Assembly: GCF_000455365.1 (NCBI RefSeq)
Contig: NZ_HG315686.1
Span: 259,288 to 318,526 of the forward strand
DNA length: 59,239 nucleotides
DNA from: Halopiger djelfimassiliensis
GTDB lineage: Archaea; Halobacteriota; Halobacteria; Halobacteriales; Natrialbaceae
Direction of reading: 5' to 3'
Shown here piece after piece: positions 1 to 59,239 of the stretch; within the stretch, counting starts at the first letter, position 1, and each line of letters begins with the position of its first letter. The position numbers and the translations under genes are program-made. Below the pieces are notes generated by a model. The model saw nothing but the letters and a program-made list of their open reading frames with translations. It ran no database searches and was not told the origin of the DNA.

Positions 1-124
1 TGTAACTCGGTTTCAGGCCCCGACGCAGCGAAAGGCAATCCAGCGAGCGACCCAGCGACGGCTACGACTGTGTCGGCGAGACGTCGGCAGGTCTTTATTT
101 CGCCAGCGCCAATGGTGGATTGCT

Positions 125-242
125 CCCGCTTCGCGGGGGTGACAGCGAGCCGGAGTGTATGGGTGGTGCTGTGCACTCCGGCTCTGCGCACTTTCGTGCG
201 CGTCTCTGTGGTGCGCAATCTATCCTAAAGAACGTTAGGATA
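125..242. other. Cluster of four consecutive hairpins
   Basis: Four perfect stem-loops follow one another in non-coding DNA: 125-137 (5-bp stem, loop TTC), 147-184 (11-bp stem GAGCCGGAGTG / CACTCCGGCTC, 16-base loop), 186-201 (GCGCAC-TTTC-GTGCGC) and 221-242 (TATCCTAA / TTAGGATA, 6-base loop). Together with the rest of 1-331 no reading frame looks like a gene. The cluster could be a structured RNA, the end of a mobile element, or terminators of a gene lying before the window. The stems are directly visible; the role is unknown. Confidence 0.55.
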
Positions 243-331
243 TTGACCGGTTGGTACAGGAAGTGTTGCTCCGAGACGAGCCCCCCACGGAGCTAAATCG
301 GGCGGTTCGATCAGAAACCAGCCAGCATTCG

Positions 332-644
332 TCAGAGTGACGTGTAACCGTGAAGGGCTTCGATAGCGTCTGCGACGAGCGAGTTCGCTAGCTTCCCTTG
401 CTGATCGTCGAGGTTTCGCCGTTTGATCGTCGTCACGTACCAGGGAGAAACGTACGCTTGCTTCTTCGATCCCCCTGAATCCACGCCTCGTCAGGAACAG
501 CGATTCCGTTCGGATGGTTCTGGATCGTCATCCCGACGACGATACACTCTTCAGTCGAAACCGGGTGCGACGTGTCGCTTATTACGCAGCATCGGATTTG
601 TGCGGCGCTGGCCCCCACCACACCTCCCCTTGGTTGCCGATCAT
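332..644 (-). pseudogene. Decayed MazF/PemK-like toxin gene
   Basis: The ATG at 644-642 directly abuts the stop codon of the upstream antitoxin gene. The first frame reads MIGNQGEVWWGPAPHKSDAA and then meets TAA stops; a second frame continues with VISDTSHPVSTEECIVV and DEAWIQG; a third gives SKKQAYVSPWYVTTIK and ends at a TGA at 332-334. Pieced together these match the plan of haloarchaeal MazF/PemK-type growth inhibitors (about 105 residues). One lesion is a small deletion near position 575 removing the RPWL-like motif region; the other is consistent with loss of one G in a run at 471-475. The product should therefore be non-functional unless the lesions are sequencing errors. Family assignment is from memory of the motif pattern. 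Confidence 0.68.
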
Positions 645-1004
645 CTACTGGTTCTCGCTCGCCGTATCGACGCCGGAGCCCCACTCATCAGGGTCTTCCG
701 AACCGAGTCGATCCGTCGCCGCACGAGCGGTTGCCATCGCGCTGAGTGTCTTCTCGATGTCCTCGACGTCGGCAATTGCCCAGTACTCTCCGCGGTGTCG
801 GACGAGTCCGCGGTCTTCCAACCGAGACAGAACGACGCCGACGCTACCGCGTGCAACGTCGGTCGCTTCGTGGATTTCCTTCGGCGTGAACGCACGATCA
901 GGGGATGATGCGAGGAAGGAGAGGATTTCCTCCGCGTTCGTTTGTCCGCTCGCCCGAAGCTCCTGGACCGGATCTTCCTCGAAACGCTCGATGTCGATGG
1001 GCAT
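645..1004 (-). CDS. MarR-type winged-helix regulator, probable antitoxin
   Basis: A 119-residue protein with a winged helix-turn-helix at about residues 24-80 (AEEILSFLASSPDRAFTPKEI, then RGSVGVVLSRLEDRGLVRH), the layout of MarR-like regulators that pair with MazF-like toxins in haloarchaea. Its stop codon touches the start of the toxin remnant downstream, so the two were a two-gene operon. Three TTACAT repeats lie just before the start codon and are a likely autoregulatory operator. The gene is intact while the toxin is broken, so it may now be an orphan repressor. Confidence 0.82.
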   Translation of the reverse strand: MPIDIERFEEDPVQELRASGQTNAEEILSFLASSPDRAFTPKEIHEATDVARGSVGVVLSRLEDRGLVRHRGEYWAIADVEDIEKTLSAMATARAATDRLGSEDPDEWGSGVDTASENQ

Positions 1005-1014
1005 ACTCGACGCT

Positions 1015-1039
1015 ATGTAACCCGATGTAATAGATGTAA
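1015..1039 (-). promoter_or_regulatory. Triple TTACAT direct repeat, candidate operator
   Basis: The hexamer ATGTAA (TTACAT on the minus strand) occurs at 1015-1020, 1025-1030 and 1034-1039, that is every 9-10 bases or about one DNA turn, beginning 11 bases upstream of the antitoxin start codon. Helical phasing of short repeats just ahead of a DNA-binding regulator suggests cooperative binding by its own product. This is inference from spacing. Confidence 0.5.
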
Positions 1040-1110
1040 CTGCGAAGATCCGGCGATACTGACCCCAGTTTCAGGGGCTCTTCGAACAAAAACCGCGTTC
1101 CCACCGACTG

Positions 1111-2085
1111 TTATTCTTGGGCCTGCGCCGCTTCGATCCACTCCTCGGCGCGGTCCTCCGAAATCTCCGCGGCCGAGGCGACTGTGTGTGCCTGCGCGTC
1201 GGCGAGATCGCCGACGGTCTCGATGCCCTGATCGGCCAGTCGGTCGGCGTAGGTCTGGCCGACGCCCTCGAGCGCCTGCAGGTTCTCCTGTGAGACGTCC
1301 ATCCCCTGTTCGGCGGCCGTCTCGATCGCGTCGGTCGTTTCGACGGCGACCTCCTCGGTCGCTTCGGCGGCTTCGCCGACCAGATCCTGTGCGCTTTGCT
1401 GGGTGGTCTCCGCGACCGCTTCGGTCTGTTGCTGGGTCGTCTGGACGGCGGCTTCGGTCTGCTGTTGGACCGTCTCGGCGGCGTCCTCGGCGCGGCGGAC
1501 CCCTTCGATGGTCTGCTGTTCGGTCTCCTGCTGGGCCTCGAGCATCGACTCGGTCGACTCCGCGAGGAGTTCCCGCTGCTGGTCGGTTAGCTCGCCGACC
1601 GCTTCGAGAAACTCCGCTTCGAACTCGTCCCACGCTTCGTCCTGTGTCCGTTCGAACTCCTCGAACTGTTCGTCGACGGTCGACTGGACGTCGAACCCGT
1701 CGCCGTTCATCGCCGACTCGAGTGCGTCGAACTGTGCGTGCAGCAGTTGCTGGACGAGGTCGGCGGACTGCTCGAACTGCTCGTTCAGCAGTTGCTGCGT
1801 GTGGGCCGTTCCGTCCTCGAACTGCTCGTCGACGGTCGACCGGACGTCGAACCGGTCCTCGTCGAGCGCCGACGAGATCGCCTCGAGCTGTGCGTTGAGG
1901 AACTGCCGGGCGAGTTCGGTGCCCTGACGCTGTGCGCTTCGTTGGGCTGCCAGTCCGTTGCGAAGGACCGTCTCCGTCGCGTTCTCCTGAAACTCGATAC
2001 TCCGCTCGAACATTCGCTGGCCCTGTCTGATCGACTGGCGTTGCATCTCAAACGTGGCTTCGATCGGTGTCGTTGCGTTAGTCAT
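1111..2085 (-). CDS. Phasin-like coiled-coil protein with helix-hairpin-helix tail
   Basis: A 324-residue very acidic, Gln- and Ala-rich protein. The N-terminal about 110 residues resemble haloarchaeal phasin-like proteins that coat polyhydroxyalkanoate granules (start MTNATTPIEATFEMQR). Residues about 65-140 contain a duplicated unit, FDVRSTVDEQFE and FDVQSTVDEQFEEFE, each preceded by a LLNEQFEQ/FLNAQLE helix. The middle is a long QQTEA-type coiled coil. The last about 50 residues (LQALEGVGQTYADRLADQGI) form a helix-hairpin-helix domain like those in DNA-binding proteins and RNA polymerase alpha C-termini. No PHA synthase gene lies nearby, so granule association is not shown by context. It could instead be a nucleoid or granule-DNA tether. 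Confidence 0.72.
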   Translation of the reverse strand: MTNATTPIEATFEMQRQSIRQGQRMFERSIEFQENATETVLRNGLAAQRSAQRQGTELARQFLNAQLEAISSALDEDRFDVRSTVDEQFEDGTAHTQQLLNEQFEQSADLVQQLLHAQFDALESAMNGDGFDVQSTVDEQFEEFERTQDEAWDEFEAEFLEAVGELTDQQRELLAESTESMLEAQQETEQQTIEGVRRAEDAAETVQQQTEAAVQTTQQQTEAVAETTQQSAQDLVGEAAEATEEVAVETTDAIETAAEQGMDVSQENLQALEGVGQTYADRLADQGIETVGDLADAQAHTVASAAEISEDRAEEWIEAAQAQE

Positions 2086-2191
2086 GGATGGAATGGTCGC
2101 AGTGACGAAACGCCGTGAACGCTTCGCCGCTGGTTCTATCCCGACGAACAGGATACAACGGGATAAGTGTCCCCCCTAAATGGTTTGAGAT

Positions 2192-2204
2192 GGTATTGAA
2201 TACC
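2192..2204. promoter_or_regulatory. Palindrome upstream of the phasin-like gene
   Basis: GGTATTGAATACC is a perfect inverted repeat around a central G, 107 bases upstream of the phasin-like start, in the 270-base gap before the next gene. It may be an operator; no other evidence is available. Confidence 0.35.
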
Positions 2205-2355
2205 TTCTAGTGGTAAACAGTGTTCGGTCAGCTGGACGACCGCCGAAACGGGGCGGTTTGGGGTCGTCCGCACTCGATTTGGGTCGACAGCCGGTTGCAT
2301 CCGCTCGAGATGGCCGTCGCTGGCGCTTTGTTGACGACAAAACGGTTGCGGCCGC

Positions 2356-2658
2356 TCAGCGGCCGAGCCCGCCGCGCTCGTTGACTTCGAGAATGAACTT
2401 GACGTTGCGGACGATCTCCTCGGGGGTCGTCTCCTCGTCCGCGTCGTAGAGGTCGCTGGTCCGGTAGAGGATGTTCGCGAGCTGTTTGCTCTCGCTGGTT
2501 TCCCCGCGGACGTCGTCGGCGACCTCGCGGAGGGCGGCGACCCGCTCGGGATCGGGTTCGAAGCTGTCCCCCTCGTCGCCCGCGTCGTCGGTAGTCGTCC
2601 GTCGGTCCGCCGTCGCGTTCGTCGATTCGTGGGGTGCCGATTGGTCGTTGTTCGTCAT
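2356..2658 (-). CDS. Conserved haloarchaeal protein, function unknown
   Basis: A 100-residue acidic protein starting MTNNDQSAPHES; the first 40 residues are low-complexity and probably disordered, the rest (EPDPERVAALREVADDV to the C-terminal NERGGLGR) is predicted helical. The open frame runs further upstream, but that part is antisense-like to the mrp gene, so the ATG at 2658 is chosen. It starts 7 bases after the mrp stop codon (2666) and is surely cotranscribed with it. No known domain was recognised. A perfect inverted repeat (2349-2365) overlaps its stop codon and may terminate the transcript. Confidence 0.72.
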   Translation of the reverse strand: MTNNDQSAPHESTNATADRRTTTDDAGDEGDSFEPDPERVAALREVADDVRGETSESKQLANILYRTSDLYDADEETTPEEIVRNVKFILEVNERGGLGR

Positions 2659-2665
2659 GGTCGGA

Positions 2666-3742
2666 TCACCGGTCGGAAGAGATCGCTTCGTTACGTCGAC
2701 CCTGCGAGACGCTGCGCCGGTGGACGATGCCGGTGTTGTTCGCGACGTTCTCGGTGATCGTCCGGAACGCCTCGCCGGTCGCGCTGTCGTCCTCGAGGAC
2801 GGTCGGTTCGCCGCCGTCGCCGCCTTCTCGGACGGCCGGATCAAGCGGGATCGAGCCGAGGAACGGCAGTTCGTGGGTGTCGGCGAACTCCTCCCCGCCG
2901 CCGGAGCCGAAGATGTCGTGTTCGCCGCCGCAGTCGGGGCAGGCGAACGTCGACATGTTCTCGGCGATGCCAAGGACGACGGTGTCGTGTTTGGCGAACA
3001 TCTCGAGGCCCTTCCGGGCGTCGTCCAGTGCGACGTCCTGTGGCGTCGTGACGATGACGGCACCCGTGACGGGCATCGTCTGGAGCATCGTCAGCTGCGT
3101 GTCGCCGGTGCCCGGCGGGAGGTCGACCACGAGGTAATCGAGGTGGCCCCACTCGACGTCCTCGGTCAGTTGCGTGATGACCTTGTGGACCATCGGGCCG
3201 CGCCAGATAACCGGATCGTCCTCGCCGGTAAGGAAGGCCATGCTCATCAGCTTCACACCGTACTTCTCGGGGGGGACCAGCGTTTCGTCCTCGGTGGCCA
3301 TCGGCGGCTCGTCGGCGTCGACCATCCGGGGGACGTTCGGCCCGTACACGTCGGCGTCGAACAGCCCGACGCGAGCGCCGAGCTGGGAGAGCCCGGCCGC
3401 GAGGTTGACCGCGACGGTCGACTTGCCGACGCCGCCTTTCCCGGAGGCGACGGCGATGACGTTTTTGACGTTCGGCAGGACCTGTTCGTCGGTCGTGAGG
3501 TCGTCGCGATCGGGAACGCTCGCCGAGAGGTCCGGCTCGAGTCCAGCGTCCTCGAGCAGTTCGCGGACCGTCGCCGCGATGTCCGATTCGGTTGGTGAGT
3601 ACGGCGCTCCGAGCGCGAGATCGATGTCGACTCGATCGCCATCGACGGTGATCTCGTTGACGAGCCCGAGCGACACGATATCGTCGCCGAGTTCCGGGTC
3701 CTCGACCGTCCGGAGGCGGTCGCGAACGGCGTCTTCGTCCAT
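2666..3742 (-). CDS. apbC: Mrp/ApbC/NBP35-type iron-sulfur cluster carrier ATPase
   Basis: A 358-residue P-loop ATPase that in this family binds a [4Fe-4S] cluster at a dimer interface and passes it to apoproteins in the cytosol. Residues 1-80 are the MIP18/DUF59-type domain (EDPELGDDIVSLGLV); the deviant Walker A motif SGKGGVGKST lies at about 100-109, DADVYGPNVPRM follows, and the cluster-binding CPDC pair is at about 268-271. Length and order match haloarchaeal homologues. It heads a two-gene unit with the small protein downstream. Confidence 0.93.
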   Translation of the reverse strand: MDEDAVRDRLRTVEDPELGDDIVSLGLVNEITVDGDRVDIDLALGAPYSPTESDIAATVRELLEDAGLEPDLSASVPDRDDLTTDEQVLPNVKNVIAVASGKGGVGKSTVAVNLAAGLSQLGARVGLFDADVYGPNVPRMVDADEPPMATEDETLVPPEKYGVKLMSMAFLTGEDDPVIWRGPMVHKVITQLTEDVEWGHLDYLVVDLPPGTGDTQLTMLQTMPVTGAVIVTTPQDVALDDARKGLEMFAKHDTVVLGIAENMSTFACPDCGGEHDIFGSGGGEEFADTHELPFLGSIPLDPAVREGGDGGEPTVLEDDSATGEAFRTITENVANNTGIVHRRSVSQGRRNEAISSDR

Positions 3743-4003
3743 GTCAGTAGGTACTTCCGGGCGTCGAAAAGGGTTGTGTTCGATCCAACAGCCGGGCCGA
3801 AGCGCTGCGCCTTCGTTCGACCGGGGATCACGTTCGGCGAACGCCCTGTCGCGTCACCGGATCGTCAATCCGGTACAGCTCCAGCGACGCCCCGTCACGG
3901 TCCTGTGACCGCACCGCGAGCGAGCGCAGTTCCCGATCCGATCGCACCGCGTCCGGACGGTCCCGATCGGACGGCCGGAGTCGTCGACCACCCGAGCGAC
4001 CGA

Positions 4004-4327
4004 TTACGCGTTGAAATCGAACCGCGGTCCGCCGTAGGTCGGGGGGTCCGGCTCGAGTTCGACCCCCTGTTCGTAGCGGACGAAGTTGAGGTAGAAGGGG
4101 CGGCCACAGCCTTCGATCTCGGTTCCGTCGCGGTCGGTGACGGGACCGTCCTCGCCACAGACGAATTCGATCCCGTCCGCGGCCTCGAGATCGTCGTCGG
4201 TCGGCTGGGCGTACTCCCAGCCCGGCTGGGGCCGCGTCGTAACCGACCGATCCGCGAGGTCGGGTGTCCGAGCGACGCTGACGACGGCTCCGCAGTGCGG
4301 ACAGGTGTACCGGACGGTGACGCTCAT
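4004..4327 (-). CDS. Small zinc-ribbon-like hypothetical protein
   Basis: A 107-residue protein beginning MSVTVRYTCPHCGAVVSVAR, with CPHC near the N-terminus and two further cysteines (FVCGED, EGCGRPFYL) that could complete a zinc site. The C-terminal GGPRFDFNA is compact and acidic. It lies 87 bases downstream of hutI on the same strand, so it could be transcribed from the hut operon, but nothing in its sequence links it to histidine metabolism. Function unknown. Confidence 0.72.
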   Translation of the reverse strand: MSVTVRYTCPHCGAVVSVARTPDLADRSVTTRPQPGWEYAQPTDDDLEAADGIEFVCGEDGPVTDRDGTEIEGCGRPFYLNFVRYEQGVELEPDPPTYGGPRFDFNA

Positions 4328-4414
4328 CGACGGCCCTAGGGACGGCGGCGACGTAAGCGTACGGGAACCGGGGACTCGAGGGGACCGACCGCCGCCGGCA
4401 CCGCCTCGAAAGCG

Positions 4415-5701
4415 TCAGTTCACGACGTCGCCGCCCTTGACGACGGTCTCGACGAGGTTGACGTCGTAGTTGTAGGGGAGATGCCGGTACGAGGGGGCGT
4501 CGATCACGACGAGGTCGGCCGGCGCGCCCTCCGAGAGCGTGCCGAGTCCGTCGTCGCGTTCGAGCGCCGCTGCGCCACAGCGGGTCGTTCCGAGGATCGC
4601 CTCGCCGGGGGTCATCCCGACGCCGACACACGCGAGCGTCGCCGCAAAGCCCATGCTCTGTGCGTGACAGTTGGGGTTGAAGTCGGTGGCGACCGCCGGA
4701 ACCACGCCGCGTTCGCGGTAAGGCTCGAGGTCCGGATACTCGCCGCCGAGTCCGAACGCGGTTCCGGGCAGCAACACGGGCGTCACGCCGGCGTCGACGA
4801 GCGCGTCGATATCCTCGTCGGTCGACTGGAGGAGGTGATCGGCGCTTGCGGCCGACAGCTCCGCTGCCAGTTGCGAGCCGCCCAGCCGGGCGAACTCGTC
4901 GGCGTGGATCTTCGGCGTGAGTCCGTGTTCGGTCCCCGCTTCGAGGATCCGCCGCGATTGGGCGACCGAGAAGACGTCCTCCTCGCAGAAGACGTCACAG
5001 AACGTCGCGATCCCCTGCTCGGCGACGGCCGGAAGCTGTTCGTCGACGACCCGCTCCGTGTACGCCTCCGTCGTCGTCCCCTCGGGGACCGCGTGTGCCC
5101 CCATGAACGTCGGGACGACGTCGATCGGATGCGTCTCGGCGACGCGGTCGATCACCGAGAGCATCTCGAGTTCGGTCTCCGTGTCCAGCCCGTAGCCGGA
5201 CTTTACCTCGACCGTCGTCGTCCCGTGTGCGAGCATCGTATCGAGGTGGGATCGGAGCCGCTCGGCGAGGGCGTCGGTGCTCGCCTCCCGAACGCTGTCG
5301 ACGGTCCGGAGGATCCCGCCGCCGTCGGCGAGGATCTCCTGATAGGATTTCCCGCGGAGTTTGGCTTCGAACTCGTCGGATCGATCCCCGGCGAACAGCG
5401 CGTGGGTGTGACAGTCGACGAACCCGGGGAGGACACACCGTCCGTTCGCGTCGATGGCGGTGCCGGCGTTCTCGACCGGATAGGTTCGGGTAACGTCGTC
5501 GCTCGGTCCGGCCGCGACGACCGTCCCGTCTTCGACGACGACCGCGGCGTCGGATGCGGTCTCGAGCACGGGTTCGTCCGGCGGGCCGGACGACCGATCC
5601 GCGGCGTCGGTTCCGGTCGGCTCGTTCGACGTCCCGATACTCGTCGAAGTCGACGGTCCGATGACGACTTCCCTCGCGTCGTGGATGATGGTGTAGCTCA
5701 T
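4415..5701 (-). CDS. hutI: Imidazolonepropionase
   Basis: A 428-residue amidohydrolase that opens imidazolonepropionate to N-formimino-glutamate, the third step of histidine breakdown. Metal and substrate motifs of the family are present: [12 protein letters not shown] near residue 97, KSGYGL near 167, [11 protein letters not shown] near 265 and [15 protein letters not shown] near 335. The N-terminus carries an insert of about 25 residues rich in Ser, Thr and Gly compared with bacterial enzymes. Its start overlaps the hutG stop by four bases (ATGA), so it is translationally coupled. Confidence 0.96.
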
Positions 5702-6669
5702 GCTGTTACGTAGCCTGTCAGTGCGTGAGCGATCGTTCGTGCTGCGGCGTCGACGGTTCGGCCCTGTTCGTCAAGCGGCGGCGAGCACTCGACGACTTCG
5801 AACCCCGCGAGCCGTTCGTCTCCGGCCATCGCTCTGACGAACGCGAACAGTTCGCGGGTCGTCAGTCCGCCGGGCGTCGGCGCGCTGACGCCCGGGGCCG
5901 CCGTCGCGTCGAGGACGTCACAGTCGACGCTGACGTAGAGCAGGTCGACGTCGGCCATCGCCTCACGGACCCGTTCGACGACGGCGTCGGTCCCGCCGTC
6001 GAACGCCTCCGCGGGGACGATCGTCCCGTCCTGCCGGTCGACGTACTCGACGTACGGCCCGGACGTCTCGAAGTGGCGCGCCCCGACACAGACGTACGTC
6101 TCGAGGCCGTCGTTCAACAGCTGTCGGTACGGCGTGCCGCTGGTCGGGCCGTCGTCCTCGCGGACTTCTCTGCAGTCGAGATGGGCATCGAGGTTCACGA
6201 CGCCGACGCGGCCCCGCTCGAGCAGCGGGGCGACGTTCGGATACGTGAGGGAGTTGTCCCCGCCGAGGAAGACGGGCAGCGGCTCCCGATCGTGGACGTC
6301 GGCGACGGCTCGATGGACGTGGTCCTGAACCGAGGCGACGCCGGCGTCCGGCAGCTCGAGGTCGCCGCGGTCGCCGATCCGAAACGCCGGATCGGCGTCC
6401 GATCCGTCGGTCACGCAGCGGGCCGTTTTGACCCCGGCGAGCGAGTGCCGGATCGCGACCGGCGCGTGCCGTGCGCCGCGGCGGCCGATCACGGCTCCGT
6501 CGTACGGCTCCCCGACCAGAACGGCATCGACGTCGTCGCTCGAGCCCTCGAGCGGCGTCACGACGTCGCCGAACTGGCGGTCGTTGGGGTCACCGGACGG
6601 ACCGTGCCAGCCGTCCCAGTCCGGTCGTTCGAACGGTGCAGCGTCGTCGGGCGAGTGCCGGGCCGTCAT
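5698..6669 (-). CDS. hutG: Formimidoylglutamase
   Basis: A 323-residue arginase/agmatinase-family enzyme that hydrolyses N-formimino-glutamate to glutamate and formamide. Manganese-ligand motifs NLDAHLDC (about residue 170) and SVDCDVLDA (about 247) are intact. The first ligand position, usually GGDHS in this superfamily, reads GGDNS here; a haloarchaeal variant is possible. Both ends overlap neighbours by four bases (hutU stop, hutI start), showing a tight operon. Confidence 0.93.
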
Positions 6670-8402
6670 TCGTCTTCCATCGGAATCGTGACGTCCGATT
6701 CGCGGGCCTCGTCGATCGCGTCCTCGTAGCCGGCGTCGGCGTGTCGGACCACGCCCATCCCGGGATCGGTCGTGAACACCGCCTTGGCCTTTCGTGCCGC
6801 AAGCTCGGACCCGTCGAGGACGACGTGGTTGTTCGCGTGCAACGCGTTGCCGATCCCGACGCCGCCGCCGTCGTGGACGCTGACGATGTCGGCACCGGCG
6901 GCGCAGTTGAGGAGGGCGTTGAGGAGCGGCCAGTCCGCGACGGCGTCGGTGCCGTCCTTCATGGCTTCGGTCTCGCGGAACGGACTCGCGACGCTGCCGG
7001 CGTCGAGGTGGTCGCGGGTGACCACGATCGGCGCGGCGATCTCGCCTTCGGCGACCAGTTCGTTGATCCGAAGCGCAAAGCGGGCGCGCTCGGTCAGTTC
7101 CTCGTCGCCTTCGCCCTCGGTGTTGTAGCCGAGCCAGCAGACGCGGCTCGGCAGTCCCTGGAACTGGACCTGCTCCTGTGCGAGTTCGATCCAGCGCCGG
7201 AGGTGGTCCTTCTCGGGGAACAGCTCCAGCACGGCTTCGTCGGTGCGATAGATGTCCTCCGGATCGCCGGACAGGGCCACCCAGCGGAACGGTCCCTTGC
7301 CGCGACAGAACTGTGGCCGGATGTACTCCGGCACGAACCCGGGGAACTCGAAGGCGTCGTCCCTGTCGCGGTGTTCGGCCACCTGCCCCCGGATGTTGTT
7401 GCCGTACTCGAAGGCGATTGCGCCGCGCTCTTGCAGTTCGAGGATCGCGTCGACGTGGCGCTCCATCGTCTCGAGACTCTCCGAGCGGTACGCGTCGGGG
7501 TCCGAATCACGGAGCGCGTCGGCCTCCTCGACGGTGTAGCCGGACGGGTAGTACCCTTCGAGGGCGTCGTGGGCGCTCGTCTGATCGGTGACGACGTCGG
7601 GGACGAAATCGCGCTCGAGCAGCCGTTCGAGCATGTCCGCGGCGTTTACCTGCACGCCGACGCTGTAGGGCTCGCCGGCGTCGGCGGCCTCGAGCGCCCG
7701 TTCGATCGCGTCGTCGACGCCGTCGGCTTTCTCCATGCAGTAGCCGGTTTCGATGCGGCGGTCGATTCGCTCCTCGTCGACCTCGGCGGCGATACAGACG
7801 CCCCGGTTCATCGTGACGGCAAGCGGCTGTGCACCGCCCATTCCGCCCAGCCCCGCCGTGGCGACGATCTTGCCGGCGAGGTCGCCGTCGTAGTGGCGAC
7901 GGGCGAGTTCCGCGAGCGTCTCGAAAGTCCCCTGAATGATCCCCTGCGTACCGATGTAGGCCCACGATCCGGCGGTCATCTGGCCGTACATGATCTTCCC
8001 GTCGGCCTCGAGTTCGTGGAAGTGCTCCCAGTTGTCCCACTTCCCGACGAGGTTGGAGTTCGCGATGAGCACCCGCGGCGCGCGCTCGTGAGTCCGAAAC
8101 CGGCCGACCGGCTTGCCGGACTGGACCAGGAGGGTTTCGTCGTCCGCGAGCGTTCGTAACTCCTCGAGGATCGCGTCGTAGGCGTCCCACGATCGGGCGG
8201 CGCGCCCGGTGCCGCCGTACACGACGAGCGATTCCGGATCCTCCGCGACCTCCGGGTCGAGATTGTTGTTGAGCATCCTGAGGGCGGCCTCCTGTCGCCA
8301 CCCCTGACACTCGAGGTCCGTTCCGGTCGGGGCACCCTGATACTCGCGCCACTGGCTGCTCGGCGTCGATCGGTCGCTCGACTGACTTCGTTCCGTTCCC
8401 AT
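6666..8402 (-). CDS. hutU: Urocanate hydratase
   Basis: A 578-residue enzyme adding water to urocanate to give imidazolonepropionate with bound NAD+. Family motifs include [30 protein letters not shown], and the urocanase signature region [12 protein letters not shown]. The open frame extends to 8582 but the ATG at 8402 ([12 protein letters not shown]) is preferred because length then matches the family and the upstream DNA is the divergent promoter region. It is the first gene of hutU-hutG-hutI; histidine ammonia-lyase is missing from the cluster. Confidence 0.96.
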
Positions 8403-8424
8403 GTGAAAACGAAGCACGGGGAAA

Positions 8425-8436
8425 CCCAATATCGGG
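8425..8436. promoter_or_regulatory. Candidate hutU promoter/operator
   Basis: CCCAATATCGGG is a near-palindrome centred 28 bases upstream of the hutU ATG and about 56 bases upstream of the divergent regulator's start. Its AT core (GATATTGG on the minus strand) sits where a TATA box is expected for a leaderless hutU mRNA, so regulator binding here could block transcription. Position is seen; role is inferred. Confidence 0.42.
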
Positions 8437-8456
8437 AATGTTCCATTCGGTGCATG

Positions 8457-8465
8457 TTTTATAAG
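8457..8465 (+). promoter_or_regulatory. TATA box of the hut-linked regulator
   Basis: TTTTATAAG is centred 26 bases before the GTG at 8487, the distance expected between an archaeal TATA box and the transcription start. This favours a leaderless mRNA beginning at that GTG and decides the start of the downstream gene. Confidence 0.6.
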
Positions 8466-8486
8466 GAGTCGTCCCAAAGGGCGATC

Positions 8487-9137
8487 GTGTACGAGGCCAC
8501 GTTCAGTATCGCCGACACGAGCGCCTACGCCGAGCCGACGGCGGAGTCCGACTGCCGGATCGAACTCTGGTGTAACGACCACTCCGATCTACTGTACGTT
8601 CGCGGCGAGGCGGTCGAGCGGGTTCTGGCGCAGGTCGAATCGGATATCGGGATCGCCGAGCAGCTCCGCGGCGACTCCGAGGCGGTCGTCATCACGAACG
8701 CCTGTCTGAAGTCCCGCGAGACGACCACCATCGAGAAGTACCTCGAGCGACACAACTGCCTTCTCCTGCCGCCGTTGCGGTACGAAGCGGGAGCGAAACA
8801 CTGTCGCATCCTCGCGCTGGACTCGGGGAGCCTGACCGAAGTCTACACGGAGTTGCTCGCCGACGACTTCGCGATCGACGTCCGCTCGAAACGCGAGATC
8901 GAAACGCCGGTTCACTCCGCGCCGCTGGTGACGCTTGACGAGGTGTTCCCGGAACTGACCGCCCGCCAGCGAACGGTCCTCCGGACCGCCGTCGAGAACG
9001 GCTACTACGAACTCCCCAGAGCGACGACGACCGAAGCGATCGCCGACGAACTCGGCGTGAGTCGCCGCACGGCCGAAGACCACCTTCGGCGCGCGGAACA
9101 GAAGTTGATTCCGCCGCTTGTCTCCTATCTCTACTGA
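8487..9137 (+). CDS. Bacterioopsin-activator-type (HTH-10) regulator next to hut genes
   Basis: A 216-residue regulator if started at GTG 8487 ([17 protein letters not shown]); an ATG at 8403 is in frame but lies upstream of the TATA box. The first about 150 residues form the variable sensor domain typical of haloarchaeal Bat-like proteins; the C-terminus ([20 protein letters not shown], then [19 protein letters not shown]) is the HTH-10 DNA-binding domain. It is divergent from hutU with 84 bases between starts, so it probably controls the hut operon, perhaps sensing histidine or urocanate. The inducer is unknown. Confidence 0.86.
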
Positions 9138-9146
9138 TCGGATACT

Positions 9147-10610
9147 TCAGAGGAGCCCGGCAGCCGCCACGACGTGCGTTATCGCCGCGATCACGGGGAC
9201 GAGAACGATCGTTCGCAGCACGAACAGCGCCACGAGATCGCGGAACCTGATCGGCACGTCGTGGAACATATCCAGCATCATCGGCCCGACCGCCGAGAAG
9301 AAGATCAGCTGGGAGATCGAGAGTACGGCCACGAAAAACCGCGCCATCGCGTCGGCTTCGGCGACCAGCAGTGCCGGAATGAACATCTCGGTGATGCCGA
9401 TGATCGTCGCCGGCGCGACGACCTCGGCGTCCGGGATACCGAGCGCCGACACGATCGGCACCAGCGGACGGGAGATGATCTCGAACGTCGGCGTATACTC
9501 CGCGATGACCACGGCTGCCAGCCCGATCGACAGGATCGTTCCGAGGATGAGCACCGCAAGCTTGAGCCCGTCGACGAACCCGCGGACCGCCGAGCCGACG
9601 ATCGTATTCCCCGATTCGGCCTTTGCCACCGCTTCCGACAGCCCGAACCGGACGTAATCGCCGGGGGTACCACGGAACGGCGTTTCCGGGTTCGGTTCCG
9701 TGATGTACTCGTCGGGGACGGTACTGAGCGGCGGGATCCGAACGAGGATGACCCCCGAAACTGCGATACAGATCAGATACGACAGGAAAATGATCGGGAA
9801 CAGCTCGAGCAGATCGACGGTGGCGGCGACGACGCCGACGAACCCGATCGACACCGTCGCGAAACACGTACAGATCACGTAGACGTCCCGTTTCGAGTAC
9901 TCCCCGCGGTCGAAGACGTTGCGCGTGACGTACAGCCCGACGCTGTACGAGCCGACCCACGACGCGACGCTGTCGAGTGCGGCCCGGCCCGGGATCTTGA
10001 ACAGCGGACGCATGATCGGGCGGGCCATGGTACCCACGAACTCGAGACCGCCGAGTTCGACGAAGAGGTTGACGAAGATCGCACCGACGGGGATGATGAC
10101 CGCGACGCTGAGGATGAGCGTTCCCCAGACGAGTCCGCCGGTTCCGGGTGCGAGAAGCCAGTCGGGGCCGATCTCGAGGAACACCAGCGGTGCGAGGACG
10201 GCACCGACGACCCGGAAGAACCAGAACGGGGCCGACGTCTCCCAGTACGGCAGCGCTAGCCTAGCTGCGATGTCGTCGTTCAGCGCGATCACGCCGCGGT
10301 CGCGAAGCTCCGCAAGCGTCGTCAAGAGTCCGCCCGCGACGATGAGAGCGAGCGCGTAGACACCTGCCATCGTCGGGAACGAATCCGTGAGCCAGCTGAC
10401 CACGATGTCGAACGGCACCGTCACCTGTCCGTCCCAGGGGACCGGCACGAGGAAGAAGCTGAAGCCGACGAGAAACGCGAGCAGGAACTTCGCGACCGGT
10501 TTCGCTCGGATCGCCGTCAGCTCGACCTCGTCGATCGTCTTCGGCTCCGGCTCGGTTTCGATCCGTTTGGTTGACTGCTCGTCGCTCGACCAGACAGTTT
10601 CGTCGAACAT
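9147..10610 (-). CDS. YjiH-type membrane protein (nucleoside-recognition/GATE domain)
   Basis: A 487-residue polytopic membrane protein with about 11 hydrophobic segments after a charged 40-residue N-terminus. It contains two gate-like segments (VGTMARPIMRPLFKIPGRAA and SRPLVPIVSALGIPDAEVVA), the pattern of the YjiH family. Its position convergent with the hut regulator suggests a role in histidine or urocanate uptake, which is inference; YjiH substrates are not established to my knowledge. A TATA box at 10662-10672 precedes it. Confidence 0.84.
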   Translation of the reverse strand: MFDETVWSSDEQSTKRIETEPEPKTIDEVELTAIRAKPVAKFLLAFLVGFSFFLVPVPWDGQVTVPFDIVVSWLTDSFPTMAGVYALALIVAGGLLTTLAELRDRGVIALNDDIAARLALPYWETSAPFWFFRVVGAVLAPLVFLEIGPDWLLAPGTGGLVWGTLILSVAVIIPVGAIFVNLFVELGGLEFVGTMARPIMRPLFKIPGRAALDSVASWVGSYSVGLYVTRNVFDRGEYSKRDVYVICTCFATVSIGFVGVVAATVDLLELFPIIFLSYLICIAVSGVILVRIPPLSTVPDEYITEPNPETPFRGTPGDYVRFGLSEAVAKAESGNTIVGSAVRGFVDGLKLAVLILGTILSIGLAAVVIAEYTPTFEIISRPLVPIVSALGIPDAEVVAPATIIGITEMFIPALLVAEADAMARFFVAVLSISQLIFFSAVGPMMLDMFHDVPIRFRDLVALFVLRTIVLVPVIAAITHVVAAAGLL

Positions 10611-10661
10611 GAGTGAAGATGTGTGGTACCAATGAACAAGGCACGGCTAGCCCCATACGGT

Positions 10662-10672
10662 GCCATATTTAT
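10662..10672 (-). promoter_or_regulatory. TATA box of the YjiH-type gene
   Basis: On the minus strand TATAAATATGG lies 52-62 bases upstream of the ATG at 10610, implying a start about 30 bases before the coding region. The rest of 10673-10910 shows no gene. Confidence 0.5.
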
Positions 10673-10979
10673 ACTGTTCGATAGGGAAGGACGGGGAATC
10701 GTCTGTCCCTCTTCGTTCGTGCTCGAGAACCGGGTGGCGTCGAGATGGCCGGGCTTTCGAGGAGTCGGCCGCCCCGTCCTCGAGCGCAGCCGAGTCGCTA
10801 CTCGAACGGTTGCGTGTTGGGGGCTCGCCCTCTCGGTCGTTTCACGTCCGGAACTGGTTGGTTCCAATACTGATAACCGATTCTAATAAGAACGGGTTAG
10901 AACCATCTTTAATCAGCGAGGGAACCCCGGCCTTTAGGCCGGGTGGGGAATCGCGTCACTTGACTACGCTGTCCACCGC

Positions 10980-11117
10980 TCAATCGGCACTGCCGGAATC
11001 CAACTCCTTCTGGGCGTGGAGTAGCATCCCCCGCCACGTCAGCCCGTGGCGCTTCTTTGTCTCTTTCAGGCTCTCGTACTGCGATTCGTCCTCGAACTCT
11101 ATCTTGACGTACTTCAT
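10980..11117 (-). CDS. Small RHH-like protein divergent from tnpB
   Basis: A 45-residue protein (MKYVKIEFEDESQYESLKET... to DSGSAD) with an initial short beta-type stretch followed by two helices and the motif KKRHGLTWRGMLLHAQKELD, the plan of ribbon-helix-helix DNA-binding proteins. It starts 28 bases from the tnpB ATG on the opposite strand, within the element, so it may repress tnpB or its guide RNA from the shared promoter region. Too short for certainty, but the reading frame is clean and codon use is haloarchaeal. Confidence 0.6.
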   Translation of the reverse strand: MKYVKIEFEDESQYESLKETKKRHGLTWRGMLLHAQKELDSGSAD

Positions 11118-11144
11118 GTATGGTGTTACACTAAAGTTACGTTT

Positions 11145-12407
11145 ATGTGTGTCGGTCGCCTACCGGGTAGTGTGTCCGAGACGGTAACGAAAACGCTACA
11201 GGCCACGCTCGCAACGCCCACCGCGGGCAAAGAGCAACGCCTCCAGTGGCTCTTGGACACCTACCGCGACGCACTCCACGACGCCTTCGACGACGAGGCC
11301 GACACGATGGCCGCCGTCAACGACATCGTGACGCCCTACGACCTGCCCTACCAGGCCAAGGACGCGCTCAAGTCCTACGTCCCCAAACTCCGCGACACGT
11401 ACGACGCCGAGGAGTTGGACGACGAGCATCCGGTTCGGCTGGTCAATCGGGCGGCCAAGTTCGACTACTCCGACGAGCGCGACTACGGCTTCGTGTGGCA
11501 GGTCCCGCAACCCGGACGCGGGACGAACTTCTGGATTCCGCTACGGATTAACCCCGAACAGGAATCGCTCTGGTTCGGCCTGCTTGACGAGGACGTGACG
11601 GCCGGCGAACTGCGCCTCCAGAGACACCGCACGTCGTGGGAGTTGCACGTCACCGTCGAATACCCGGTCGAAGAACCGACCGAATCGGACGACGAGACGT
11701 ACATCGGCTTCGACGTAGGCGAGAGCGCGTTGATAACGGGCTGTGCCCTCAAACGCGACGTACCACGGAAGCCGATGCTCATCAGTGGCAGTCGAGCGCG
11801 ACACCTCCGCAAAGAGATGCACACCACGCTCCAACGGCTCCAAGAGCGTGACGCCGCCGAGTGGCGTGTGGACGAACGATTCGACCACTACCAGAACGCC
11901 CTGACGGATATTGTCGAGAAGGCGTCTCGGCAAGCCGTTGAGTACGCTCGTTCCTTCGAGACTCCGGTTATCGTTCTCGAAGACCTGTCGTACATCCGCG
12001 AGCATCTCGACTACGGCAAGTGGATGAACAGGCGGCTTCACAACTGGGCGTTCGCCCGTGTTCACGCTCGAATCGAAGACAAGGCCACCGAGGCAGGGAT
12101 TCGCGTCGAGTACGTCAACGCGGCGTACACCTCGCAGACGTGCCACGCTTGCGGCCGTCTCGGTCGGCGGACCGAACAAGCGGAGTTCGTGTGTCCACAC
12201 GACGACTGCCACGTAACAGAGTTCCAAGCAGACATCAACGCGGCGGTGAATATCGCTCGTCGCGCTAACCCGTGGGGAGAGAGCGTCCGTTGGGAACCCG
12301 GCCGCGATGACTCGCCACGGGATGGGAGCGCCCGTGACAGCGCCACAGTCCACCGTGAGACGAGCGAGAAATCCTCGCAGATGACGCTCGCGGCCTACAC
12401 GGACTGA
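11145..12407 (+). CDS. tnpB: RNA-guided endonuclease TnpB family protein
   Basis: A 420-residue protein from the ATG at 11145; a GTG at 11172 (VSETVTKTLQATLATP) is the alternative and better matches the usual N-terminus. RuvC-like catalytic residues are present: Asp190 in IGFDVGES, Glu279 in VLEDLS and Asp363 in QADINAAVN. A zinc ribbon (CHACG and CPHDDC) lies between the last two. In this family the protein cuts DNA under guidance of an RNA from the element's right end. All three acidic residues are intact, so it may be active; Asp in GFDVG rather than GVDLG is a mild variant. Confidence 0.92.
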   Translation: MCVGRLPGSVSETVTKTLQATLATPTAGKEQRLQWLLDTYRDALHDAFDDEADTMAAVNDIVTPYDLPYQAKDALKSYVPKLRDTYDAEELDDEHPVRLVNRAAKFDYSDERDYGFVWQVPQPGRGTNFWIPLRINPEQESLWFGLLDEDVTAGELRLQRHRTSWELHVTVEYPVEEPTESDDETYIGFDVGESALITGCALKRDVPRKPMLISGSRARHLRKEMHTTLQRLQERDAAEWRVDERFDHYQNALTDIVEKASRQAVEYARSFETPVIVLEDLSYIREHLDYGKWMNRRLHNWAFARVHARIEDKATEAGIRVEYVNAAYTSQTCHACGRLGRRTEQAEFVCPHDDCHVTEFQADINAAVNIARRANPWGESVRWEPGRDDSPRDGSARDSATVHRETSEKSSQMTLAAYTD

Positions 12408-12420
12408 AACCTGCCAGCCC

Positions 12421-12470
12421 GGATTCCCCTCGTAGGGGAAGCCCCGCCGTTCGTGGCGGGGAGGATGTCA
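12421..12470 (+). ncRNA. Putative omega/reRNA scaffold at the TnpB element right end
   Basis: Two adjacent hairpins (12424-12440, 12442-12461) ending in GATGTCA just after tnpB match the usual place and shape of the guide-RNA scaffold of TnpB. The bases after 12470, which are the 5' part of the subtilase gene, would serve as the guide segment. The RNA's 5' limit, probably inside tnpB, cannot be set by eye. Confidence 0.5.
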
Positions 12471-12595
12471 CGAGACGGAGAACGTTCATCAGGACTGGCG
12501 CGAGTATCGGCGTCCCTGCTCTCGGCGCTCTCACCACGGCGTCGACGGCATCAGCGCGGGCGGAAGCGAGTGCGACGGCCGCCACCGATCGGTTC

Positions 12596-13825
12596 GTGGT
12601 CGACACGGCGTCGGTCGATGGCGGCGACATCGAGGTCCTCCACCGTCTCGAACCGGTCGATCTGGCGGTGGTCCGCGGACGCGAACGCGATGTCGAGGCG
12701 CTGCACGCGTCGTTCGCTCGCGACGTCGAATGCCGACTCGAGATGCCGACCGAACAGCGATCGCTCGCGACCGATCCGGGAACGAACGGCTCCGACACGG
12801 CCGAGTCGTTGTACGAATACCAGTGGGACAAGCAAGACCAGGGAATCCGTGACGTCCACGAGTCGTATACGCGCGGCGAGGGCACCCGGGTTGCCGTCAT
12901 CGATGGCGGGGTCGCGGCGACCCACCCGGCGCTCGAACACGCGGTCGACGAGGACCTGTCGAAGAACTTCACCGAGGACGAGTACGGCGTGCCCGGCCCG
13001 TACGCCGGCGGACACGGGACACACGTCGCGGGAATCGTAGCCGCCTCCGACGACGGGAACGGTCGCGTCGTCGGGACGGCACCCGACGCCGAGATCGTCG
13101 ACTGCCGCGTGTTCTCGCCGATCCACGACCCGGACCAGTTCGTGTTCCTCGGGGACGTCCTCGCTGCGATCGTTCACTGTGTCGAACACGACGTGGACGT
13201 CGCGAACCTGAGTCTCGGCGCGTACCTCCGCCGCCGCGAGGAGGGCGTCGGACGGTTTTGGGGGCGGTCGATCCAGCGGACGACCACGTACGCAACCCGT
13301 GAGGGCGTGGTCCTGACCCACGCCTGTGGGAACTGGGGCGGAGATCTCACGAAGAACAAGGACTACGTCGACACCAGCATGAGCGCGGGCGGACTCACGG
13401 TAAGCGCCACGGGACCGGTCGGCTACATGTGGGGCAACGACGGACTCGAGGAGCCGGTTTACCGCCCGGCCTCCTATACGAACTACGGCGTTTCCGCCGT
13501 CGATCTCGCCGCGCCGGGTGGGGATTCCGTAGCCGATGATCACCAGTCCGACATGGTTCTCAACTGCCTCGCTGAACCCGAATTCGACGACGACGGAACG
13601 TATCTGGGTGCGAGCTACGAGTACGGGTATCTGGCCGGCACATCGATGGCATCGCCACAGGCTGCCGGCGCGGCCGCACTGATCCGAAGCGTCGCCCCCG
13701 GATCGAACGCGAATCAGGTGAAAAACACCCTCCAGCGAACCGCGACGGTTCCGACGGAATACGGAAAACAGTACTACGGCTCCGGCTACCTCGATACGCT
13801 GGCTGCAGTCGAGTCGGTCCGCTAG
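12596..13825 (+). CDS. Subtilase (halolysin-like S8 peptidase), 5' end lost to TnpB element
   Basis: A 409-residue S8 serine protease from the GTG at 12596. Catalytic residues are intact: Asp103 (VAVIDGGV), His about 140 (GGHGTHVAG), Ser350 (LAGTSMASPQ), plus oxyanion Asn in ACGNWGG. Upstream in the same frame without a stop, 12471-12595 encodes RRRTFIRTGASIGVPALG and an Ala-rich stretch, a clear Tat signal peptide, but no start codon precedes it: the frame runs into the TnpB element's right end. The gene has thus lost its first few codons and promoter. Translation from GTG 12596 would give a protease without export signal; it may be a pseudogene. Confidence 0.8.
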   Translation: MVDTASVDGGDIEVLHRLEPVDLAVVRGRERDVEALHASFARDVECRLEMPTEQRSLATDPGTNGSDTAESLYEYQWDKQDQGIRDVHESYTRGEGTRVAVIDGGVAATHPALEHAVDEDLSKNFTEDEYGVPGPYAGGHGTHVAGIVAASDDGNGRVVGTAPDAEIVDCRVFSPIHDPDQFVFLGDVLAAIVHCVEHDVDVANLSLGAYLRRREEGVGRFWGRSIQRTTTYATREGVVLTHACGNWGGDLTKNKDYVDTSMSAGGLTVSATGPVGYMWGNDGLEEPVYRPASYTNYGVSAVDLAAPGGDSVADDHQSDMVLNCLAEPEFDDDGTYLGASYEYGYLAGTSMASPQAAGAAALIRSVAPGSNANQVKNTLQRTATVPTEYGKQYYGSGYLDTLAAVESVR

Positions 13826-13906
13826 GGATTGGATTCCGGACGGGAGGGTGGCACGATTCGAGCACTACCCGGAACACCTTTTGCCCTCTCGGGAATCCAT
13901 GCAGGT

Positions 13907-14758
13907 ATGATCGACGAGACGGTCGAGGAGATCCAGGAGATGCAGACACACAGCTCCTCGGTAGTCGCCGTAAACGCGACGCGTGCGCTCGAGGAACTGC
14001 TCGATCGGGAGTTCGCCACCGTCGAGGAGTACGTCCGTGACCTCGAGCGAAACGGATCGGTGTTGCGCCGGGCAAATCCCTCGCACGCGTCGCTGCAAAA
14101 CGCGGTTCGGGAGGTCGTCGAGGACGTTGCCGACGCCGATCCCGACAGCGTCGCGGAGGCGAAACGCCTGACACAGGACCGGATCGACGCAGTCGTCTCC
14201 CGGGTCGAGTCCGGCAAGCGGCTAGCGGCCGAAAACGCCGTCGACTATCTCGAGGACGGCGCGACGCTGCTGACACACGACTACTCGTCGACGGTGCTCG
14301 AGGCCCTCGAGCAGGCGACAGACGAGGGCAAGTCCTTCGAGGTGTACGTCACGGAGGCCCGACCGCGGTACATCGGTCGCAAGATGGCCCGAAGTCTCGC
14401 GGCGATGGACGGCGTCGAGCCGACGTTGATCACCGACAGCGCGAACGGCGTCTATCTGGCGGAGTGTGACCGCGTCGTCGTCGGGATGGACTGTATCGTC
14501 GAGGATACCCTCTACAACCGTGTTGGCACGTTTCCGATCGCGGCGACGGCAGCGCACCTCGAGGTCCCCGTCACCGTCCTCGGGTCGGCGTCGAAAGTCG
14601 TCGGTGAAGGGTTCGTCTTCGAAAACGAGTTTCGCACCGGGAGCGAAGTGATGCCCGAGCCCGCCGAAGGGTTCGCCGTCGAAAACCCCGCCTACGACGC
14701 GACGCCGGTGTCGCTGCTCGAGAGCGTCATCACGGACGAAGGCCGACAGGAGTTCTGA
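13907..14758 (+). CDS. eIF-2B alpha/beta/delta-like protein
   Basis: A 283-residue protein from MIDETVEEIQEMQTHSSS; the frame is open back to 13829 but this ATG fits the family. The C-terminal half has the Rossmann-like fold signature of eIF-2B regulatory subunits and related sugar-phosphate isomerases (LLTHDYSSTVLEALEQA, YVTEARPRYIGRKMA, VVVGMDCIVEDTLYNRVGT). It is shorter than the archaeal ribose-1,5-bisphosphate isomerase, to which it is related, so the substrate, if any, is uncertain. It stands alone between the subtilase and a convergent ThuA-type gene. Confidence 0.86.
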   Translation: MIDETVEEIQEMQTHSSSVVAVNATRALEELLDREFATVEEYVRDLERNGSVLRRANPSHASLQNAVREVVEDVADADPDSVAEAKRLTQDRIDAVVSRVESGKRLAAENAVDYLEDGATLLTHDYSSTVLEALEQATDEGKSFEVYVTEARPRYIGRKMARSLAAMDGVEPTLITDSANGVYLAECDRVVVGMDCIVEDTLYNRVGTFPIAATAAHLEVPVTVLGSASKVVGEGFVFENEFRTGSEVMPEPAEGFAVENPAYDATPVSLLESVITDEGRQEF

Positions 14759-14832
14759 TTCTGCCGCCCGATCGCTGGAACGGCTATCCTCGGTTCCGTC
14801 GTCCGGGTGTTCGTGACCGAACCCGGTCGCGG

Positions 14833-15537
14833 TCACTCCCGCTCGCCGAACGTCCGCGGTGCGCCCTCGGTCGGGCTGGCCCAGTCGACAGCGTTGCGAA
14901 GTACCCGCCGAACCGCATCGTCCTCGTAGATCGGATACGTCTCGTGCCCCGGCCGGAAGTAGAAGATCCGTCCGTTTCCGCGCCGGTAACAACAGCCGCT
15001 TCGGAACACCTCGCCGCCCTCGAACCAGCTGACGAACACCAGCCGGTCGGGTTCGGGCACGTCGAACGGTTCGCCGTACATCTCGGTTTCCGGTAGTTCG
15101 ATCGATTCCTTGAGTCCGTCGGCGATGGGGTGGCCGGGATCGACGATCCAGAGCCGCTCGGTGTTGCCGTCTTCCCTGTACTGTAGACTACAGCTGGTTC
15201 CCATGAGCCGCTTGAAAACCTTCGCGTAGTGGCCGGAGTGGAGGACGAGCAACCCCATTCCCTCGAGCACACGCTCGTGGACGCGGTCGACGACTGCGTC
15301 GGATACCTCGTCGTGTGCCCGGTGGCCCCACCACAACAGGACGTCCGTCTCCTCAAGGACTTCCGCAGTGAGCCCGTGCTCGGGTTCGTCGAGCGTTGCA
15401 GTGCGCACTTCGTAGCTGTGGCTGTCGAACGCGTCGGCAATCGTCGTCTGGATGCCGTCGGGGTACACGGCCGCGACGTCGTCGTCCTCGCGCTCGTGGC
15501 GGAACTCGTTCCAGATCGTCACTGCAGGTTCGCTCAT
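14833..15537 (-). CDS. ThuA-like domain protein
   Basis: A 234-residue protein of the ThuA (trehalose utilisation) family, a glutamine-amidotransferase-like fold. Typical features are [41 protein letters not shown] and the C-terminal [20 protein letters not shown]. Start ATG at 15537 ([12 protein letters not shown]) is chosen over 15552 because the extra five residues are not family-like. Divergent from a Gfo/Idh/MocA dehydrogenase, a very common pairing in sugar metabolism; a shared role in sugar oxidation is likely but the sugar is unknown. Confidence 0.9.
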
Positions 15538-15625
15538 CGGGAACGCATCCACGCTCGATACGTTTAGCTCGGCTGGTCACCACCCGTGACAGACATAGGT
15601 GAATATTAAATTCATCCAACTAATA

Positions 15626-15639
15626 CTTGCAGTTGCAAG
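15626..15639. promoter_or_regulatory. Inverted repeat between thuA-like and dehydrogenase genes
   Basis: CTTGCA-GT-TGCAAG is a perfect 6-bp inverted repeat in the 280-base divergent promoter region, set in AT-rich DNA (ATATTAAATTCATCC before it, TATAGATTAATCG after it). It is a candidate operator for joint control of both genes. Confidence 0.45.
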
Positions 15640-15816
15640 GTAAATCCATCATGAGTGGTGAAAGACAAAACGTTTGTATAGATTAATCGGTCACAACCCT
15701 TATTTTGGTCGCCGACTGCCTGTCTCTATGGACTGGGATCGTACGCAAACGACACTGAAATGGTTCGTTTCTCACTGCTCGTCCGCCACCATCAGTAAGA
15801 AATCAGGTGTTTCACG

Positions 15817-16956
15817 ATGATCGGTGCCGGCATCGGCGTCGGCATCGTCGGGCTCGGCGGGATGGGACACCTCCACGCTCGGAGCATCGAGGACCTCGGT
15901 GCCGAGGTCGTCGCCGGGGCGGACCTCGTGCCCGAGAAACGACGGCAGTTCGCCGACGAGTTCGGCGCTCAACCCTTCGAAACCCACGACGAACTCGTCG
16001 TCGACGACAACGTCGACGCGGTGATCGTGACGACGCCCAACCGGTTTCACGAACCGATCACCGTCGCTGCTCTCGAGGCGGGGTGTGACGTGCTCGTCGA
16101 GAAACCCCTCGCACACACGCTCGAGAGCGCACAGCGGATCGCCGACGCCGCAGCCAGCGCCGACGGGATCTGTATGGTGGGCTTTCACAACCGCCACGCG
16201 GCGTCGATGGCGATGTTCGACGAATACAACGCTCGCGGGCGGTTCGGCGACATCACCCACGTCGAGGCCAACTACGTTCGACGGCGCGGCGTCCCCGGTC
16301 CGGGCTCGTGGTTTACCGATCCCGAACTCGCCGGCGGCGGTGCGTTGCTCGATATCGGCGTCCACGCACTCGATCTCGCCCTCTATACCCTCGATTTCCC
16401 CGAGATCACCGAGGTCTCCGGCGTCACCAGAACGACGTTCGGGACCGAACCGGAGGTTGCCGATCCCGAGGGGTTCGGCGACAACTGGGACGCCGAAAGC
16501 GAGACCTACGAGGTCGACGATTCCGTCAGCGCCTTCATCCGGTGTGCGGACGGCCGGACGATCTCGCTCGAGGCCGCCTGGGCGACGAACCGGGAAGAGA
16601 GCATGGACTTCAGGATTCGCGGGACGCAGGCCGGAGCCCAGTTCGACATCGGGGACACCGACATGACGATTCTCGAGGCGGGCACGGCGGGCTGTGATCA
16701 CTACGCCGATGCCGCGCTCAGTGGCGACTCGTCGGTGACCGGATACAGGGAACAGGACGAGCAGTTCCTCGAAGCCGTCGCCGCGGGCCGATCCCCGGAG
16801 ACCAACACGATCGAGGAGGCACTGACGGTCCAGCGCGTGATCGACGCGATCTACCGCTCGAGCGAGACGGGGCGGGCCGAGCAACTCGCCAGCCCCGAAA
16901 CCGACGGGACCCGGGCGGACGAACGCGAACAGGAACTGCGCTCACCGCTCGAGTAG
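15817..16956 (+). CDS. Gfo/Idh/MocA-family oxidoreductase
   Basis: A 379-residue NAD(P)-dependent dehydrogenase. The Rossmann motif GVGIVGLGGMGHLHARS is at residues 7-23, the family lysine in CDVLVEKPLAHTLESA near residue 97, and the C-terminal alpha/beta domain contains GGGALLDIGVHALDLALY with the usual catalytic-region His. Such enzymes oxidise sugars, inositols or aminosugars. Its divergent ThuA-like partner supports sugar metabolism. Confidence 0.92.
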   Translation: MIGAGIGVGIVGLGGMGHLHARSIEDLGAEVVAGADLVPEKRRQFADEFGAQPFETHDELVVDDNVDAVIVTTPNRFHEPITVAALEAGCDVLVEKPLAHTLESAQRIADAAASADGICMVGFHNRHAASMAMFDEYNARGRFGDITHVEANYVRRRGVPGPGSWFTDPELAGGGALLDIGVHALDLALYTLDFPEITEVSGVTRTTFGTEPEVADPEGFGDNWDAESETYEVDDSVSAFIRCADGRTISLEAAWATNREESMDFRIRGTQAGAQFDIGDTDMTILEAGTAGCDHYADAALSGDSSVTGYREQDEQFLEAVAAGRSPETNTIEEALTVQRVIDAIYRSSETGRAEQLASPETDGTRADEREQELRSPLE

Positions 16957-17031
16957 CGCGGTTCGACTCGAGTTCTTCTGGCGGTGCTGTTCGAACGACG
17001 GAGAAAAACGAGACACGGCCGCTGCCGGCGA

Positions 17032-17763
17032 TTAGATGACTTCGTCGAAGTCGTGGTGGCCGTGGATGTCGACGCCCTCGTCGGTGATCTCACAGAGGAA
17101 GACGCCGTTGCCGGAGCCGGTGTCGCGCTCGGCTGCGGACTTGATACCGCGGGCGGCGACCGTCGTCGCCTCGTCGTTGGACATGTCCTCCTCGTAGGCC
17201 TGTTCCAGGTGGCCGTACGCGAGTTGCATTCCGGAGCCGGTGACGGTGTAATCGTCCTCCATGACGCCGCCGGCGGGGTCGATACTGTAAACGTGGCTCC
17301 CCTCCTCGTCGACGCCACCCAGAATCGGGTGGATGGCGAAGAACGGGCCGCCGCGGGCGAAGTTACCCGCAAGCGTCGCCAGCGCATCGATGCTCATCCC
17401 TTCCCCGCGCCGGGATTCGTAGAGGTTGACCTCGGCACGGAGGCTCGAGATGAACGACTGGGCGCCGCCGACGCTGCCGACCATCGTCAGGGCGGCGGTG
17501 GGGTGGATCTGTTCGACCTTCTGGACGTTCTTGTTCGAGACGAACCGGCCCCCGAGGCTCGCGCGCATGTCCGTCGCGATGACGACGCCGTCGGCGGTGG
17601 AGATGCCGATCGTCGTCGTTCCGGTCTTGTTGACGTTGTCGAGATCGGCGCGCGTGAGATCGTTTCGGGGCATCGAACCCACTTCGGGCTCGTAGGGGTT
17701 CGGATTATCGGCCAGCTGGTCGACCGTACGGGAGAAATCCGAGTCGTGTTGCGGTGCTCGCAT
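17032..17763 (-). CDS. psmB: Proteasome beta subunit
   Basis: A 243-residue N-terminal-nucleophile hydrolase, the catalytic subunit of the archaeal 20S proteasome. A 48-residue propeptide ends at KTG and is removed to expose Thr49 (TTTIGIS). Catalytic-site partners follow in the usual places (GVVIATDMRAS, GNGVFLCEITDEG). ATG 17763 (MRAPQHDSDF) is chosen because a TATA box (17787-17797) lies about 27 bases upstream, giving a leaderless mRNA; the open frame to 17808 is upstream of that signal. Confidence 0.96.
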   Translation of the reverse strand: MRAPQHDSDFSRTVDQLADNPNPYEPEVGSMPRNDLTRADLDNVNKTGTTTIGISTADGVVIATDMRASLGGRFVSNKNVQKVEQIHPTAALTMVGSVGGAQSFISSLRAEVNLYESRRGEGMSIDALATLAGNFARGGPFFAIHPILGGVDEEGSHVYSIDPAGGVMEDDYTVTGSGMQLAYGHLEQAYEEDMSNDEATTVAARGIKSAAERDTGSGNGVFLCEITDEGVDIHGHHDFDEVI

Positions 17764-17786
17764 TGACCGAAGGGTACGACCGGCAC

Positions 17787-17797
17787 GATATAAAACA
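17787..17797 (-). promoter_or_regulatory. TATA box of psmB
   Basis: TGTTTTATATCG on the minus strand is centred about 27 bases from the psmB ATG, placing transcription start at or next to the start codon. Confidence 0.6.
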
Positions 17798-17927
17798 CCG
17801 GCGGTCACTGTCTTCGTTTCCGCTTCCGACGGTGGTCGTCCGTGCGCCGCTCGAGCGGCCTCAGCTACCGTGTCCGCGGCCGACTCCGGCGGCTCGACGG
17901 CTATCGGGATCGAGAAATCGAGTTACT

Positions 17928-18098
17928 TCATGGCTGGGCGGCTTCGTAGGCACCCTCGACGTTCTCGAGGAGCCGGTGGACGGGCAGGGTGAACCCGGCT
18001 TGCCGGGCGGCGATTGCGAGTGGCATTGCGGCGATACCGACCACAATGCACAGCTGGTACAGTGCGAACAGGGTCGCGCGGTACACGCGGGTTATCAT
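17928..18098 (-). CDS. Small membrane protein
   Basis: A 56-residue protein (MITRVYRATLFALYQLCIVV...) with one long hydrophobic stretch at residues 8-33 that could span the membrane, and a C-terminal amphipathic tail with HRLLENVEGAYEAAQP. A TATA box (TATATAAG complement, 18130-18137) lies about 35 bases upstream. Similar short single-span proteins are common in haloarchaea; function unknown. Confidence 0.68.
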   Translation of the reverse strand: MITRVYRATLFALYQLCIVVGIAAMPLAIAARQAGFTLPVHRLLENVEGAYEAAQP

Positions 18099-18426
18099 CA
18101 GCGTACAGCCGTGGGTCAGACGCAGGGCGTATATAAGCTTTCTTGAAGCTCGATATTTATAATGTTTATTAATTATGTATTGGGACGACGCCGTCGTGCG
18201 ATTCAAATCCAGTTTCGACCCGGACAACTGCAGGTGCACTCGCGGCGAAATCCGGCTATGCAGGCGGCAATCGACACGCCCGATTCCCGTAACTTATGCT
18301 AATTATTCGACTCGCGTGCGCGCTCCGCCGGACTGCTCGCCGACGTGTTCGATACCCAACCGGTATCGCCACCTCGAGGCGGGGACGAACCGCAAAGCAG
18401 GAAACCCCCCAGACCGACCACGACGT

Positions 18427-18780
18427 ATGGGCAATTATCTCGTCGCGATGGAAGCTGCATGGCTCGTTCGTGACGTCGAGGAGATCGACGACGCGATCGG
18501 CGTCGCCGTCAGCGAAGCCGGGAAACGACTCAACAGCGAAGACATGGACTACGTCGAGGTCGAGGTCGGCGCGACGGGCTGTCCCGCCTGTGGCGAACCC
18601 TTCGACTCCGCATTTATCGCGGCCGACACCGCGCTCGTCGGACTCGCGCTCGAGATGGAAGTCTTCAACGCCGACGGCGAGGAACACGCCTCGCGGATCG
18701 CAAAGAGCGAAGTCGGCGGCGCGCTTCGGGACGTCCCCCTGACGGTCGTCGAAGTCGTCGAAGTCCCCGACGACGAGTAA
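18427..18780 (+). CDS. UPF0212 (DUF555) family protein
   Basis: A 117-residue archaeal protein of unknown function, recognised from [20 protein letters not shown] and the [21 protein letters not shown] segment. The CPAC pair may bind metal. ATG 18427 is used; the frame upstream has no family similarity. It is followed 66 bases later by an XRE-CBS regulator on the same strand with its own promoter. The 328 bases before it (18099-18426) hold only promoters. Confidence 0.9.
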
Positions 18781-18820
18781 CGGCGGCCGGTTCGGGGATC
18801 GAACGCGACCCAAAGCTCTT

Positions 18821-18829
18821 TCTATAACC
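18821..18829 (+). promoter_or_regulatory. TATA box of the XRE-CBS regulator
   Basis: TCTATAACC is centred about 23 bases before ATG 18847, fitting a leaderless transcript. Confidence 0.55.
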
Positions 18830-18846
18830 CGTGGTTATTGACACGT

Positions 18847-19386
18847 ATGGAACTCCCAACGCCTGCCGACCTCCGTCAGCGCCGCACCGAACTCGGGCTG
18901 ACCCAGAGCGAACTCGCCGATAAGGCCGACGTCTCCCAGCCGTTGATCGCCCGTATCGAAGGCGGTGACGTCGACCCACGCCTCTCGACGCTCCGGCGGA
19001 TCGTCAACGCCCTGGAGAAAGCCGAAAGCGACGTCATCCGCGCCGCTGACCTGATGAACGAGGCGGTCGTGAGCGTCTCTCCCGACGATCCGGTTAGCGA
19101 AGCCGCCCGGAAGATGGAGGCGGAAGCCTACTCGCAACTGGCCGTCATTCAGGACGGGATCCCCGTGGGCTCGATCAGCCAGAGCGACCTCGTTCATCTC
19201 GACTCGGAAGCGCGGGACGAACCCGTCGAGGAACACATGAGCGAGAGCTTTCCGACCGTCTCGAAAGACGCCACGCTAGACGAGATCAGTAACCTGCTCG
19301 AGCACTACAAGGCCGTGATGATCACCGAAGCCGGTGAAACCGTCGGGATCATCACCGAAGCCGACATCGCCTCGCGATTCTCCTGA
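18847..19386 (+). CDS. XRE-type helix-turn-helix regulator with CBS pair
   Basis: A 179-residue protein. Residues 5-60 are a Cro/XRE helix-turn-helix (RTELGLTQSELADKADVSQP, then LIARIEGGDVDPRLSTLRRI); residues 65-179 are two CBS motifs (LMNEAVVSVSPDDPVSEAAR; EHMSESFPTVSKDATLDEIS) that in other proteins bind adenine nucleotides. This architecture is conserved in archaea and suggests a regulator sensing energy state. ATG 18847 is chosen by its TATA distance rather than an in-frame TTG at 18838. Confidence 0.93.
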   Translation: MELPTPADLRQRRTELGLTQSELADKADVSQPLIARIEGGDVDPRLSTLRRIVNALEKAESDVIRAADLMNEAVVSVSPDDPVSEAARKMEAEAYSQLAVIQDGIPVGSISQSDLVHLDSEARDEPVEEHMSESFPTVSKDATLDEISNLLEHYKAVMITEAGETVGIITEADIASRFS

Positions 19387-19737
19387 GCGTCGACCCCGTC
19401 CCAATACTGTCACGTTTCGGTTATCGGTCGAGAAGAGTGGTGCTTTTATCGATCACGGTATGGATTCGGCAGATAGAACTCGGCCGACGAAACGTCCTGT
19501 CTCCCGCGGAAGTACTTTTGCGGCGAGTGCCGGCGGTTGAGGGACGACGGCCGACCAACGCCGCTCGAGTTTCCAGCACTGAACCGCAGCGGTTCGTTCA
19601 CTACTGGTGCTCGCAACGATAGTGTTGGTCGGCACCGTCGCGGTCGCGAGTATGGCTGTTCGGCGCGGACTCGAGCGACGCGACGCCGTTCGCCGCAATC
19701 TCCACTTTTTTCCACTCGTCGCGTCAAGTAGGCCCAG
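19387..19737. other. Intergenic region without recognised gene
   Basis: No open frame here has coding character. It contains AT-rich spots such as GTGCTTTTATCG (19441-19452) and CCACTTTTTTCC (about 19704-19715); the second could be the promoter of the aldo/keto reductase downstream. Confidence 0.5.
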
Positions 19738-20751
19738 ATGACCCAGTCCCTTGCAGAGATCGACCTCGACTTCGTCCCGCTCGGTCGTACCGGTATCCAG
19801 ACGAGCGAACTCCAGTTCGGAACGTGGCGCTTCGGCCGGACGACGGAGGAGGGAACCCTCGAGATCAGCGAGGACAGGGCTCACGACCTGCTCGATACCT
19901 ACGCCGAGGCCGGTGGCCGGTACATCGACACCGCGGACGTCTACGGTGGCGGTGACAGCGAACGATGGATCGGCGACTGGCTTGCCGACCGCGACCGAGA
20001 ACGCTACACGATCGCCTCGAAACTGTACTGGCAGATCCGCGACGGCGACCCGAACAGTCGCGGCACCAACCGCAAGAACGTTCGCCACCGCGTCGACGCC
20101 GTTCTCGATCGACTCGATACCGAGTACATCGACGTCCTCTATATCCACCGGTGGGACGACGAGACGCCGACTCGAGAGCTGATGAAAACCCTGAACGGGA
20201 TCGTCGAATCGGGGAACGTCCACTACCTCGGTGCCTCCACGCTGCGTCCGAACGCGTGGAAAGTCGCCCGCGCGAACGCGATCGCCGAGGCCAACGGCTG
20301 GGAGCCGTTTACCGTCCTGCAGCCGCGGTACAACCTCGTCGACCGCGAGATCGAGGGCGATTACCTCGAATTCGCTCGCCAGCGCAACCTCGCGGTCTGT
20401 CCGTGGAGCCCGCTCGGGCAGGGCTTTTTGACCGGCAAGTACGCCCGCGACGAGGACCTCCCGGACGAGTCGAAGGCCGCCGAATCGAGCCGGTTCAGGG
20501 ACTCCTACCTGACCGACGAGAACTTCGACGTCCACGACGAACTCGAGGCGGTCGCCGAGGAGGTCGACGCCTCGCCCGCACAGGTCGCGCTCGCGTGGCA
20601 CCTGCATCGGGACGGCATCTCCGCACCGATCGTGGGCGCACGGACCGTCGAGCAGCTTACGGAGAACCTCGCGGCCGCGACGATCGACCTCTCGCCGGCA
20701 CAGGTCGACCGGTTGACGGCGGCGAAGCCGGGACCGTACGACACCCTGTAG
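19738..20751 (+). CDS. Aldo/keto reductase
   Basis: A 337-residue (alpha/beta)8 NADPH-dependent reductase. Catalytic residues of the superfamily are visible: Asp and Tyr in YIDTADVYGGGDSE, Lys in TIASKLYW, His in LYIHRWDDE. Cofactor-binding segments near the end (CPWSPLGQGFLTGKY, APIVGARTVEQL) are standard. A second, more distant member lies at 36039-37013. Substrate unknown. Confidence 0.92.
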   Translation: MTQSLAEIDLDFVPLGRTGIQTSELQFGTWRFGRTTEEGTLEISEDRAHDLLDTYAEAGGRYIDTADVYGGGDSERWIGDWLADRDRERYTIASKLYWQIRDGDPNSRGTNRKNVRHRVDAVLDRLDTEYIDVLYIHRWDDETPTRELMKTLNGIVESGNVHYLGASTLRPNAWKVARANAIAEANGWEPFTVLQPRYNLVDREIEGDYLEFARQRNLAVCPWSPLGQGFLTGKYARDEDLPDESKAAESSRFRDSYLTDENFDVHDELEAVAEEVDASPAQVALAWHLHRDGISAPIVGARTVEQLTENLAAATIDLSPAQVDRLTAAKPGPYDTL

Positions 20752-20844
20752 ACGCTCGCGGCGCTCGGCTGACACACAGCGACGCCGTTGCTCGAGCCAG
20801 AAGCAGACGCGACCGTGATTTCCTTCTGTTTTCGACTCGCGTCG

Positions 20845-21117
20845 TTACGCGTGTTGTTCGATCAGGCCCTCGAGCGTCGCCCGGTCCTGTGCGCCGACCA
20901 CCCGCTCGACCGGCTGGCCGTCGGCGGAGAGGACGAGCGTCGGGACGCCGCGAGCGCCCAACTGCTGGGCGAGGCGCTGGTGGTGATCGACGTCGACTTC
21001 GGCGACCGCGGCGTCAGTGTCCGCAGCGAGGGCGTCGATCGTCCCCTCGAGAATCTGACAGGTATCACACCAGCCGGTATAGCAGTCCACGAGGACCACG
21101 TCGTGGTCGCCGATCAT
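20845..21117 (-). CDS. Thioredoxin-like protein
   Basis: A 90-residue single thioredoxin fold with active site WCDTC (residues 16-20) and the cis-proline segment GVPTLVLSADGQ. The WC-DT-C dipeptide differs from the WCGPC of classical thioredoxins, so its redox potential and partner may differ. A TATA-like TTTTATTAG lies about 25 bases upstream. Confidence 0.88.
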   Translation of the reverse strand: MIGDHDVVLVDCYTGWCDTCQILEGTIDALAADTDAAVAEVDVDHHQRLAQQLGARGVPTLVLSADGQPVERVVGAQDRATLEGLIEQHA

Positions 21118-21946
21118 CTCGTCTAGGTGGCCCCAACTAATAAAACATATTTGACATAGAGGTCATCTCAATCATCGGCGCTTACGCCTACGAACAGATA
21201 ATATACGGCGAGGAAGTAACCAAAATAAAAAATAATCGTCATAACAGTAGATAGTAGCGCAATCTCTTTATTCAGATACAGCGTTGAACTGAATCGGACG
21301 ATTCGGTAACGACAGATGCGGTACTGAACGCACTGTTAGTGATGGACGAGCGGCGGTCATCGAACCGTCTCGTGGTTGGGCCAGTGAAATGGTTGATGAC
21401 CGCCACTCTCTGAGAGGGGCTGGAGCCAGATGTGGGTCAGGGTTGTATGCACTACCACTTCCTACCGACAGTAGAATTCGACTACTCCAAACGGATGCTG
21501 AACGCTCCAGTCAAATATTCCGACACAAAGAAAGAATCGGGAAGCCGGTTGCAACCGGGACGATTCACCTGAGTGGGCGGAACTCTTCAGCTCCACATTC
21601 ACAGGATTGGACTCCGATCGGGCGGATTCGTCCATCTGCGAGCACTCTCGCTGCGTATGCTGAATCACAGCATCTACAGACAGCCACAATCCGATTGTGG
21701 TCGCCCATGGCGATCACCCCACTATCTAAAGAGGGAGCGACATCTTCAACCCCCTCTGCTAAGTCCTACGGAGGTCGTCTGCGGAAGACATTCGTCTCCA
21801 CACGCTATACGGGTACTGAACAATTCGATCTTAGCCAGCCAGATGAACACTCTGTCTGTGAACGTATCAAGTAATGGGTTCACTTCATCGTCACTAGTAT
21901 CGAATACGCTTTTGCCTCCGAAGAGCTGAAAAATTGGTACTAGTAT
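21118..21946. other. Gene-poor, lower-GC stretch at the start of an accessory patch
   Basis: The 829 bases have clearly lower GC than their surroundings. Short runs such as EWAELFSSTFTGLDSDRADS (frame through about 21572-21631) look protein-like but are cut by stops, so decayed genes are possible. I could not identify a parent family and call no gene. Confidence 0.45.
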
Positions 21947-22390
21947 TTAAGTGCGAGTAGGAGTGTGCTCGGGGGTATCGGCCCTGTTGTTAGCGTAGGC
22001 ATTATAGGCCGAGAGGGCAGCCGTAATCAGTCCGCCGGCGGCGGTGGTTGTCGCAAGTACGCCGCTTCCCATGTCGATGACCGCCGGCGAGACGAGCGCC
22101 CAGAGCCCGAGTAGCGTGGTCAGCGAGGCGATGCCGACGCTCGCCAGCCGGTCCCGCGACAGACGGACGAAATTGTAGCCGGCGAGCAGGAAGATTGCCG
22201 TGCCGGTGAGGGTATCGTTCCAGATCGCCGCCTCTGTGGCCTCGAACATGAACGGATAGGCGACGAGTCCCAGTCCGGCTAGGGCGACAATCGCGCTCAC
22301 CCACTGCATCGTGTCCGTGTTGAGGGTGTTGTGGCGACGGTCGGTCTCAGTGGTCCGATTCGCTTCTGAATCGGTCGGTGTGTCACTCAT
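21947..22390 (-). CDS. SPW-repeat-like membrane protein
   Basis: A 147-residue protein with four hydrophobic segments forming two similar halves (WVSAIVALAGLGLVAYPFMF and LTTLLGLWALVSPAVIDMGS), the layout of SPW-repeat membrane proteins. The N-terminal 35 residues are polar. ATG 22390 (MSDTPTDSEAN) is preferred to 22423. The second half retains the Ser-Pro of the family motif, the first does not. Function unknown. Confidence 0.75.
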   Translation of the reverse strand: MSDTPTDSEANRTTETDRRHNTLNTDTMQWVSAIVALAGLGLVAYPFMFEATEAAIWNDTLTGTAIFLLAGYNFVRLSRDRLASVGIASLTTLLGLWALVSPAVIDMGSGVLATTTAAGGLITAALSAYNAYANNRADTPEHTPTRT

Positions 22391-22481
22391 AGTGGCCTCT
22401 ACAACTCGTGAATCGGCTGGCAAACAAAGGGGCAGTGGCTGCGCTCGCCGGGACCACCCGCTAGTCGATTGTGCCTGCTGA

Positions 22482-22955
22482 TCAATTCTTCACCTGTCTC
22501 TGAACGATACCTAGACGTGTGTATATACTGAGAAACCACCCAGATTTTGTTGACATCCAGGGTTTGTTCCCGTACCCTCTGGCCGTGATGATTCCCTCAT
22601 TGTACTCTTCTGCCCACTCTATGAGGACGTGAAAGGTGGCAAACGACTGCTGAGATTCGTCGAGAACTGTAGCCTCAAGCAGTTCTGTATCGTACCCCGT
22701 GTCAATGAGCGACGCGTAGCCGCCGGCGATTACTCCGATCGCGTAGAGTGACCCAGTTTCGGTACGAGCCGGTTGCACAAACTCCAGTTCGAGTACTTTC
22801 CCCTCGCCGTGTGGTTCGTTTTCGATCACCTCAACATCCTCGCGCTCGATCTCTAACTTCTCCTCGATGATGGGCGTCGAAAATCTCGTCGTACCGGATC
22901 GTCGGCCGTTTCGCACTGCCGTTGTCCTCGAGTTCGACGAGTCCGTAATCAGCAA
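22482..22955 (-). pseudogene. Truncated hypothetical gene (DUF8159-like part) fused to foreign 5' sequence
   Basis: The 157-codon frame has a coherent middle (residues about 29-135: IIEEKLEIEREDVEVIENEP, IGVIAGGYASLIDTGYDTEL, VLIEWAEEYNEGIITARGYG) resembling a domain of haloarchaeal lipoproteins that I recall as DUF8159. Its first about 28 residues are an out-of-frame reading of a different gene fragment (see 22873-22959), and the expected lipoprotein signal is absent. The C-terminus after YGN also departs from the family. Most likely a truncated remnant. The family name is uncertain. Confidence 0.5.
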
Positions 22956-22959
22956 ACTC
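22873..22959 (-). pseudogene. C-terminal fragment of a winged-helix regulator
   Basis: In a frame overlapping the start of the preceding entry, 29 codons read EFADYGLVELEDNGSAKRPT then IRYDEIFDA, the typical last wing and tail of small haloarchaeal HTH regulators (HVO_A0114-type). Nothing upstream continues the domain; it begins where AT-rich sequence and a TnpB-end-like hairpin start. It is a fragment. Confidence 0.5.
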
Positions 22960-23002
22960 GTTCCCAGTGGTTTATATTATTAGACACGGAGCGGGCGCGA
23001 TA

Positions 23003-23032
23003 CCATGACCTTCAGGCCGTGGGGGATGTCAA
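23003..23032 (+). repeat. TnpB-element right-end-like hairpin
   Basis: CCATG-ACCTTCAGGC-CGTGG followed by GGGATGTCAA has the same hairpin plus GATGTCA arrangement as the right end of the intact element at 12442-12470, but no tnpB gene is attached. A scar of a lost IS1341-type element. Confidence 0.5.
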
Positions 23033-23109
23033 TACGGGTGGCGCTACGAACGACGGTCTGAAAACGGCTCGGGAACCGGAAGCGGCGAGCCACACCCTCA
23101 TTCACGGGT

Positions 23110-23757
23110 TCAGAGAACTCGGAACACCCGCACCGTGTCGCGCTTACCGGGTTCGCAGAGGAGTTGGGCGACGTTCAGGTCCGAGAACTCGTTTTTCCAG
23201 TCGCAGTGGTAAAGTGGGAAGTCGTCGTTGATTAGACTCACTTCGTGCCCCTCGCGGCCACACTGGGGGCTGTTGCCCTCGTTCTCGGCGGTTATCAGTA
23301 GCTCGGAAGAGACCCGCGCCAACTCCTTGAACACCCACTTGTTGTCGGGGTGGACGTGCTGGAGCGTCTCGACCGAGTAGATCACGTCGAACGCGTCGTC
23401 CGGGAACTCGGGCAGGAGGTCTTCGATAGCGCCGGTGTGGAAGGCTCCAGTCCGGGCCAGCCGGGGGTAGTGGTCGGCCATTACGTCAAACGACTCGTCG
23501 TTGATGTCGATGCCGGACAAGTTTTCGTACCCACAGTCCAAGAGGTGCGCGAGGTGGCGACCGGAGCTACACCCCACTTCCAGAATTTCGGCGTCGCTGG
23601 CCATGTAGTGGTCGAGCACTGCCGCGAGAGTTTCTGTGATCTCGTTCTGTCCGATTCCGGCGTAGTAGCCCGGCGAGAACTCACCGGAGCGGTTGGCCCA
23701 GTACTCGTGGTTCTCCTCGGGGACCACGGCTTCGTCGGTATCGTCTCCCGGTTTCAT
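23110..23757 (-). CDS. Class I SAM-dependent methyltransferase
   Basis: A 215-residue methyltransferase with SAM-binding motif I (ILEVGCSSGRHLAHL), motif II acidic residue (LSGIDINDES), motif IV region (DVIYSVETLQHVHPDNKW) and a C-terminal half with CGREGHEVSLI. ATG 23757 (MKPGDDTDEA) is preferred; the frame continues to 23859. It sits alone in the accessory patch. Such stand-alone genes often modify cell-surface sugars or small molecules; the substrate is unknown. Confidence 0.85.
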   Translation of the reverse strand: MKPGDDTDEAVVPEENHEYWANRSGEFSPGYYAGIGQNEITETLAAVLDHYMASDAEILEVGCSSGRHLAHLLDCGYENLSGIDINDESFDVMADHYPRLARTGAFHTGAIEDLLPEFPDDAFDVIYSVETLQHVHPDNKWVFKELARVSSELLITAENEGNSPQCGREGHEVSLINDDFPLYHCDWKNEFSDLNVAQLLCEPGKRDTVRVFRVL

Positions 23758-23935
23758 ACGTGAACCCACGCGGTCGGCGAGTAAAGGGTTCGCGATACCG
23801 TCAGACGAGATTCCGATAACTCCCGTGGTCAGAAAATGTGCCTCAACGACCGTGTTCATGATCGACTTCGTCTCCGCCCCGCTCGCTCGGACTGCTCTCG
23901 TACCGTGAAGAGCTGAGGCAACCGAAACCGGCAGC

Positions 23936-24067
23936 GTGACTGAGAAGGGGGGTTTACCGCTCGAGTCGGCCGACGCACGTGAACTGCTTGCTGAGATCAG
24001 TGCAACCCGCAGCTGGGACGCAAACAGCTACGTCCAGCGGGTTCGCTCGCTTCTCGAGGATACCTGA
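23936..24067 (+). CDS. Possible small protein or gene fragment
   Basis: A GTG-started 43-codon frame whose tail, ESADARELLAEISATRSWDA then NSYVQRVRSLLEDT, looks like a genuine helical acidic protein segment. No family recognised; it may be the 3' remnant of a larger gene. The DNA from 24068 to 24333 shows nothing convincing. Confidence 0.3.
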   Translation: MTEKGGLPLESADARELLAEISATRSWDANSYVQRVRSLLEDT

Positions 24068-24337
24068 CAGCGACCGCGCCCCGACTCATCCGGTTGTCGA
24101 ACCGGAGACCCTTCTCACGCGAGGCAACCGATTTCGCAGCGCGGATCTCACCCAACAAATCATGCGGTCGGTAGCTGTGTTGGGTACTACACGGAAGCGG
24201 GTCCCATCACACCTACTCCGGGCGTCGAGGGAGTCGTCTGGAACACTGCGAAGGTAACGACGTTCTCAGCAACTCAATATTTCAATCTCATAAGAGTTCG
24301 GTCGAACCCATGCAGGGACTCCGGACCGTTGGCCATA

Positions 24338-24761
24338 TTGACATCCTCCCGCGCCTAAAGTCGCGGGAATCCGCAAAGCGGAGTCCAAGGTTGTGCGTTT
24401 CCTCGGGAGCGAAGTACGCTTTCGCGTCCTCCCTTCGACGGTGCCCGCCCAATTATTACCGAAGGCGTGGTGTACAGCGCGTACAGCCCTGTCAACGGGG
24501 CCTTCCCCCGGACGCGCCGGGCACTTCAACACGGAACACCGCGTTCCGTTCCACGGCAGGGTGTTCAGCCTGCTGGGTACCGCCATTCGCGTCCGACCCG
24601 TGGCGGGCTGGTTCGGTCGGATTTGTTACCACGCGAGAAGTCAGAGCGAAGCTCTGGTGTGGTCGAAGACCGCATTTCTCGACGTGGGAACTCCGGTACT
24701 GGCGTCTACGGGATACAGCCCAATCATGCTTACGCACGTATCCACGGTCTGAAGGCCGTGG
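24338..24761 (-). mobile_element. Decayed or non-autonomous IS1341-type element remnant
   Basis: Read on the minus strand this begins with a perfect hairpin (24742-24761, CCACGG/CCGTGG with an eight-base loop) like the left end of the intact element and ends with GGATTCCCGCGACTTTAGGC, hairpin CGCGGG/CCCGCG (24348-24367) and GGATGTCAA. The 400 bases between contain no full tnpB frame; cysteine pairs and catalytic motifs were not found. It is either a deletion derivative that still carries an RNA scaffold or a degraded copy. Confidence 0.55.
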
Positions 24762-24852
24762 CATTGTGCTGTTCCTCCTGTAACAGGATACAACTACTGT
24801 CCGACAACATTAGTAACGTTCATTTCTTTTTCTCTGAAGGAAGCTGGTGGCT

Positions 24853-26199
24853 ATGAAGCTCAACCGACGACGGTTCCTCGAGACCGGACTTGTGGTAAGC
24901 GGAGTCGGACTCACGAAGACGGTGGGTGCGCAGGATGAGGACCACTACCGACCTGGCGGTCCATGGGCACCGAACGAGCAGGCTATCAATTACAACGGCT
25001 ATCTCACCAACGACGAGCTCGGCAAGCGACTCCAACAAATCGACAAGCGTAGCGACCGTATCGCTCTCGAGCAAATCGGCGCGTCCGCGGGACGTGGTGA
25101 TCCAATCTGGGAAGTGACTGTCGGCGATGGGAACGAGAACGTTCACATTATCAACCAGATTCACGGCGACGAGCCGACTGGTGCAGCGGCGATGGTGAAA
25201 ATCCTACAGACACTCGCGAACGGCTCTGCACCAGCGATCGAAACGATTCTGGATAACCTAACGATCACGATCATCCCGCGGGTGAATCCCGACGGCGCGA
25301 ACTTCGTCGGCGATGACGGAGTCGGAACGGATGGCGAACTCCGGCAGCGACGCCAGAACACGACGGAGTGGACCGAGGGGGATTCGCGGTATATCAATGC
25401 CAACTCCTACGGGCACGGTTTGGAGGTCCCCGGATACGATCTGAACCGGAGCTTCAGTATCGACCCAGACTACACGCCGTTCGACGAACCGGAAGAGTGG
25501 TGGTCGGTCCGCGATGAGGAAGCAAACCTCGCTGCGCTGAATATGCCCGTCGATGAGGTGCCGCTCGAGCCCGAGGACGGGATGCCCTACGATGAGCTCT
25601 GGAACGTCGGTCTGAACATCAATCCGGAGACGCAGGCGGTAACGAAGTCCTTCCTCGAAGCCGACCCCGACTGGGCGATCACGCACCATCACCAGAACGC
25701 GACCATCGATCCAGAGTCGGCTGCCCAGGGCGGCCCCGAATGGCAGTCGATCATGAGCGTGATGGCTCCGTTCGGACCGACGTACGCTGGGCTCGATGGC
25801 GTTGACTATCGATCGTACGTTGGGGAGGGGAATCCGTTCCTGTCCGTCGACACACAGACGCGCTCCCTGCAGCTTAGCGGGTTGGTTGCCGATCAGATGG
25901 AGCAATTCGGTCGGGGCCGATTCAATACGATCACGCGGTACGGCTACGGTCCCCTCTGGGGATCGTACCTCGACTCGCTCTGCCCGCAGACCGACGCTGC
26001 GGGGGCGCTCTATGAAGTCTCACATCAGAGTGACAGCCGCGGACACAAGGCCCGCGGGACGATGGTGAAGGTAACCGTCGAAGGGATCATGGCCACGTTC
26101 GAACGGATCGCAGACGGATCGATCCACGACGTCGACGAGATGACGTACTTCGATCTCCCGCTCAGCGAAGGGATCGAAAACCCACACGACAACCGCTAA
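24853..26199 (+). CDS. Tat-exported M14-family zinc carboxypeptidase
   Basis: A 448-residue protein with a Tat signal (MKLNRRRFLETGLVVSGVG, cleavage near VGA). The M14 zinc motif HGDE (HxxE) is at about residue 103, the third ligand is probably in AITHHHQNA (about 278), and the catalytic Glu is likely in GALYEVSHQS (about 390). The segment NVHIINQIHGDEPTGAAAMV is typical. It should act outside the cell on peptides. A GTG two codons upstream is an alternative start. It follows directly on the IS remnant and has an AT-rich upstream region (TTCATTTCTTTTTCTC). Confidence 0.87.
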   Translation: MKLNRRRFLETGLVVSGVGLTKTVGAQDEDHYRPGGPWAPNEQAINYNGYLTNDELGKRLQQIDKRSDRIALEQIGASAGRGDPIWEVTVGDGNENVHIINQIHGDEPTGAAAMVKILQTLANGSAPAIETILDNLTITIIPRVNPDGANFVGDDGVGTDGELRQRRQNTTEWTEGDSRYINANSYGHGLEVPGYDLNRSFSIDPDYTPFDEPEEWWSVRDEEANLAALNMPVDEVPLEPEDGMPYDELWNVGLNINPETQAVTKSFLEADPDWAITHHHQNATIDPESAAQGGPEWQSIMSVMAPFGPTYAGLDGVDYRSYVGEGNPFLSVDTQTRSLQLSGLVADQMEQFGRGRFNTITRYGYGPLWGSYLDSLCPQTDAAGALYEVSHQSDSRGHKARGTMVKVTVEGIMATFERIADGSIHDVDEMTYFDLPLSEGIENPHDNR

Positions 26200-26537
26200 C
26201 GACCGTTCCACAAGGTTCGGCTGAAACTCCGGTTTCTTAGACCAGCACAGCCTGCACACGAATCGATTTCCGTCGACCGCCAATAGCCCTCTCCCCTCCC
26301 GGAGTCGACGGAACAGGAGAGCGAACGGATACTCGAGCCAGAATTACGGGCACCATGAGAGCATCGACAGGACTGCGTTTGGGAGTCGGGTGGGCCATCG
26401 TCGGTGGCTCGTTGTACGGAGCGTACGCGCTTCTCCCACCCCTCAAGGGGTGGGTTTCCGCGCTGTGCGACTGTGATCGCACGATCGTATTGAAAATAGC
26501 TGAAACGTGCTCGACGACTCGAGAACGCCGAATCCCC
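26200..26537. other. Intergenic region with one strong hairpin
   Basis: No convincing gene. At 26435-26454 there is a perfect 8-bp hairpin (CCCACCCC-TCAA-GGGGTGGG); on the minus strand it reads as a TnpB-element end hairpin. It may also act as a terminator between the two converging genes. Confidence 0.5.
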
Positions 26538-27116
26538 CTACTGAAAGACTTCACAGAGGGATCGAGGATCAGTAAGCGGCTCGATTCGGCCGGCGATCTC
26601 GCCGCCGGGATTCGCCTCAGTATGAACGTTGACGAACGCTTCGCCGGCTTCGATCTTGGCGAACAGGTCTTCGACGGTCTCCGATTCGGCCTCCGAAGCT
26701 CGCCCGGTGGCGATGGTGTCGTCGGTAATCGTACCGACGTCCAGCAGGCCCGAGAACTCGCCCTCGAGGAGCTGCTGGTCCTGTGTCGCGAAGTCATGGA
26801 GCCAGACGGCGATCGGGCCGAGCGGTTCGTCCTCGTGAATGTGGGCCTGGAATACGTTTTCGATCTCGACAACGGTAACGACGAACTTCAACGCCTCCGC
26901 TCGTCGCTGAAAGACCGCAAACCCGCGCGCGTCGGTCGGTACGCTCTCCTGTGGGACGAGGTCAGCCGCGTACAGTGCAGCCGAGTCACGGTCCTGAAAC
27001 TCGTCGGGTCCATCGTCCTGCATACCAGCCGACGCAATACCGGTTCCTGCGGTTCCAGCGACGCCGATACCCAGCGCTTTGAGGGCGGTTCGACGGGTCG
27101 GGTGCTCGTCTGTCAT
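26538..27116 (-). CDS. Tat-exported CHRD-domain protein
   Basis: A 192-residue protein with a Tat signal (TRRTALKALGIGVAG) and a CHRD-type domain: VVEIENVFQAHIHEDEPLGP, IAVWLHDF, GEAFVNVHTEANPGGEIAGR. CHRD domains occur in extracellular proteins of unknown catalytic role and bind metals or partners. ATG 27116 is chosen over 27125. No linked operon partner. Confidence 0.86.
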   Translation of the reverse strand: MTDEHPTRRTALKALGIGVAGTAGTGIASAGMQDDGPDEFQDRDSAALYAADLVPQESVPTDARGFAVFQRRAEALKFVVTVVEIENVFQAHIHEDEPLGPIAVWLHDFATQDQQLLEGEFSGLLDVGTITDDTIATGRASEAESETVEDLFAKIEAGEAFVNVHTEANPGGEIAGRIEPLTDPRSLCEVFQ

Positions 27117-27575
27117 CCGGATCACCTCGACAAGGGATGTCGCGTTGCTACCATAACTCGGTGGGACCGTCCACTGAAATATCAGCCAATATTTGAAATT
27201 ACGTCTAGGTATTGAACGGTACTCAACGCCAAATAACGAAATCGCGCTGCTATCTCCTGCTCTGCCAAGAGTTGCGAGAACCCTGAACCAACTCGGACAC
27301 GTGGGCGGTCCGCACGGCGATCGACTGAGACGCTTTTTCGCTCGCGGCGCGACGAGCAGCTACGGAGTCGGGTGGAACGCATCCCGACCGAAACCATTGA
27401 GGCCAGTGGTACAACGTAGCGTCCGATGGCGGCTGGACGGATGGTCGTGCCAAATCCGGCGGGGGGACCATCGATACGGTATCAGCACGACACACGCTCG
27501 TTCGGTTGAAGTGCGTGTGTATGCTCCGTGCATTTCGGCCCGCCCTTCATTACGGTCGGGGTCTCAGGTCGGGCC
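27117..27575. other. Intergenic region without recognised gene
   Basis: This 459-base divergent gap has frames on both strands but none with family resemblance or haloarchaeal protein composition. It should hold promoters for the CHRD gene and the flavoprotein gene. Confidence 0.5.
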
Positions 27576-28979
27576 ATGGAGGAATACGACTTCGTGGTCG
27601 TCGGGTCAGGGTCAGGACTGGACGTCGCGAACGCGGCCGCACAGCGCGGCCAGTCAGTCGCCGTCGTCGAGAAGGGACGCCTCGGCGGAACCTGTCTCAA
27701 CCGCGGCTGTATTCCTTCGAAGCAGTTGCTGTACCGCGCTGAGGTCCTCGAGACGGTCGAGCGCGCCGAGGAGTTCGGCATCGACGCGTCGGTAACCGAC
27801 GTTGCCTTCGCCGAAATCGTCCGAGAGGTCACCGAGGACGTGACCGAGAGCTCCGAATCGATCCGTCGCGGCCTCGAGTCCGCCTCGAACCGCGACCTCT
27901 ACCAAGCGGAGGGGACGTTCGTCGACGACCGGACCGTCGAACTCTCGGGTGGCGATCACGACGGTGAGCGTCTCACCGGGGAGACGGTCCTCGTCGCCGC
28001 CGGGACCCGACCCGGCGTGCCGCCGATCGACGGCATCGGGGATGTCGACTACCTGACGAGCAGGGAGGCGCTCCGGCTCGAGGAGCGGCCGGGTCACCTC
28101 GTTATCGTCGGCGGCGGCTACATCGCGGCGGAACTGGGACACTTCTTCGGGGCGTTCGGCAGCGACGTCTCGATTATTGGACGGCGGCCACACCTGTTGC
28201 CCGACGCCGACGAGGAGGCCGCTGTGGAGTTTACCGAGCGAGTAGCCGACCGATACGACGTGTCCACGGGCTACGAGGCGACGGCGGTCTCCGAGTCGGA
28301 CGGCGAGGTGACCGTCGACGCGCGACCGTATCAGGCGGCCGAATCCGATCCGATCTCCGTTACCGGGGACGAACTACTCGTCGCGACGGGACGGGTTCCG
28401 AACACCGACACGCTGAACGTGAGTGCAGCGGGGATCGAGACCGACGAACTGGGGTTCATCGAGACCGACGAATACCTGCGAACCAGCGCCGACGATGTCT
28501 GGGCGCTGGGGGATATCGTCGGCGAGTACCTGCTCAAGCACAATGCCAACCACGAGGCTCAGGCCGTCGTGCGCAATCTCTTCGGCGACGAACTGCAACC
28601 GGTCGACTACAGCGCGATGCCCGTCGCCGTCTTCTCCTCGCCCGAGGTGGCCGGCGTCGGCGCGACCGAATCGGAACTGCAAGCGGCGGATCGCGATTAC
28701 GCCAAGCGAACGTACCGATACGAGGAGACCGCCCGCGGTTCGGCGATGAAAGCCGACGGATTCGTCAAGCCCCTGATCTCCCTCGAGGGGGATATCCTGG
28801 GCTGTCACATCGTCGGCCCGGAGGCGTCGAACCTGATCGAAGAGGTCGTCGTCGCGATGACGGCCGGTTCCGGCACGGTGCGGGATATCCGCGAGTCGGT
28901 TCACATCCATCCGGCCCTCTCGGAAGTCGTCCAGCGAGCCTTCGCCGGGAGTTTTACCCGCGGCGGGCACGACCACTGA
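27576..28979 (+). CDS. Dihydrolipoyl-dehydrogenase-like FAD/NAD oxidoreductase
   Basis: A 467-residue class I pyridine-nucleotide-disulfide oxidoreductase. FAD motif YDFVVVGSGSGLDVANAA at the N-terminus, redox disulfide GGTCLNRGCIPSK (about residue 40), NAD motif HLVIVGGGYIAAELGHFF (about 175), second FAD motif DDVWALGDIVGEYLLKHNAN (about 310), and the C-terminal His-Pro pair HIHPALSEVV for catalysis. No pyruvate- or oxoacid-dehydrogenase genes are adjacent, so the partner is unknown; mercuric-reductase-like or other disulfide reductases cannot be excluded. Confidence 0.86.
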   Translation: MEEYDFVVVGSGSGLDVANAAAQRGQSVAVVEKGRLGGTCLNRGCIPSKQLLYRAEVLETVERAEEFGIDASVTDVAFAEIVREVTEDVTESSESIRRGLESASNRDLYQAEGTFVDDRTVELSGGDHDGERLTGETVLVAAGTRPGVPPIDGIGDVDYLTSREALRLEERPGHLVIVGGGYIAAELGHFFGAFGSDVSIIGRRPHLLPDADEEAAVEFTERVADRYDVSTGYEATAVSESDGEVTVDARPYQAAESDPISVTGDELLVATGRVPNTDTLNVSAAGIETDELGFIETDEYLRTSADDVWALGDIVGEYLLKHNANHEAQAVVRNLFGDELQPVDYSAMPVAVFSSPEVAGVGATESELQAADRDYAKRTYRYEETARGSAMKADGFVKPLISLEGDILGCHIVGPEASNLIEEVVVAMTAGSGTVRDIRESVHIHPALSEVVQRAFAGSFTRGGHDH

Positions 28980-29102
28980 CAGTCGCGGGGAAACGATCGC
29001 CGCCAACCTCGCACCACCTTTCTCGATGACGGCGTCGGTGGTGCACGGCACGCACACGTTGGCCGTTCGGTTTTATACGAGCGTCCAGTGAATCCATGTG
29101 CA

Positions 29103-29459
29103 ATGGTAAACACAGCCATCGTTATTCTCGCGGGCACCGAATCACAGTCGGATACCGCTCGAATGGTCAACGGACTCGAAGCCGCCAAGGAGTTCGTCGA
29201 GAACGACGAGGACGACCTCGAACTGATCTTCGACGGCGCCGGCACGCAGTGGGTCGAGGAACTCGAGGACGAGGCCCACGACTACCACGACCTCTACACG
29301 TCGGTGCAGGACGAAGCGGCCGTCTGTGACTACTGTGCCGGCTCGTTCGGCGTCGACGACACCGTCGAGGATCAGGGACTCGTCCGCATCGACGAGAACG
29401 AGGGCCACCCCAGCATCCGGTCGCTGGTCAACGACGACTACGAGATCATCACGTTCTGA
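29103..29459 (+). CDS. DsrE-like family protein
   Basis: A 118-residue acidic protein (VNTAIVILAGTESQSDTARM, FDGAGTQWVEELEDE, AVCDYCAGSFGV). The DsrE/DsrF-like fold and the CDYC pair, the first Cys at the family's sulfur-relay position, suggest a sulfur-handling or redox role. It follows the flavoprotein on the same strand 123 bases later. Its mRNA may end at the hairpin 29473-29488. Confidence 0.8.
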   Translation: MVNTAIVILAGTESQSDTARMVNGLEAAKEFVENDEDDLELIFDGAGTQWVEELEDEAHDYHDLYTSVQDEAAVCDYCAGSFGVDDTVEDQGLVRIDENEGHPSIRSLVNDDYEIITF

Positions 29460-29472
29460 GACCCCGACGAGA

Positions 29473-29488
29473 GTTCCGTGTCCGGAAC
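29473..29488 (+). terminator. Candidate terminator hairpin after the DsrE-like gene
   Basis: GTTCCG-TGTC-CGGAAC is a perfect stem-loop 14 bases after the stop codon. It lacks a T-rich tail, so terminator function is uncertain. Confidence 0.3.
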
Positions 29489-30039
29489 TGGGAGTCGAAC
29501 CGCCGAACTGAGACACTGCCGTCGTGTGCTTCCGTCGCGTCGATCGCATTGGGTCCCAGGTCGCCCGATCGACCGGTGACCCCGATCCCGTTCAGTCAGT
29601 CCGCGTCGTGGCCTATTCAGGCGAGACTCGGGACGCGTTCGGAGTTCGTCGCCCTCGTCGGTCAGGCAGTATTCGACTCGAGGGGTCCAGTATACCGGCT
29701 CACCGAGCCGGTCGCGGCCTTGCTCTCGGCATCGATGGCCCCCGCTCGAGGCCGCATTCGATCGACAGCGGTCCTGTCGACCCGCTCGGGGGTTGCACGA
29801 CGGTCTCGAACGGAAGTGGAACGCGTCTGTCCCCGGGCCGAAACCAGTATACTGACTGCTAGCGGCGATTTCTGACGCGATAAAGCCGGATTAGGAAGCG
29901 GTAATGCGAAAGAGAGTCGAGGCTGTGCGCGAGTCGAGCGGAAGCCGCTACTAAAACGTTACGGGAATGAGGGTTTGTCGTGCCACAACGATCGCCCGGT
30001 TATTCTCCCGAATCGGCCCATCAGTACGTGTGGTAACAA
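29489..30039. other. Intergenic region without recognised gene
   Basis: About 550 bases. Frames of about 110 codons exist (for example 29549-29875) but are Arg/Ser-rich with no family resemblance and are best explained as chance frames in GC-rich DNA. The last 60 bases should hold the promoter of the cupredoxin-tailed gene. Confidence 0.5.
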
Positions 30040-31485
30040 ATGACGCATAACAGTGGATCGACTTCCCGATTCGGACGGCGGTCACTGCTGGCGGCCGGCG
30101 GCGCGACGACAGTCGGAGCGCTCGTGGGTCGCGTCGGCGCGAAACCGAACGGATTCCTTCAGGACGATCAGGAAGCCAACGGTGACACACCCGACTCGGG
30201 ACGCGACGTCACGGTGCGACAGGAGCCCGAAAACGCCTTCTACTGGGTGCTCCCCGGGGAACGGCGGTTAAGCCCGCAAGTGTTCGGTACGGCGGAGAAC
30301 CCGCGGTTCGGAAACGACCTGCTCGAGTCCCGCATCGAACAGGCGAAAGAGCTTCCCGGGCCGCTCAGCGACGCGATTCCCCAGTTGCTCGAGGATCTCC
30401 CGCTGCTCGTGGCCGCGCCGGAGGAAGCACGCGAACCGATCGAGGACGATGAGGACGCCGGAGTCGCCGAACAGAAATTCGTCGAACCGAACCTCTACAG
30501 CGACGAGGCCGAGGTCACGAGTGGCTCGTTCGAGATCACCTATCGGGACCGCCAGCCGTACGACACGCCCGGCGAACCGGGAGACACGGCCGACGAGGTC
30601 GACCTCGAGACGCAGTTCACCGATCCGGCGGGCAACGAGTACGAACTCGACTTCGATCACGTCGTCAAGCCGCCGATCCCCGGCTACGAGACCGGCGGTG
30701 GCGTCCGCGTCGGTGCCTGGCACCACGGACAGACCGGGACCGGCTCGCCGTTGATGGCCCAGCTATACGATTACGCCGCCTGCTGGGGCGTCGGTGACGT
30801 GATCGTCAACGGCGAGCAGGCCACCGAGGACGGCTTCCGGGTCATCCACTTCATGACGACGCAGACCGTCCGCGACGAGCGCTATCGGCTCGCGATCGAC
30901 GAGGAACTCCCGCTCGCGCCCGACGAGACGATCGCAGGGCAGATCCACCACACCCACGGCGTGGTGTTGCCGATCCGGCCGACCGACGAGGGTCCCGTCT
31001 ACGATCCGGTTCCGACCGCGATGGAGCTGCCGAACGGCGAGACCCAGCCGTTCATCCACGCGATGTGGGAACAAGACGAGATCGTCGACGGACCGTTCGA
31101 CGAGTGGGAGTTCCCCGGGCAAGAAGAGGCGGAAGCCGAAGCCGAGGACGGCGACGGATCGGCGAACGTGGATGCTGACTTCCGTCTGTTGGGCGAAGCA
31201 CCGGGCTGGCAGGGCGCGGCTCCCGACGCGATCGCGGACGAGGAGAATCCGACGCTGGAACTCGAGGCGGATACCGAGTACACTCTGTTCTGGGAGAACG
31301 CCGACGGCCTCCAGCATAATTTCGCGATCGCGGACGAAAGCGGAGCGGACCTTCAGGCGTCCGACCTCGTCGGCGAGGAGGGGGCCACGCAGACGGTCAC
31401 GTTCACCGCCACCGAAGAGATGACCGAGTATTACTGCCAGGTTCATCCAGACTCGATGCGCGGCTCGATCGAAGTCGAGACCTGA
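30040..31485 (+). CDS. Tat-exported protein with C-terminal cupredoxin domain
   Basis: A 481-residue protein. A Tat signal (GRRSLLAAGGATTVGALVGR) is followed by an acidic region of about 340 residues with no recognised domain (contains a His-rich GAWHHGQTGTGS and HHTHGVVLPI). Residues about 385-481 are a plastocyanin-like cupredoxin with a full type-1 copper set: His426 (LQHNF), Cys466, His469 and Met474 (YYCQVHPDSM). It is likely an extracellular electron carrier or a copper oxidoreductase with a novel larger part. The two His clusters in the middle could bind further metal. Confidence 0.82.
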   Translation: MTHNSGSTSRFGRRSLLAAGGATTVGALVGRVGAKPNGFLQDDQEANGDTPDSGRDVTVRQEPENAFYWVLPGERRLSPQVFGTAENPRFGNDLLESRIEQAKELPGPLSDAIPQLLEDLPLLVAAPEEAREPIEDDEDAGVAEQKFVEPNLYSDEAEVTSGSFEITYRDRQPYDTPGEPGDTADEVDLETQFTDPAGNEYELDFDHVVKPPIPGYETGGGVRVGAWHHGQTGTGSPLMAQLYDYAACWGVGDVIVNGEQATEDGFRVIHFMTTQTVRDERYRLAIDEELPLAPDETIAGQIHHTHGVVLPIRPTDEGPVYDPVPTAMELPNGETQPFIHAMWEQDEIVDGPFDEWEFPGQEEAEAEAEDGDGSANVDADFRLLGEAPGWQGAAPDAIADEENPTLELEADTEYTLFWENADGLQHNFAIADESGADLQASDLVGEEGATQTVTFTATEEMTEYYCQVHPDSMRGSIEVET

Positions 31486-31679
31486 TTCTCCGAGATCGGT
31501 CAAAGAGTACTCGACGCGATCCAGATCGAGAGCGGACAGTTCTCGCTGGACGGGAGGGAAGTCACGCGAATCCGAGCATCCGGGACGAACTCTCAAACAG
31601 GTATCAACGGTCACGGGGTACGAAAGTGGTTTCAGGCGAGGTACCTAGCTGAGACGCATCATCCGGCGGTAGATCGCGG

Positions 31680-32708
31680 TCACCGCTTCGGGTTCGCCCT
31701 TCTCGACTGAATAGCATTCCACAGAAGATTCGCACCCGCGAGCAAGCAGCCGACGCCGAGAAGAGCCACTTCCTTCCGGTGTGTCGTCACCCACAGCTGA
31801 TAGCTCCGCTGTGTCGCCCGCTCGTCGAACGGCCCGTGGGCCCCGTGATCGCCGCTCACTGGTTCCCAGAGGTTGGACTCACTGTCCGGATCAGCGGGTT
31901 CGTCCGTCAGTTGGCCGGCATAGCCTTCCTTCGCTAGGGCGCGGTCGAGATACCACGGGACGAGCTTTTCGCCGAGAATCGTTTTGAGCGTCGGTTTGCC
32001 CACGTAGAGTTCACGCCGGTTGTGGTGTGTGGCCCAGATGATGGCATCGGCGGCCACTTCCGGCTGGTAGATCGGCGGAACGGGTTGGGGTTTCTTCGGC
32101 AGCCGATTTTCGACCCACGTAAACTGTGTCGTATTCATTCCCGGAAGATGCACCATGGTTACGTCGATATTGCTGTCGTCGTGGATCAGTTCCGTGCGCA
32201 GCGACTCCGTGAATCCCTTGATAGCGTGCTTCGACGCGCAGTAGGCGGATTGCAGCGGGATTCCCCGGTAGGCGAGTGCCGATCCGACCTGAACGATCGT
32301 CCCCTCGTCCCGCGGACGCATTCGCTCGAGCGCAGCCATCGTTCCGTGGACATAGCCGAGGTACGTCACCTCGGTCACGCGACGGTACTCGTCGGCGTCC
32401 ATCTCTTTCACCTCCGAGAATACCGTCGTCATCGCACAGTTGACCCAGACGTCGATCGGGCCGAACTCCGCTGTGACGATCTCAGCGGCGTTCTCGACCT
32501 GCGACATCTCCGCGACATCGGTCGGAACCGTCACGGCCTCGCCGCCGGACCTCTCGATCTCTCGCTTGGCTTCTTCAAGTCCGTCTTCGCCTCGTGCAAG
32601 CAGTCCGACCTTCGCCCCTCGTTCGCCGAACGCTCGTGCAGTCGCCCGTCCGATACCCGCCGATGCCCCCGTGATGATCACGGTTTCCGGTTCGGTAGAT
32701 TCGCTCAT
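31680..32708 (-). CDS. Short-chain dehydrogenase/reductase
   Basis: A 342-residue SDR. Cofactor motif TGASAGIG near the N-terminus, Ser-Tyr-Lys catalytic set in VQVGSALAYRGIPLQSAYCASK, and a longer C-terminus ending in a hydrophobic segment (VALLGVGCLLAGANLLWNAI) that may anchor it to the membrane. ATG 32708 is chosen. It starts 16 bases after the stop of the upstream DCC-type gene and forms an operon with it. Confidence 0.9.
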   Translation of the reverse strand: MSESTEPETVIITGASAGIGRATARAFGERGAKVGLLARGEDGLEEAKREIERSGGEAVTVPTDVAEMSQVENAAEIVTAEFGPIDVWVNCAMTTVFSEVKEMDADEYRRVTEVTYLGYVHGTMAALERMRPRDEGTIVQVGSALAYRGIPLQSAYCASKHAIKGFTESLRTELIHDDSNIDVTMVHLPGMNTTQFTWVENRLPKKPQPVPPIYQPEVAADAIIWATHHNRRELYVGKPTLKTILGEKLVPWYLDRALAKEGYAGQLTDEPADPDSESNLWEPVSGDHGAHGPFDERATQRSYQLWVTTHRKEVALLGVGCLLAGANLLWNAIQSRRANPKR

Positions 32709-32724
32709 CGATAGCAACTCTGCG

Positions 32725-33156
32725 TTATCTGGACGCCTGTTCGGGGACGACGTCGTCCTCGGAGACGTGATCGCTGACCGGCGGATCCCTGCTGAGTACG
32801 TTCGAGACGATATCACGGTTGTTTGAAAGCGTGTGATACGTTTTCTCGCGTAGCCATCCGTACGTCTTGAACCGTCGCAGGAATTCGATCAGGCGTCTGG
32901 GAAGCACGCCGGCGATGACGAGCGATTCTTCGGTCGCGGCACCGCACGAGTACACCGCATTCTCGGTGATCAACTGCGCGCACTCCTCGAAGTCGTCCGG
33001 AAGGTGCGCCCGTTCGAAGTCACCGAGTCGTGAGTGACCCTCTTGGACTTCTGAAAGCCTGATCGGCTGGATGTTCCCCCGGCGAACGGCGAACGTCGCG
33101 GACCACGTACAGAAGTGACAGTCGTCGTCGTAGACGAGTTTTGGAACGTCGTCCAT
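32725..33156 (-). CDS. DCC-family (DUF393) thiol-disulfide protein
   Basis: A 143-residue protein with the family signature LVYDDDCHFCTWSATF, whose CHFC may act in redox, and a C-terminal basic helix RRLIEFLRRFKTYGWLREK. ATG 33156 (MDDVPKLVYDDD) gives the usual DCC length; the frame is open to 33213. Cotranscribed with the SDR downstream, a pairing that suggests a redox role for both. Confidence 0.84.
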   Translation of the reverse strand: MDDVPKLVYDDDCHFCTWSATFAVRRGNIQPIRLSEVQEGHSRLGDFERAHLPDDFEECAQLITENAVYSCGAATEESLVIAGVLPRRLIEFLRRFKTYGWLREKTYHTLSNNRDIVSNVLSRDPPVSDHVSEDDVVPEQASR

Positions 33157-33341
33157 CCTCCGATAATTTGCGATAGTGAGGCCTGTGAACGTTCGGGCTA
33201 CGATAGTTTTCAAGAATGAGTACCGCTAGTATTTGGTCGTTGCGTGCTCCGCTTTTTTCCTGCTAGTCCCCGAATAGTGCAGTATGTGTCTCTCCTCTCC
33301 TTGGGGATGCTCCCCGTTGGCCGCCTCCGTTCGCGGGGCGG

Positions 33342-35213
33342 GTGATATCGGTGACTGAATCCGACACGTATCCGCCGATCGAAGCCTACGGCATCGTCGG
33401 CAACCTCGAGACGTGCGCGCTCGTCGCGCCGGACGGCTCGGTCGACTGGTTCCCGTTCCCCCATCTCGAGTCCCCGAGCATCCTCGCGGCGATCCTCGAC
33501 GCCAAACGCGGCGGACAGTTCCGGATCACCCCGACCGACCCGTTCGAAACCGAGCGGCGGTACGTCGACGACACGAACGTCCTCGAGACGACCTTCGACA
33601 CCGACGGTGGAACGGTAACGATGATTGACTTCCTTCCGCCGGCCGGTCGAACTACCCACCCGAAGAAAGTCCTCTACCGCAAGCTGTCCTGTACGGACGG
33701 CTCCGTCGACCTCGAAGTCGAACTCGACCCGCGGTTCGATTACGGGCGTGCGGAGACGGCGATCGAATACACGGAGCGGGGGATTCTCGCCGAAGGAAAG
33801 GACGAACGGACGCTGCTCGAGAGTCCGATCATCCTCGAAATCGACGACGAGCGCCTCACCGGCGAACTACCGCTCGAGGCGGGAGAAACCGAGTGGTTCC
33901 TGCTCCGGTGTACGGGTGCGGAGGACGCGAACACGGAACCGGATGCCGCGTTAGAAGAGACGCTTGCGTACTGGTCCGACTGGGCACACAGCTGTGGTCC
34001 GGAAGACGACTGTGCCTTCGAGGGTCCCTGGCACGAGCACGTCGTCCGCTCAGAACTCGTTCTCAAGCTCCTCACCCACGCCGAATCTGGAGCGATCGCG
34101 GCCGCACCGACCACCTCGTTGCCCGAGACCATCGGCGGCGTCCGGAACTGGGATTATCGGTTCAACTGGCTTCGAGACGCCGGGTTCACTGTGCAGGCGC
34201 TGATGAACCTCGGGACCACCGAGGAGGCGAGCGATTACTTCGATTGGTTCATGGATCTCTGCCAGGCCGCTGAGCCGGAAGCGATCAAGCCGCTATATAG
34301 CCTTCACGGCGAGCCCGACCTCGAGGAACGAGAACTCGATCATTTCGAGGGGTATCGTGGCTCACGACCGGTCCGAATCGGAAACGAAGCGGCGGAGCAG
34401 CGACAGCACGATATTTACGGGGAACTCCTGTTGGCCGTCGACGAGATACACCACCGCGGGCGGGAACTGGATGACGAGGAGTGGAAGCGAGTCCGTGATA
34501 TCGTCGACTACGTTCGTGAGATCTGGGACGAACCGGACGCGGGCATCTGGGAGGTCCGCGGCGAGAACGAACACTTCGTCTATTCGAAAGTGATGTGTTG
34601 GGTCGCCCTCGATCGCGGCATCGCGATCGCGACCGACGGAGCCCACGACGCGCCGCTCGAGGCGTGGCGGGAAACCCGCGAGATGATCCGATCGGACGTC
34701 CTCGAGAACGGCTACAACGATGCTGTCGGCGCATTTGTACAGTCCTACGGAACCGACACGTTGGACGCGACGGGGCTATTGCTCCCGATCGTCGGCTTTC
34801 TTCCCTTCGACGATGAGCGCGTTCAGGGGACGATCGGGGCGATCGAGGAAACGTTAGTCGAGGACGACGTTTTCGTGTCCCGATACGACGGTGACGACGG
34901 CCTTCCGGGCGAAGAGGGTGCGTTCGTCCTCTGTTCGTGCTGGCTCGTCGATGCGCTCGCACTCTCCGGGCGCGTCGAAGATGCGCGGTCCCGATTCGAA
35001 TCGCTCCTGCAGCGCCTGAATCCGCTGGGACTTGTCGCGGAAGAAATAGACCCGGAGACCGGTGCACACCTCGGAAACTACCCGCAGGCGTTCAGTCACA
35101 TCGGGATCCTCAACACCGCCCTCTATCTCGGCTATCTGCAAGGCAACGAGACGCCCGGACCGGCACCGATGGGAATCCGGCTCGGCGAGCCGATCACGCT
35201 CTCCGAGAATTGA
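33342..35213 (+). CDS. GH15-family glycoside hydrolase (glucoamylase/trehalase type)
   Basis: A 623-residue enzyme with an N-terminal beta domain (IEAYGIVGNLETCALVAPDG) and a C-terminal (alpha/alpha)6 barrel. Family motifs: APTTSLPETIGGVRNWDYRF then NWLRDAGFTVQAL (about 256-290), FVYSKVMCWVALDRG and GAFVLCSCWLVDALALSGR. It probably hydrolyses trehalose or alpha-glucans inside the cell, since no signal peptide is visible. GTG starts at 33342 and 33351 are both possible. The stop codon lies inside a TnpB-end-like hairpin, so the last residues may have been altered. Confidence 0.9.
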   Translation: MISVTESDTYPPIEAYGIVGNLETCALVAPDGSVDWFPFPHLESPSILAAILDAKRGGQFRITPTDPFETERRYVDDTNVLETTFDTDGGTVTMIDFLPPAGRTTHPKKVLYRKLSCTDGSVDLEVELDPRFDYGRAETAIEYTERGILAEGKDERTLLESPIILEIDDERLTGELPLEAGETEWFLLRCTGAEDANTEPDAALEETLAYWSDWAHSCGPEDDCAFEGPWHEHVVRSELVLKLLTHAESGAIAAAPTTSLPETIGGVRNWDYRFNWLRDAGFTVQALMNLGTTEEASDYFDWFMDLCQAAEPEAIKPLYSLHGEPDLEERELDHFEGYRGSRPVRIGNEAAEQRQHDIYGELLLAVDEIHHRGRELDDEEWKRVRDIVDYVREIWDEPDAGIWEVRGENEHFVYSKVMCWVALDRGIAIATDGAHDAPLEAWRETREMIRSDVLENGYNDAVGAFVQSYGTDTLDATGLLLPIVGFLPFDDERVQGTIGAIEETLVEDDVFVSRYDGDDGLPGEEGAFVLCSCWLVDALALSGRVEDARSRFESLLQRLNPLGLVAEEIDPETGAHLGNYPQAFSHIGILNTALYLGYLQGNETPGPAPMGIRLGEPITLSEN

Positions 35214-35245
35214 CACTCCCACGGGGCTTCGAGCCGTGGAATCCC
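35211..35245 (-). repeat. TnpB-element end-like hairpin overlapping the GH15 stop codon
   Basis: On the minus strand GGATTCCACGGCTCGAAGCC leads into a CCACGG/CCGTGG stem (35219-35239) and then GAGTGTCAA, resembling the GGATTCC-hairpin-GGATGTCA ends at 12421-12470 and 24338-24372. It overlaps the TGA of the GH15 gene (35211-35213). A probable element scar. Confidence 0.45.
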
Positions 35246-35361
35246 GGACGCTGGGGAACCGTGCCGGCAGAGCCGACTGGCGAGAACCGGAGCAGGATCA
35301 CGACGACCGCCAGCAGAACGCCGTAACCGATTCCGAGACCGACCGCCGGGCCGGCGCGACA

Positions 35362-35901
35362 TCAGGAGCTGCCGTCCCGATCGACGATGACCTGACCGGG
35401 GTTCGTCTCGGTGTCCTCGCCGTCGACCAGCAGCGCGATCTTCTCTTCGCTGAGATCGTCGATCACGTCGACGGCGTCGATCATCCACGTGTAGAGTCCG
35501 AGCTTGAACTGTCGACGGACCGCGTCCACCGACCGGTGCGAGTAGACGTTGACGCGCCCGCCGTCGGAGAGGACCCGCGACCGTTTCTCGACGAGTCCGA
35601 GATCGACGAGGTGAGTGAGGTGTCTGGTGACGACGCTCCGATCGCGGTCGACCATCTCCGTGAGTTCCTTGATCGTGATCTCCGGTTCGGCCATCAGACA
35701 CCGACAGACCTCGAGTTCGGTCTCGGAGATATCGAAGACGGTTTGCATGAGTTTCGCTTCATCCGGGGACCCGACCGGAACGTCGTCGTCATCGACTTCC
35801 GCCATCGCGTCGCCACAGCACGTCATCACTGCGGTTCCCAGCCGGTAGTCGCCACACGACTCGCAGCGGTAGACCGCGAGTTCCACGTCGGTGGATGCCA
35901 T
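35362..35901 (-). CDS. Winged-helix transcriptional regulator with N-terminal zinc-ribbon
   Basis: A 179-residue protein. N-terminal CESC and CCGD pairs (VYRCESCGDYRL, AVMTCCGDAMAE) form a likely zinc site; residues about 55-120 are a winged helix (LEVCRCLMAEPEITIKELTE, RSVVTRHLTHLVDLGLVEKR), similar to TrmB/MarR-type regulators. The DNA following its stop in the same frame encodes a hydrophobic run (GPAVGLGIGYGVLLAVVVIL) without a start codon. Target genes unknown; it is convergent with the GH15 gene. Confidence 0.82.
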   Translation of the reverse strand: MASTDVELAVYRCESCGDYRLGTAVMTCCGDAMAEVDDDDVPVGSPDEAKLMQTVFDISETELEVCRCLMAEPEITIKELTEMVDRDRSVVTRHLTHLVDLGLVEKRSRVLSDGGRVNVYSHRSVDAVRRQFKLGLYTWMIDAVDVIDDLSEEKIALLVDGEDTETNPGQVIVDRDGSS

Positions 35902-36038
35902 CGATGCCGGTACACGGTCCCCGAAGTAAAGCCTTTCAGCCCCGACGAAGACCGAGCGTTAGCGTCCGAGATCGGGGGACGGTTCGGACGGCCGGTTCGT
36001 CGATGACCGATCCGTCGTCCCCGCCGGTGTTTCGGCGC

Positions 36039-37013
36039 TCAGGAGTGCCCCGACACTGTAACCGGTTCGTACGGTTCCTCGAGATACGCGATATCTGACG
36101 CCGACAGGGAGATATCGAGCGCCTCGACGGCCTGCTCGAGGTGGTCGACGCTGGTCGTCCCGATGATCGGCGCGTCGACCCAGTCCTTGTGGAGCAGCCA
36201 CGAGAGGGCGATCTGGGCCATCGTCACGCCCTTCTCTGCGGCCAGTTCCGCGACGCGCTCGTTGATCTCCCGCCCGCCGCCTTCCCGATAGGGATGTTCG
36301 TACAGGTACTCCTCGGTCTCGCCGCGGGCCGTCGCGTCGATTTCCTCGTGTGGGCGCGTTAGATAGCCGCGGGCCAGCGGCGACCACGGCAACACGCCGA
36401 TGTCTTCCTTTTCGCAGAAGGGGAGCATCTCGCGTTCCTCCTCCCGGTAGACGAGGTTGTAGTGGTTTTGCATCGTGGCGAACCGCTCGAGCCCCAGTCG
36501 GTCGCTCGTGTACAGCGACTCGGCGAACTGGTAGGTCCACATCGACGAGGCCCCGATGTACCGGACGTGTCCCCGGCGAACGGCGTCGTCTAACGCGCGT
36601 AGGGTCGTCTCGATCGGCGTGTCGTCGTCCCAGCGGTGGATCTGGTAGAGATCGACGGTGTCCATGCCCAGCCGCTCGCGGCTGGCCGCGAGTTCCTGTT
36701 CGATCGCTTTCCGGGAGAGTCCGCCCGAGTTGGGGTCGTCCTCGCGCATCCGGAAGTATCCCTTCGTCGCGACGACCGACTCCTCGCGGTGTCCTTCCAG
36801 GGCCTCGCCGAGGATGCGCTCGGATTCGCCCTTCGAGTACATGTTCGCCGTATCGAAGAAGTTGATTCCGAGGTCGATCGCCCGCTCGATGATCTCCGTG
36901 CTTTCCTCCTCCTCCAAGACCCACTCGCGCCAGTCGCTCGAGCCGAAGCTCATACAGCCGAGACAGAGCCGGCTGACCTCGAGTCCCGTCCCGCCGAGGG
37001 TCGTATACTCCAT
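36039..37013 (-). CDS. Aldo/keto reductase
   Basis: A 324-residue NADPH-dependent reductase. Catalytic Asp/Tyr in FFDTANMYSKGESE, Lys in SVVATKGYF, His in YQIHRWDDD; the C-terminal SWLLHKDWVDAPIIGTTSVD binds the cofactor phosphate. It resembles YajO/AKR11-type reductases. Stands alone, divergent from a tiny gene at 37119. Confidence 0.93.
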   Translation of the reverse strand: MEYTTLGGTGLEVSRLCLGCMSFGSSDWREWVLEEEESTEIIERAIDLGINFFDTANMYSKGESERILGEALEGHREESVVATKGYFRMREDDPNSGGLSRKAIEQELAASRERLGMDTVDLYQIHRWDDDTPIETTLRALDDAVRRGHVRYIGASSMWTYQFAESLYTSDRLGLERFATMQNHYNLVYREEEREMLPFCEKEDIGVLPWSPLARGYLTRPHEEIDATARGETEEYLYEHPYREGGGREINERVAELAAEKGVTMAQIALSWLLHKDWVDAPIIGTTSVDHLEQAVEALDISLSASDIAYLEEPYEPVTVSGHS

Positions 37014-37118
37014 GGCGACGGCTACGAGGGCCGGCGGAAAAACTGTACGTGGAGCGGCAATCGAAACGGCCCCGCCCGATATTTTTTAGTAATCGGAGTC
37101 GGTATTCACTACTGACGT

Positions 37119-37208
37119 ATGACGGACGAACGCAACGACCGAGACGCAAAGCGCAACGACGAGAGTGGCATCGTCTCGCGCATCAAGAGCGTGTTCAGCC
37201 GCGACTGA
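37119..37208 (+). CDS. 29-residue charged small protein
   Basis: A short frame MTDERNDRDAKRNDESGIVS followed by RIKSVFSRD. The first half is nearly all charged, the second is an amphipathic basic helix. A strong TATA-like run (ATATTTTTTAGTAA, 37079-37092) lies about 30 bases upstream, at the right distance for expression. Micro-proteins of this kind are common in haloarchaea; function unknown. Confidence 0.55.
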   Translation: MTDERNDRDAKRNDESGIVSRIKSVFSRD

Positions 37209-37323
37209 ACGCGTCCACCGACGTCACGGCCGTTTTTATCCGTCATCGCCGTTTTTTCGCGTTGCCGACCCACGGCGGGAGCCGTCGGTCCCGTCTCGAG
37301 GCGGCGACCGGTTCACCGGCGAC

Positions 37324-37704
37324 TCAGACCGCGCCACGGACGAGCGACCCGAACACCGGGAGGCCGATCGCGCTGGCGACGGGAACGAAGACGACCGGCC
37401 GCATCTCGAGGACGAACCACGCAGAGCGGCCGAGCGAGAGCGCGAAGACGATCAAGACGAGCACTCCAAACCCCAGTGCGGTCAGGATTCCGCGCCGCAG
37501 GCCCGGCGAGACGAGGCCGACGAGTGCGCCGGCGACGACGAGTCCGACCCAGTGAAGCCACGCGAGCACCAGTCCGAGGCAGACGGCGACCGCGAGCGCG
37601 GCGGCGTGCGTTCGGGGCTCCGTTCTGACGCGCTCGAGGACGGACGCCGGCGCTGTCCCGATCACGTCGGCCGAGCCGGTCCGATCGGGCGGGCTCGAGG
37701 TCAC
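37324..37704 (-). CDS. Small membrane protein coupled to penicillin acylase
   Basis: A 126-residue protein starting at GTG 37704, which overlaps the acylase stop codon (GTGA), so translation is coupled. After a 35-residue polar start it has four hydrophobic segments (AALAVAVCLGLVLAWLHWVG, LVVAGALVGLVSPGL, LTALGFGVLVLIVFALSLG, PVVFVPVASAIGLPVFG). It may hold the exported acylase at the membrane or aid its export; this is inference from coupling only. Confidence 0.68.
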   Translation of the reverse strand: MTSSPPDRTGSADVIGTAPASVLERVRTEPRTHAAALAVAVCLGLVLAWLHWVGLVVAGALVGLVSPGLRRGILTALGFGVLVLIVFALSLGRSAWFVLEMRPVVFVPVASAIGLPVFGSLVRGAV

Positions 37705-40145
37705 GACGACCCCTCCTCGAACGTGACGTCCGGGTCGCCGTCGGCGATCGGTCGAACCATCGGCTTTTGCTCGCCCTCGAGCCACTGCTCGAACTGGTCG
37801 TCGTAGTGCTCGGAGAAGTAATCGCCCGAGTTGCCGCCGGGAAGGATCGCCGTCGCGTCCCCGCCCGGTTCGACGACCATGCGCCAACTCGAGCCGATGG
37901 CGTCGTCGACGCGGTAGTTTTTCACCGTCGCCCGCGAGCCGTCCGCCGGTTGCGTCGCGTAGTCGAGAAACGGTGCCCGGTCGCCGAAGGGGTGTTCGAT
38001 CGCGCCCGTCGTGTTCCAGTCGCCGTAGGTTTCCCAGCCCTGCTCGTCGATCTCGTCGAGGGCGTCCTCGAGCGCCGCGACCATCGTCTCCGCGCGCGAC
38101 CGCTCGCCGAACAGGTCGCTGTCCGCCGGGAGCGTCGCGACGTTCCAGTCGTTCGGATAGTACGACTCGTCCAGTCCCGCGTCCCCGAATTCGGGCTCGA
38201 CGATCCGTCGGCGGAACGAGTCCATCCAGCGGGCAAACAGCAACGCTCCGCGTGACTCCCGGTCCATCCGGTACTCCCACGACTCGAGCGTCGCCGCTGT
38301 GTCCGCGAGTGCCACCGAGCCGTCGGCGGACGCTTCGATCGCATCGAGGAGGTCGGGAACCAACTGTTCGGCACGACCGTCGTAGGTGTCGGTCTGGAGG
38401 TCACGATGGAAGTCGGCCCCCGCGGGCGCGTCCGACTCGACTCGAGCGTCCAGCCGATCGTAGATGCGCGCCCCGCGGTAGGGCATCGAGTAGCCGACGC
38501 CGACGTAGTGGTCGGGATCGTCGACGACGCGCTGGTTCGCCGTCGCGAGGACGTCGGGATCGATCGCGTGCGGTTTCTCCTCGAAGGGGACGAACCCGTC
38601 CCACGAGGACCGATCGAACGGCGTAAACCCCTCCCACTCGCCCTCGCCCGCGGAGCCGTCGAAAATTCGGTTGCCCGAGACCGGCTGGCCGTCGATCGTC
38701 CGGATCGGCAGCTTCCCCGTCACGTAGTACAGCGTCCGCCCGTCGTCGTCCGCGTAGACGAGGTTCTGCGTCGGCAGGTCGAACTTCCGGGTCGCCTCGA
38801 GGAACGCCTCGAGCCCGTCGCTTCGTTCGAACCCGTAGATCGCTTCGGTCGTCCGGGTGGCGGTGTGGCCGGTCCAGGCGACGCCGACCGTCCGCCCTTC
38901 GCGTTCGAGTACCGGCCCGTGGACGGTTTTCCTGACGGTGACCGTTCGGTTCTCGCCGTCCGCAACGGCGATCTCGCGGTCCTCGGTCTCGAACTCGCGC
39001 CACTCGCCGCGGTACCGGTATCGCTCGCCCGCGTCGTCGATCTCGTACCGATAACAGTCGAGGACGTCCGCGCCGACGTTCGTGAACGACCACGTCCCGG
39101 TCTCGTTCGCGCCGGTGATGATAAACGGGACGCCGGGAAAGGTCGCCCCGCGAACGGACGTCTCTGGCGTCTCGACGCCCTGTTCGTACCACAGCGGCGG
39201 CGTCAGCAGCGTGAGGTGTGGATCGTAGGCGACGATCGGCGTCCCGCTGTCGGTGTGCTCGCCCGAAACCACCCAGCTGTTCGAACCGGTTCCGGTCGGC
39301 GACTCGAACCGCGACAGCCAGTTCGTCAGCTCCGGATCGACCGGGGCGGCCGCGGCGACTTCGTCGCGATCCTCGCCCTCGTCCGTACCTGCGACCGCTT
39401 TGCCGGTGTCGTCTCCGCGAACCGAATCCCGGAGGATCGGCACGTCGTGGTCCATCCGCTCCGGATACAGCGCCTCGAGGGTATCCTCGCCGAGCCGGTC
39501 CGCGATCAGCGCCCGGCGAAGCTCGCCGAAGTCGCCGGTCAGGTCCCACGCGATCTGTTTTTCCATCAGCATCGAGTCGACCGGCGTCCACGGCTCGGGT
39601 TCGTACCCCAGCAGTTCGAACTCGAGGGGAAGCTGCTCGCGCTCGATCGCCGCGGTGACGCCGTCCGCGTAGGCCTCGACCAGCGGTCCCGCGGGAGTGT
39701 CGGAAACGAGGTCCCAGGTCGCCTCGGCGGCCCCCGCGAAGTCCATGGCGACGTGAAACTCGTCGTCCTCGACGGTCGCTTCGCCGGCGAGTTCGGAGAC
39801 CCGGCCGCGCATCACCCGCCGCTGGAGGTCGAGCTGGAAGAGCCGGTCGAACGCCTGGACGTAGCCGACGGCGAAGTACGCGGCCGCCTCGTCGTCGGCT
39901 CCGACGGTCGGCACGCCGTACTCGTCGTAGCGAACGCTCGCCTCGCCGTACGGGCTCGGAACCGTCCCCGAGAGCGACCGATCGGCCGCGTCCCAGGCCG
40001 AACCCGAAAGCGGCGCGAACCGCTCGAGGAGATCCCCGGCGGACGACAGCGTGAGTCCCCCGACGCCCGCGGCCAGGACGCCGGCCAGCGCGCCGCGTCG
40101 TGTGGTGTCGCGTGTCACTATGCACGGTTGTCTCTCTCGAGACAC
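37701..40145 (-). CDS. Tat-exported penicillin acylase family protein
   Basis: An 814-residue Ntn-hydrolase. Residues 1-45 carry a Tat signal (DTTRRGALAGVLAAGVGG). The propeptide/beta-chain junction is seen at GTGSNSWVVSG (Ser about 287 becomes the N-terminal nucleophile after autocleavage), followed by the family motifs GANETGTWSFTNVGADV and AVAWTGH-type sequence (GVAWTGHTATRTTE). Family members hydrolyse acyl-amides such as penicillins or acyl-homoserine lactones; a quorum-signal or acyl-amide substrate is possible but not shown. A GTG at 40118 is an alternative start. Confidence 0.93.
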   Translation of the reverse strand: MSRERQPCIVTRDTTRRGALAGVLAAGVGGLTLSSAGDLLERFAPLSGSAWDAADRSLSGTVPSPYGEASVRYDEYGVPTVGADDEAAAYFAVGYVQAFDRLFQLDLQRRVMRGRVSELAGEATVEDDEFHVAMDFAGAAEATWDLVSDTPAGPLVEAYADGVTAAIEREQLPLEFELLGYEPEPWTPVDSMLMEKQIAWDLTGDFGELRRALIADRLGEDTLEALYPERMDHDVPILRDSVRGDDTGKAVAGTDEGEDRDEVAAAAPVDPELTNWLSRFESPTGTGSNSWVVSGEHTDSGTPIVAYDPHLTLLTPPLWYEQGVETPETSVRGATFPGVPFIITGANETGTWSFTNVGADVLDCYRYEIDDAGERYRYRGEWREFETEDREIAVADGENRTVTVRKTVHGPVLEREGRTVGVAWTGHTATRTTEAIYGFERSDGLEAFLEATRKFDLPTQNLVYADDDGRTLYYVTGKLPIRTIDGQPVSGNRIFDGSAGEGEWEGFTPFDRSSWDGFVPFEEKPHAIDPDVLATANQRVVDDPDHYVGVGYSMPYRGARIYDRLDARVESDAPAGADFHRDLQTDTYDGRAEQLVPDLLDAIEASADGSVALADTAATLESWEYRMDRESRGALLFARWMDSFRRRIVEPEFGDAGLDESYYPNDWNVATLPADSDLFGERSRAETMVAALEDALDEIDEQGWETYGDWNTTGAIEHPFGDRAPFLDYATQPADGSRATVKNYRVDDAIGSSWRMVVEPGGDATAILPGGNSGDYFSEHYDDQFEQWLEGEQKPMVRPIADGDPDVTFEEGSS

Positions 40146-40179
40146 ATAATCGCCCTGAATCTAGCGGCCGGACGGCGGC

Positions 40180-41286
40180 TCACAGCGCGTCGGGATCGAG
40201 TCGCGAAACGGCCGCTTTGACCGCTGCGAACGCGCCGACGCCGACGAGACAGTACGCGACAAGCGACAGCCAGGAGATCACGGTCGGGTTGCCGACCGCG
40301 AACTTCGCGACGGTGTTTGCCGGGTGCTCGGGGAGCACGCTCGCGACGACCAGCGCGCCGACGATCCCGATCGAGTAGAGCAACTGCGCCTGCCGTCGGT
40401 CCGGGGCGTACAGCGAGACGGCCACTCCGATCCCGACGACGAGCAGCGAGAGGGCGGCCACCAGGACGATCAGTGCCGTCGGCGACGCGATCGCGGTTCC
40501 GTTGGCCACGAGCAAGCCGAGCCAGGCGATCGCCTGTAACGGTGCTAACGCCGCCGTCGCGAGGAGTTTGGACTCGACGATCTCCCCGAGAGACAGCGGG
40601 GCGACCCGGAGCAACTCGAGGGTGCCCCGCTGGCGCTCCTCGATCAGCGAATCGACGACGATCGAGCCGCTGATGAACACCGGAAGAAACAGCAACAGCG
40701 GCACCAGAACGGTGTATGTGAAACCAACGTAGGGGCTGGCCTCGACCTCCGGCGGCACGAAAAGCGGCGTCTCCTCGAGCCGATCGGCGTTCCCCTTTCG
40801 TTCGACGTACTCGACGTGCTCCAGCGTGTCCCGTAGCTGGACGACGAGCAGGGTCGTCTCGAGTCCCGCATCCGGTGCAGTGACCCTGACGATGAGTCTG
40901 TCCTCGTCGTCTCTGGTCGCATCGAGGACGGCGGCGACCCGGTTGTCCTCGAACGCGCTATAGGCCGAGCCGCGGTCGTCGTAGTGGCGGGCGCTGAGGC
41001 CGTCCCGCTGGTTCGCGACCGCCCGGAGCCGATCCGCGTCGTCGCCGGTGACCGCAACCTCGGTCTCGTAGCCGTCGACCGCGCCGGGATCGTACAGTGA
41101 GACAAGTCCAACGACGAGAAACGACGAGAAAGCGGCGATAAACAGTTGGATCGAGATCACGAGGATGATCGTCTTCTCGGAGCGCAGCGACCGGAGCTCT
41201 CGCCGGGCGATCGCCCAGCGTGCGCCCAGCGTCGAATCGGACGATCCCCCGTCGGCTCGCGTGCGCGGACCGCCATCACGCGACAA
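40180..41286 (-). CDS. ABC-2-type transporter permease
   Basis: A 368-residue membrane protein: N-terminal cytoplasmic stretch, one membrane segment (IILVISIQLFIAAFSSFLVV), a large extracytoplasmic loop of about 120 residues, then five membrane segments (VLVPLLLFLPVFISGSIVVD onward) with the conserved cytosolic EERQRGTLELLRVAPLSLGE loop of NatB/ABC-2 permeases. Its start overlaps the end of the fused permease gene by 11 bases. Third gene of the exporter operon. Confidence 0.92.
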   Translation of the reverse strand: MSRDGGPRTRADGGSSDSTLGARWAIARRELRSLRSEKTIILVISIQLFIAAFSSFLVVGLVSLYDPGAVDGYETEVAVTGDDADRLRAVANQRDGLSARHYDDRGSAYSAFEDNRVAAVLDATRDDEDRLIVRVTAPDAGLETTLLVVQLRDTLEHVEYVERKGNADRLEETPLFVPPEVEASPYVGFTYTVLVPLLLFLPVFISGSIVVDSLIEERQRGTLELLRVAPLSLGEIVESKLLATAALAPLQAIAWLGLLVANGTAIASPTALIVLVAALSLLVVGIGVAVSLYAPDRRQAQLLYSIGIVGALVVASVLPEHPANTVAKFAVGNPTVISWLSLVAYCLVGVGAFAAVKAAVSRLDPDAL

Positions 41287-43174
41287 GGGCGATCACCCCG
41301 AGGTTGTAGCCGGCGTGAACCAGCGTCGCCACGACGAACGCGAGCGCGTACGTCGTTCGTCCGCGGCTCGCACCGACTGCCGAGATGCTCGCCGTGCCGA
41401 CGTGCAAGCAAAGCGGCGCGAGAACAACCGCGAGCACGACGAGCGGATCGCCCGAGAGCCGCGGGCCGAACGCCGCGGCACCGAGGGTCAGGTCGGGAAG
41501 CCCCACGAACTGAACGACGTGGGTGAGCTTCTCCCCGACGAAAAAGCCGATGCCCGAGAGGATGCCGAGGACGGCGGCGGCCCGCAGCGACGAATCAAAC
41601 CGCGAGCGGGCGATACCGGCGTAGACGTGGATGCTCTTGGCGAACTCCTCGATGGCCGCCGCGATGACGACGATAATCGGCAACGCGATCGCCTCGGGGA
41701 CGGCAAACAGGAGCGCGACCGCGAGCAACTGTCCGGCGAAGACGAACGGGATGAAAAGCATCGACAGCAAGGGAACGCTCCGGGTCCCGTGCAGTCGACT
41801 CGCGACGGCGTCGATCACCTTCGTCGGGAGCGGCTTCTGGGCGAACATGTCCTCCTCGCGGTAGAGTCCGACGCCGAACAGGAAGAGGACGGCCGCGCTG
41901 AGATAGAACGGTCCGGTCGAGAAGAGGTACTCCCCGAACCGGACCGACTCGCCTTGCAGATCCATCACCACGAGCGTAAGCGGCGAGATCAGGGCGACCG
42001 GATTCACCTCCGTGAAGATCGCCGGGATGAACGTGTAGGTCGTCAGGAAGACGCTGATCGTGACCGTGACGAAGGTGAGTTCCTTGAACGACCGGGCGAG
42101 CATCGCACCGGCGAACGTCGCCGCGAGAAACAGCAGCGCGATCGGAACCGCCGCCGCGACCGAGAGCGGCCCGCCGTCGATTGCGACCGCGGTCCCGACG
42201 ACGACGCCGACGAGACCGAACAGGTACGGGAGCGTCTTTCCGGCAACGATCTCGTGACGCGAAGCGGGCGAGACAAGCAGCAACTCGCCGCGGCGCTTGA
42301 TCCGTTCGTTCATGATCGTACTCCCGTAGGCCTGGATAACGACGTTCATCGGAACGACGAACAGGAACGCGAGCACGAGCGACCGGAACGGAAACGGCGG
42401 CGAGAGCGAACTCGGCGATCCGGGACCAGACCCGTCGTCGAGCGACCCACCGCCGACGTTGGGGACCTGCAACTCGCCGTCCTCGCCGCCGCCATCCGCC
42501 CCACCACCGGCCGGCTCGCCGTTTCCATCGGCGGCGTCGGTCGCCGATTCGCCGTCGCCGTCTTTCCCACCGGTACTCCCGTCGGCAGCACCGTCGTCGT
42601 CGGTCGTTCCCGCTCCCTCGGGGTCGTTGGCCGGGGTTCGTTCCTGATACTCGAGGGTGACGAGAACCGGATACGCGGCCGCCTCGTCCGCTTCGTGTGC
42701 CATCAGCTGCTCGTTGTACGATTCGACCGCGTCGCGGAACGCGTCGTAGGCCGGCTTGCCGTTCTCGCCGACGTATCCGATCTCGCCGTCCGCGGTGATC
42801 ACCACGTCGACGTTCGCGTCGGCTCCGCGTTCGTCGAACTCGACATCCTCGAGCGAAAGCGGCCTGAACCGGTCGCTCGCTTCGGCGACGTCGTGGTACG
42901 GGCTGTCCTCGTCGACGCCGATGACGTAGATCCCGTCGTCGAGGCCGGGACCGTCGTCGATGACCGTGTATCCGACGGTGCCGACCGCAAGGAGCATGAC
43001 CGCGAGGACGATGGCCGTCGTCCTGTCGACGGTGCCGGCGCTTCTGGAGATCTCCCAGCGCGCGATCCGTGTCGTTCGCAGACACCCCTTACGGAGTCGC
43101 GCGCCGAGCGAGGCATCGCCGGCGTCGTCGCGGTCGTCATCACGAACCCGTCGAGCGGAAGGCTCATCGCTCAC
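41276..43174 (-). CDS. ABC-2 permease fused to a PrsW-type intramembrane protease domain
   Basis: A 632-residue membrane protein. Residues about 45-440 have the ABC-2 layout: first membrane segment, a long loop with a Gly/Asp-rich insert of about 60 residues, then MNERIKRRGELLLVSPASRH and a membrane bundle. Residues about 450-632 are a PrsW-like domain with the Glu-Glu motif AAIEEFAKSIHVY (about 506), GFFVGEKLTHVV, and later His residues (CLHVGTA, LVHAGYN). The start overlaps the ATPase stop by four bases. The protease part could process a substrate of the exporter or a regulator; inference. Confidence 0.86.
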   Translation of the reverse strand: MSDEPSARRVRDDDRDDAGDASLGARLRKGCLRTTRIARWEISRSAGTVDRTTAIVLAVMLLAVGTVGYTVIDDGPGLDDGIYVIGVDEDSPYHDVAEASDRFRPLSLEDVEFDERGADANVDVVITADGEIGYVGENGKPAYDAFRDAVESYNEQLMAHEADEAAAYPVLVTLEYQERTPANDPEGAGTTDDDGAADGSTGGKDGDGESATDAADGNGEPAGGGADGGGEDGELQVPNVGGGSLDDGSGPGSPSSLSPPFPFRSLVLAFLFVVPMNVVIQAYGSTIMNERIKRRGELLLVSPASRHEIVAGKTLPYLFGLVGVVVGTAVAIDGGPLSVAAAVPIALLFLAATFAGAMLARSFKELTFVTVTISVFLTTYTFIPAIFTEVNPVALISPLTLVVMDLQGESVRFGEYLFSTGPFYLSAAVLFLFGVGLYREEDMFAQKPLPTKVIDAVASRLHGTRSVPLLSMLFIPFVFAGQLLAVALLFAVPEAIALPIIVVIAAAIEEFAKSIHVYAGIARSRFDSSLRAAAVLGILSGIGFFVGEKLTHVVQFVGLPDLTLGAAAFGPRLSGDPLVVLAVVLAPLCLHVGTASISAVGASRGRTTYALAFVVATLVHAGYNLGVIALVA

Positions 43175-44085
43175 GTTTCGGCCTCCGGCTCGCTCGCGAT
43201 CTCGAGGAAGATATCCTCGAGACTCGGCGTCTTCGTCTGGATGTCGGTCACGCGGCCGTCGGCCGCCTCGACGGCTTCCCGTATCGTCTCGACGTCGGCC
43301 AGGTCTTCGACGGCGTGTCGGACGCGGTCGCCCTCGTGGGTGACCTCGACGGGTCGTCCCGCATCGACGACTGCGTCGCTGGCGTCGACCGTCGCCTCGA
43401 CGTGATACTCGGTGCCGCCGTGTGCATCGCGGATCTCCTCGAGGGTCCCGCGGGCGATGATGCGCCCGTCGTTCATCACGGCGACCCGGTCACAGATGCT
43501 CTCGACGTGAAAGAGGTTGTGTGCGCTGAAGACGATCGTCTTCCCCTCGTCGCTCAGTTCCTGGGTGAACTCGATGATGTAGTTCGTCGTCAACGGGTCG
43601 AGTCCCGACGCCGGCTCGTCGAAGATGAGCACATCGGGATCGTTCACCAGTGCTCGCGCGATCGCGACCTTGCGTTTCATTCCCTTCGACATGTTGCCGA
43701 TCCGCCGGTCGCGGTGTTCGAGGTCCAACCGGTCGAGCGAGCGAGTGATCCGCTCGCGTGCAACGTCGTCGGGAACGTCGTAGAGGTCGGCGAAGAACTC
43801 GAGGTAGTCAGTGGCGGTCATGTCCTCGTACAGCGGAGATTCCTCGGGGAGAAACCCGAGTCGTCGTTGCATCGCCGGCTCGCCGGGAGTGTGGCCGGCG
43901 ACGACCGCGGTCCCGTCGGTCGGCTCGACGAGTCCGGCGAGCATCTTCAGCGTCGTCGTCTTTCCCGCGCCGTTCGGGCCGACGACGCCGAACACTTCGC
44001 CGCGATCGATCGAGAACGTACTGCCCTCGACGGCGGTAAACCCTCCGTACTCCTTCCGGAGGTTCGCCACTTCGAGTATCGCCAT
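43171..44085 (-). CDS. ABC transporter ATP-binding protein
   Basis: A 304-residue ATPase of the NatA/CcmA class. Walker A GPNGAGKTTT (about 36), Q-loop GFLPEESPLYEDM, ABC signature NMSKGMKRKVAIARAL, Walker B VLIFDEPASGLDPLT, and H-loop VFSAHNLFHVESICDRV. A C-terminal extension of about 80 residues follows. First gene of the three-gene exporter operon, divergent from the HxlR-type regulator. Confidence 0.95.
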   Translation of the reverse strand: MAILEVANLRKEYGGFTAVEGSTFSIDRGEVFGVVGPNGAGKTTTLKMLAGLVEPTDGTAVVAGHTPGEPAMQRRLGFLPEESPLYEDMTATDYLEFFADLYDVPDDVARERITRSLDRLDLEHRDRRIGNMSKGMKRKVAIARALVNDPDVLIFDEPASGLDPLTTNYIIEFTQELSDEGKTIVFSAHNLFHVESICDRVAVMNDGRIIARGTLEEIRDAHGGTEYHVEATVDASDAVVDAGRPVEVTHEGDRVRHAVEDLADVETIREAVEAADGRVTDIQTKTPSLEDIFLEIASEPEAET

Positions 44086-44253
44086 TCGTTAGCTCGAGCC
44101 TGCACGCCACCCCAGTAAAGTCTAGCGGCCGGCGACCGTCGTCGACTCTGACGGGTCCCAAGTCGGTATATTCGTGTCAGCGGCTAACGTCGTGTTAGCT
44201 AGTTCGCTTCCGAACTGCTATAACGGTGTAGTTCGTAGGGAGGATAGAGACCA

Positions 44254-44589
44254 ATGGCGACGACACCGACACAACAGGAGGACTCCGACGCCTGTCCCGT
44301 CATCAAGTCCATCGAGCAGATCGGCTCACAGTGGCGACTGGCAGTGCTTCACGAACTCCTCTCCGGCGAACAGCGGTTCAACGAACTCAAGCGCTCGACC
44401 GGGGCAAACGCCCGAACCCTCTCGCGTGTACTGGACGATCTCGGCGAGATGGGGTTCGTCGAGCGCCGGATCGAGGAGGACTCCCCGATCGCTACCTACT
44501 ACAGCCTCTCGGAGAAAGGGGAATCGCTCGAGCCGGTGTTCGACGAAATCGAGTGCTGGGCCGGATCGTGGCTCGAGGACGACGCCTAG
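44254..44589 (+). CDS. HxlR-family winged-helix regulator
   Basis: A 111-residue HxlR-type regulator: CPVIKSIEQIGSQWRLAVLH, LLSGEQRFNELKRSTGANAR, TLSRVLDDLGEMGFVERRIE. The early Cys14 is at the redox-sensing position seen in many HxlR proteins. A purine-rich GGGAGG (44239-44244), ten bases ahead of ATG, is one of few plausible ribosome-binding sites in this window. Divergent from the ABC exporter (169 bases), which it may regulate. Confidence 0.9.
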   Translation: MATTPTQQEDSDACPVIKSIEQIGSQWRLAVLHELLSGEQRFNELKRSTGANARTLSRVLDDLGEMGFVERRIEEDSPIATYYSLSEKGESLEPVFDEIECWAGSWLEDDA

Positions 44590-44700
44590 CCCGGCCCGTC
44601 GATCCGACCTCGAAACGCGGCTCTCGAGGCACCTCTCGCTCTCGCTGCGTCCGACGACGGGGTTATTTTTCTCGCGCACACCACTAGAAAGCCTCTCTGG

Positions 44701-44817
44701 GTGATAGTTCTCGCCGGAAGTCATCGTCTCCAGAACTGTCGCAGGGGGCATGCGCTGAAATGCCCCGGGTGATGGCCCACCCGAGACGCGGCTTCCAACC
44801 CGGAAAGGTCTGAAGCC
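44701..44817. ncRNA. Candidate structured RNA
   Basis: Three adjacent hairpins in a non-coding gap: 44745-44766 (GGGGCAT/ATGCCCC, 8-base loop), 44767-44782 (GGGT/ACCC), and 44790-44817 (GGCTTC/GAAGCC with an inner ACC/GGT stem). On the plus strand, GTGATAG (44701), CTGA (44755), GTGATGG (44769) and CTGA (44810) resemble boxes C, D', C', D of a C/D guide RNA, but guide spacings would be unusually long. On the minus strand a TATA-like GTTTATGTC near 44845 lies about 27 bases before the third hairpin. Strand and class are unresolved. Confidence 0.4.
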
Positions 44818-45218
44818 ATGATAGCGTATCCGCTCCCGAGACATAAACGTCTCGCACGACATTCAGTTCGCTCGATACGGAGAGCGACGCGTCCGAGATG
44901 GGTTTTTGGACCGCGTTCGTCGCGGAGCCACGTCTGCGGCGAATCGGTTCGCTCGAGAGCGGCGCGGGGGTCGATGGGGGATTCCCGCGAGGTCGCATCT
45001 CGCCGCGCTCGCTCGAGCGGCTGCGTCGTGGCGGCGACCGATCCGGACCGATGCGCTGGACCGCGAGTCACGACCGGAGCGGGCCGACCGCCCGCCGGGA
45101 TCGATTCCGGTCGTGACGGTATCGGGGTTTCCAGCCCGTCCCCGCCGTCGCCCGCTCGAGTCTCGATTTTTGCCACGTGACGGGAACGGCTGTTCACATC
45201 GTTTCGAACCCGCGTTCG
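44818..45218. other. Intergenic region without recognised gene
   Basis: No protein-like frame; the open frames on both strands are Arg-rich chance products. Apart from the candidate RNA just upstream it shows nothing notable. Confidence 0.45.
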
Positions 45219-45665
45219 TCAGCGTTCCGTATCGAGTTCGACCAACTCGAGCGACCGGTCGAGGTGACAGACCTCGTGTGGTGGTTCGCCGACGATTTCG
45301 TCGATGCGGTACTCCTCGTCGAACTCGACCCCGTCGGGTTCGCAGAACTCGTGGCTCGGACACTCGACGTACGGACAGGGACCGGGAAGGCTCGTCTTGC
45401 TGCCGGCGAAGGCTCCCTTCGACGTGATGTTCGCGCGCACGGGAGCGGGTTCGACCTCGACGGCGCGAACGCCGCCGTCGTGCATCGCACACTCGAGGGT
45501 CTGTGCGTTCTCGCGGACCGACGTGACGCGGTACTTGGTGCCGGGCGAGAGGTTGAGACACTGGCTGCGATAGGGACAGCCGGCACAGCCGTCGGCTTCC
45601 CCCTCATAGACGAACTCGGTTCCCGGCTCGGCCAGACGGGTTCCGACGAGCGTAACGGTCGACAT
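45219..45665 (-). CDS. UPF0179 family protein
   Basis: A 148-residue archaeal protein of unknown function with conserved cysteines: CAGCPYRSQCLN near the N-terminus (CxxC...C) and CPYVECPSHEFCEP near residue 95, an arrangement that could hold an iron-sulfur cluster or zinc. ATG 45665 (MSTVTLVGTRLAEPG) is preferred over 45716. Ends 55 bases before the next gene upstream on the same strand begins its own unit. Confidence 0.9.
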   Translation of the reverse strand: MSTVTLVGTRLAEPGTEFVYEGEADGCAGCPYRSQCLNLSPGTKYRVTSVRENAQTLECAMHDGGVRAVEVEPAPVRANITSKGAFAGSKTSLPGPCPYVECPSHEFCEPDGVEFDEEYRIDEIVGEPPHEVCHLDRSLELVELDTER

Positions 45666-45720
45666 GGCCACGAGTAGTTGCCACGCGCGGTTAAGCCTCA
45701 CGTACGGCCGGCCCACCCGT

Positions 45721-46140
45721 TCAGTTGTCGGCTTCGGTCTCGCTTTTGCGGCCCGTCAACTCGTCCAGTCGCTCGAAATACGTCTGTCGGGGGACCTGAT
45801 ACAGCGCCCGATAATCGATCTCGCCGGCGTCGAACCGGGCGGCGAGATCGCGGGCGTACTCGAGGGCCTGCTCACGCGTCGAAAATCGGTGCCCCCCCTC
45901 GAGGGTGATCTCGGGTTCGAGATAGAGGGTGACGAACCAGTCGTCGGCCGCGGTCGTGTCGGTCGGGTTGTGCCCCGGTCGTCGGGTCCGACGCCCGTGA
46001 GTCAGGTACAGCGTCGGGAGGCAGGGCGCGGGAAACTCGGCGGCGTTGAAGACGTCCGGCCGATACGCGAGAACGAGGCGGCCGTCCTCGCCCTCGGACC
46101 AGACGTCCCAGGCGTCGGGAAGGTCCGCGAAGCCGGTCAT
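45721..46140 (-). CDS. DUF5820-like conserved haloarchaeal protein
   Basis: A 139-residue protein (MTGFADLPDAWDVWSEGEDG, TLYLTHGRRTRRPGHN, WFVTLYLEPEI, YRALYQVPRQTYFERLDELT). I recall this as DUF5820; the name is uncertain, the conservation is clear. ATG 46140 is chosen; upstream codons in the open frame lack similarity. It lies immediately upstream of the UPF0179 gene and is probably cotranscribed with it. Function unknown. Confidence 0.8.
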   Translation of the reverse strand: MTGFADLPDAWDVWSEGEDGRLVLAYRPDVFNAAEFPAPCLPTLYLTHGRRTRRPGHNPTDTTAADDWFVTLYLEPEITLEGGHRFSTREQALEYARDLAARFDAGEIDYRALYQVPRQTYFERLDELTGRKSETEADN

Positions 46141-46765
46141 GTCGGCGGCTACGAGTGGCGTTCCTAAAGCCCCGTCGTTGCGGATCGACGTTCGATCGAT
46201 GGCGGTGAGGGTGTCTCGACTGCCGATATCGTCTCTCTCGGAAGACTGTTCAGTGCCCGGTAACGAGCGCGCGCGACGGACCCACGGCAATGCAGGCCGG
46301 GGATTTATGGAATTGAACTTCAAAAACGTGCCATGATACCACGTGACAATATACGATACTGGCAGATCTTACCCGGAATTAATTGCTGGTAAATATTTTT
46401 TGGGGCTAAGGTTAAGTGGCTGGATTACTCACTCATTAAATACTATCGGTATCCGTTCGCCGAACCGATCCACTCTGCGCCCGTCCCCGGCGCACCGTCA
46501 CGCGAGATCGTCGATACGATTCTCGCACGTCGAGGAGTGGTGATCGCTCACACATGGCACGAAATATCGCCGCCCGTGGGGGCTCGCACGTTCCGCGAGA
46601 GCCCGCCTCTCGAGGACCGCCGAGCACGATGCGTGTGCGCCGTGACGACGCAGTTCGCCGAACGGTTCGGCCACGAGACGACAGCGCTGGTCGACCGACG
46701 TCCACACCACCCCCACGCGATCACGGAGGACGACCGACGGGGAGACCACAACTGGCAATGATACT
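46141..46765. other. Promoter region of the prkA operon
   Basis: A 625-base gap with an AT-rich core at about 46325-46450 (GGTAAATATTTTTTGGGG near 46389; ATTAAATACTATCGG near 46435), the strongest AT patch between two conserved operons. These two elements could be separate promoters giving a long leader for prkA. The 46450-46765 part is GC-rich and has no convincing gene. Confidence 0.45.
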
Positions 46766-48838
46766 ATGACCGGTGACATCGAGACGCTCGAGGAACTCAG
46801 TACGGATTACAAGGAATCGATGCCCGCGGATCTGCGGGAAACCAAACCCTTCGACTGGTACCTAGAGGAGGTGTACGAGGAGCCGAAGATCGCCCGCAAC
46901 GCCCACCAGCGGGTCGCGGATATGTTCGATTACTACGGCACTACCTACGACGAGACCGAAGGCATGGTCGAGTACCGCCTCGCGAGCGAGGATCCGCTGA
47001 ACGACGGCGAAAACACCTTCTACGGGAAGGTGATCCACCAGTCGATCCACGAGTTCGTGAACAAGGTGAAATCGGGTGCCAGACGGCTCGGACCCGAACG
47101 GCGTATCAAACTCCTGCTCGGGCCGGTCGGCTCCGGGAAGTCCCACTTCGACAAACAGGTTCGCAGGTACTTCGAGGACTACACCCTCCGCGAAGACGGA
47201 CGGATGTACACGTTCCGGTGGACCAACCTCTGTGACGTCATTCAGGATCAGGACCCCGCGGACGATACCGTTCGATCACCGATGAACCAGGACCCGCTGG
47301 TCTTGCTCCCGCTGGAGCAGCGCCAGCGCGTGATCGATGATTTGAACGAGAACCTCGATGCGCCGTACACCATCCAGAACGAACAGGCGCTGGACCCCGA
47401 AAGCGAGTTCTACATGGACAGGCTGTTGGCCTACTACGAGGACGATCTCCAGCAAGTCCTCGAGAACCACATCGAGATCGTCCGGTTCGTCGCCGACGAG
47501 AACAAGCGCCAGGGGCTGGAGACCTTCGAGCCCAAGGACAAGAAAAACCAGGACGAAACCGAACTCACCGGCGACGTCAACTACTCGAAAATCGCTATCT
47601 ACGGCGAGTCCGACCCCCGCGCGTTCGACTACTCGGGAGCGTTCTGTAACGCCAACCGTGGGATCTTCTCCGGGGAAGAGCTCCTGAAACTCCAGCGTGA
47701 ATTCCTCTATGACTTCCTGCACGCGACCCAAGAGCAGACGATCAAACCCAAGAACAACCCCCGTATCGACATCGACCAGGTGATCGTCGGACGGACGAAC
47801 ATGCCCGAGTACAAGGACAAGAAGGGCGACGAGAAGATGGAGGCGTTCAACGACCGCACCAAGCGGATCGACTTCCCGTACGTGTTGAGCTACGAGGACG
47901 AAGCCCAGATCTACGAGAAGATGCTCAACAACGCCGACGTGCCGGATATCAACGTCGAGCCACACACCCTGGAGATGGCGGGGCTTTTCGGCGTGTTGAC
48001 CCGCATCGAAGAGCCCGACACCGAGACGGTCGACCTCCTCTCGAAGGCCAAGGCGTACAACGGCGAGATCGACGAAGGCGACGACATCGACGTCAAAAAG
48101 CTCCGCGAGGAGGCCGAAGGGAAAGCCGAGATCGGCGAGGGAATGGTCGGCGTCTCGCCGCGGTTCATCGGCGACGAGATCGCTGAGGCGATCATGGACT
48201 CGAAACACCGCCAGCGCGGCTTCCTCTCGCCGCTTACGGTGTTCAACTTCTTCGAGGAGAACCTCGAACACCACGGCTCGATCCCCGAGGAGAACTTCGA
48301 GGAGTACTACCGCTATCTCGAGACGGTCCGCGAGGAGTACCGCGAACGCGCTATCGAGGACGTCCGGCACGCGCTGGCCTACGACATCGACGAGATCCAG
48401 CGTCAGGGCGAGAAGTACATGGACCACGTCATGGCCTACATCGACGACGACACCATCGAGGACGACCTCACGGGACGGGAACAGGAACCCGACGAGACGT
48501 TCCTGCGCTCGGTCGAGGAGAAACTCGCCATTCCCGAGGACCGCAAGGAGGACTTCCGTCAGGAGGTGTCGAACTGGGTCTCCCGTCGTGCCCGGGAAGG
48601 CGAGGCGTTCAACCCGCAGGACAACGAGCGCCTGCGCCGCGCTCTGGAGCGCAAACTCTGGGAGGACAAGAAACACAACATCAACTTCTCCGCACTGGTC
48701 AGCGCAAACGAGTTCGACGACGACGAACGCTCGGCGTGGATCGACGCGCTGATCGAGCAGGGCTACTCCGAATCGGGAGCCAAGGAGGTCCTCGAGTTCG
48801 CCGGCGCGGAGGTCGCCAAAGCCGAGATGGAAGACTAA
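46766..48838 (+). CDS. prkA: PrkA-type serine protein kinase
   Basis: A 690-residue homologue of bacterial PrkA/YeaG. An AAA+ type P-loop GPVGSGKS lies at about residues 118-125 (RRIKLLLGPVGSGKSHFDKQ), followed by the AAA-like module (VIVGRTNMPEYKD with NRTKRIDFPYVLS-type pattern) and the C-terminal PrkA kinase-like region rich in FNFFEENLEH and RREKK-like helices. In bacteria it phosphorylates stress targets together with YhbH and SpoVR. First gene of a four-gene operon; its stop is one base before the next ATG. Confidence 0.94.
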   Translation: MTGDIETLEELSTDYKESMPADLRETKPFDWYLEEVYEEPKIARNAHQRVADMFDYYGTTYDETEGMVEYRLASEDPLNDGENTFYGKVIHQSIHEFVNKVKSGARRLGPERRIKLLLGPVGSGKSHFDKQVRRYFEDYTLREDGRMYTFRWTNLCDVIQDQDPADDTVRSPMNQDPLVLLPLEQRQRVIDDLNENLDAPYTIQNEQALDPESEFYMDRLLAYYEDDLQQVLENHIEIVRFVADENKRQGLETFEPKDKKNQDETELTGDVNYSKIAIYGESDPRAFDYSGAFCNANRGIFSGEELLKLQREFLYDFLHATQEQTIKPKNNPRIDIDQVIVGRTNMPEYKDKKGDEKMEAFNDRTKRIDFPYVLSYEDEAQIYEKMLNNADVPDINVEPHTLEMAGLFGVLTRIEEPDTETVDLLSKAKAYNGEIDEGDDIDVKKLREEAEGKAEIGEGMVGVSPRFIGDEIAEAIMDSKHRQRGFLSPLTVFNFFEENLEHHGSIPEENFEEYYRYLETVREEYRERAIEDVRHALAYDIDEIQRQGEKYMDHVMAYIDDDTIEDDLTGREQEPDETFLRSVEEKLAIPEDRKEDFRQEVSNWVSRRAREGEAFNPQDNERLRRALERKLWEDKKHNINFSALVSANEFDDDERSAWIDALIEQGYSESGAKEVLEFAGAEVAKAEMED

Positions 48839-48839
48839 C

Positions 48840-51125
48840 ATGAACGGCAACGACTACGTCACCGAGGCCGATCGCGCCCTCGAGGAGACGTACGAGGAAC
48901 CGATGAGCCTCGCGGCGTACGTCGATCGGATCTTCGAGAACCCGACGATCGCCTCCCACGCATCGAAGTACCTGCTCGAGGCGATCGAAGCCGCCGGGAC
49001 CCGGACCGTGGTCGAGGAAGGCGAGGAGAAAGAGCGGTACCGCTTTTTCGATGACCCGTACAACGACGGCGAACACGCGATCCTCGGCAACACCGAGGTC
49101 CTGAACGGGTTCGTCGACGATCTGCGGTCGATCGCCGCGGGCCGGGCGAAAGACGAGAAGATCATCTGGTTCGAGGGGCCGACGGCGACCGGCAAATCCG
49201 AGCTCAAGCGGTGTCTGGTCAACGGTCTCCGGGAGTACTCGAAGACGCCCGAGGGTCGCCGATATACGGTCGAGTGGAACGTCACGACCGCCGAGGCCGG
49301 CGACCGCGGGTTGAGCTACGGCGGCGATCCGACGGCGACGGACGAACAGAACTGGTACGAAAGTCCCGTCCAGTCCCACCCGCTCTCGGTGTTTCCCGAC
49401 CCGGTCCGCGAGCGGCTCCTGGCGGATCTCAACGACGAACTCGAGGATCACGTTCCCGTCCGGGTCGAGGCGGAACTCGACCCGTTCTCGCGGGAAGCGT
49501 ACGAGTTCCTCGAAGAGCGCTACCGCCGCGAGGGCGAGGCGGACCTGTTCTCGGCGATCACCGACGAGACCCACCTCCGGGTGAAAAACTACGTCGTAGA
49601 CGTCGGTCAGGGCGTCGGCGTCCTCCACTCGGAGGACGAGGGCCGACCCAAGGAACGACTCGTCGGGTCGTGGATGCACGGGATGCTTCAGGAACTGGAT
49701 TCACGCGGGCGAAAGAACCCGCAAGCGTTTAGCTACGACGGCGTCCTCTCGCAGGGCAACGGCGTCCTCACCGTCGTCGAGGACGCGGCCCAACACGCCG
49801 ACCTCTTGCAGAAGCTGTTGAACGTCCCCGACGAACAGTCGGTGAAACTCGACAAGGGAATCGGGATGGACGTCGACACCCAGATGCTGATTATCTCCAA
49901 CCCCGATCTGGAAGCCCAACTCAATCAACACGCCGACCGGAACGGTATGGACCCGCTGAAGGCGCTCAAACGCCGGCTCGACAAACACCGCTTTGGCTAC
50001 CTGACGAACCTCTCGCTCGAGGCCGAACTGATCCGCCGCGAGTTGACCAACGAGACGGCGGTCTGGGAGGCCGAAAGCTACGACGAACTCGAGGATCGGA
50101 TCCGGGAGCCGGTGACGGTGACGGTCAAAGGCCAGGACGGGCGGACGCGAACCCAGGAGTTCGCGCCGCATGCGATCGAGGCGGCCGCGCTGTATGCGGT
50201 CGTCACGAGGCTCGACGAAACCGATCTGCCGAACGGGCTGGATCTGGTCGACAAGGCGTTGATCTTCGATCAGGGGTTCCTTCAGGAGGGGGACACCCGG
50301 CGGGAGAAAGACGAGTTCGATTTCAACGGCGACGGCGACGACGGCGGCCACGGGATTCCGGTCACCTACACCCGGGATACGCTGGCCGAACTGCTCCAGA
50401 CGGACCGCGAGCGCCACCACCACGACCTCCCCGTCGAGGACGTCGTCATGCCGCGGGACGTGCTGAACACGATGGCCGAGGGACTCGCGGCGGCACCCGT
50501 CTTCTCGACGGGCGAGCGATCGGAGTTCGAGAACCGGGTCGTGTCGGTGAAAAACTACATCTTCGATCGACAGGAGTCCGACGTCATCGAGGCGATCATG
50601 CACGACAAACGCGTCGACGAGGAGACCGTCGCCGAGTACGTCGAACACGTCTACGCCTGGGAGACCGACGAGCCGCTGTACAACGACCGCGGCGAGCGCG
50701 TCGAACCCGATCCGCTGAAGATGAAACTGTTCGAGATCGAACACCTGGGCCGGTTCACCGAAGAGGATTACGAGGGCAACCTCCCCAGAGAGCGGGTCCG
50801 GAACTTCCGGCGCGAGAAGGTCATCACGTCGCTGAACCGCCACGCCTGGGAGCACCGCGACGAGGACTTCGCCGTCGAAGACGTCGATCTCACCGCGATT
50901 CCGGTTATCAAGACCGTCCTCGAGAGCCACGACTGGGACGACGTCCAGCGGACCTTCGAGGACTTCGATCCGCGCCAGTGGGACGATCCACCGAGCGGCA
51001 CCGAGACGGCCGCTGTCAAGGAGAGTACGATCGAAACGATGGTCGACCTCTTCGATTACTCGGAGGCGTCGGCCGAGCTAACCAGCAGACACGTCATGGG
51101 ACAGGTGTCTTACAGATGGGACTGA
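48840..51125 (+). CDS. Second PrkA-like kinase paralogue
   Basis: A 761-residue paralogue of the gene just upstream, with the same order: [21 protein letters not shown]-loop GPTATGKS at about 113-120, [34 protein letters not shown] (sensor-type Asn) and a similar C-terminus. The P-loop sequence differs from that of paralogue 1 but keeps Gly-Lys-Ser. Paired PrkA genes are common in haloarchaea and probably form a hetero-oligomer; inference. It overlaps the DUF444 gene by ten bases. Confidence 0.92.
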
Positions 51126-52441
51126 GAGACGACCTCGAACGATTCCGTGAGGTCGGCGAGCAACGCCGTGAGGACCTCGCCGACTTCATCCAGTACGGCG
51201 ACCTCGGCCGGAGCAAGCCGGGCGAGATCAACATTCCGGTCAAGATCATCTCGCTGCCGGAGTTCGAGTACGACCAGCGGGATCAGGGCGGAGTGGGACA
51301 GGGCGACGGCGGCACGCCCGACGTCGGCCAGCCGGTCGGCCAACCCCAGCCACAGCCGGGCGACGACGGCGACGGCGACGAACCCGGCGAGGAAGGGGGC
51401 GAACACGACTACTACGAGATGGATCCCGAGGAGTTCGCCGCGGAACTCGACGAGGAACTCGGTCTTGACCTCGACCCGAAGGGCAAGAAGGTCATCGAGG
51501 AGAAAGAGGGTCCGTTCACCGACATGACTCGAACGGGGCCGGACAGCACCCTCGATTTCGAGCGGATGTTCAAGGAAGGCCTCAAGCGAAAGCTCGCGAT
51601 GGATTTCGACGAGGACTTCCTGCGCGAGTTGTGCAAGGTCGAGGGCATCGAGCCGCGGGAGGTCTTCGAGTGGGCCCGCGGCGAGAACCTCCCCGTCTCG
51701 ATGGCCTGGATCGAGGAGGCATACGCCGACATTCCGGAAGCGGAACGCGGGACGTGGGCCTCCATCGAGGCGGTCGAGGAAAACGTCGAACGCGAGTCGG
51801 TCCAGCAGAAGATCCGCCGCGAGGGGATCAAACACGTCCCCTTCCGCCGCGAGGACGAGCGATACCGCTATCCCGAAATCATCGAGGAAAAGGAGAAAAA
51901 CGTCGTCGTCGTCAACATCCGCGACGTCTCCGGCTCGATGCGCGAGAAGAAACGCGAACTCGTCGAGCGGACGTTCACGCCGCTTGACTGGTATCTCCAG
52001 GGCAAGTACGACAACGCCGAGTTCGTCTACATCGCCCACGACGCCGACGCCTGGGAGGTCGAGCGCGACGAGTTCTTCGGCATCCGCTCGGGCGGCGGCA
52101 CTAAAATCTCGAGCGCGTACGAACTCGCCGCCGAGTTGCTCGAGGAGTACCCCTGGAGCGACTGGAACCGCTACGTCTTCGCGGCCGGCGACTCCGAGAA
52201 CTCCTCGAACGACACCGAAGAGCGGGTCGTCCCGATGATGGAGGAGATTCCGGCGAACCTTCATGCGTACGTCGAAACCCAGCCGAGCGGCAACGCCATC
52301 AACGCCACCCACGCCGAGGAACTCGAGCGTCACTTCGGTACCGATGCCGACGACGTCGCGGTGGCCTACGTCAACGACAAGGAAGACGTGACCGACGCGA
52401 TCTACGAGATTCTCTCGACGGAGAGTGATGCAGATGAGTAA
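51116..52441 (+). CDS. YhbH/YeaH-type DUF444 protein
   Basis: A 441-residue DUF444 protein. N-terminal [20 protein letters not shown], a disordered Pro/Gln/Asp linker (about 62-98), then a von Willebrand A-like domain with MIDAS DVSGS ([13 protein letters not shown], about 268-280), [11 protein letters not shown] and [17 protein letters not shown] 51116 is selected since it matches the family's [10 protein letters not shown] start and gives coupling to the previous gene. It ends inside the spoVR start region. Confidence 0.94.
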
Positions 52442-54461
52442 ACGCAACTCCAACGCGGACCGCTTCCGCAAACAGGCGATCGCGGGCGATCTCGAGGAAC
52501 CGGTCGAAGAGGCCCGCAATTTGGCCGAAACGCTCGGTCTCGAGCCCTACCCGGTGAAGTACTGGATCATCGACTACGACGAGATGAACGAACTCATCGC
52601 CTACGGCGGGTTCCAGTCGCGGTACCCCCACTGGCGGTGGGGCATGCAGTACGACAAACAACGCAAACAGGGCCAGTACGGCGGCGGGAAGGCCTTCGAG
52701 ATCGTCAACAACGACAATCCGGCCCACGCGTTTCTGCAGGAGTCGAATACGATCGCCGATCAGAAGGCGGTCATCACCCACGTCGAGGCCCACTCGGACT
52801 TCTTCGCGAACAACGAGTGGTTCGGCCTGTTTACCGACGGCCGGGCCGACGAGGAACAGGTCAACGCCGCCGCGATGCTAGAGCGTCACGCGCGGGCGAT
52901 CGACGACTACATGTCCGATCCCGAGATCGACCGCGCCGAGGTCGAGAAGTGGATCGATCACTGCCTCTCGCTCGAGGACAACATCGACCAGCATCAGGTG
53001 TTCAAACGCCGTCTCGACGTCGACGGCCCCGTCGACGAGATCGACGAGGATCTGGCCGCGAAACTGGACGAACTCGAACTCTCCGACGAGATCAAGGGCG
53101 AAGTCTTCGACGACGAGTGGGTCGAGAAACTCGAGGGCGAGGACGGAGCCGTGACCTTCCCCGAGGAGCCCCAGAAGGACGTGCTGGCGTTCGTCCGCGA
53201 ACACGGCAAGCAGTACGACGACGAGGCGGAACGCGCCGTCGAGATGACGGAGTGGCAACGCGACGTGCTCGATATGATGCGGGCGGAGGCGTACTACTTC
53301 GCCGCCCAGAAGATGACGAAGGTGATGAACGAGGGGTGGGCCGCTTACTGGGAGTCGACGATGATGACCGACGAGGCCTTCGCCGGCGACGACGAGTTCC
53401 TCAACTACGCCGACCACATGGCGAAAGTGCTCGCCTCCGGCGGGCTCAACCCCTACAGCCTCGGAATGGAACTGTGGGAGTACGTCGAGAACCGGACGAA
53501 CCGCCGCGAGGTGCTGGAGCGGCTGCTCCGCGTGGAAGGGATCACCTGGCGCAACCTCACCGACGTCGTCGACTTCGACGAGGTGCTTGCGGCGCTTGAA
53601 CCCCCGGATGCGGTCGCCACGATTACGCCGGGGGCGCTCGACTCGCTCGAGGAGGTCCCTGACGAGTGGATCGATCGTGCGGCCCTCGAGCGTGCCCGCG
53701 ACGGCGAGATCGACGTCGAACGATACCCCTGGAAGGTGTTGAGCTACGAGGGGCTGGCCAGACGACACTACTCGCTGGTCAAACGCCAGCATCGTGGCTT
53801 TCTCTCCCGGGTGAGCCAGAACGATCTGGAACAGATCGGGCGCTATCTCTTCGACGACGCCCGCTACGGGAGCGTCGACGAAGCGCTCGCGGACGTCGAT
53901 TTCGCCGCGGGCTGGGACCGGATGTTCGACGTTCGGGAGAGCCACAACGACGTGACCTTCCTCGATGAGTTCCTCACCGAGGAGTTCATCACCGAGAACA
54001 ACTACTTCACCTACGAACACTCCCAGGCGACCGGTCAGTTCCACGTCGCCAGCGACGCCGCGGAAGACGTCAAAAAGAAGCTCCTCCTGCAGTTTACCAA
54101 CTTCGGGAAACCGACGATCGCGGTCTACGACGGCAACTACAACAACGCCAACGAACTCCTGTTGGGCCACCAGTACAACGGCGTCATGCTCGATCTCGGG
54201 CAGGCCCGGGAGACGCTAAAGCGGATCTTCGAACTGTGGGGGCGGCCGGTGAACCTGCTGACGATCGTCAAGGAGATCGACGAACACGACATCGAAGTGG
54301 CGAAGCGTCGCAACCGGGAGCCGGAACCCGAAGAGCGCGGGAAGTTGCTCCGGTACGACGGCGACGAGGTGACCGTCGAGGACGTCCCCTGGGAGGAGGT
54401 CGAACATCTCGCGGCCGACGACGTCGATTACGACACGAAGCCCGACGATTGGCTCGCCTGA
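52434..54461 (+). CDS. SpoVR family protein
   Basis: A 675-residue SpoVR homologue (YcgB in E. coli). Motifs: [60 protein letters not shown] and the HEALH-like [20 protein letters not shown]. Starts at 52425 (GTG), 52428 and 52434 are in frame; the last overlaps the preceding stop (ATGAGTAA) and is chosen. Function of SpoVR is not well defined; it accompanies PrkA and DUF444 in stress survival. Confidence 0.93.
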
Positions 54462-54504
54462 ACGTTCGTTCTCCGGTGACGGTCACTCTCGCAAGGCTTT
54501 TACC

Positions 54505-54521
54505 CGTTATCGAAGATAACG
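54505..54521. promoter_or_regulatory. Palindrome in the HEAT-repeat gene promoter
   Basis: CGTTATC-GAA-GATAACG is a perfect 7-bp inverted repeat between a TATA-like CTTTTACCC (about 54497-54505) and the ATG at 54529, where a bound regulator would block a leaderless transcript. Role inferred. Confidence 0.48.
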
Positions 54522-54528
54522 TGGATAC

Positions 54529-55560
54529 ATGAATAGGGATGGGGACGGGGCCGAAGCGCTCGAGCAACCCCGCGAATCCGCCGCGCTCGAGTTACCATCG
54601 GTTCTCGCCCGACTGGACGACCGCGATCCGACCGCTCAACGGGAGGCCGTACGGACGATCCGTAACGCCATCGACGACGATCCGTCGGTCTGTATGCCGA
54701 CCGTTCCGAAACTCCGGTCGCTACTCGAGCGGCCGGCGATCGACGTCCACGACGAGGTCGCCTACTGCCTCGCGGAACTGGCCGCGCAGTCGCCCGCGGA
54801 CGTCGCACCCTCGACCGACGAGATCGTCTCGTTCGTCGCCGAGCACGAGACCCACGCGGCGACGCCGGAACTGTTTCGCTGTCTCGCCGCGATCGCCACG
54901 GAGCGTCCCGGCGTTCTTCGCGAACACGTCGAGACGATCGCCGACGTCCTCGACGAACGCGACGGCTACGATCGGTGGGGGATCGAGGCGCTGACGATCC
55001 TCTCGAGGGTCACACCCGGTGCGATCGAACCGGCTGCGCCGGTGCTTGCGGACGCGCTGGCGGCGAACCCGGAAGCGAACGGCGTCACCGTCCTCGCCGC
55101 ACTCGGTCGACTCGCACGGTCCGACGCCTCGCTTCCGTCGCTTGCCTTCGTCGATCGTACCGTCTCGCTCGTCGATCACGATGATGACTCGCTGCGGAAC
55201 GCGGCGATCGCCTGTCTCGGCGACGTCGCTTCTCAGGCCCCATCTGCGGTCGTCCCCGCGTGTCCGAGGCTCGCGACGGCACTCGAGAACGAGGAACCGA
55301 ACACGCGGGCCACCGCCGCGGTGACGCTCGCACGGATCGCCGACGGAGCCGACTCGAGCGCGGCCGCGGTCGATCCCGCACGCGAACAGTTGCTCGAGCT
55401 TCTCGAGGACGACCACGCCCACGTCCGGGCCAACGCCTGTCTCGCGCTCGGTCACGGAACCGTCGGGTCGGCGCGGGAGCGGCTGGCGACCCTGGCGAAC
55501 GAGGACCCGGACCCCAACGTTCGCACCCGGGCCGCGTGGGCGGTCGATCGGCTCTCGTAG
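54529..55560 (+). CDS. HEAT-repeat protein
   Basis: A 343-residue protein built of HEAT-like helical repeats of about 35-40 residues: LDDRDPTAQREAVRTIRNAI, DVHDEVAYCLAELAAQSPAD, DSLRNAAIACLGDVASQAPS, EPNTRATAAVTLARIADGAD, HAHVRANACLALGHGTVGSA and DPNVRTRAAWAVDRLS. Such solenoids mediate protein interaction or act as bilin-lyase-like scaffolds. It follows spoVR by 67 bases but has its own promoter signals. Confidence 0.88.
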   Translation: MNRDGDGAEALEQPRESAALELPSVLARLDDRDPTAQREAVRTIRNAIDDDPSVCMPTVPKLRSLLERPAIDVHDEVAYCLAELAAQSPADVAPSTDEIVSFVAEHETHAATPELFRCLAAIATERPGVLREHVETIADVLDERDGYDRWGIEALTILSRVTPGAIEPAAPVLADALAANPEANGVTVLAALGRLARSDASLPSLAFVDRTVSLVDHDDDSLRNAAIACLGDVASQAPSAVVPACPRLATALENEEPNTRATAAVTLARIADGADSSAAAVDPAREQLLELLEDDHAHVRANACLALGHGTVGSARERLATLANEDPDPNVRTRAAWAVDRLS

Positions 55561-55629
55561 CCGGACTTCGACCCGGATACTGGACGGCCGATCGCAAAAC
55601 AGTCCAGTCAGGCGCACGTACAGCCCCGT

Positions 55630-56031
55630 ATGACGTTTTCCGTCGAGACCGAATCGCGGCTCGAGACCGTCGACGTGACGGAGCGGGTTGCCGACGCCGT
55701 CCCGGACGACCTCGCGTCCGGAACCTGCACCGCGTTCGTCGAACACACGACCGCCGGACTCGTCGTTCAGGAAAACGAACCGCGGTTGCGAGGGGATCTC
55801 GAGTCGTTTCTCCGGGAACAGGTGCCGGACGAAGGTCACGCCCACGATCGGATCGACGACAACGCGGACGCACACCTCCGGGCGACGCTCGTCGGACCGT
55901 CGGCCGCGGTTCCGATCCGGGACGGCGAGCCGGCGCTTGGGACGTGGCAGTCGATCCTGCTGGTCGAGTGTGACGGCCCGCGAACGCGGACCGTGTCGGT
56001 GACCTCCGTCCCCGGTGACGGCCCGGACTGA
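55630..56031 (+). CDS. YjbQ (UPF0047) family protein
   Basis: A 133-residue protein of the YjbQ family, linked to thiamin phosphate synthesis in some organisms. Signature segments: FVEHTTAGLVVQENEP, HDRIDDNADAHLRATLVGPS and LGTWQSILLVECDGPRTRTV. The conserved His and Asn/Asp residues of the presumed active site are present. Length is standard. Confidence 0.92.
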   Translation: MTFSVETESRLETVDVTERVADAVPDDLASGTCTAFVEHTTAGLVVQENEPRLRGDLESFLREQVPDEGHAHDRIDDNADAHLRATLVGPSAAVPIRDGEPALGTWQSILLVECDGPRTRTVSVTSVPGDGPD

Positions 56032-56047
56032 CCGCGAGGGCCACGCG

Positions 56048-56707
56048 TCAGACCCGAATCGGTCGGTCCCCGGAGACGCAGTCGACCCCGCGCAGCTCGA
56101 GTAGTTTGGCCGTGGATCGCCGTTCGATCGACCACGCGTGGACCTCGAGATCGACGGCAGCGGCCCGCGGGACCAGCGGCGTCGTCAGACAGCGCCAGTA
56201 GTTGGCCCCGATGACGTCGCAGTCGAGTTCGACCGCCGTCGTAACCGGCGTCTCGAGGCGGCGGCTGACCAGCAACCCCGTCGGCTGGTCCGGATCGCGG
56301 TCGCGGATCGCCCGGAGCTCGGGTGCGAGAAAGGACGTCGTGACGACCCTGTTGTCGACGTCGTCGAGCGCTGCGAGGACATCCGCGGCGACGCCGAGTT
56401 CTTTCAGTTCGAGGTTGCACTCCACGTCGGCCGGGACTGCGGCCAGCATCTCCTCGAGCGTGGGAATCCGTTCGCCGGAGTCCAGCACGGAGTGACGCTC
56501 GAGTTCCGCGAGCGTGCTGTCGCCGACGGTGCCCGTTCCGTCGGTGACGCGGTCGATCGTTTCGTCGTGGATGACGACGAGTTCGCCCGAGCCACACCGG
56601 CGGACGTCGAACTCGACGGCGTCGGCTCGATCGGCCGCGGATCGGACGGCGGCGATCGTGTTCTCGGGTGCCGTCGCGGCGAACCCACGGTGAGCGATCA
56701 GTCGCAT
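56048..56707 (-). CDS. Glycerophosphodiester phosphodiesterase
   Basis: A 219-residue GDPD-fold enzyme releasing glycerol 3-phosphate (or, in archaea, related phosphodiester products) from glycerophosphodiesters. Catalytic motifs: LIAHRGFAATAPENTIAAVR (HR and E), VEFDVRRCGSGELVVIHDET (E, D and H). It ends with the usual WSIERRSTAKLLELRGVDCV then SGDRPI. Convergent with the YjbQ gene. Confidence 0.93.
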   Translation of the reverse strand: MRLIAHRGFAATAPENTIAAVRSAADRADAVEFDVRRCGSGELVVIHDETIDRVTDGTGTVGDSTLAELERHSVLDSGERIPTLEEMLAAVPADVECNLELKELGVAADVLAALDDVDNRVVTTSFLAPELRAIRDRDPDQPTGLLVSRRLETPVTTAVELDCDVIGANYWRCLTTPLVPRAAAVDLEVHAWSIERRSTAKLLELRGVDCVSGDRPIRV

Positions 56708-56853
56708 TCAGCCGGAGTACCGCGGCGAGCGGCTTTAGCTTCTCGCCGGCCTGCGGTTTTCGATCGACCGCCGACATCGCTTCGCAAACGGCGACCTCAT
56801 ACTCCCAAACCCTTTAGCAAGTATTCTTAAACGGATTCCGTGACTAGAACGGG

Positions 56854-56922
56854 ATGAGTACACTGCCCGATGGACGACCACCGACTACCGCTGTCCCGAA
56901 CGAGGTGAGCGACCGTGAATAA
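56854..56922 (+). CDS. Possible 22-codon leader peptide before the response regulator
   Basis: ATG at 56854 opens a 22-codon frame (MSTLPDGRPPTTAVPNEVSD then RE) whose TAA stop overlaps the GTG start of the response-regulator gene (GTGAATAA). A TATA-like TATTCTTAA lies upstream (56822-56830). If real, it would couple translation of the receiver protein to its own. Evidence is limited to position. Confidence 0.3.
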   Translation: MSTLPDGRPPTTAVPNEVSDRE

Positions 56923-57364
56923 CCGCCCCGACGAACCGGTCGAGATCCTGCTCATCGAGGACAACCCGGGCGACATTCGACTCACTCGAGAGGCGTTTTC
57001 CGATCTCTCGACGGACGTGACGCTGTCGGTCTCGACCGACGGTGACGACGCCTTGGAGCTGCTCGCACGGCGCTACGCCGACGATACGGCCTCGGTTCCC
57101 GACCTCGTCCTCCTCGATCTCAACTTGCCCCGAATGAGCGGCTTCGAGTTCCTCGAGGCCGTCCAGGCGGACCCGACGCTGTCACGACTTCCGGTACTGG
57201 TGCTGACGAGTTCGAACGCCTACGAGGACGTCCTCGAGAGCTACGAACTCGCCGCGAACGCGTACCTGACGAAGCCGACCGATCCCGCGGAGTTCGCCTC
57301 GATAGCCGAAACGGTCGTGGAGTTTTGGTTCCGACAGGCTGCGCTCCCGCCGATCCCCTCGTAG
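56915..57364 (+). CDS. Receiver-domain-only response regulator
   Basis: A 149-residue single-domain response regulator of Rcp1 type. Phospho-acceptor Asp in LVLLDLNLPRMSGFEFLEA, acidic pocket in LLIEDNPGDIRLTREAF, Thr/Ser in PVLVLTSSN and Lys in NAYLTKPTDPAE. No output domain, so it likely signals by protein contact with a kinase or partner. GTG start at 56915; no histidine kinase nearby. Confidence 0.92.
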   Translation: MNNRPDEPVEILLIEDNPGDIRLTREAFSDLSTDVTLSVSTDGDDALELLARRYADDTASVPDLVLLDLNLPRMSGFEFLEAVQADPTLSRLPVLVLTSSNAYEDVLESYELAANAYLTKPTDPAEFASIAETVVEFWFRQAALPPIPS

Positions 57365-57444
57365 CCCGTCGCATCACCGATCCCACGAACGACGCGCCGG
57401 TTTCACCCCCACCATTGATCAGGCCGGACAGTACACGTTCAGGC

Positions 57445-58191
57445 ATGTCCCCGTCGACAGACGTCACGGTCGATCTCGACGGAACCGTTGCCGTGATCAC
57501 GGGCGCAAGCGGCGCGCTCGGCAGTGCCGTCGTCGATCGCTTCCTGAACGCCGGTGCGACCGTCTGCGCCGTCGACGTCGTCGAACCCGACGACGAAGAC
57601 AGCCTCCTCGAGTCAGACCCTGCCGGCGACTCGGCGGAGGGCCCTGCGTTCGAGTTCTACGAGGCCGATCTAACCGACGAGGCCGACGTCTCGGAACTCG
57701 TCTCGAGTATCGACGACGATCACGGCCGGATCGACCACTTGCTGAACATCGCCGGGACGTGGCGCGGCGGCGACCGCATCGAGGAAACCGATCTCGAGGA
57801 GTACGAACTCCTGCTTGACGTCAACCTGAAAACGGCGTTTCTCGCGTCGAAGCACGCCCTGTCACAGCTCCGTGAGACGAACGGCTCGATCGTCAGCGTC
57901 AGCGCACGCTCGTCGCTCGAGGGCGGCGAGGGCGACGGCCCGTATCGGATCTCGAAAGCGGGGGTTCGGCTGCTTACCGAGACACTCGCCGAGGAATATC
58001 GCGGTACCGTCCGGGCGAACTGCGTGATGCCGAGCGTGATCGACACGCCGGCGAACCGGGAACTCATGCCGGACGCGGACCACGACTCGTGGGTCGACCC
58101 GAGCGACATCGCGGACGTGATGGCGTTTCTCTGTAGCGACGGGGCGTCGGTGACAAGCGGCGCTGCGGTGCCGGTCTACGGCGAGGCGTAG
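57445..58191 (+). CDS. Short-chain dehydrogenase/reductase
   Basis: A 248-residue SDR. Cofactor motif VAVITGASGALGSAVVDRFL, catalytic Ser in SIVSVSARSSLEGG, and the Tyr/Lys pair in DGPYRISKAGVRLL. ATG 57445 (MSPSTDVTVDLDG) is chosen; the open frame reaches 57325. Cofactor preference and substrate unknown. Follows the response regulator but with an 80-base gap. Confidence 0.92.
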   Translation: MSPSTDVTVDLDGTVAVITGASGALGSAVVDRFLNAGATVCAVDVVEPDDEDSLLESDPAGDSAEGPAFEFYEADLTDEADVSELVSSIDDDHGRIDHLLNIAGTWRGGDRIEETDLEEYELLLDVNLKTAFLASKHALSQLRETNGSIVSVSARSSLEGGEGDGPYRISKAGVRLLTETLAEEYRGTVRANCVMPSVIDTPANRELMPDADHDSWVDPSDIADVMAFLCSDGASVTSGAAVPVYGEA

Positions 58192-58227
58192 TCAGGCGAT
58201 GCGCCCTTCGGAACCGCCGGGCTACGG

Positions 58228-58548
58228 CTACAGCCGCTCGGTTTTCGATCTGATCTCGTCGCCCTCGCGCCACTGGTAGTACCTGTATTCCGTGCCGTCG
58301 ATCACCGTCTCCGAAACGGTCGCCCGCTCCGGAACGTCCGCGGGGTACTCGTCCGGGGTCCGTTCGTCGCCGGCCGATTCGCCTGCCCGATCCGGCGCGG
58401 CACGTCTCTCCTTCCACGCGACGAGTTCGCCGAGGTAGCGTGTCACCGTACGGAGCGTTTCGGCGTCGCGGTCCTCGAGTACTTCGAGCGCTGCGAGGAG
58501 TTCCGGATCGGCGGCCGTCGGCCGGGTCGGTCGATCGGCGTCGGTCAT
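58228..58548 (-). CDS. Conserved haloarchaeal protein, function unknown
   Basis: A 106-residue acidic protein: helical segment LEDRDAETLRTVTRYLGELV near the start, a disordered middle, and a beta-rich tail VSETVIDGTEYRYYQWREGD. Comparable small proteins occur in other haloarchaea; no function recognised. Convergent with the SDR. Confidence 0.72.
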   Translation of the reverse strand: MTDADRPTRPTAADPELLAALEVLEDRDAETLRTVTRYLGELVAWKERRAAPDRAGESAGDERTPDEYPADVPERATVSETVIDGTEYRYYQWREGDEIRSKTERL

Positions 58549-58744
58549 CAGTTACGACATCGAGCCGACACGGCTAAAACCTCCGTCGATTCCCTACGGA
58601 TCGAAACTGGTCAACTGTCCGGCGGACAGGTGCCGGAACAGTACATGTGTTTTGGTGACGAACTCCATACTAGGGATCGGAATCCAATATAATCCCTATG
58701 GCTGCGTAGATTTATATGCAAGAACGGAATCGATGCTACTGACA

Positions 58745-58978
58745 ATGCAATCACAGGAGCGGTTTTCCGGCGGCCGACTCGAACCGGTACCCGAACAGCT
58801 CGACTCACCGCAGGCCAAACTCGTCTACATCTATCTCGAGGCCGCCGATGGGGCCACCGTCGACGAGTTGAGTCGGGTCCTGACGATGAAAAAGATCGAC
58901 ATTCTGAGCGTGTTGAACACACTGACGAGCGCCGAACTCGTCGAGAACGCCGGAGAGTCGTACGTCGTCGCCGAATAA
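58745..58978 (+). CDS. Small winged-helix protein
   Basis: A 77-residue protein (MQSQERFSGG...) with a short winged-helix core: SPQAKLVYIYLEAADGATVD, ELSRVLTMKKIDILSVLNTL and TSAELVENAGESYVVAE, similar to MarR-type HTH domains. A TATA-like TTTATATG at 58711-58718 suggests a transcript starting close to ATG 58745; ATG 58733 is an alternative. Role unknown; adjacent to glutamine synthetase, which it may regulate. Confidence 0.75.
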   Translation: MQSQERFSGGRLEPVPEQLDSPQAKLVYIYLEAADGATVDELSRVLTMKKIDILSVLNTLTSAELVENAGESYVVAE

Positions 58979-59103
58979 TCGGTCCGTTCTACGCATCGGT
59001 CGGGAACTCCCGCTCGAGCCACTGCGTTCCTTCGTGAGAACGCGACCGACGATAGCACCGGCAAAACGATCGATACGCCGCCTCTCGGAACGCCCCGAGA
59101 CTG

Positions 59104-59239
59104 TTAGAAGGTTTCGAGGTAGCGGTCGAGTTCCCACTGGGAGACGTCGACGAGGTACTCCTCGAACTCCCGGCGTTTGGCTTCGACGAACTTCGGCGCG
59201 ACGTGGTCACCCAAGGCGTCGTAGACGATTTCGTCGTTC
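59104..59239 (-). CDS. glnA: Glutamine synthetase, C-terminal end (partial)
   Basis: The last 45 codons, ending [20 protein letters not shown], match the C-terminus of haloarchaeal glutamine synthetase, which makes glutamine from glutamate and ammonia. The gene runs out of the window at 59239, so its start and active site are not visible. Convergent with the small winged-helix protein; recognition rests on the distinctive tail. Confidence 0.8.

What the first reader, a model, noticed from the sequence alone, without database searches (positions are those of the whole stretch)
10911..13825. TnpB element has decapitated a Tat-exported subtilase
The in-frame sequence directly after the element's right end encodes RRRTFIRTGASIG, a Tat signal, but no start codon lies between it and the element. 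All catalytic residues of the subtilase survive. The insertion is recent enough that the body is undecayed. The element's predicted guide would match this very gene's 5' end.
Basis: partly seen in the sequence, partly recalled or inferred. Interest (0 to 1): 0.62.

Follow-up and report, generated by a model that had tools for sequence, protein, structure and literature searches.

The report
TnpB element splits subtilase start codon
In this salt-loving archaeon a small RNA-guided mobile element has landed inside the first codon (AT|G) of an exported protease gene, probably silencing it; it is an ordinary kind of insertion, here resolved to the base by comparison with empty sites.

Summary
A 1,565-bp tnpB-only IS200/IS605 (IS1341-type) element occupies 10907-12471. 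It begins CTTTAA after the target motif CCAT (10903-10906) and ends GGAGGATGTCAC. Empty alleles of three related insertions show the same boundary with no target duplication. Applied here, the flanks read CCAT|GAGACGGAGA, so the uninterrupted gene began ATG AGA CGG AGA, i.e. MRRRTFIRTGASIG. The element sits inside the start codon itself. Homologues in the family start the same way (MRRRTLLRR, MDRRTFIT). The frame stays open back into the element but has no ATG, GTG or TTG before GTG 12596, past the Tat signal. The protease body is complete (Asp145, His182, Asn288, Ser392; 66 of 68 family-invariant columns), and TnpB keeps its D-E-D residues. That the guide matches the gene is true by construction. 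Most likely this is a recent, precise knock-out kept by ordinary TnpB retention; loss of function is inferred. A second start-codon split, before a cupin ORF in two other species, has an in-frame GTG in the element that could rescue it; no such codon exists here. New member of a known kind; modest interest.

The parts
10903..10906 (+). Target (transposon-associated) motif CCAT; its AT is the first two bases of the original start codon
   Evidence: C-[C/T]-A-[T/C] precedes 33 related left ends, flanks otherwise random; empty alleles of three sister insertions
10907..12471 (+). tnpB-only IS200/IS605 (IS1341-type) element, 1,565 bp, from CTTTAATCAGCG to GGAGGATGTCAC
   Evidence: Both ends conserved in copies of other genomes; gap-free empty alleles of sister copies
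10980..11117 (-). 45-codon antisense ORF in the left end (MKYVKIEFEDESQYESLKETKKRHGLTWRGMLLHAQKELDSGSAD), conserved in related elements
   Evidence: tblastn, 44-95% identity in many copies; no Pfam or NCBIfam match
11172..12407 (+). tnpB, RNA-guided endonuclease, 411 aa, RuvC residues D181, E270, D354 and zinc-ribbon cysteines present; the start codon GTG 11172 is the likely one
   Evidence: NF040570 guided_TnpB above cut-off; structure-sequence match; residues
12362..12471 (+). Predicted omega-RNA scaffold (3' end of tnpB plus right-end hairpins)
   Evidence: Weak HgcC-like match 12362-12483, below the gathering score, same at 8 of 14 related loci; fold
12472..12491 (+). Predicted guide segment, identical with the 5' end of the subtilase gene by construction; length about 20 assumed from ISDra2
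   Evidence: Position relative to the right end; principle from PMC8612924
12472..13825 (+). Subtilase gene body; base 12472 is the G of the split start codon; Tat signal RRRTFIRTG follows; Asp145 at 12902, His182 at 13013, Asn288 at 13331, Ser392 at 13643
12404..12406 (+). CTG overlapping the tnpB stop (CTGA), in frame with the subtilase: only conceivable reinitiation site before the Tat motif
12596..12598 (+). First in-frame GTG of the subtilase; would give 410 codons without Tat signal

Best explanation
A tnpB-only IS200/IS605 (IS1341-type) element, probably moved in trans by a Y1 transposase, inserted 3' of a CCAT motif that overlapped the start codon (CC-AT|G) of a Tat-exported subtilase gene. 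It separated AT from G without losing or duplicating a base. The body has no usable start codon in front of its signal peptide, so the exported protease is most likely not made. The insertion is recent enough that the body has not decayed. TnpB with its right-end RNA, whose guide is now this gene's 5' end, would cut an empty allele and restore the element by recombination: the standard retention function, not regulation of the gene. Shown: boundaries, split codon, absence of starts, intact body, intact TnpB active site. Inferred: trans mobilisation, guide RNA, loss of expression, retention activity, recency.
For: Ends conserved over many copies. Three sister insertions align without a gap to empty alleles with the junction after CAT. 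The same rule here gives ATGAGACGGAGA = MRRRTFIRTGASIG, matching the starts of homologues such as MRRRTLLRR and MDRRTFIT. No in-frame ATG, GTG or TTG before the Tat motif. Catalytic residues and 66 of 68 invariant columns kept. One Y1 transposase elsewhere in the genome.
Against: No empty allele of this very locus was found; no other strain of the species is held. No expression data. A cupin gene split in the same way in two other species shows purifying-like divergence (dN 0.017, dS 0.19), so a split start need not kill a gene. The promoter of the original gene was not identified.
Confidence: 0.85

Rival explanations
1. The gene is still expressed. A transcript from the element reads through the right end, and ribosomes reinitiate at the CTG overlapping the tnpB stop (CTGA, 12404), adding 23 residues in front of the Tat motif.
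For: The frame is open from CTG 12404 into the Tat motif. Bodies remain intact. In L097 and L098 a related split start has an in-frame GTG in the right end and a conserved ORF.
Against: CTG is rarely used as a start (general knowledge); the GTG of the cupin cases does not exist here.
Confidence: 0.08
2. A truncated cytoplasmic product is made from GTG 12596, without signal and with a shortened pro-region.
For: In-frame GTG with 410 codons.
Against: It lacks export and part of the pro-region; no promoter identified.
Confidence: 0.05
3. The element is a domesticated regulator of the subtilase, like nuclease-dead TldR proteins.
For: The guide equals the gene's 5' end; TnpB-derived regulators of other genes exist (TldR, PMC13418256).
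Against: RuvC residues are intact, and the pairing with the subtilase is not conserved.
Confidence: 0.02

Closest known systems
IS200/IS605 family, IS1341-type tnpB-only elements of haloarchaea with sotRNA/omega-RNA
   Same: Intact TnpB, no own TnpA, hairpins at the right end, insertion 3' of a fixed short motif without duplication
   Different: Target motif here is CYAT, against TTGAT in ISDra2 and TTAC in IS608 (PMC8612924); an extra conserved antisense ORF in the left end
Tat-exported S8 subtilases of haloarchaea
   Same: Twin-arginine start, pro-region, S8 domain; homologues about 55% identical in the family
   Different: This copy has its start codon split by the element
HgcC RNA (Rfam RF00062)
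   Same: Right-end hairpins and GGAGGAxGTCA match; HgcC transcripts of Thermococcus lie in sense within transposase genes (PMC4247193)
   Different: Score below the curated cut-off

Membership tests
IS200/IS605 TnpB element (IS1341 type) | TnpB with RuvC D-E-D and zinc ribbon | tested here: met
IS200/IS605 TnpB element (IS1341 type) | No own tnpA in the element | tested here: met
   ORFs of 10907-12471; only Y1 match in the genome is on contig C5
IS200/IS605 TnpB element (IS1341 type) | Insertion 3' of a fixed motif, no target duplication | tested here: met
   33 left ends; three empty alleles without gap, on sister copies and not on this locus
IS200/IS605 TnpB element (IS1341 type) | Guide RNA made and directing cleavage | not testable with these tools
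   Only weak HgcC-like similarity
Tat-exported S8 subtilase | S8 domain with Asp, His, Asn, Ser | tested here: met
Tat-exported S8 subtilase | Twin-arginine signal at a functional start | tested here: not met
   Motif present, start codon split; flanks join to MRRRTFIRTG
TldR (nuclease-dead TnpB regulator) | RuvC residues lost and conserved pairing with the regulated gene | tested here: not met
   Residues intact; no conserved pairing

The most novel reading that the evidence does not exclude
Because IS200/IS605 excision is scarless and the CYAT motif can overlap start codons (CY-AT|G), such insertions could act as reversible, TnpB-locked off-switches. In polyploid haloarchaea TnpB would convert all chromosome copies, and excision would restore the exact ATG. 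The subtilase here and the cupin gene in two other species would be two instances.
Probability: 0.07. Interest if true: 0.55.

Novelty: new member of a known kind. Interest (0 to 1): 0.24.

Why it matters
It is a base-exact example of a TnpB element interrupting a start codon, and it fixes the target motif of a haloarchaeal IS1341-type group (CYAT) by empty alleles, so the predicted guide and target can be tested directly. If the insertion proved reversible, it would be a clean natural assay of TnpB retention in a polyploid archaeon. Otherwise it is a routine gene disruption.

Tried and rejected
Boundary one base further in (motif CCATC): rejected, because it breaks the joined frame of sister insertions L078 and L046 and disagrees with the empty alleles. 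Rescue by the ATG inside the right end (GGAGGATG): rejected, it is out of frame with the subtilase. A lost 5' fragment upstream of the element: rejected, the flanks join to a complete start. Other genomic targets of the guide: nearest non-self match of motif plus 13 guide bases has 2 mismatches, one in the motif. Enrichment of insertions at start codons: 8 of 28 sites have G after the motif, about chance, and few are real starts. Rfam at its gathering threshold found nothing. The sigma-70 type promoter scan does not apply to archaea.

Full report
Observation. The window lies in a haloarchaeal genome (G000, contig C3). The subtilase frame is open from 12359 to its stop at 13825 and contains no ATG, GTG or TTG before GTG 12596; the peptide after the element reads TRRRTFIRTGASIGVPALG.

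Boundaries. The left end aligns with copies in many genomes of the same family. Over 33 left ends the bases before CTTTAA(A)CAGCG are C-[C/T]-A-[T/C] and those further out are random. The right end of close copies always stops at GGAGGATGTCAC and then diverges. To decide whether the C after CCAT belongs to the element, I joined the flanks of sister insertions and looked for empty alleles in congeneric genomes. Three independent insertions have them (L078 with L105 at 97%, L079 with L107, L046 with L111), all without a gap at the junction after CAT. Joined flanks also restore a membrane-protein frame (NVVPLVSTIYG) in L078 and a methyltransferase-like motif (LLDMGAGAGRD) in L046, read by eye. 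The element in the window is therefore 10907-12471, next to CCAT at 10903-10906.

What was hit. By that rule the uninterrupted sequence is TTAGAACC-AT|G-AGA-CGG-AGA-ACG, which encodes MRRRTFIRTGASIGVPALG. Homologues about 55% identical start at the equivalent place: MRRRTLLRRTG, MDRRTFITASG, MNRRTFITAG, MKRRTFITASG. The element sits inside the start codon, and nothing else is lost.

State of the two genes. The subtilase keeps Asp145, His182, Asn288 and Ser392 and 66 of 68 columns that are invariant in 29 homologues; two deviations are no more than intact homologues show. There are 133 single-base routes to a stop codon and none has been taken, so neutral divergence since insertion is small, though this gives no date. 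TnpB is full length with D181, E270 and D354. The only Y1 transposase found in the genome is on another contig, as expected for an IS1341-type element moved in trans (inference).

Guide. The guide of a TnpB element is the flank 3' of its right end (PMC8612924), so its match to this gene follows from the insertion and is no extra evidence. The present locus is not itself a target, because the element separates motif from target; an empty allele would be. No site in the own genome matches motif plus the first 13 guide bases with fewer than 2 mismatches. TnpB-driven conversion of element-free copies has been reported for multicopy plasmids (PMC11870625, a preprint); haloarchaea are polyploid (general knowledge), so the same could have fixed this insertion (inference).

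Could the gene still work? The ATG in the right end is out of frame. A CTG overlapping the tnpB stop is in frame. In two other species (L097, L098) a related element splits a start codon in the same way (CTAT|G) before a cupin-like ORF (named by eye); there an in-frame GTG lies in the right end, and the ORF differs with dN 0.017 and dS 0.19, compatible with continued function if the insertion predates the species split. That GTG does not exist here, so a null is more likely. Element-next-to-subtilase was not seen in the other genomes.

Verdict. Confirmed and sharpened: a precise start-codon split by an ordinary TnpB element. Gene loss, guide activity and retention are inferred. Interest is modest.

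Noticed in passing
window 10980-11117 (-): A 45-codon ORF antisense to tnpB in the left end is conserved (44-95% identity) in many related elements and matches no Pfam or NCBIfam family.
   Followed up: partly
window 12362-12483 (+); also L003, L079, L080, L082, L085, L088, L092, L094: The right end resembles Rfam HgcC (RF00062) below its cut-off, at the same place in 8 of 14 related loci; some Thermococcus HgcC RNAs lie in sense in transposase genes (PMC4247193), so HgcC may be an archaeal TnpB guide RNA.
   Followed up: partly
L097 and L098, right flank of the element: In two species a related TnpB element splits the start codon (CTAT|G) of a cupin-like ORF; the element's right end offers an in-frame GTG, and the ORF is conserved.
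   Followed up: partly
G000:C2:213168-213396 (L002) and G000:C1:218096-218129 (L003): A degraded fragment of a close tnpB (86% over 229 bp) and a further right end lie elsewhere in the same genome.
   Followed up: no
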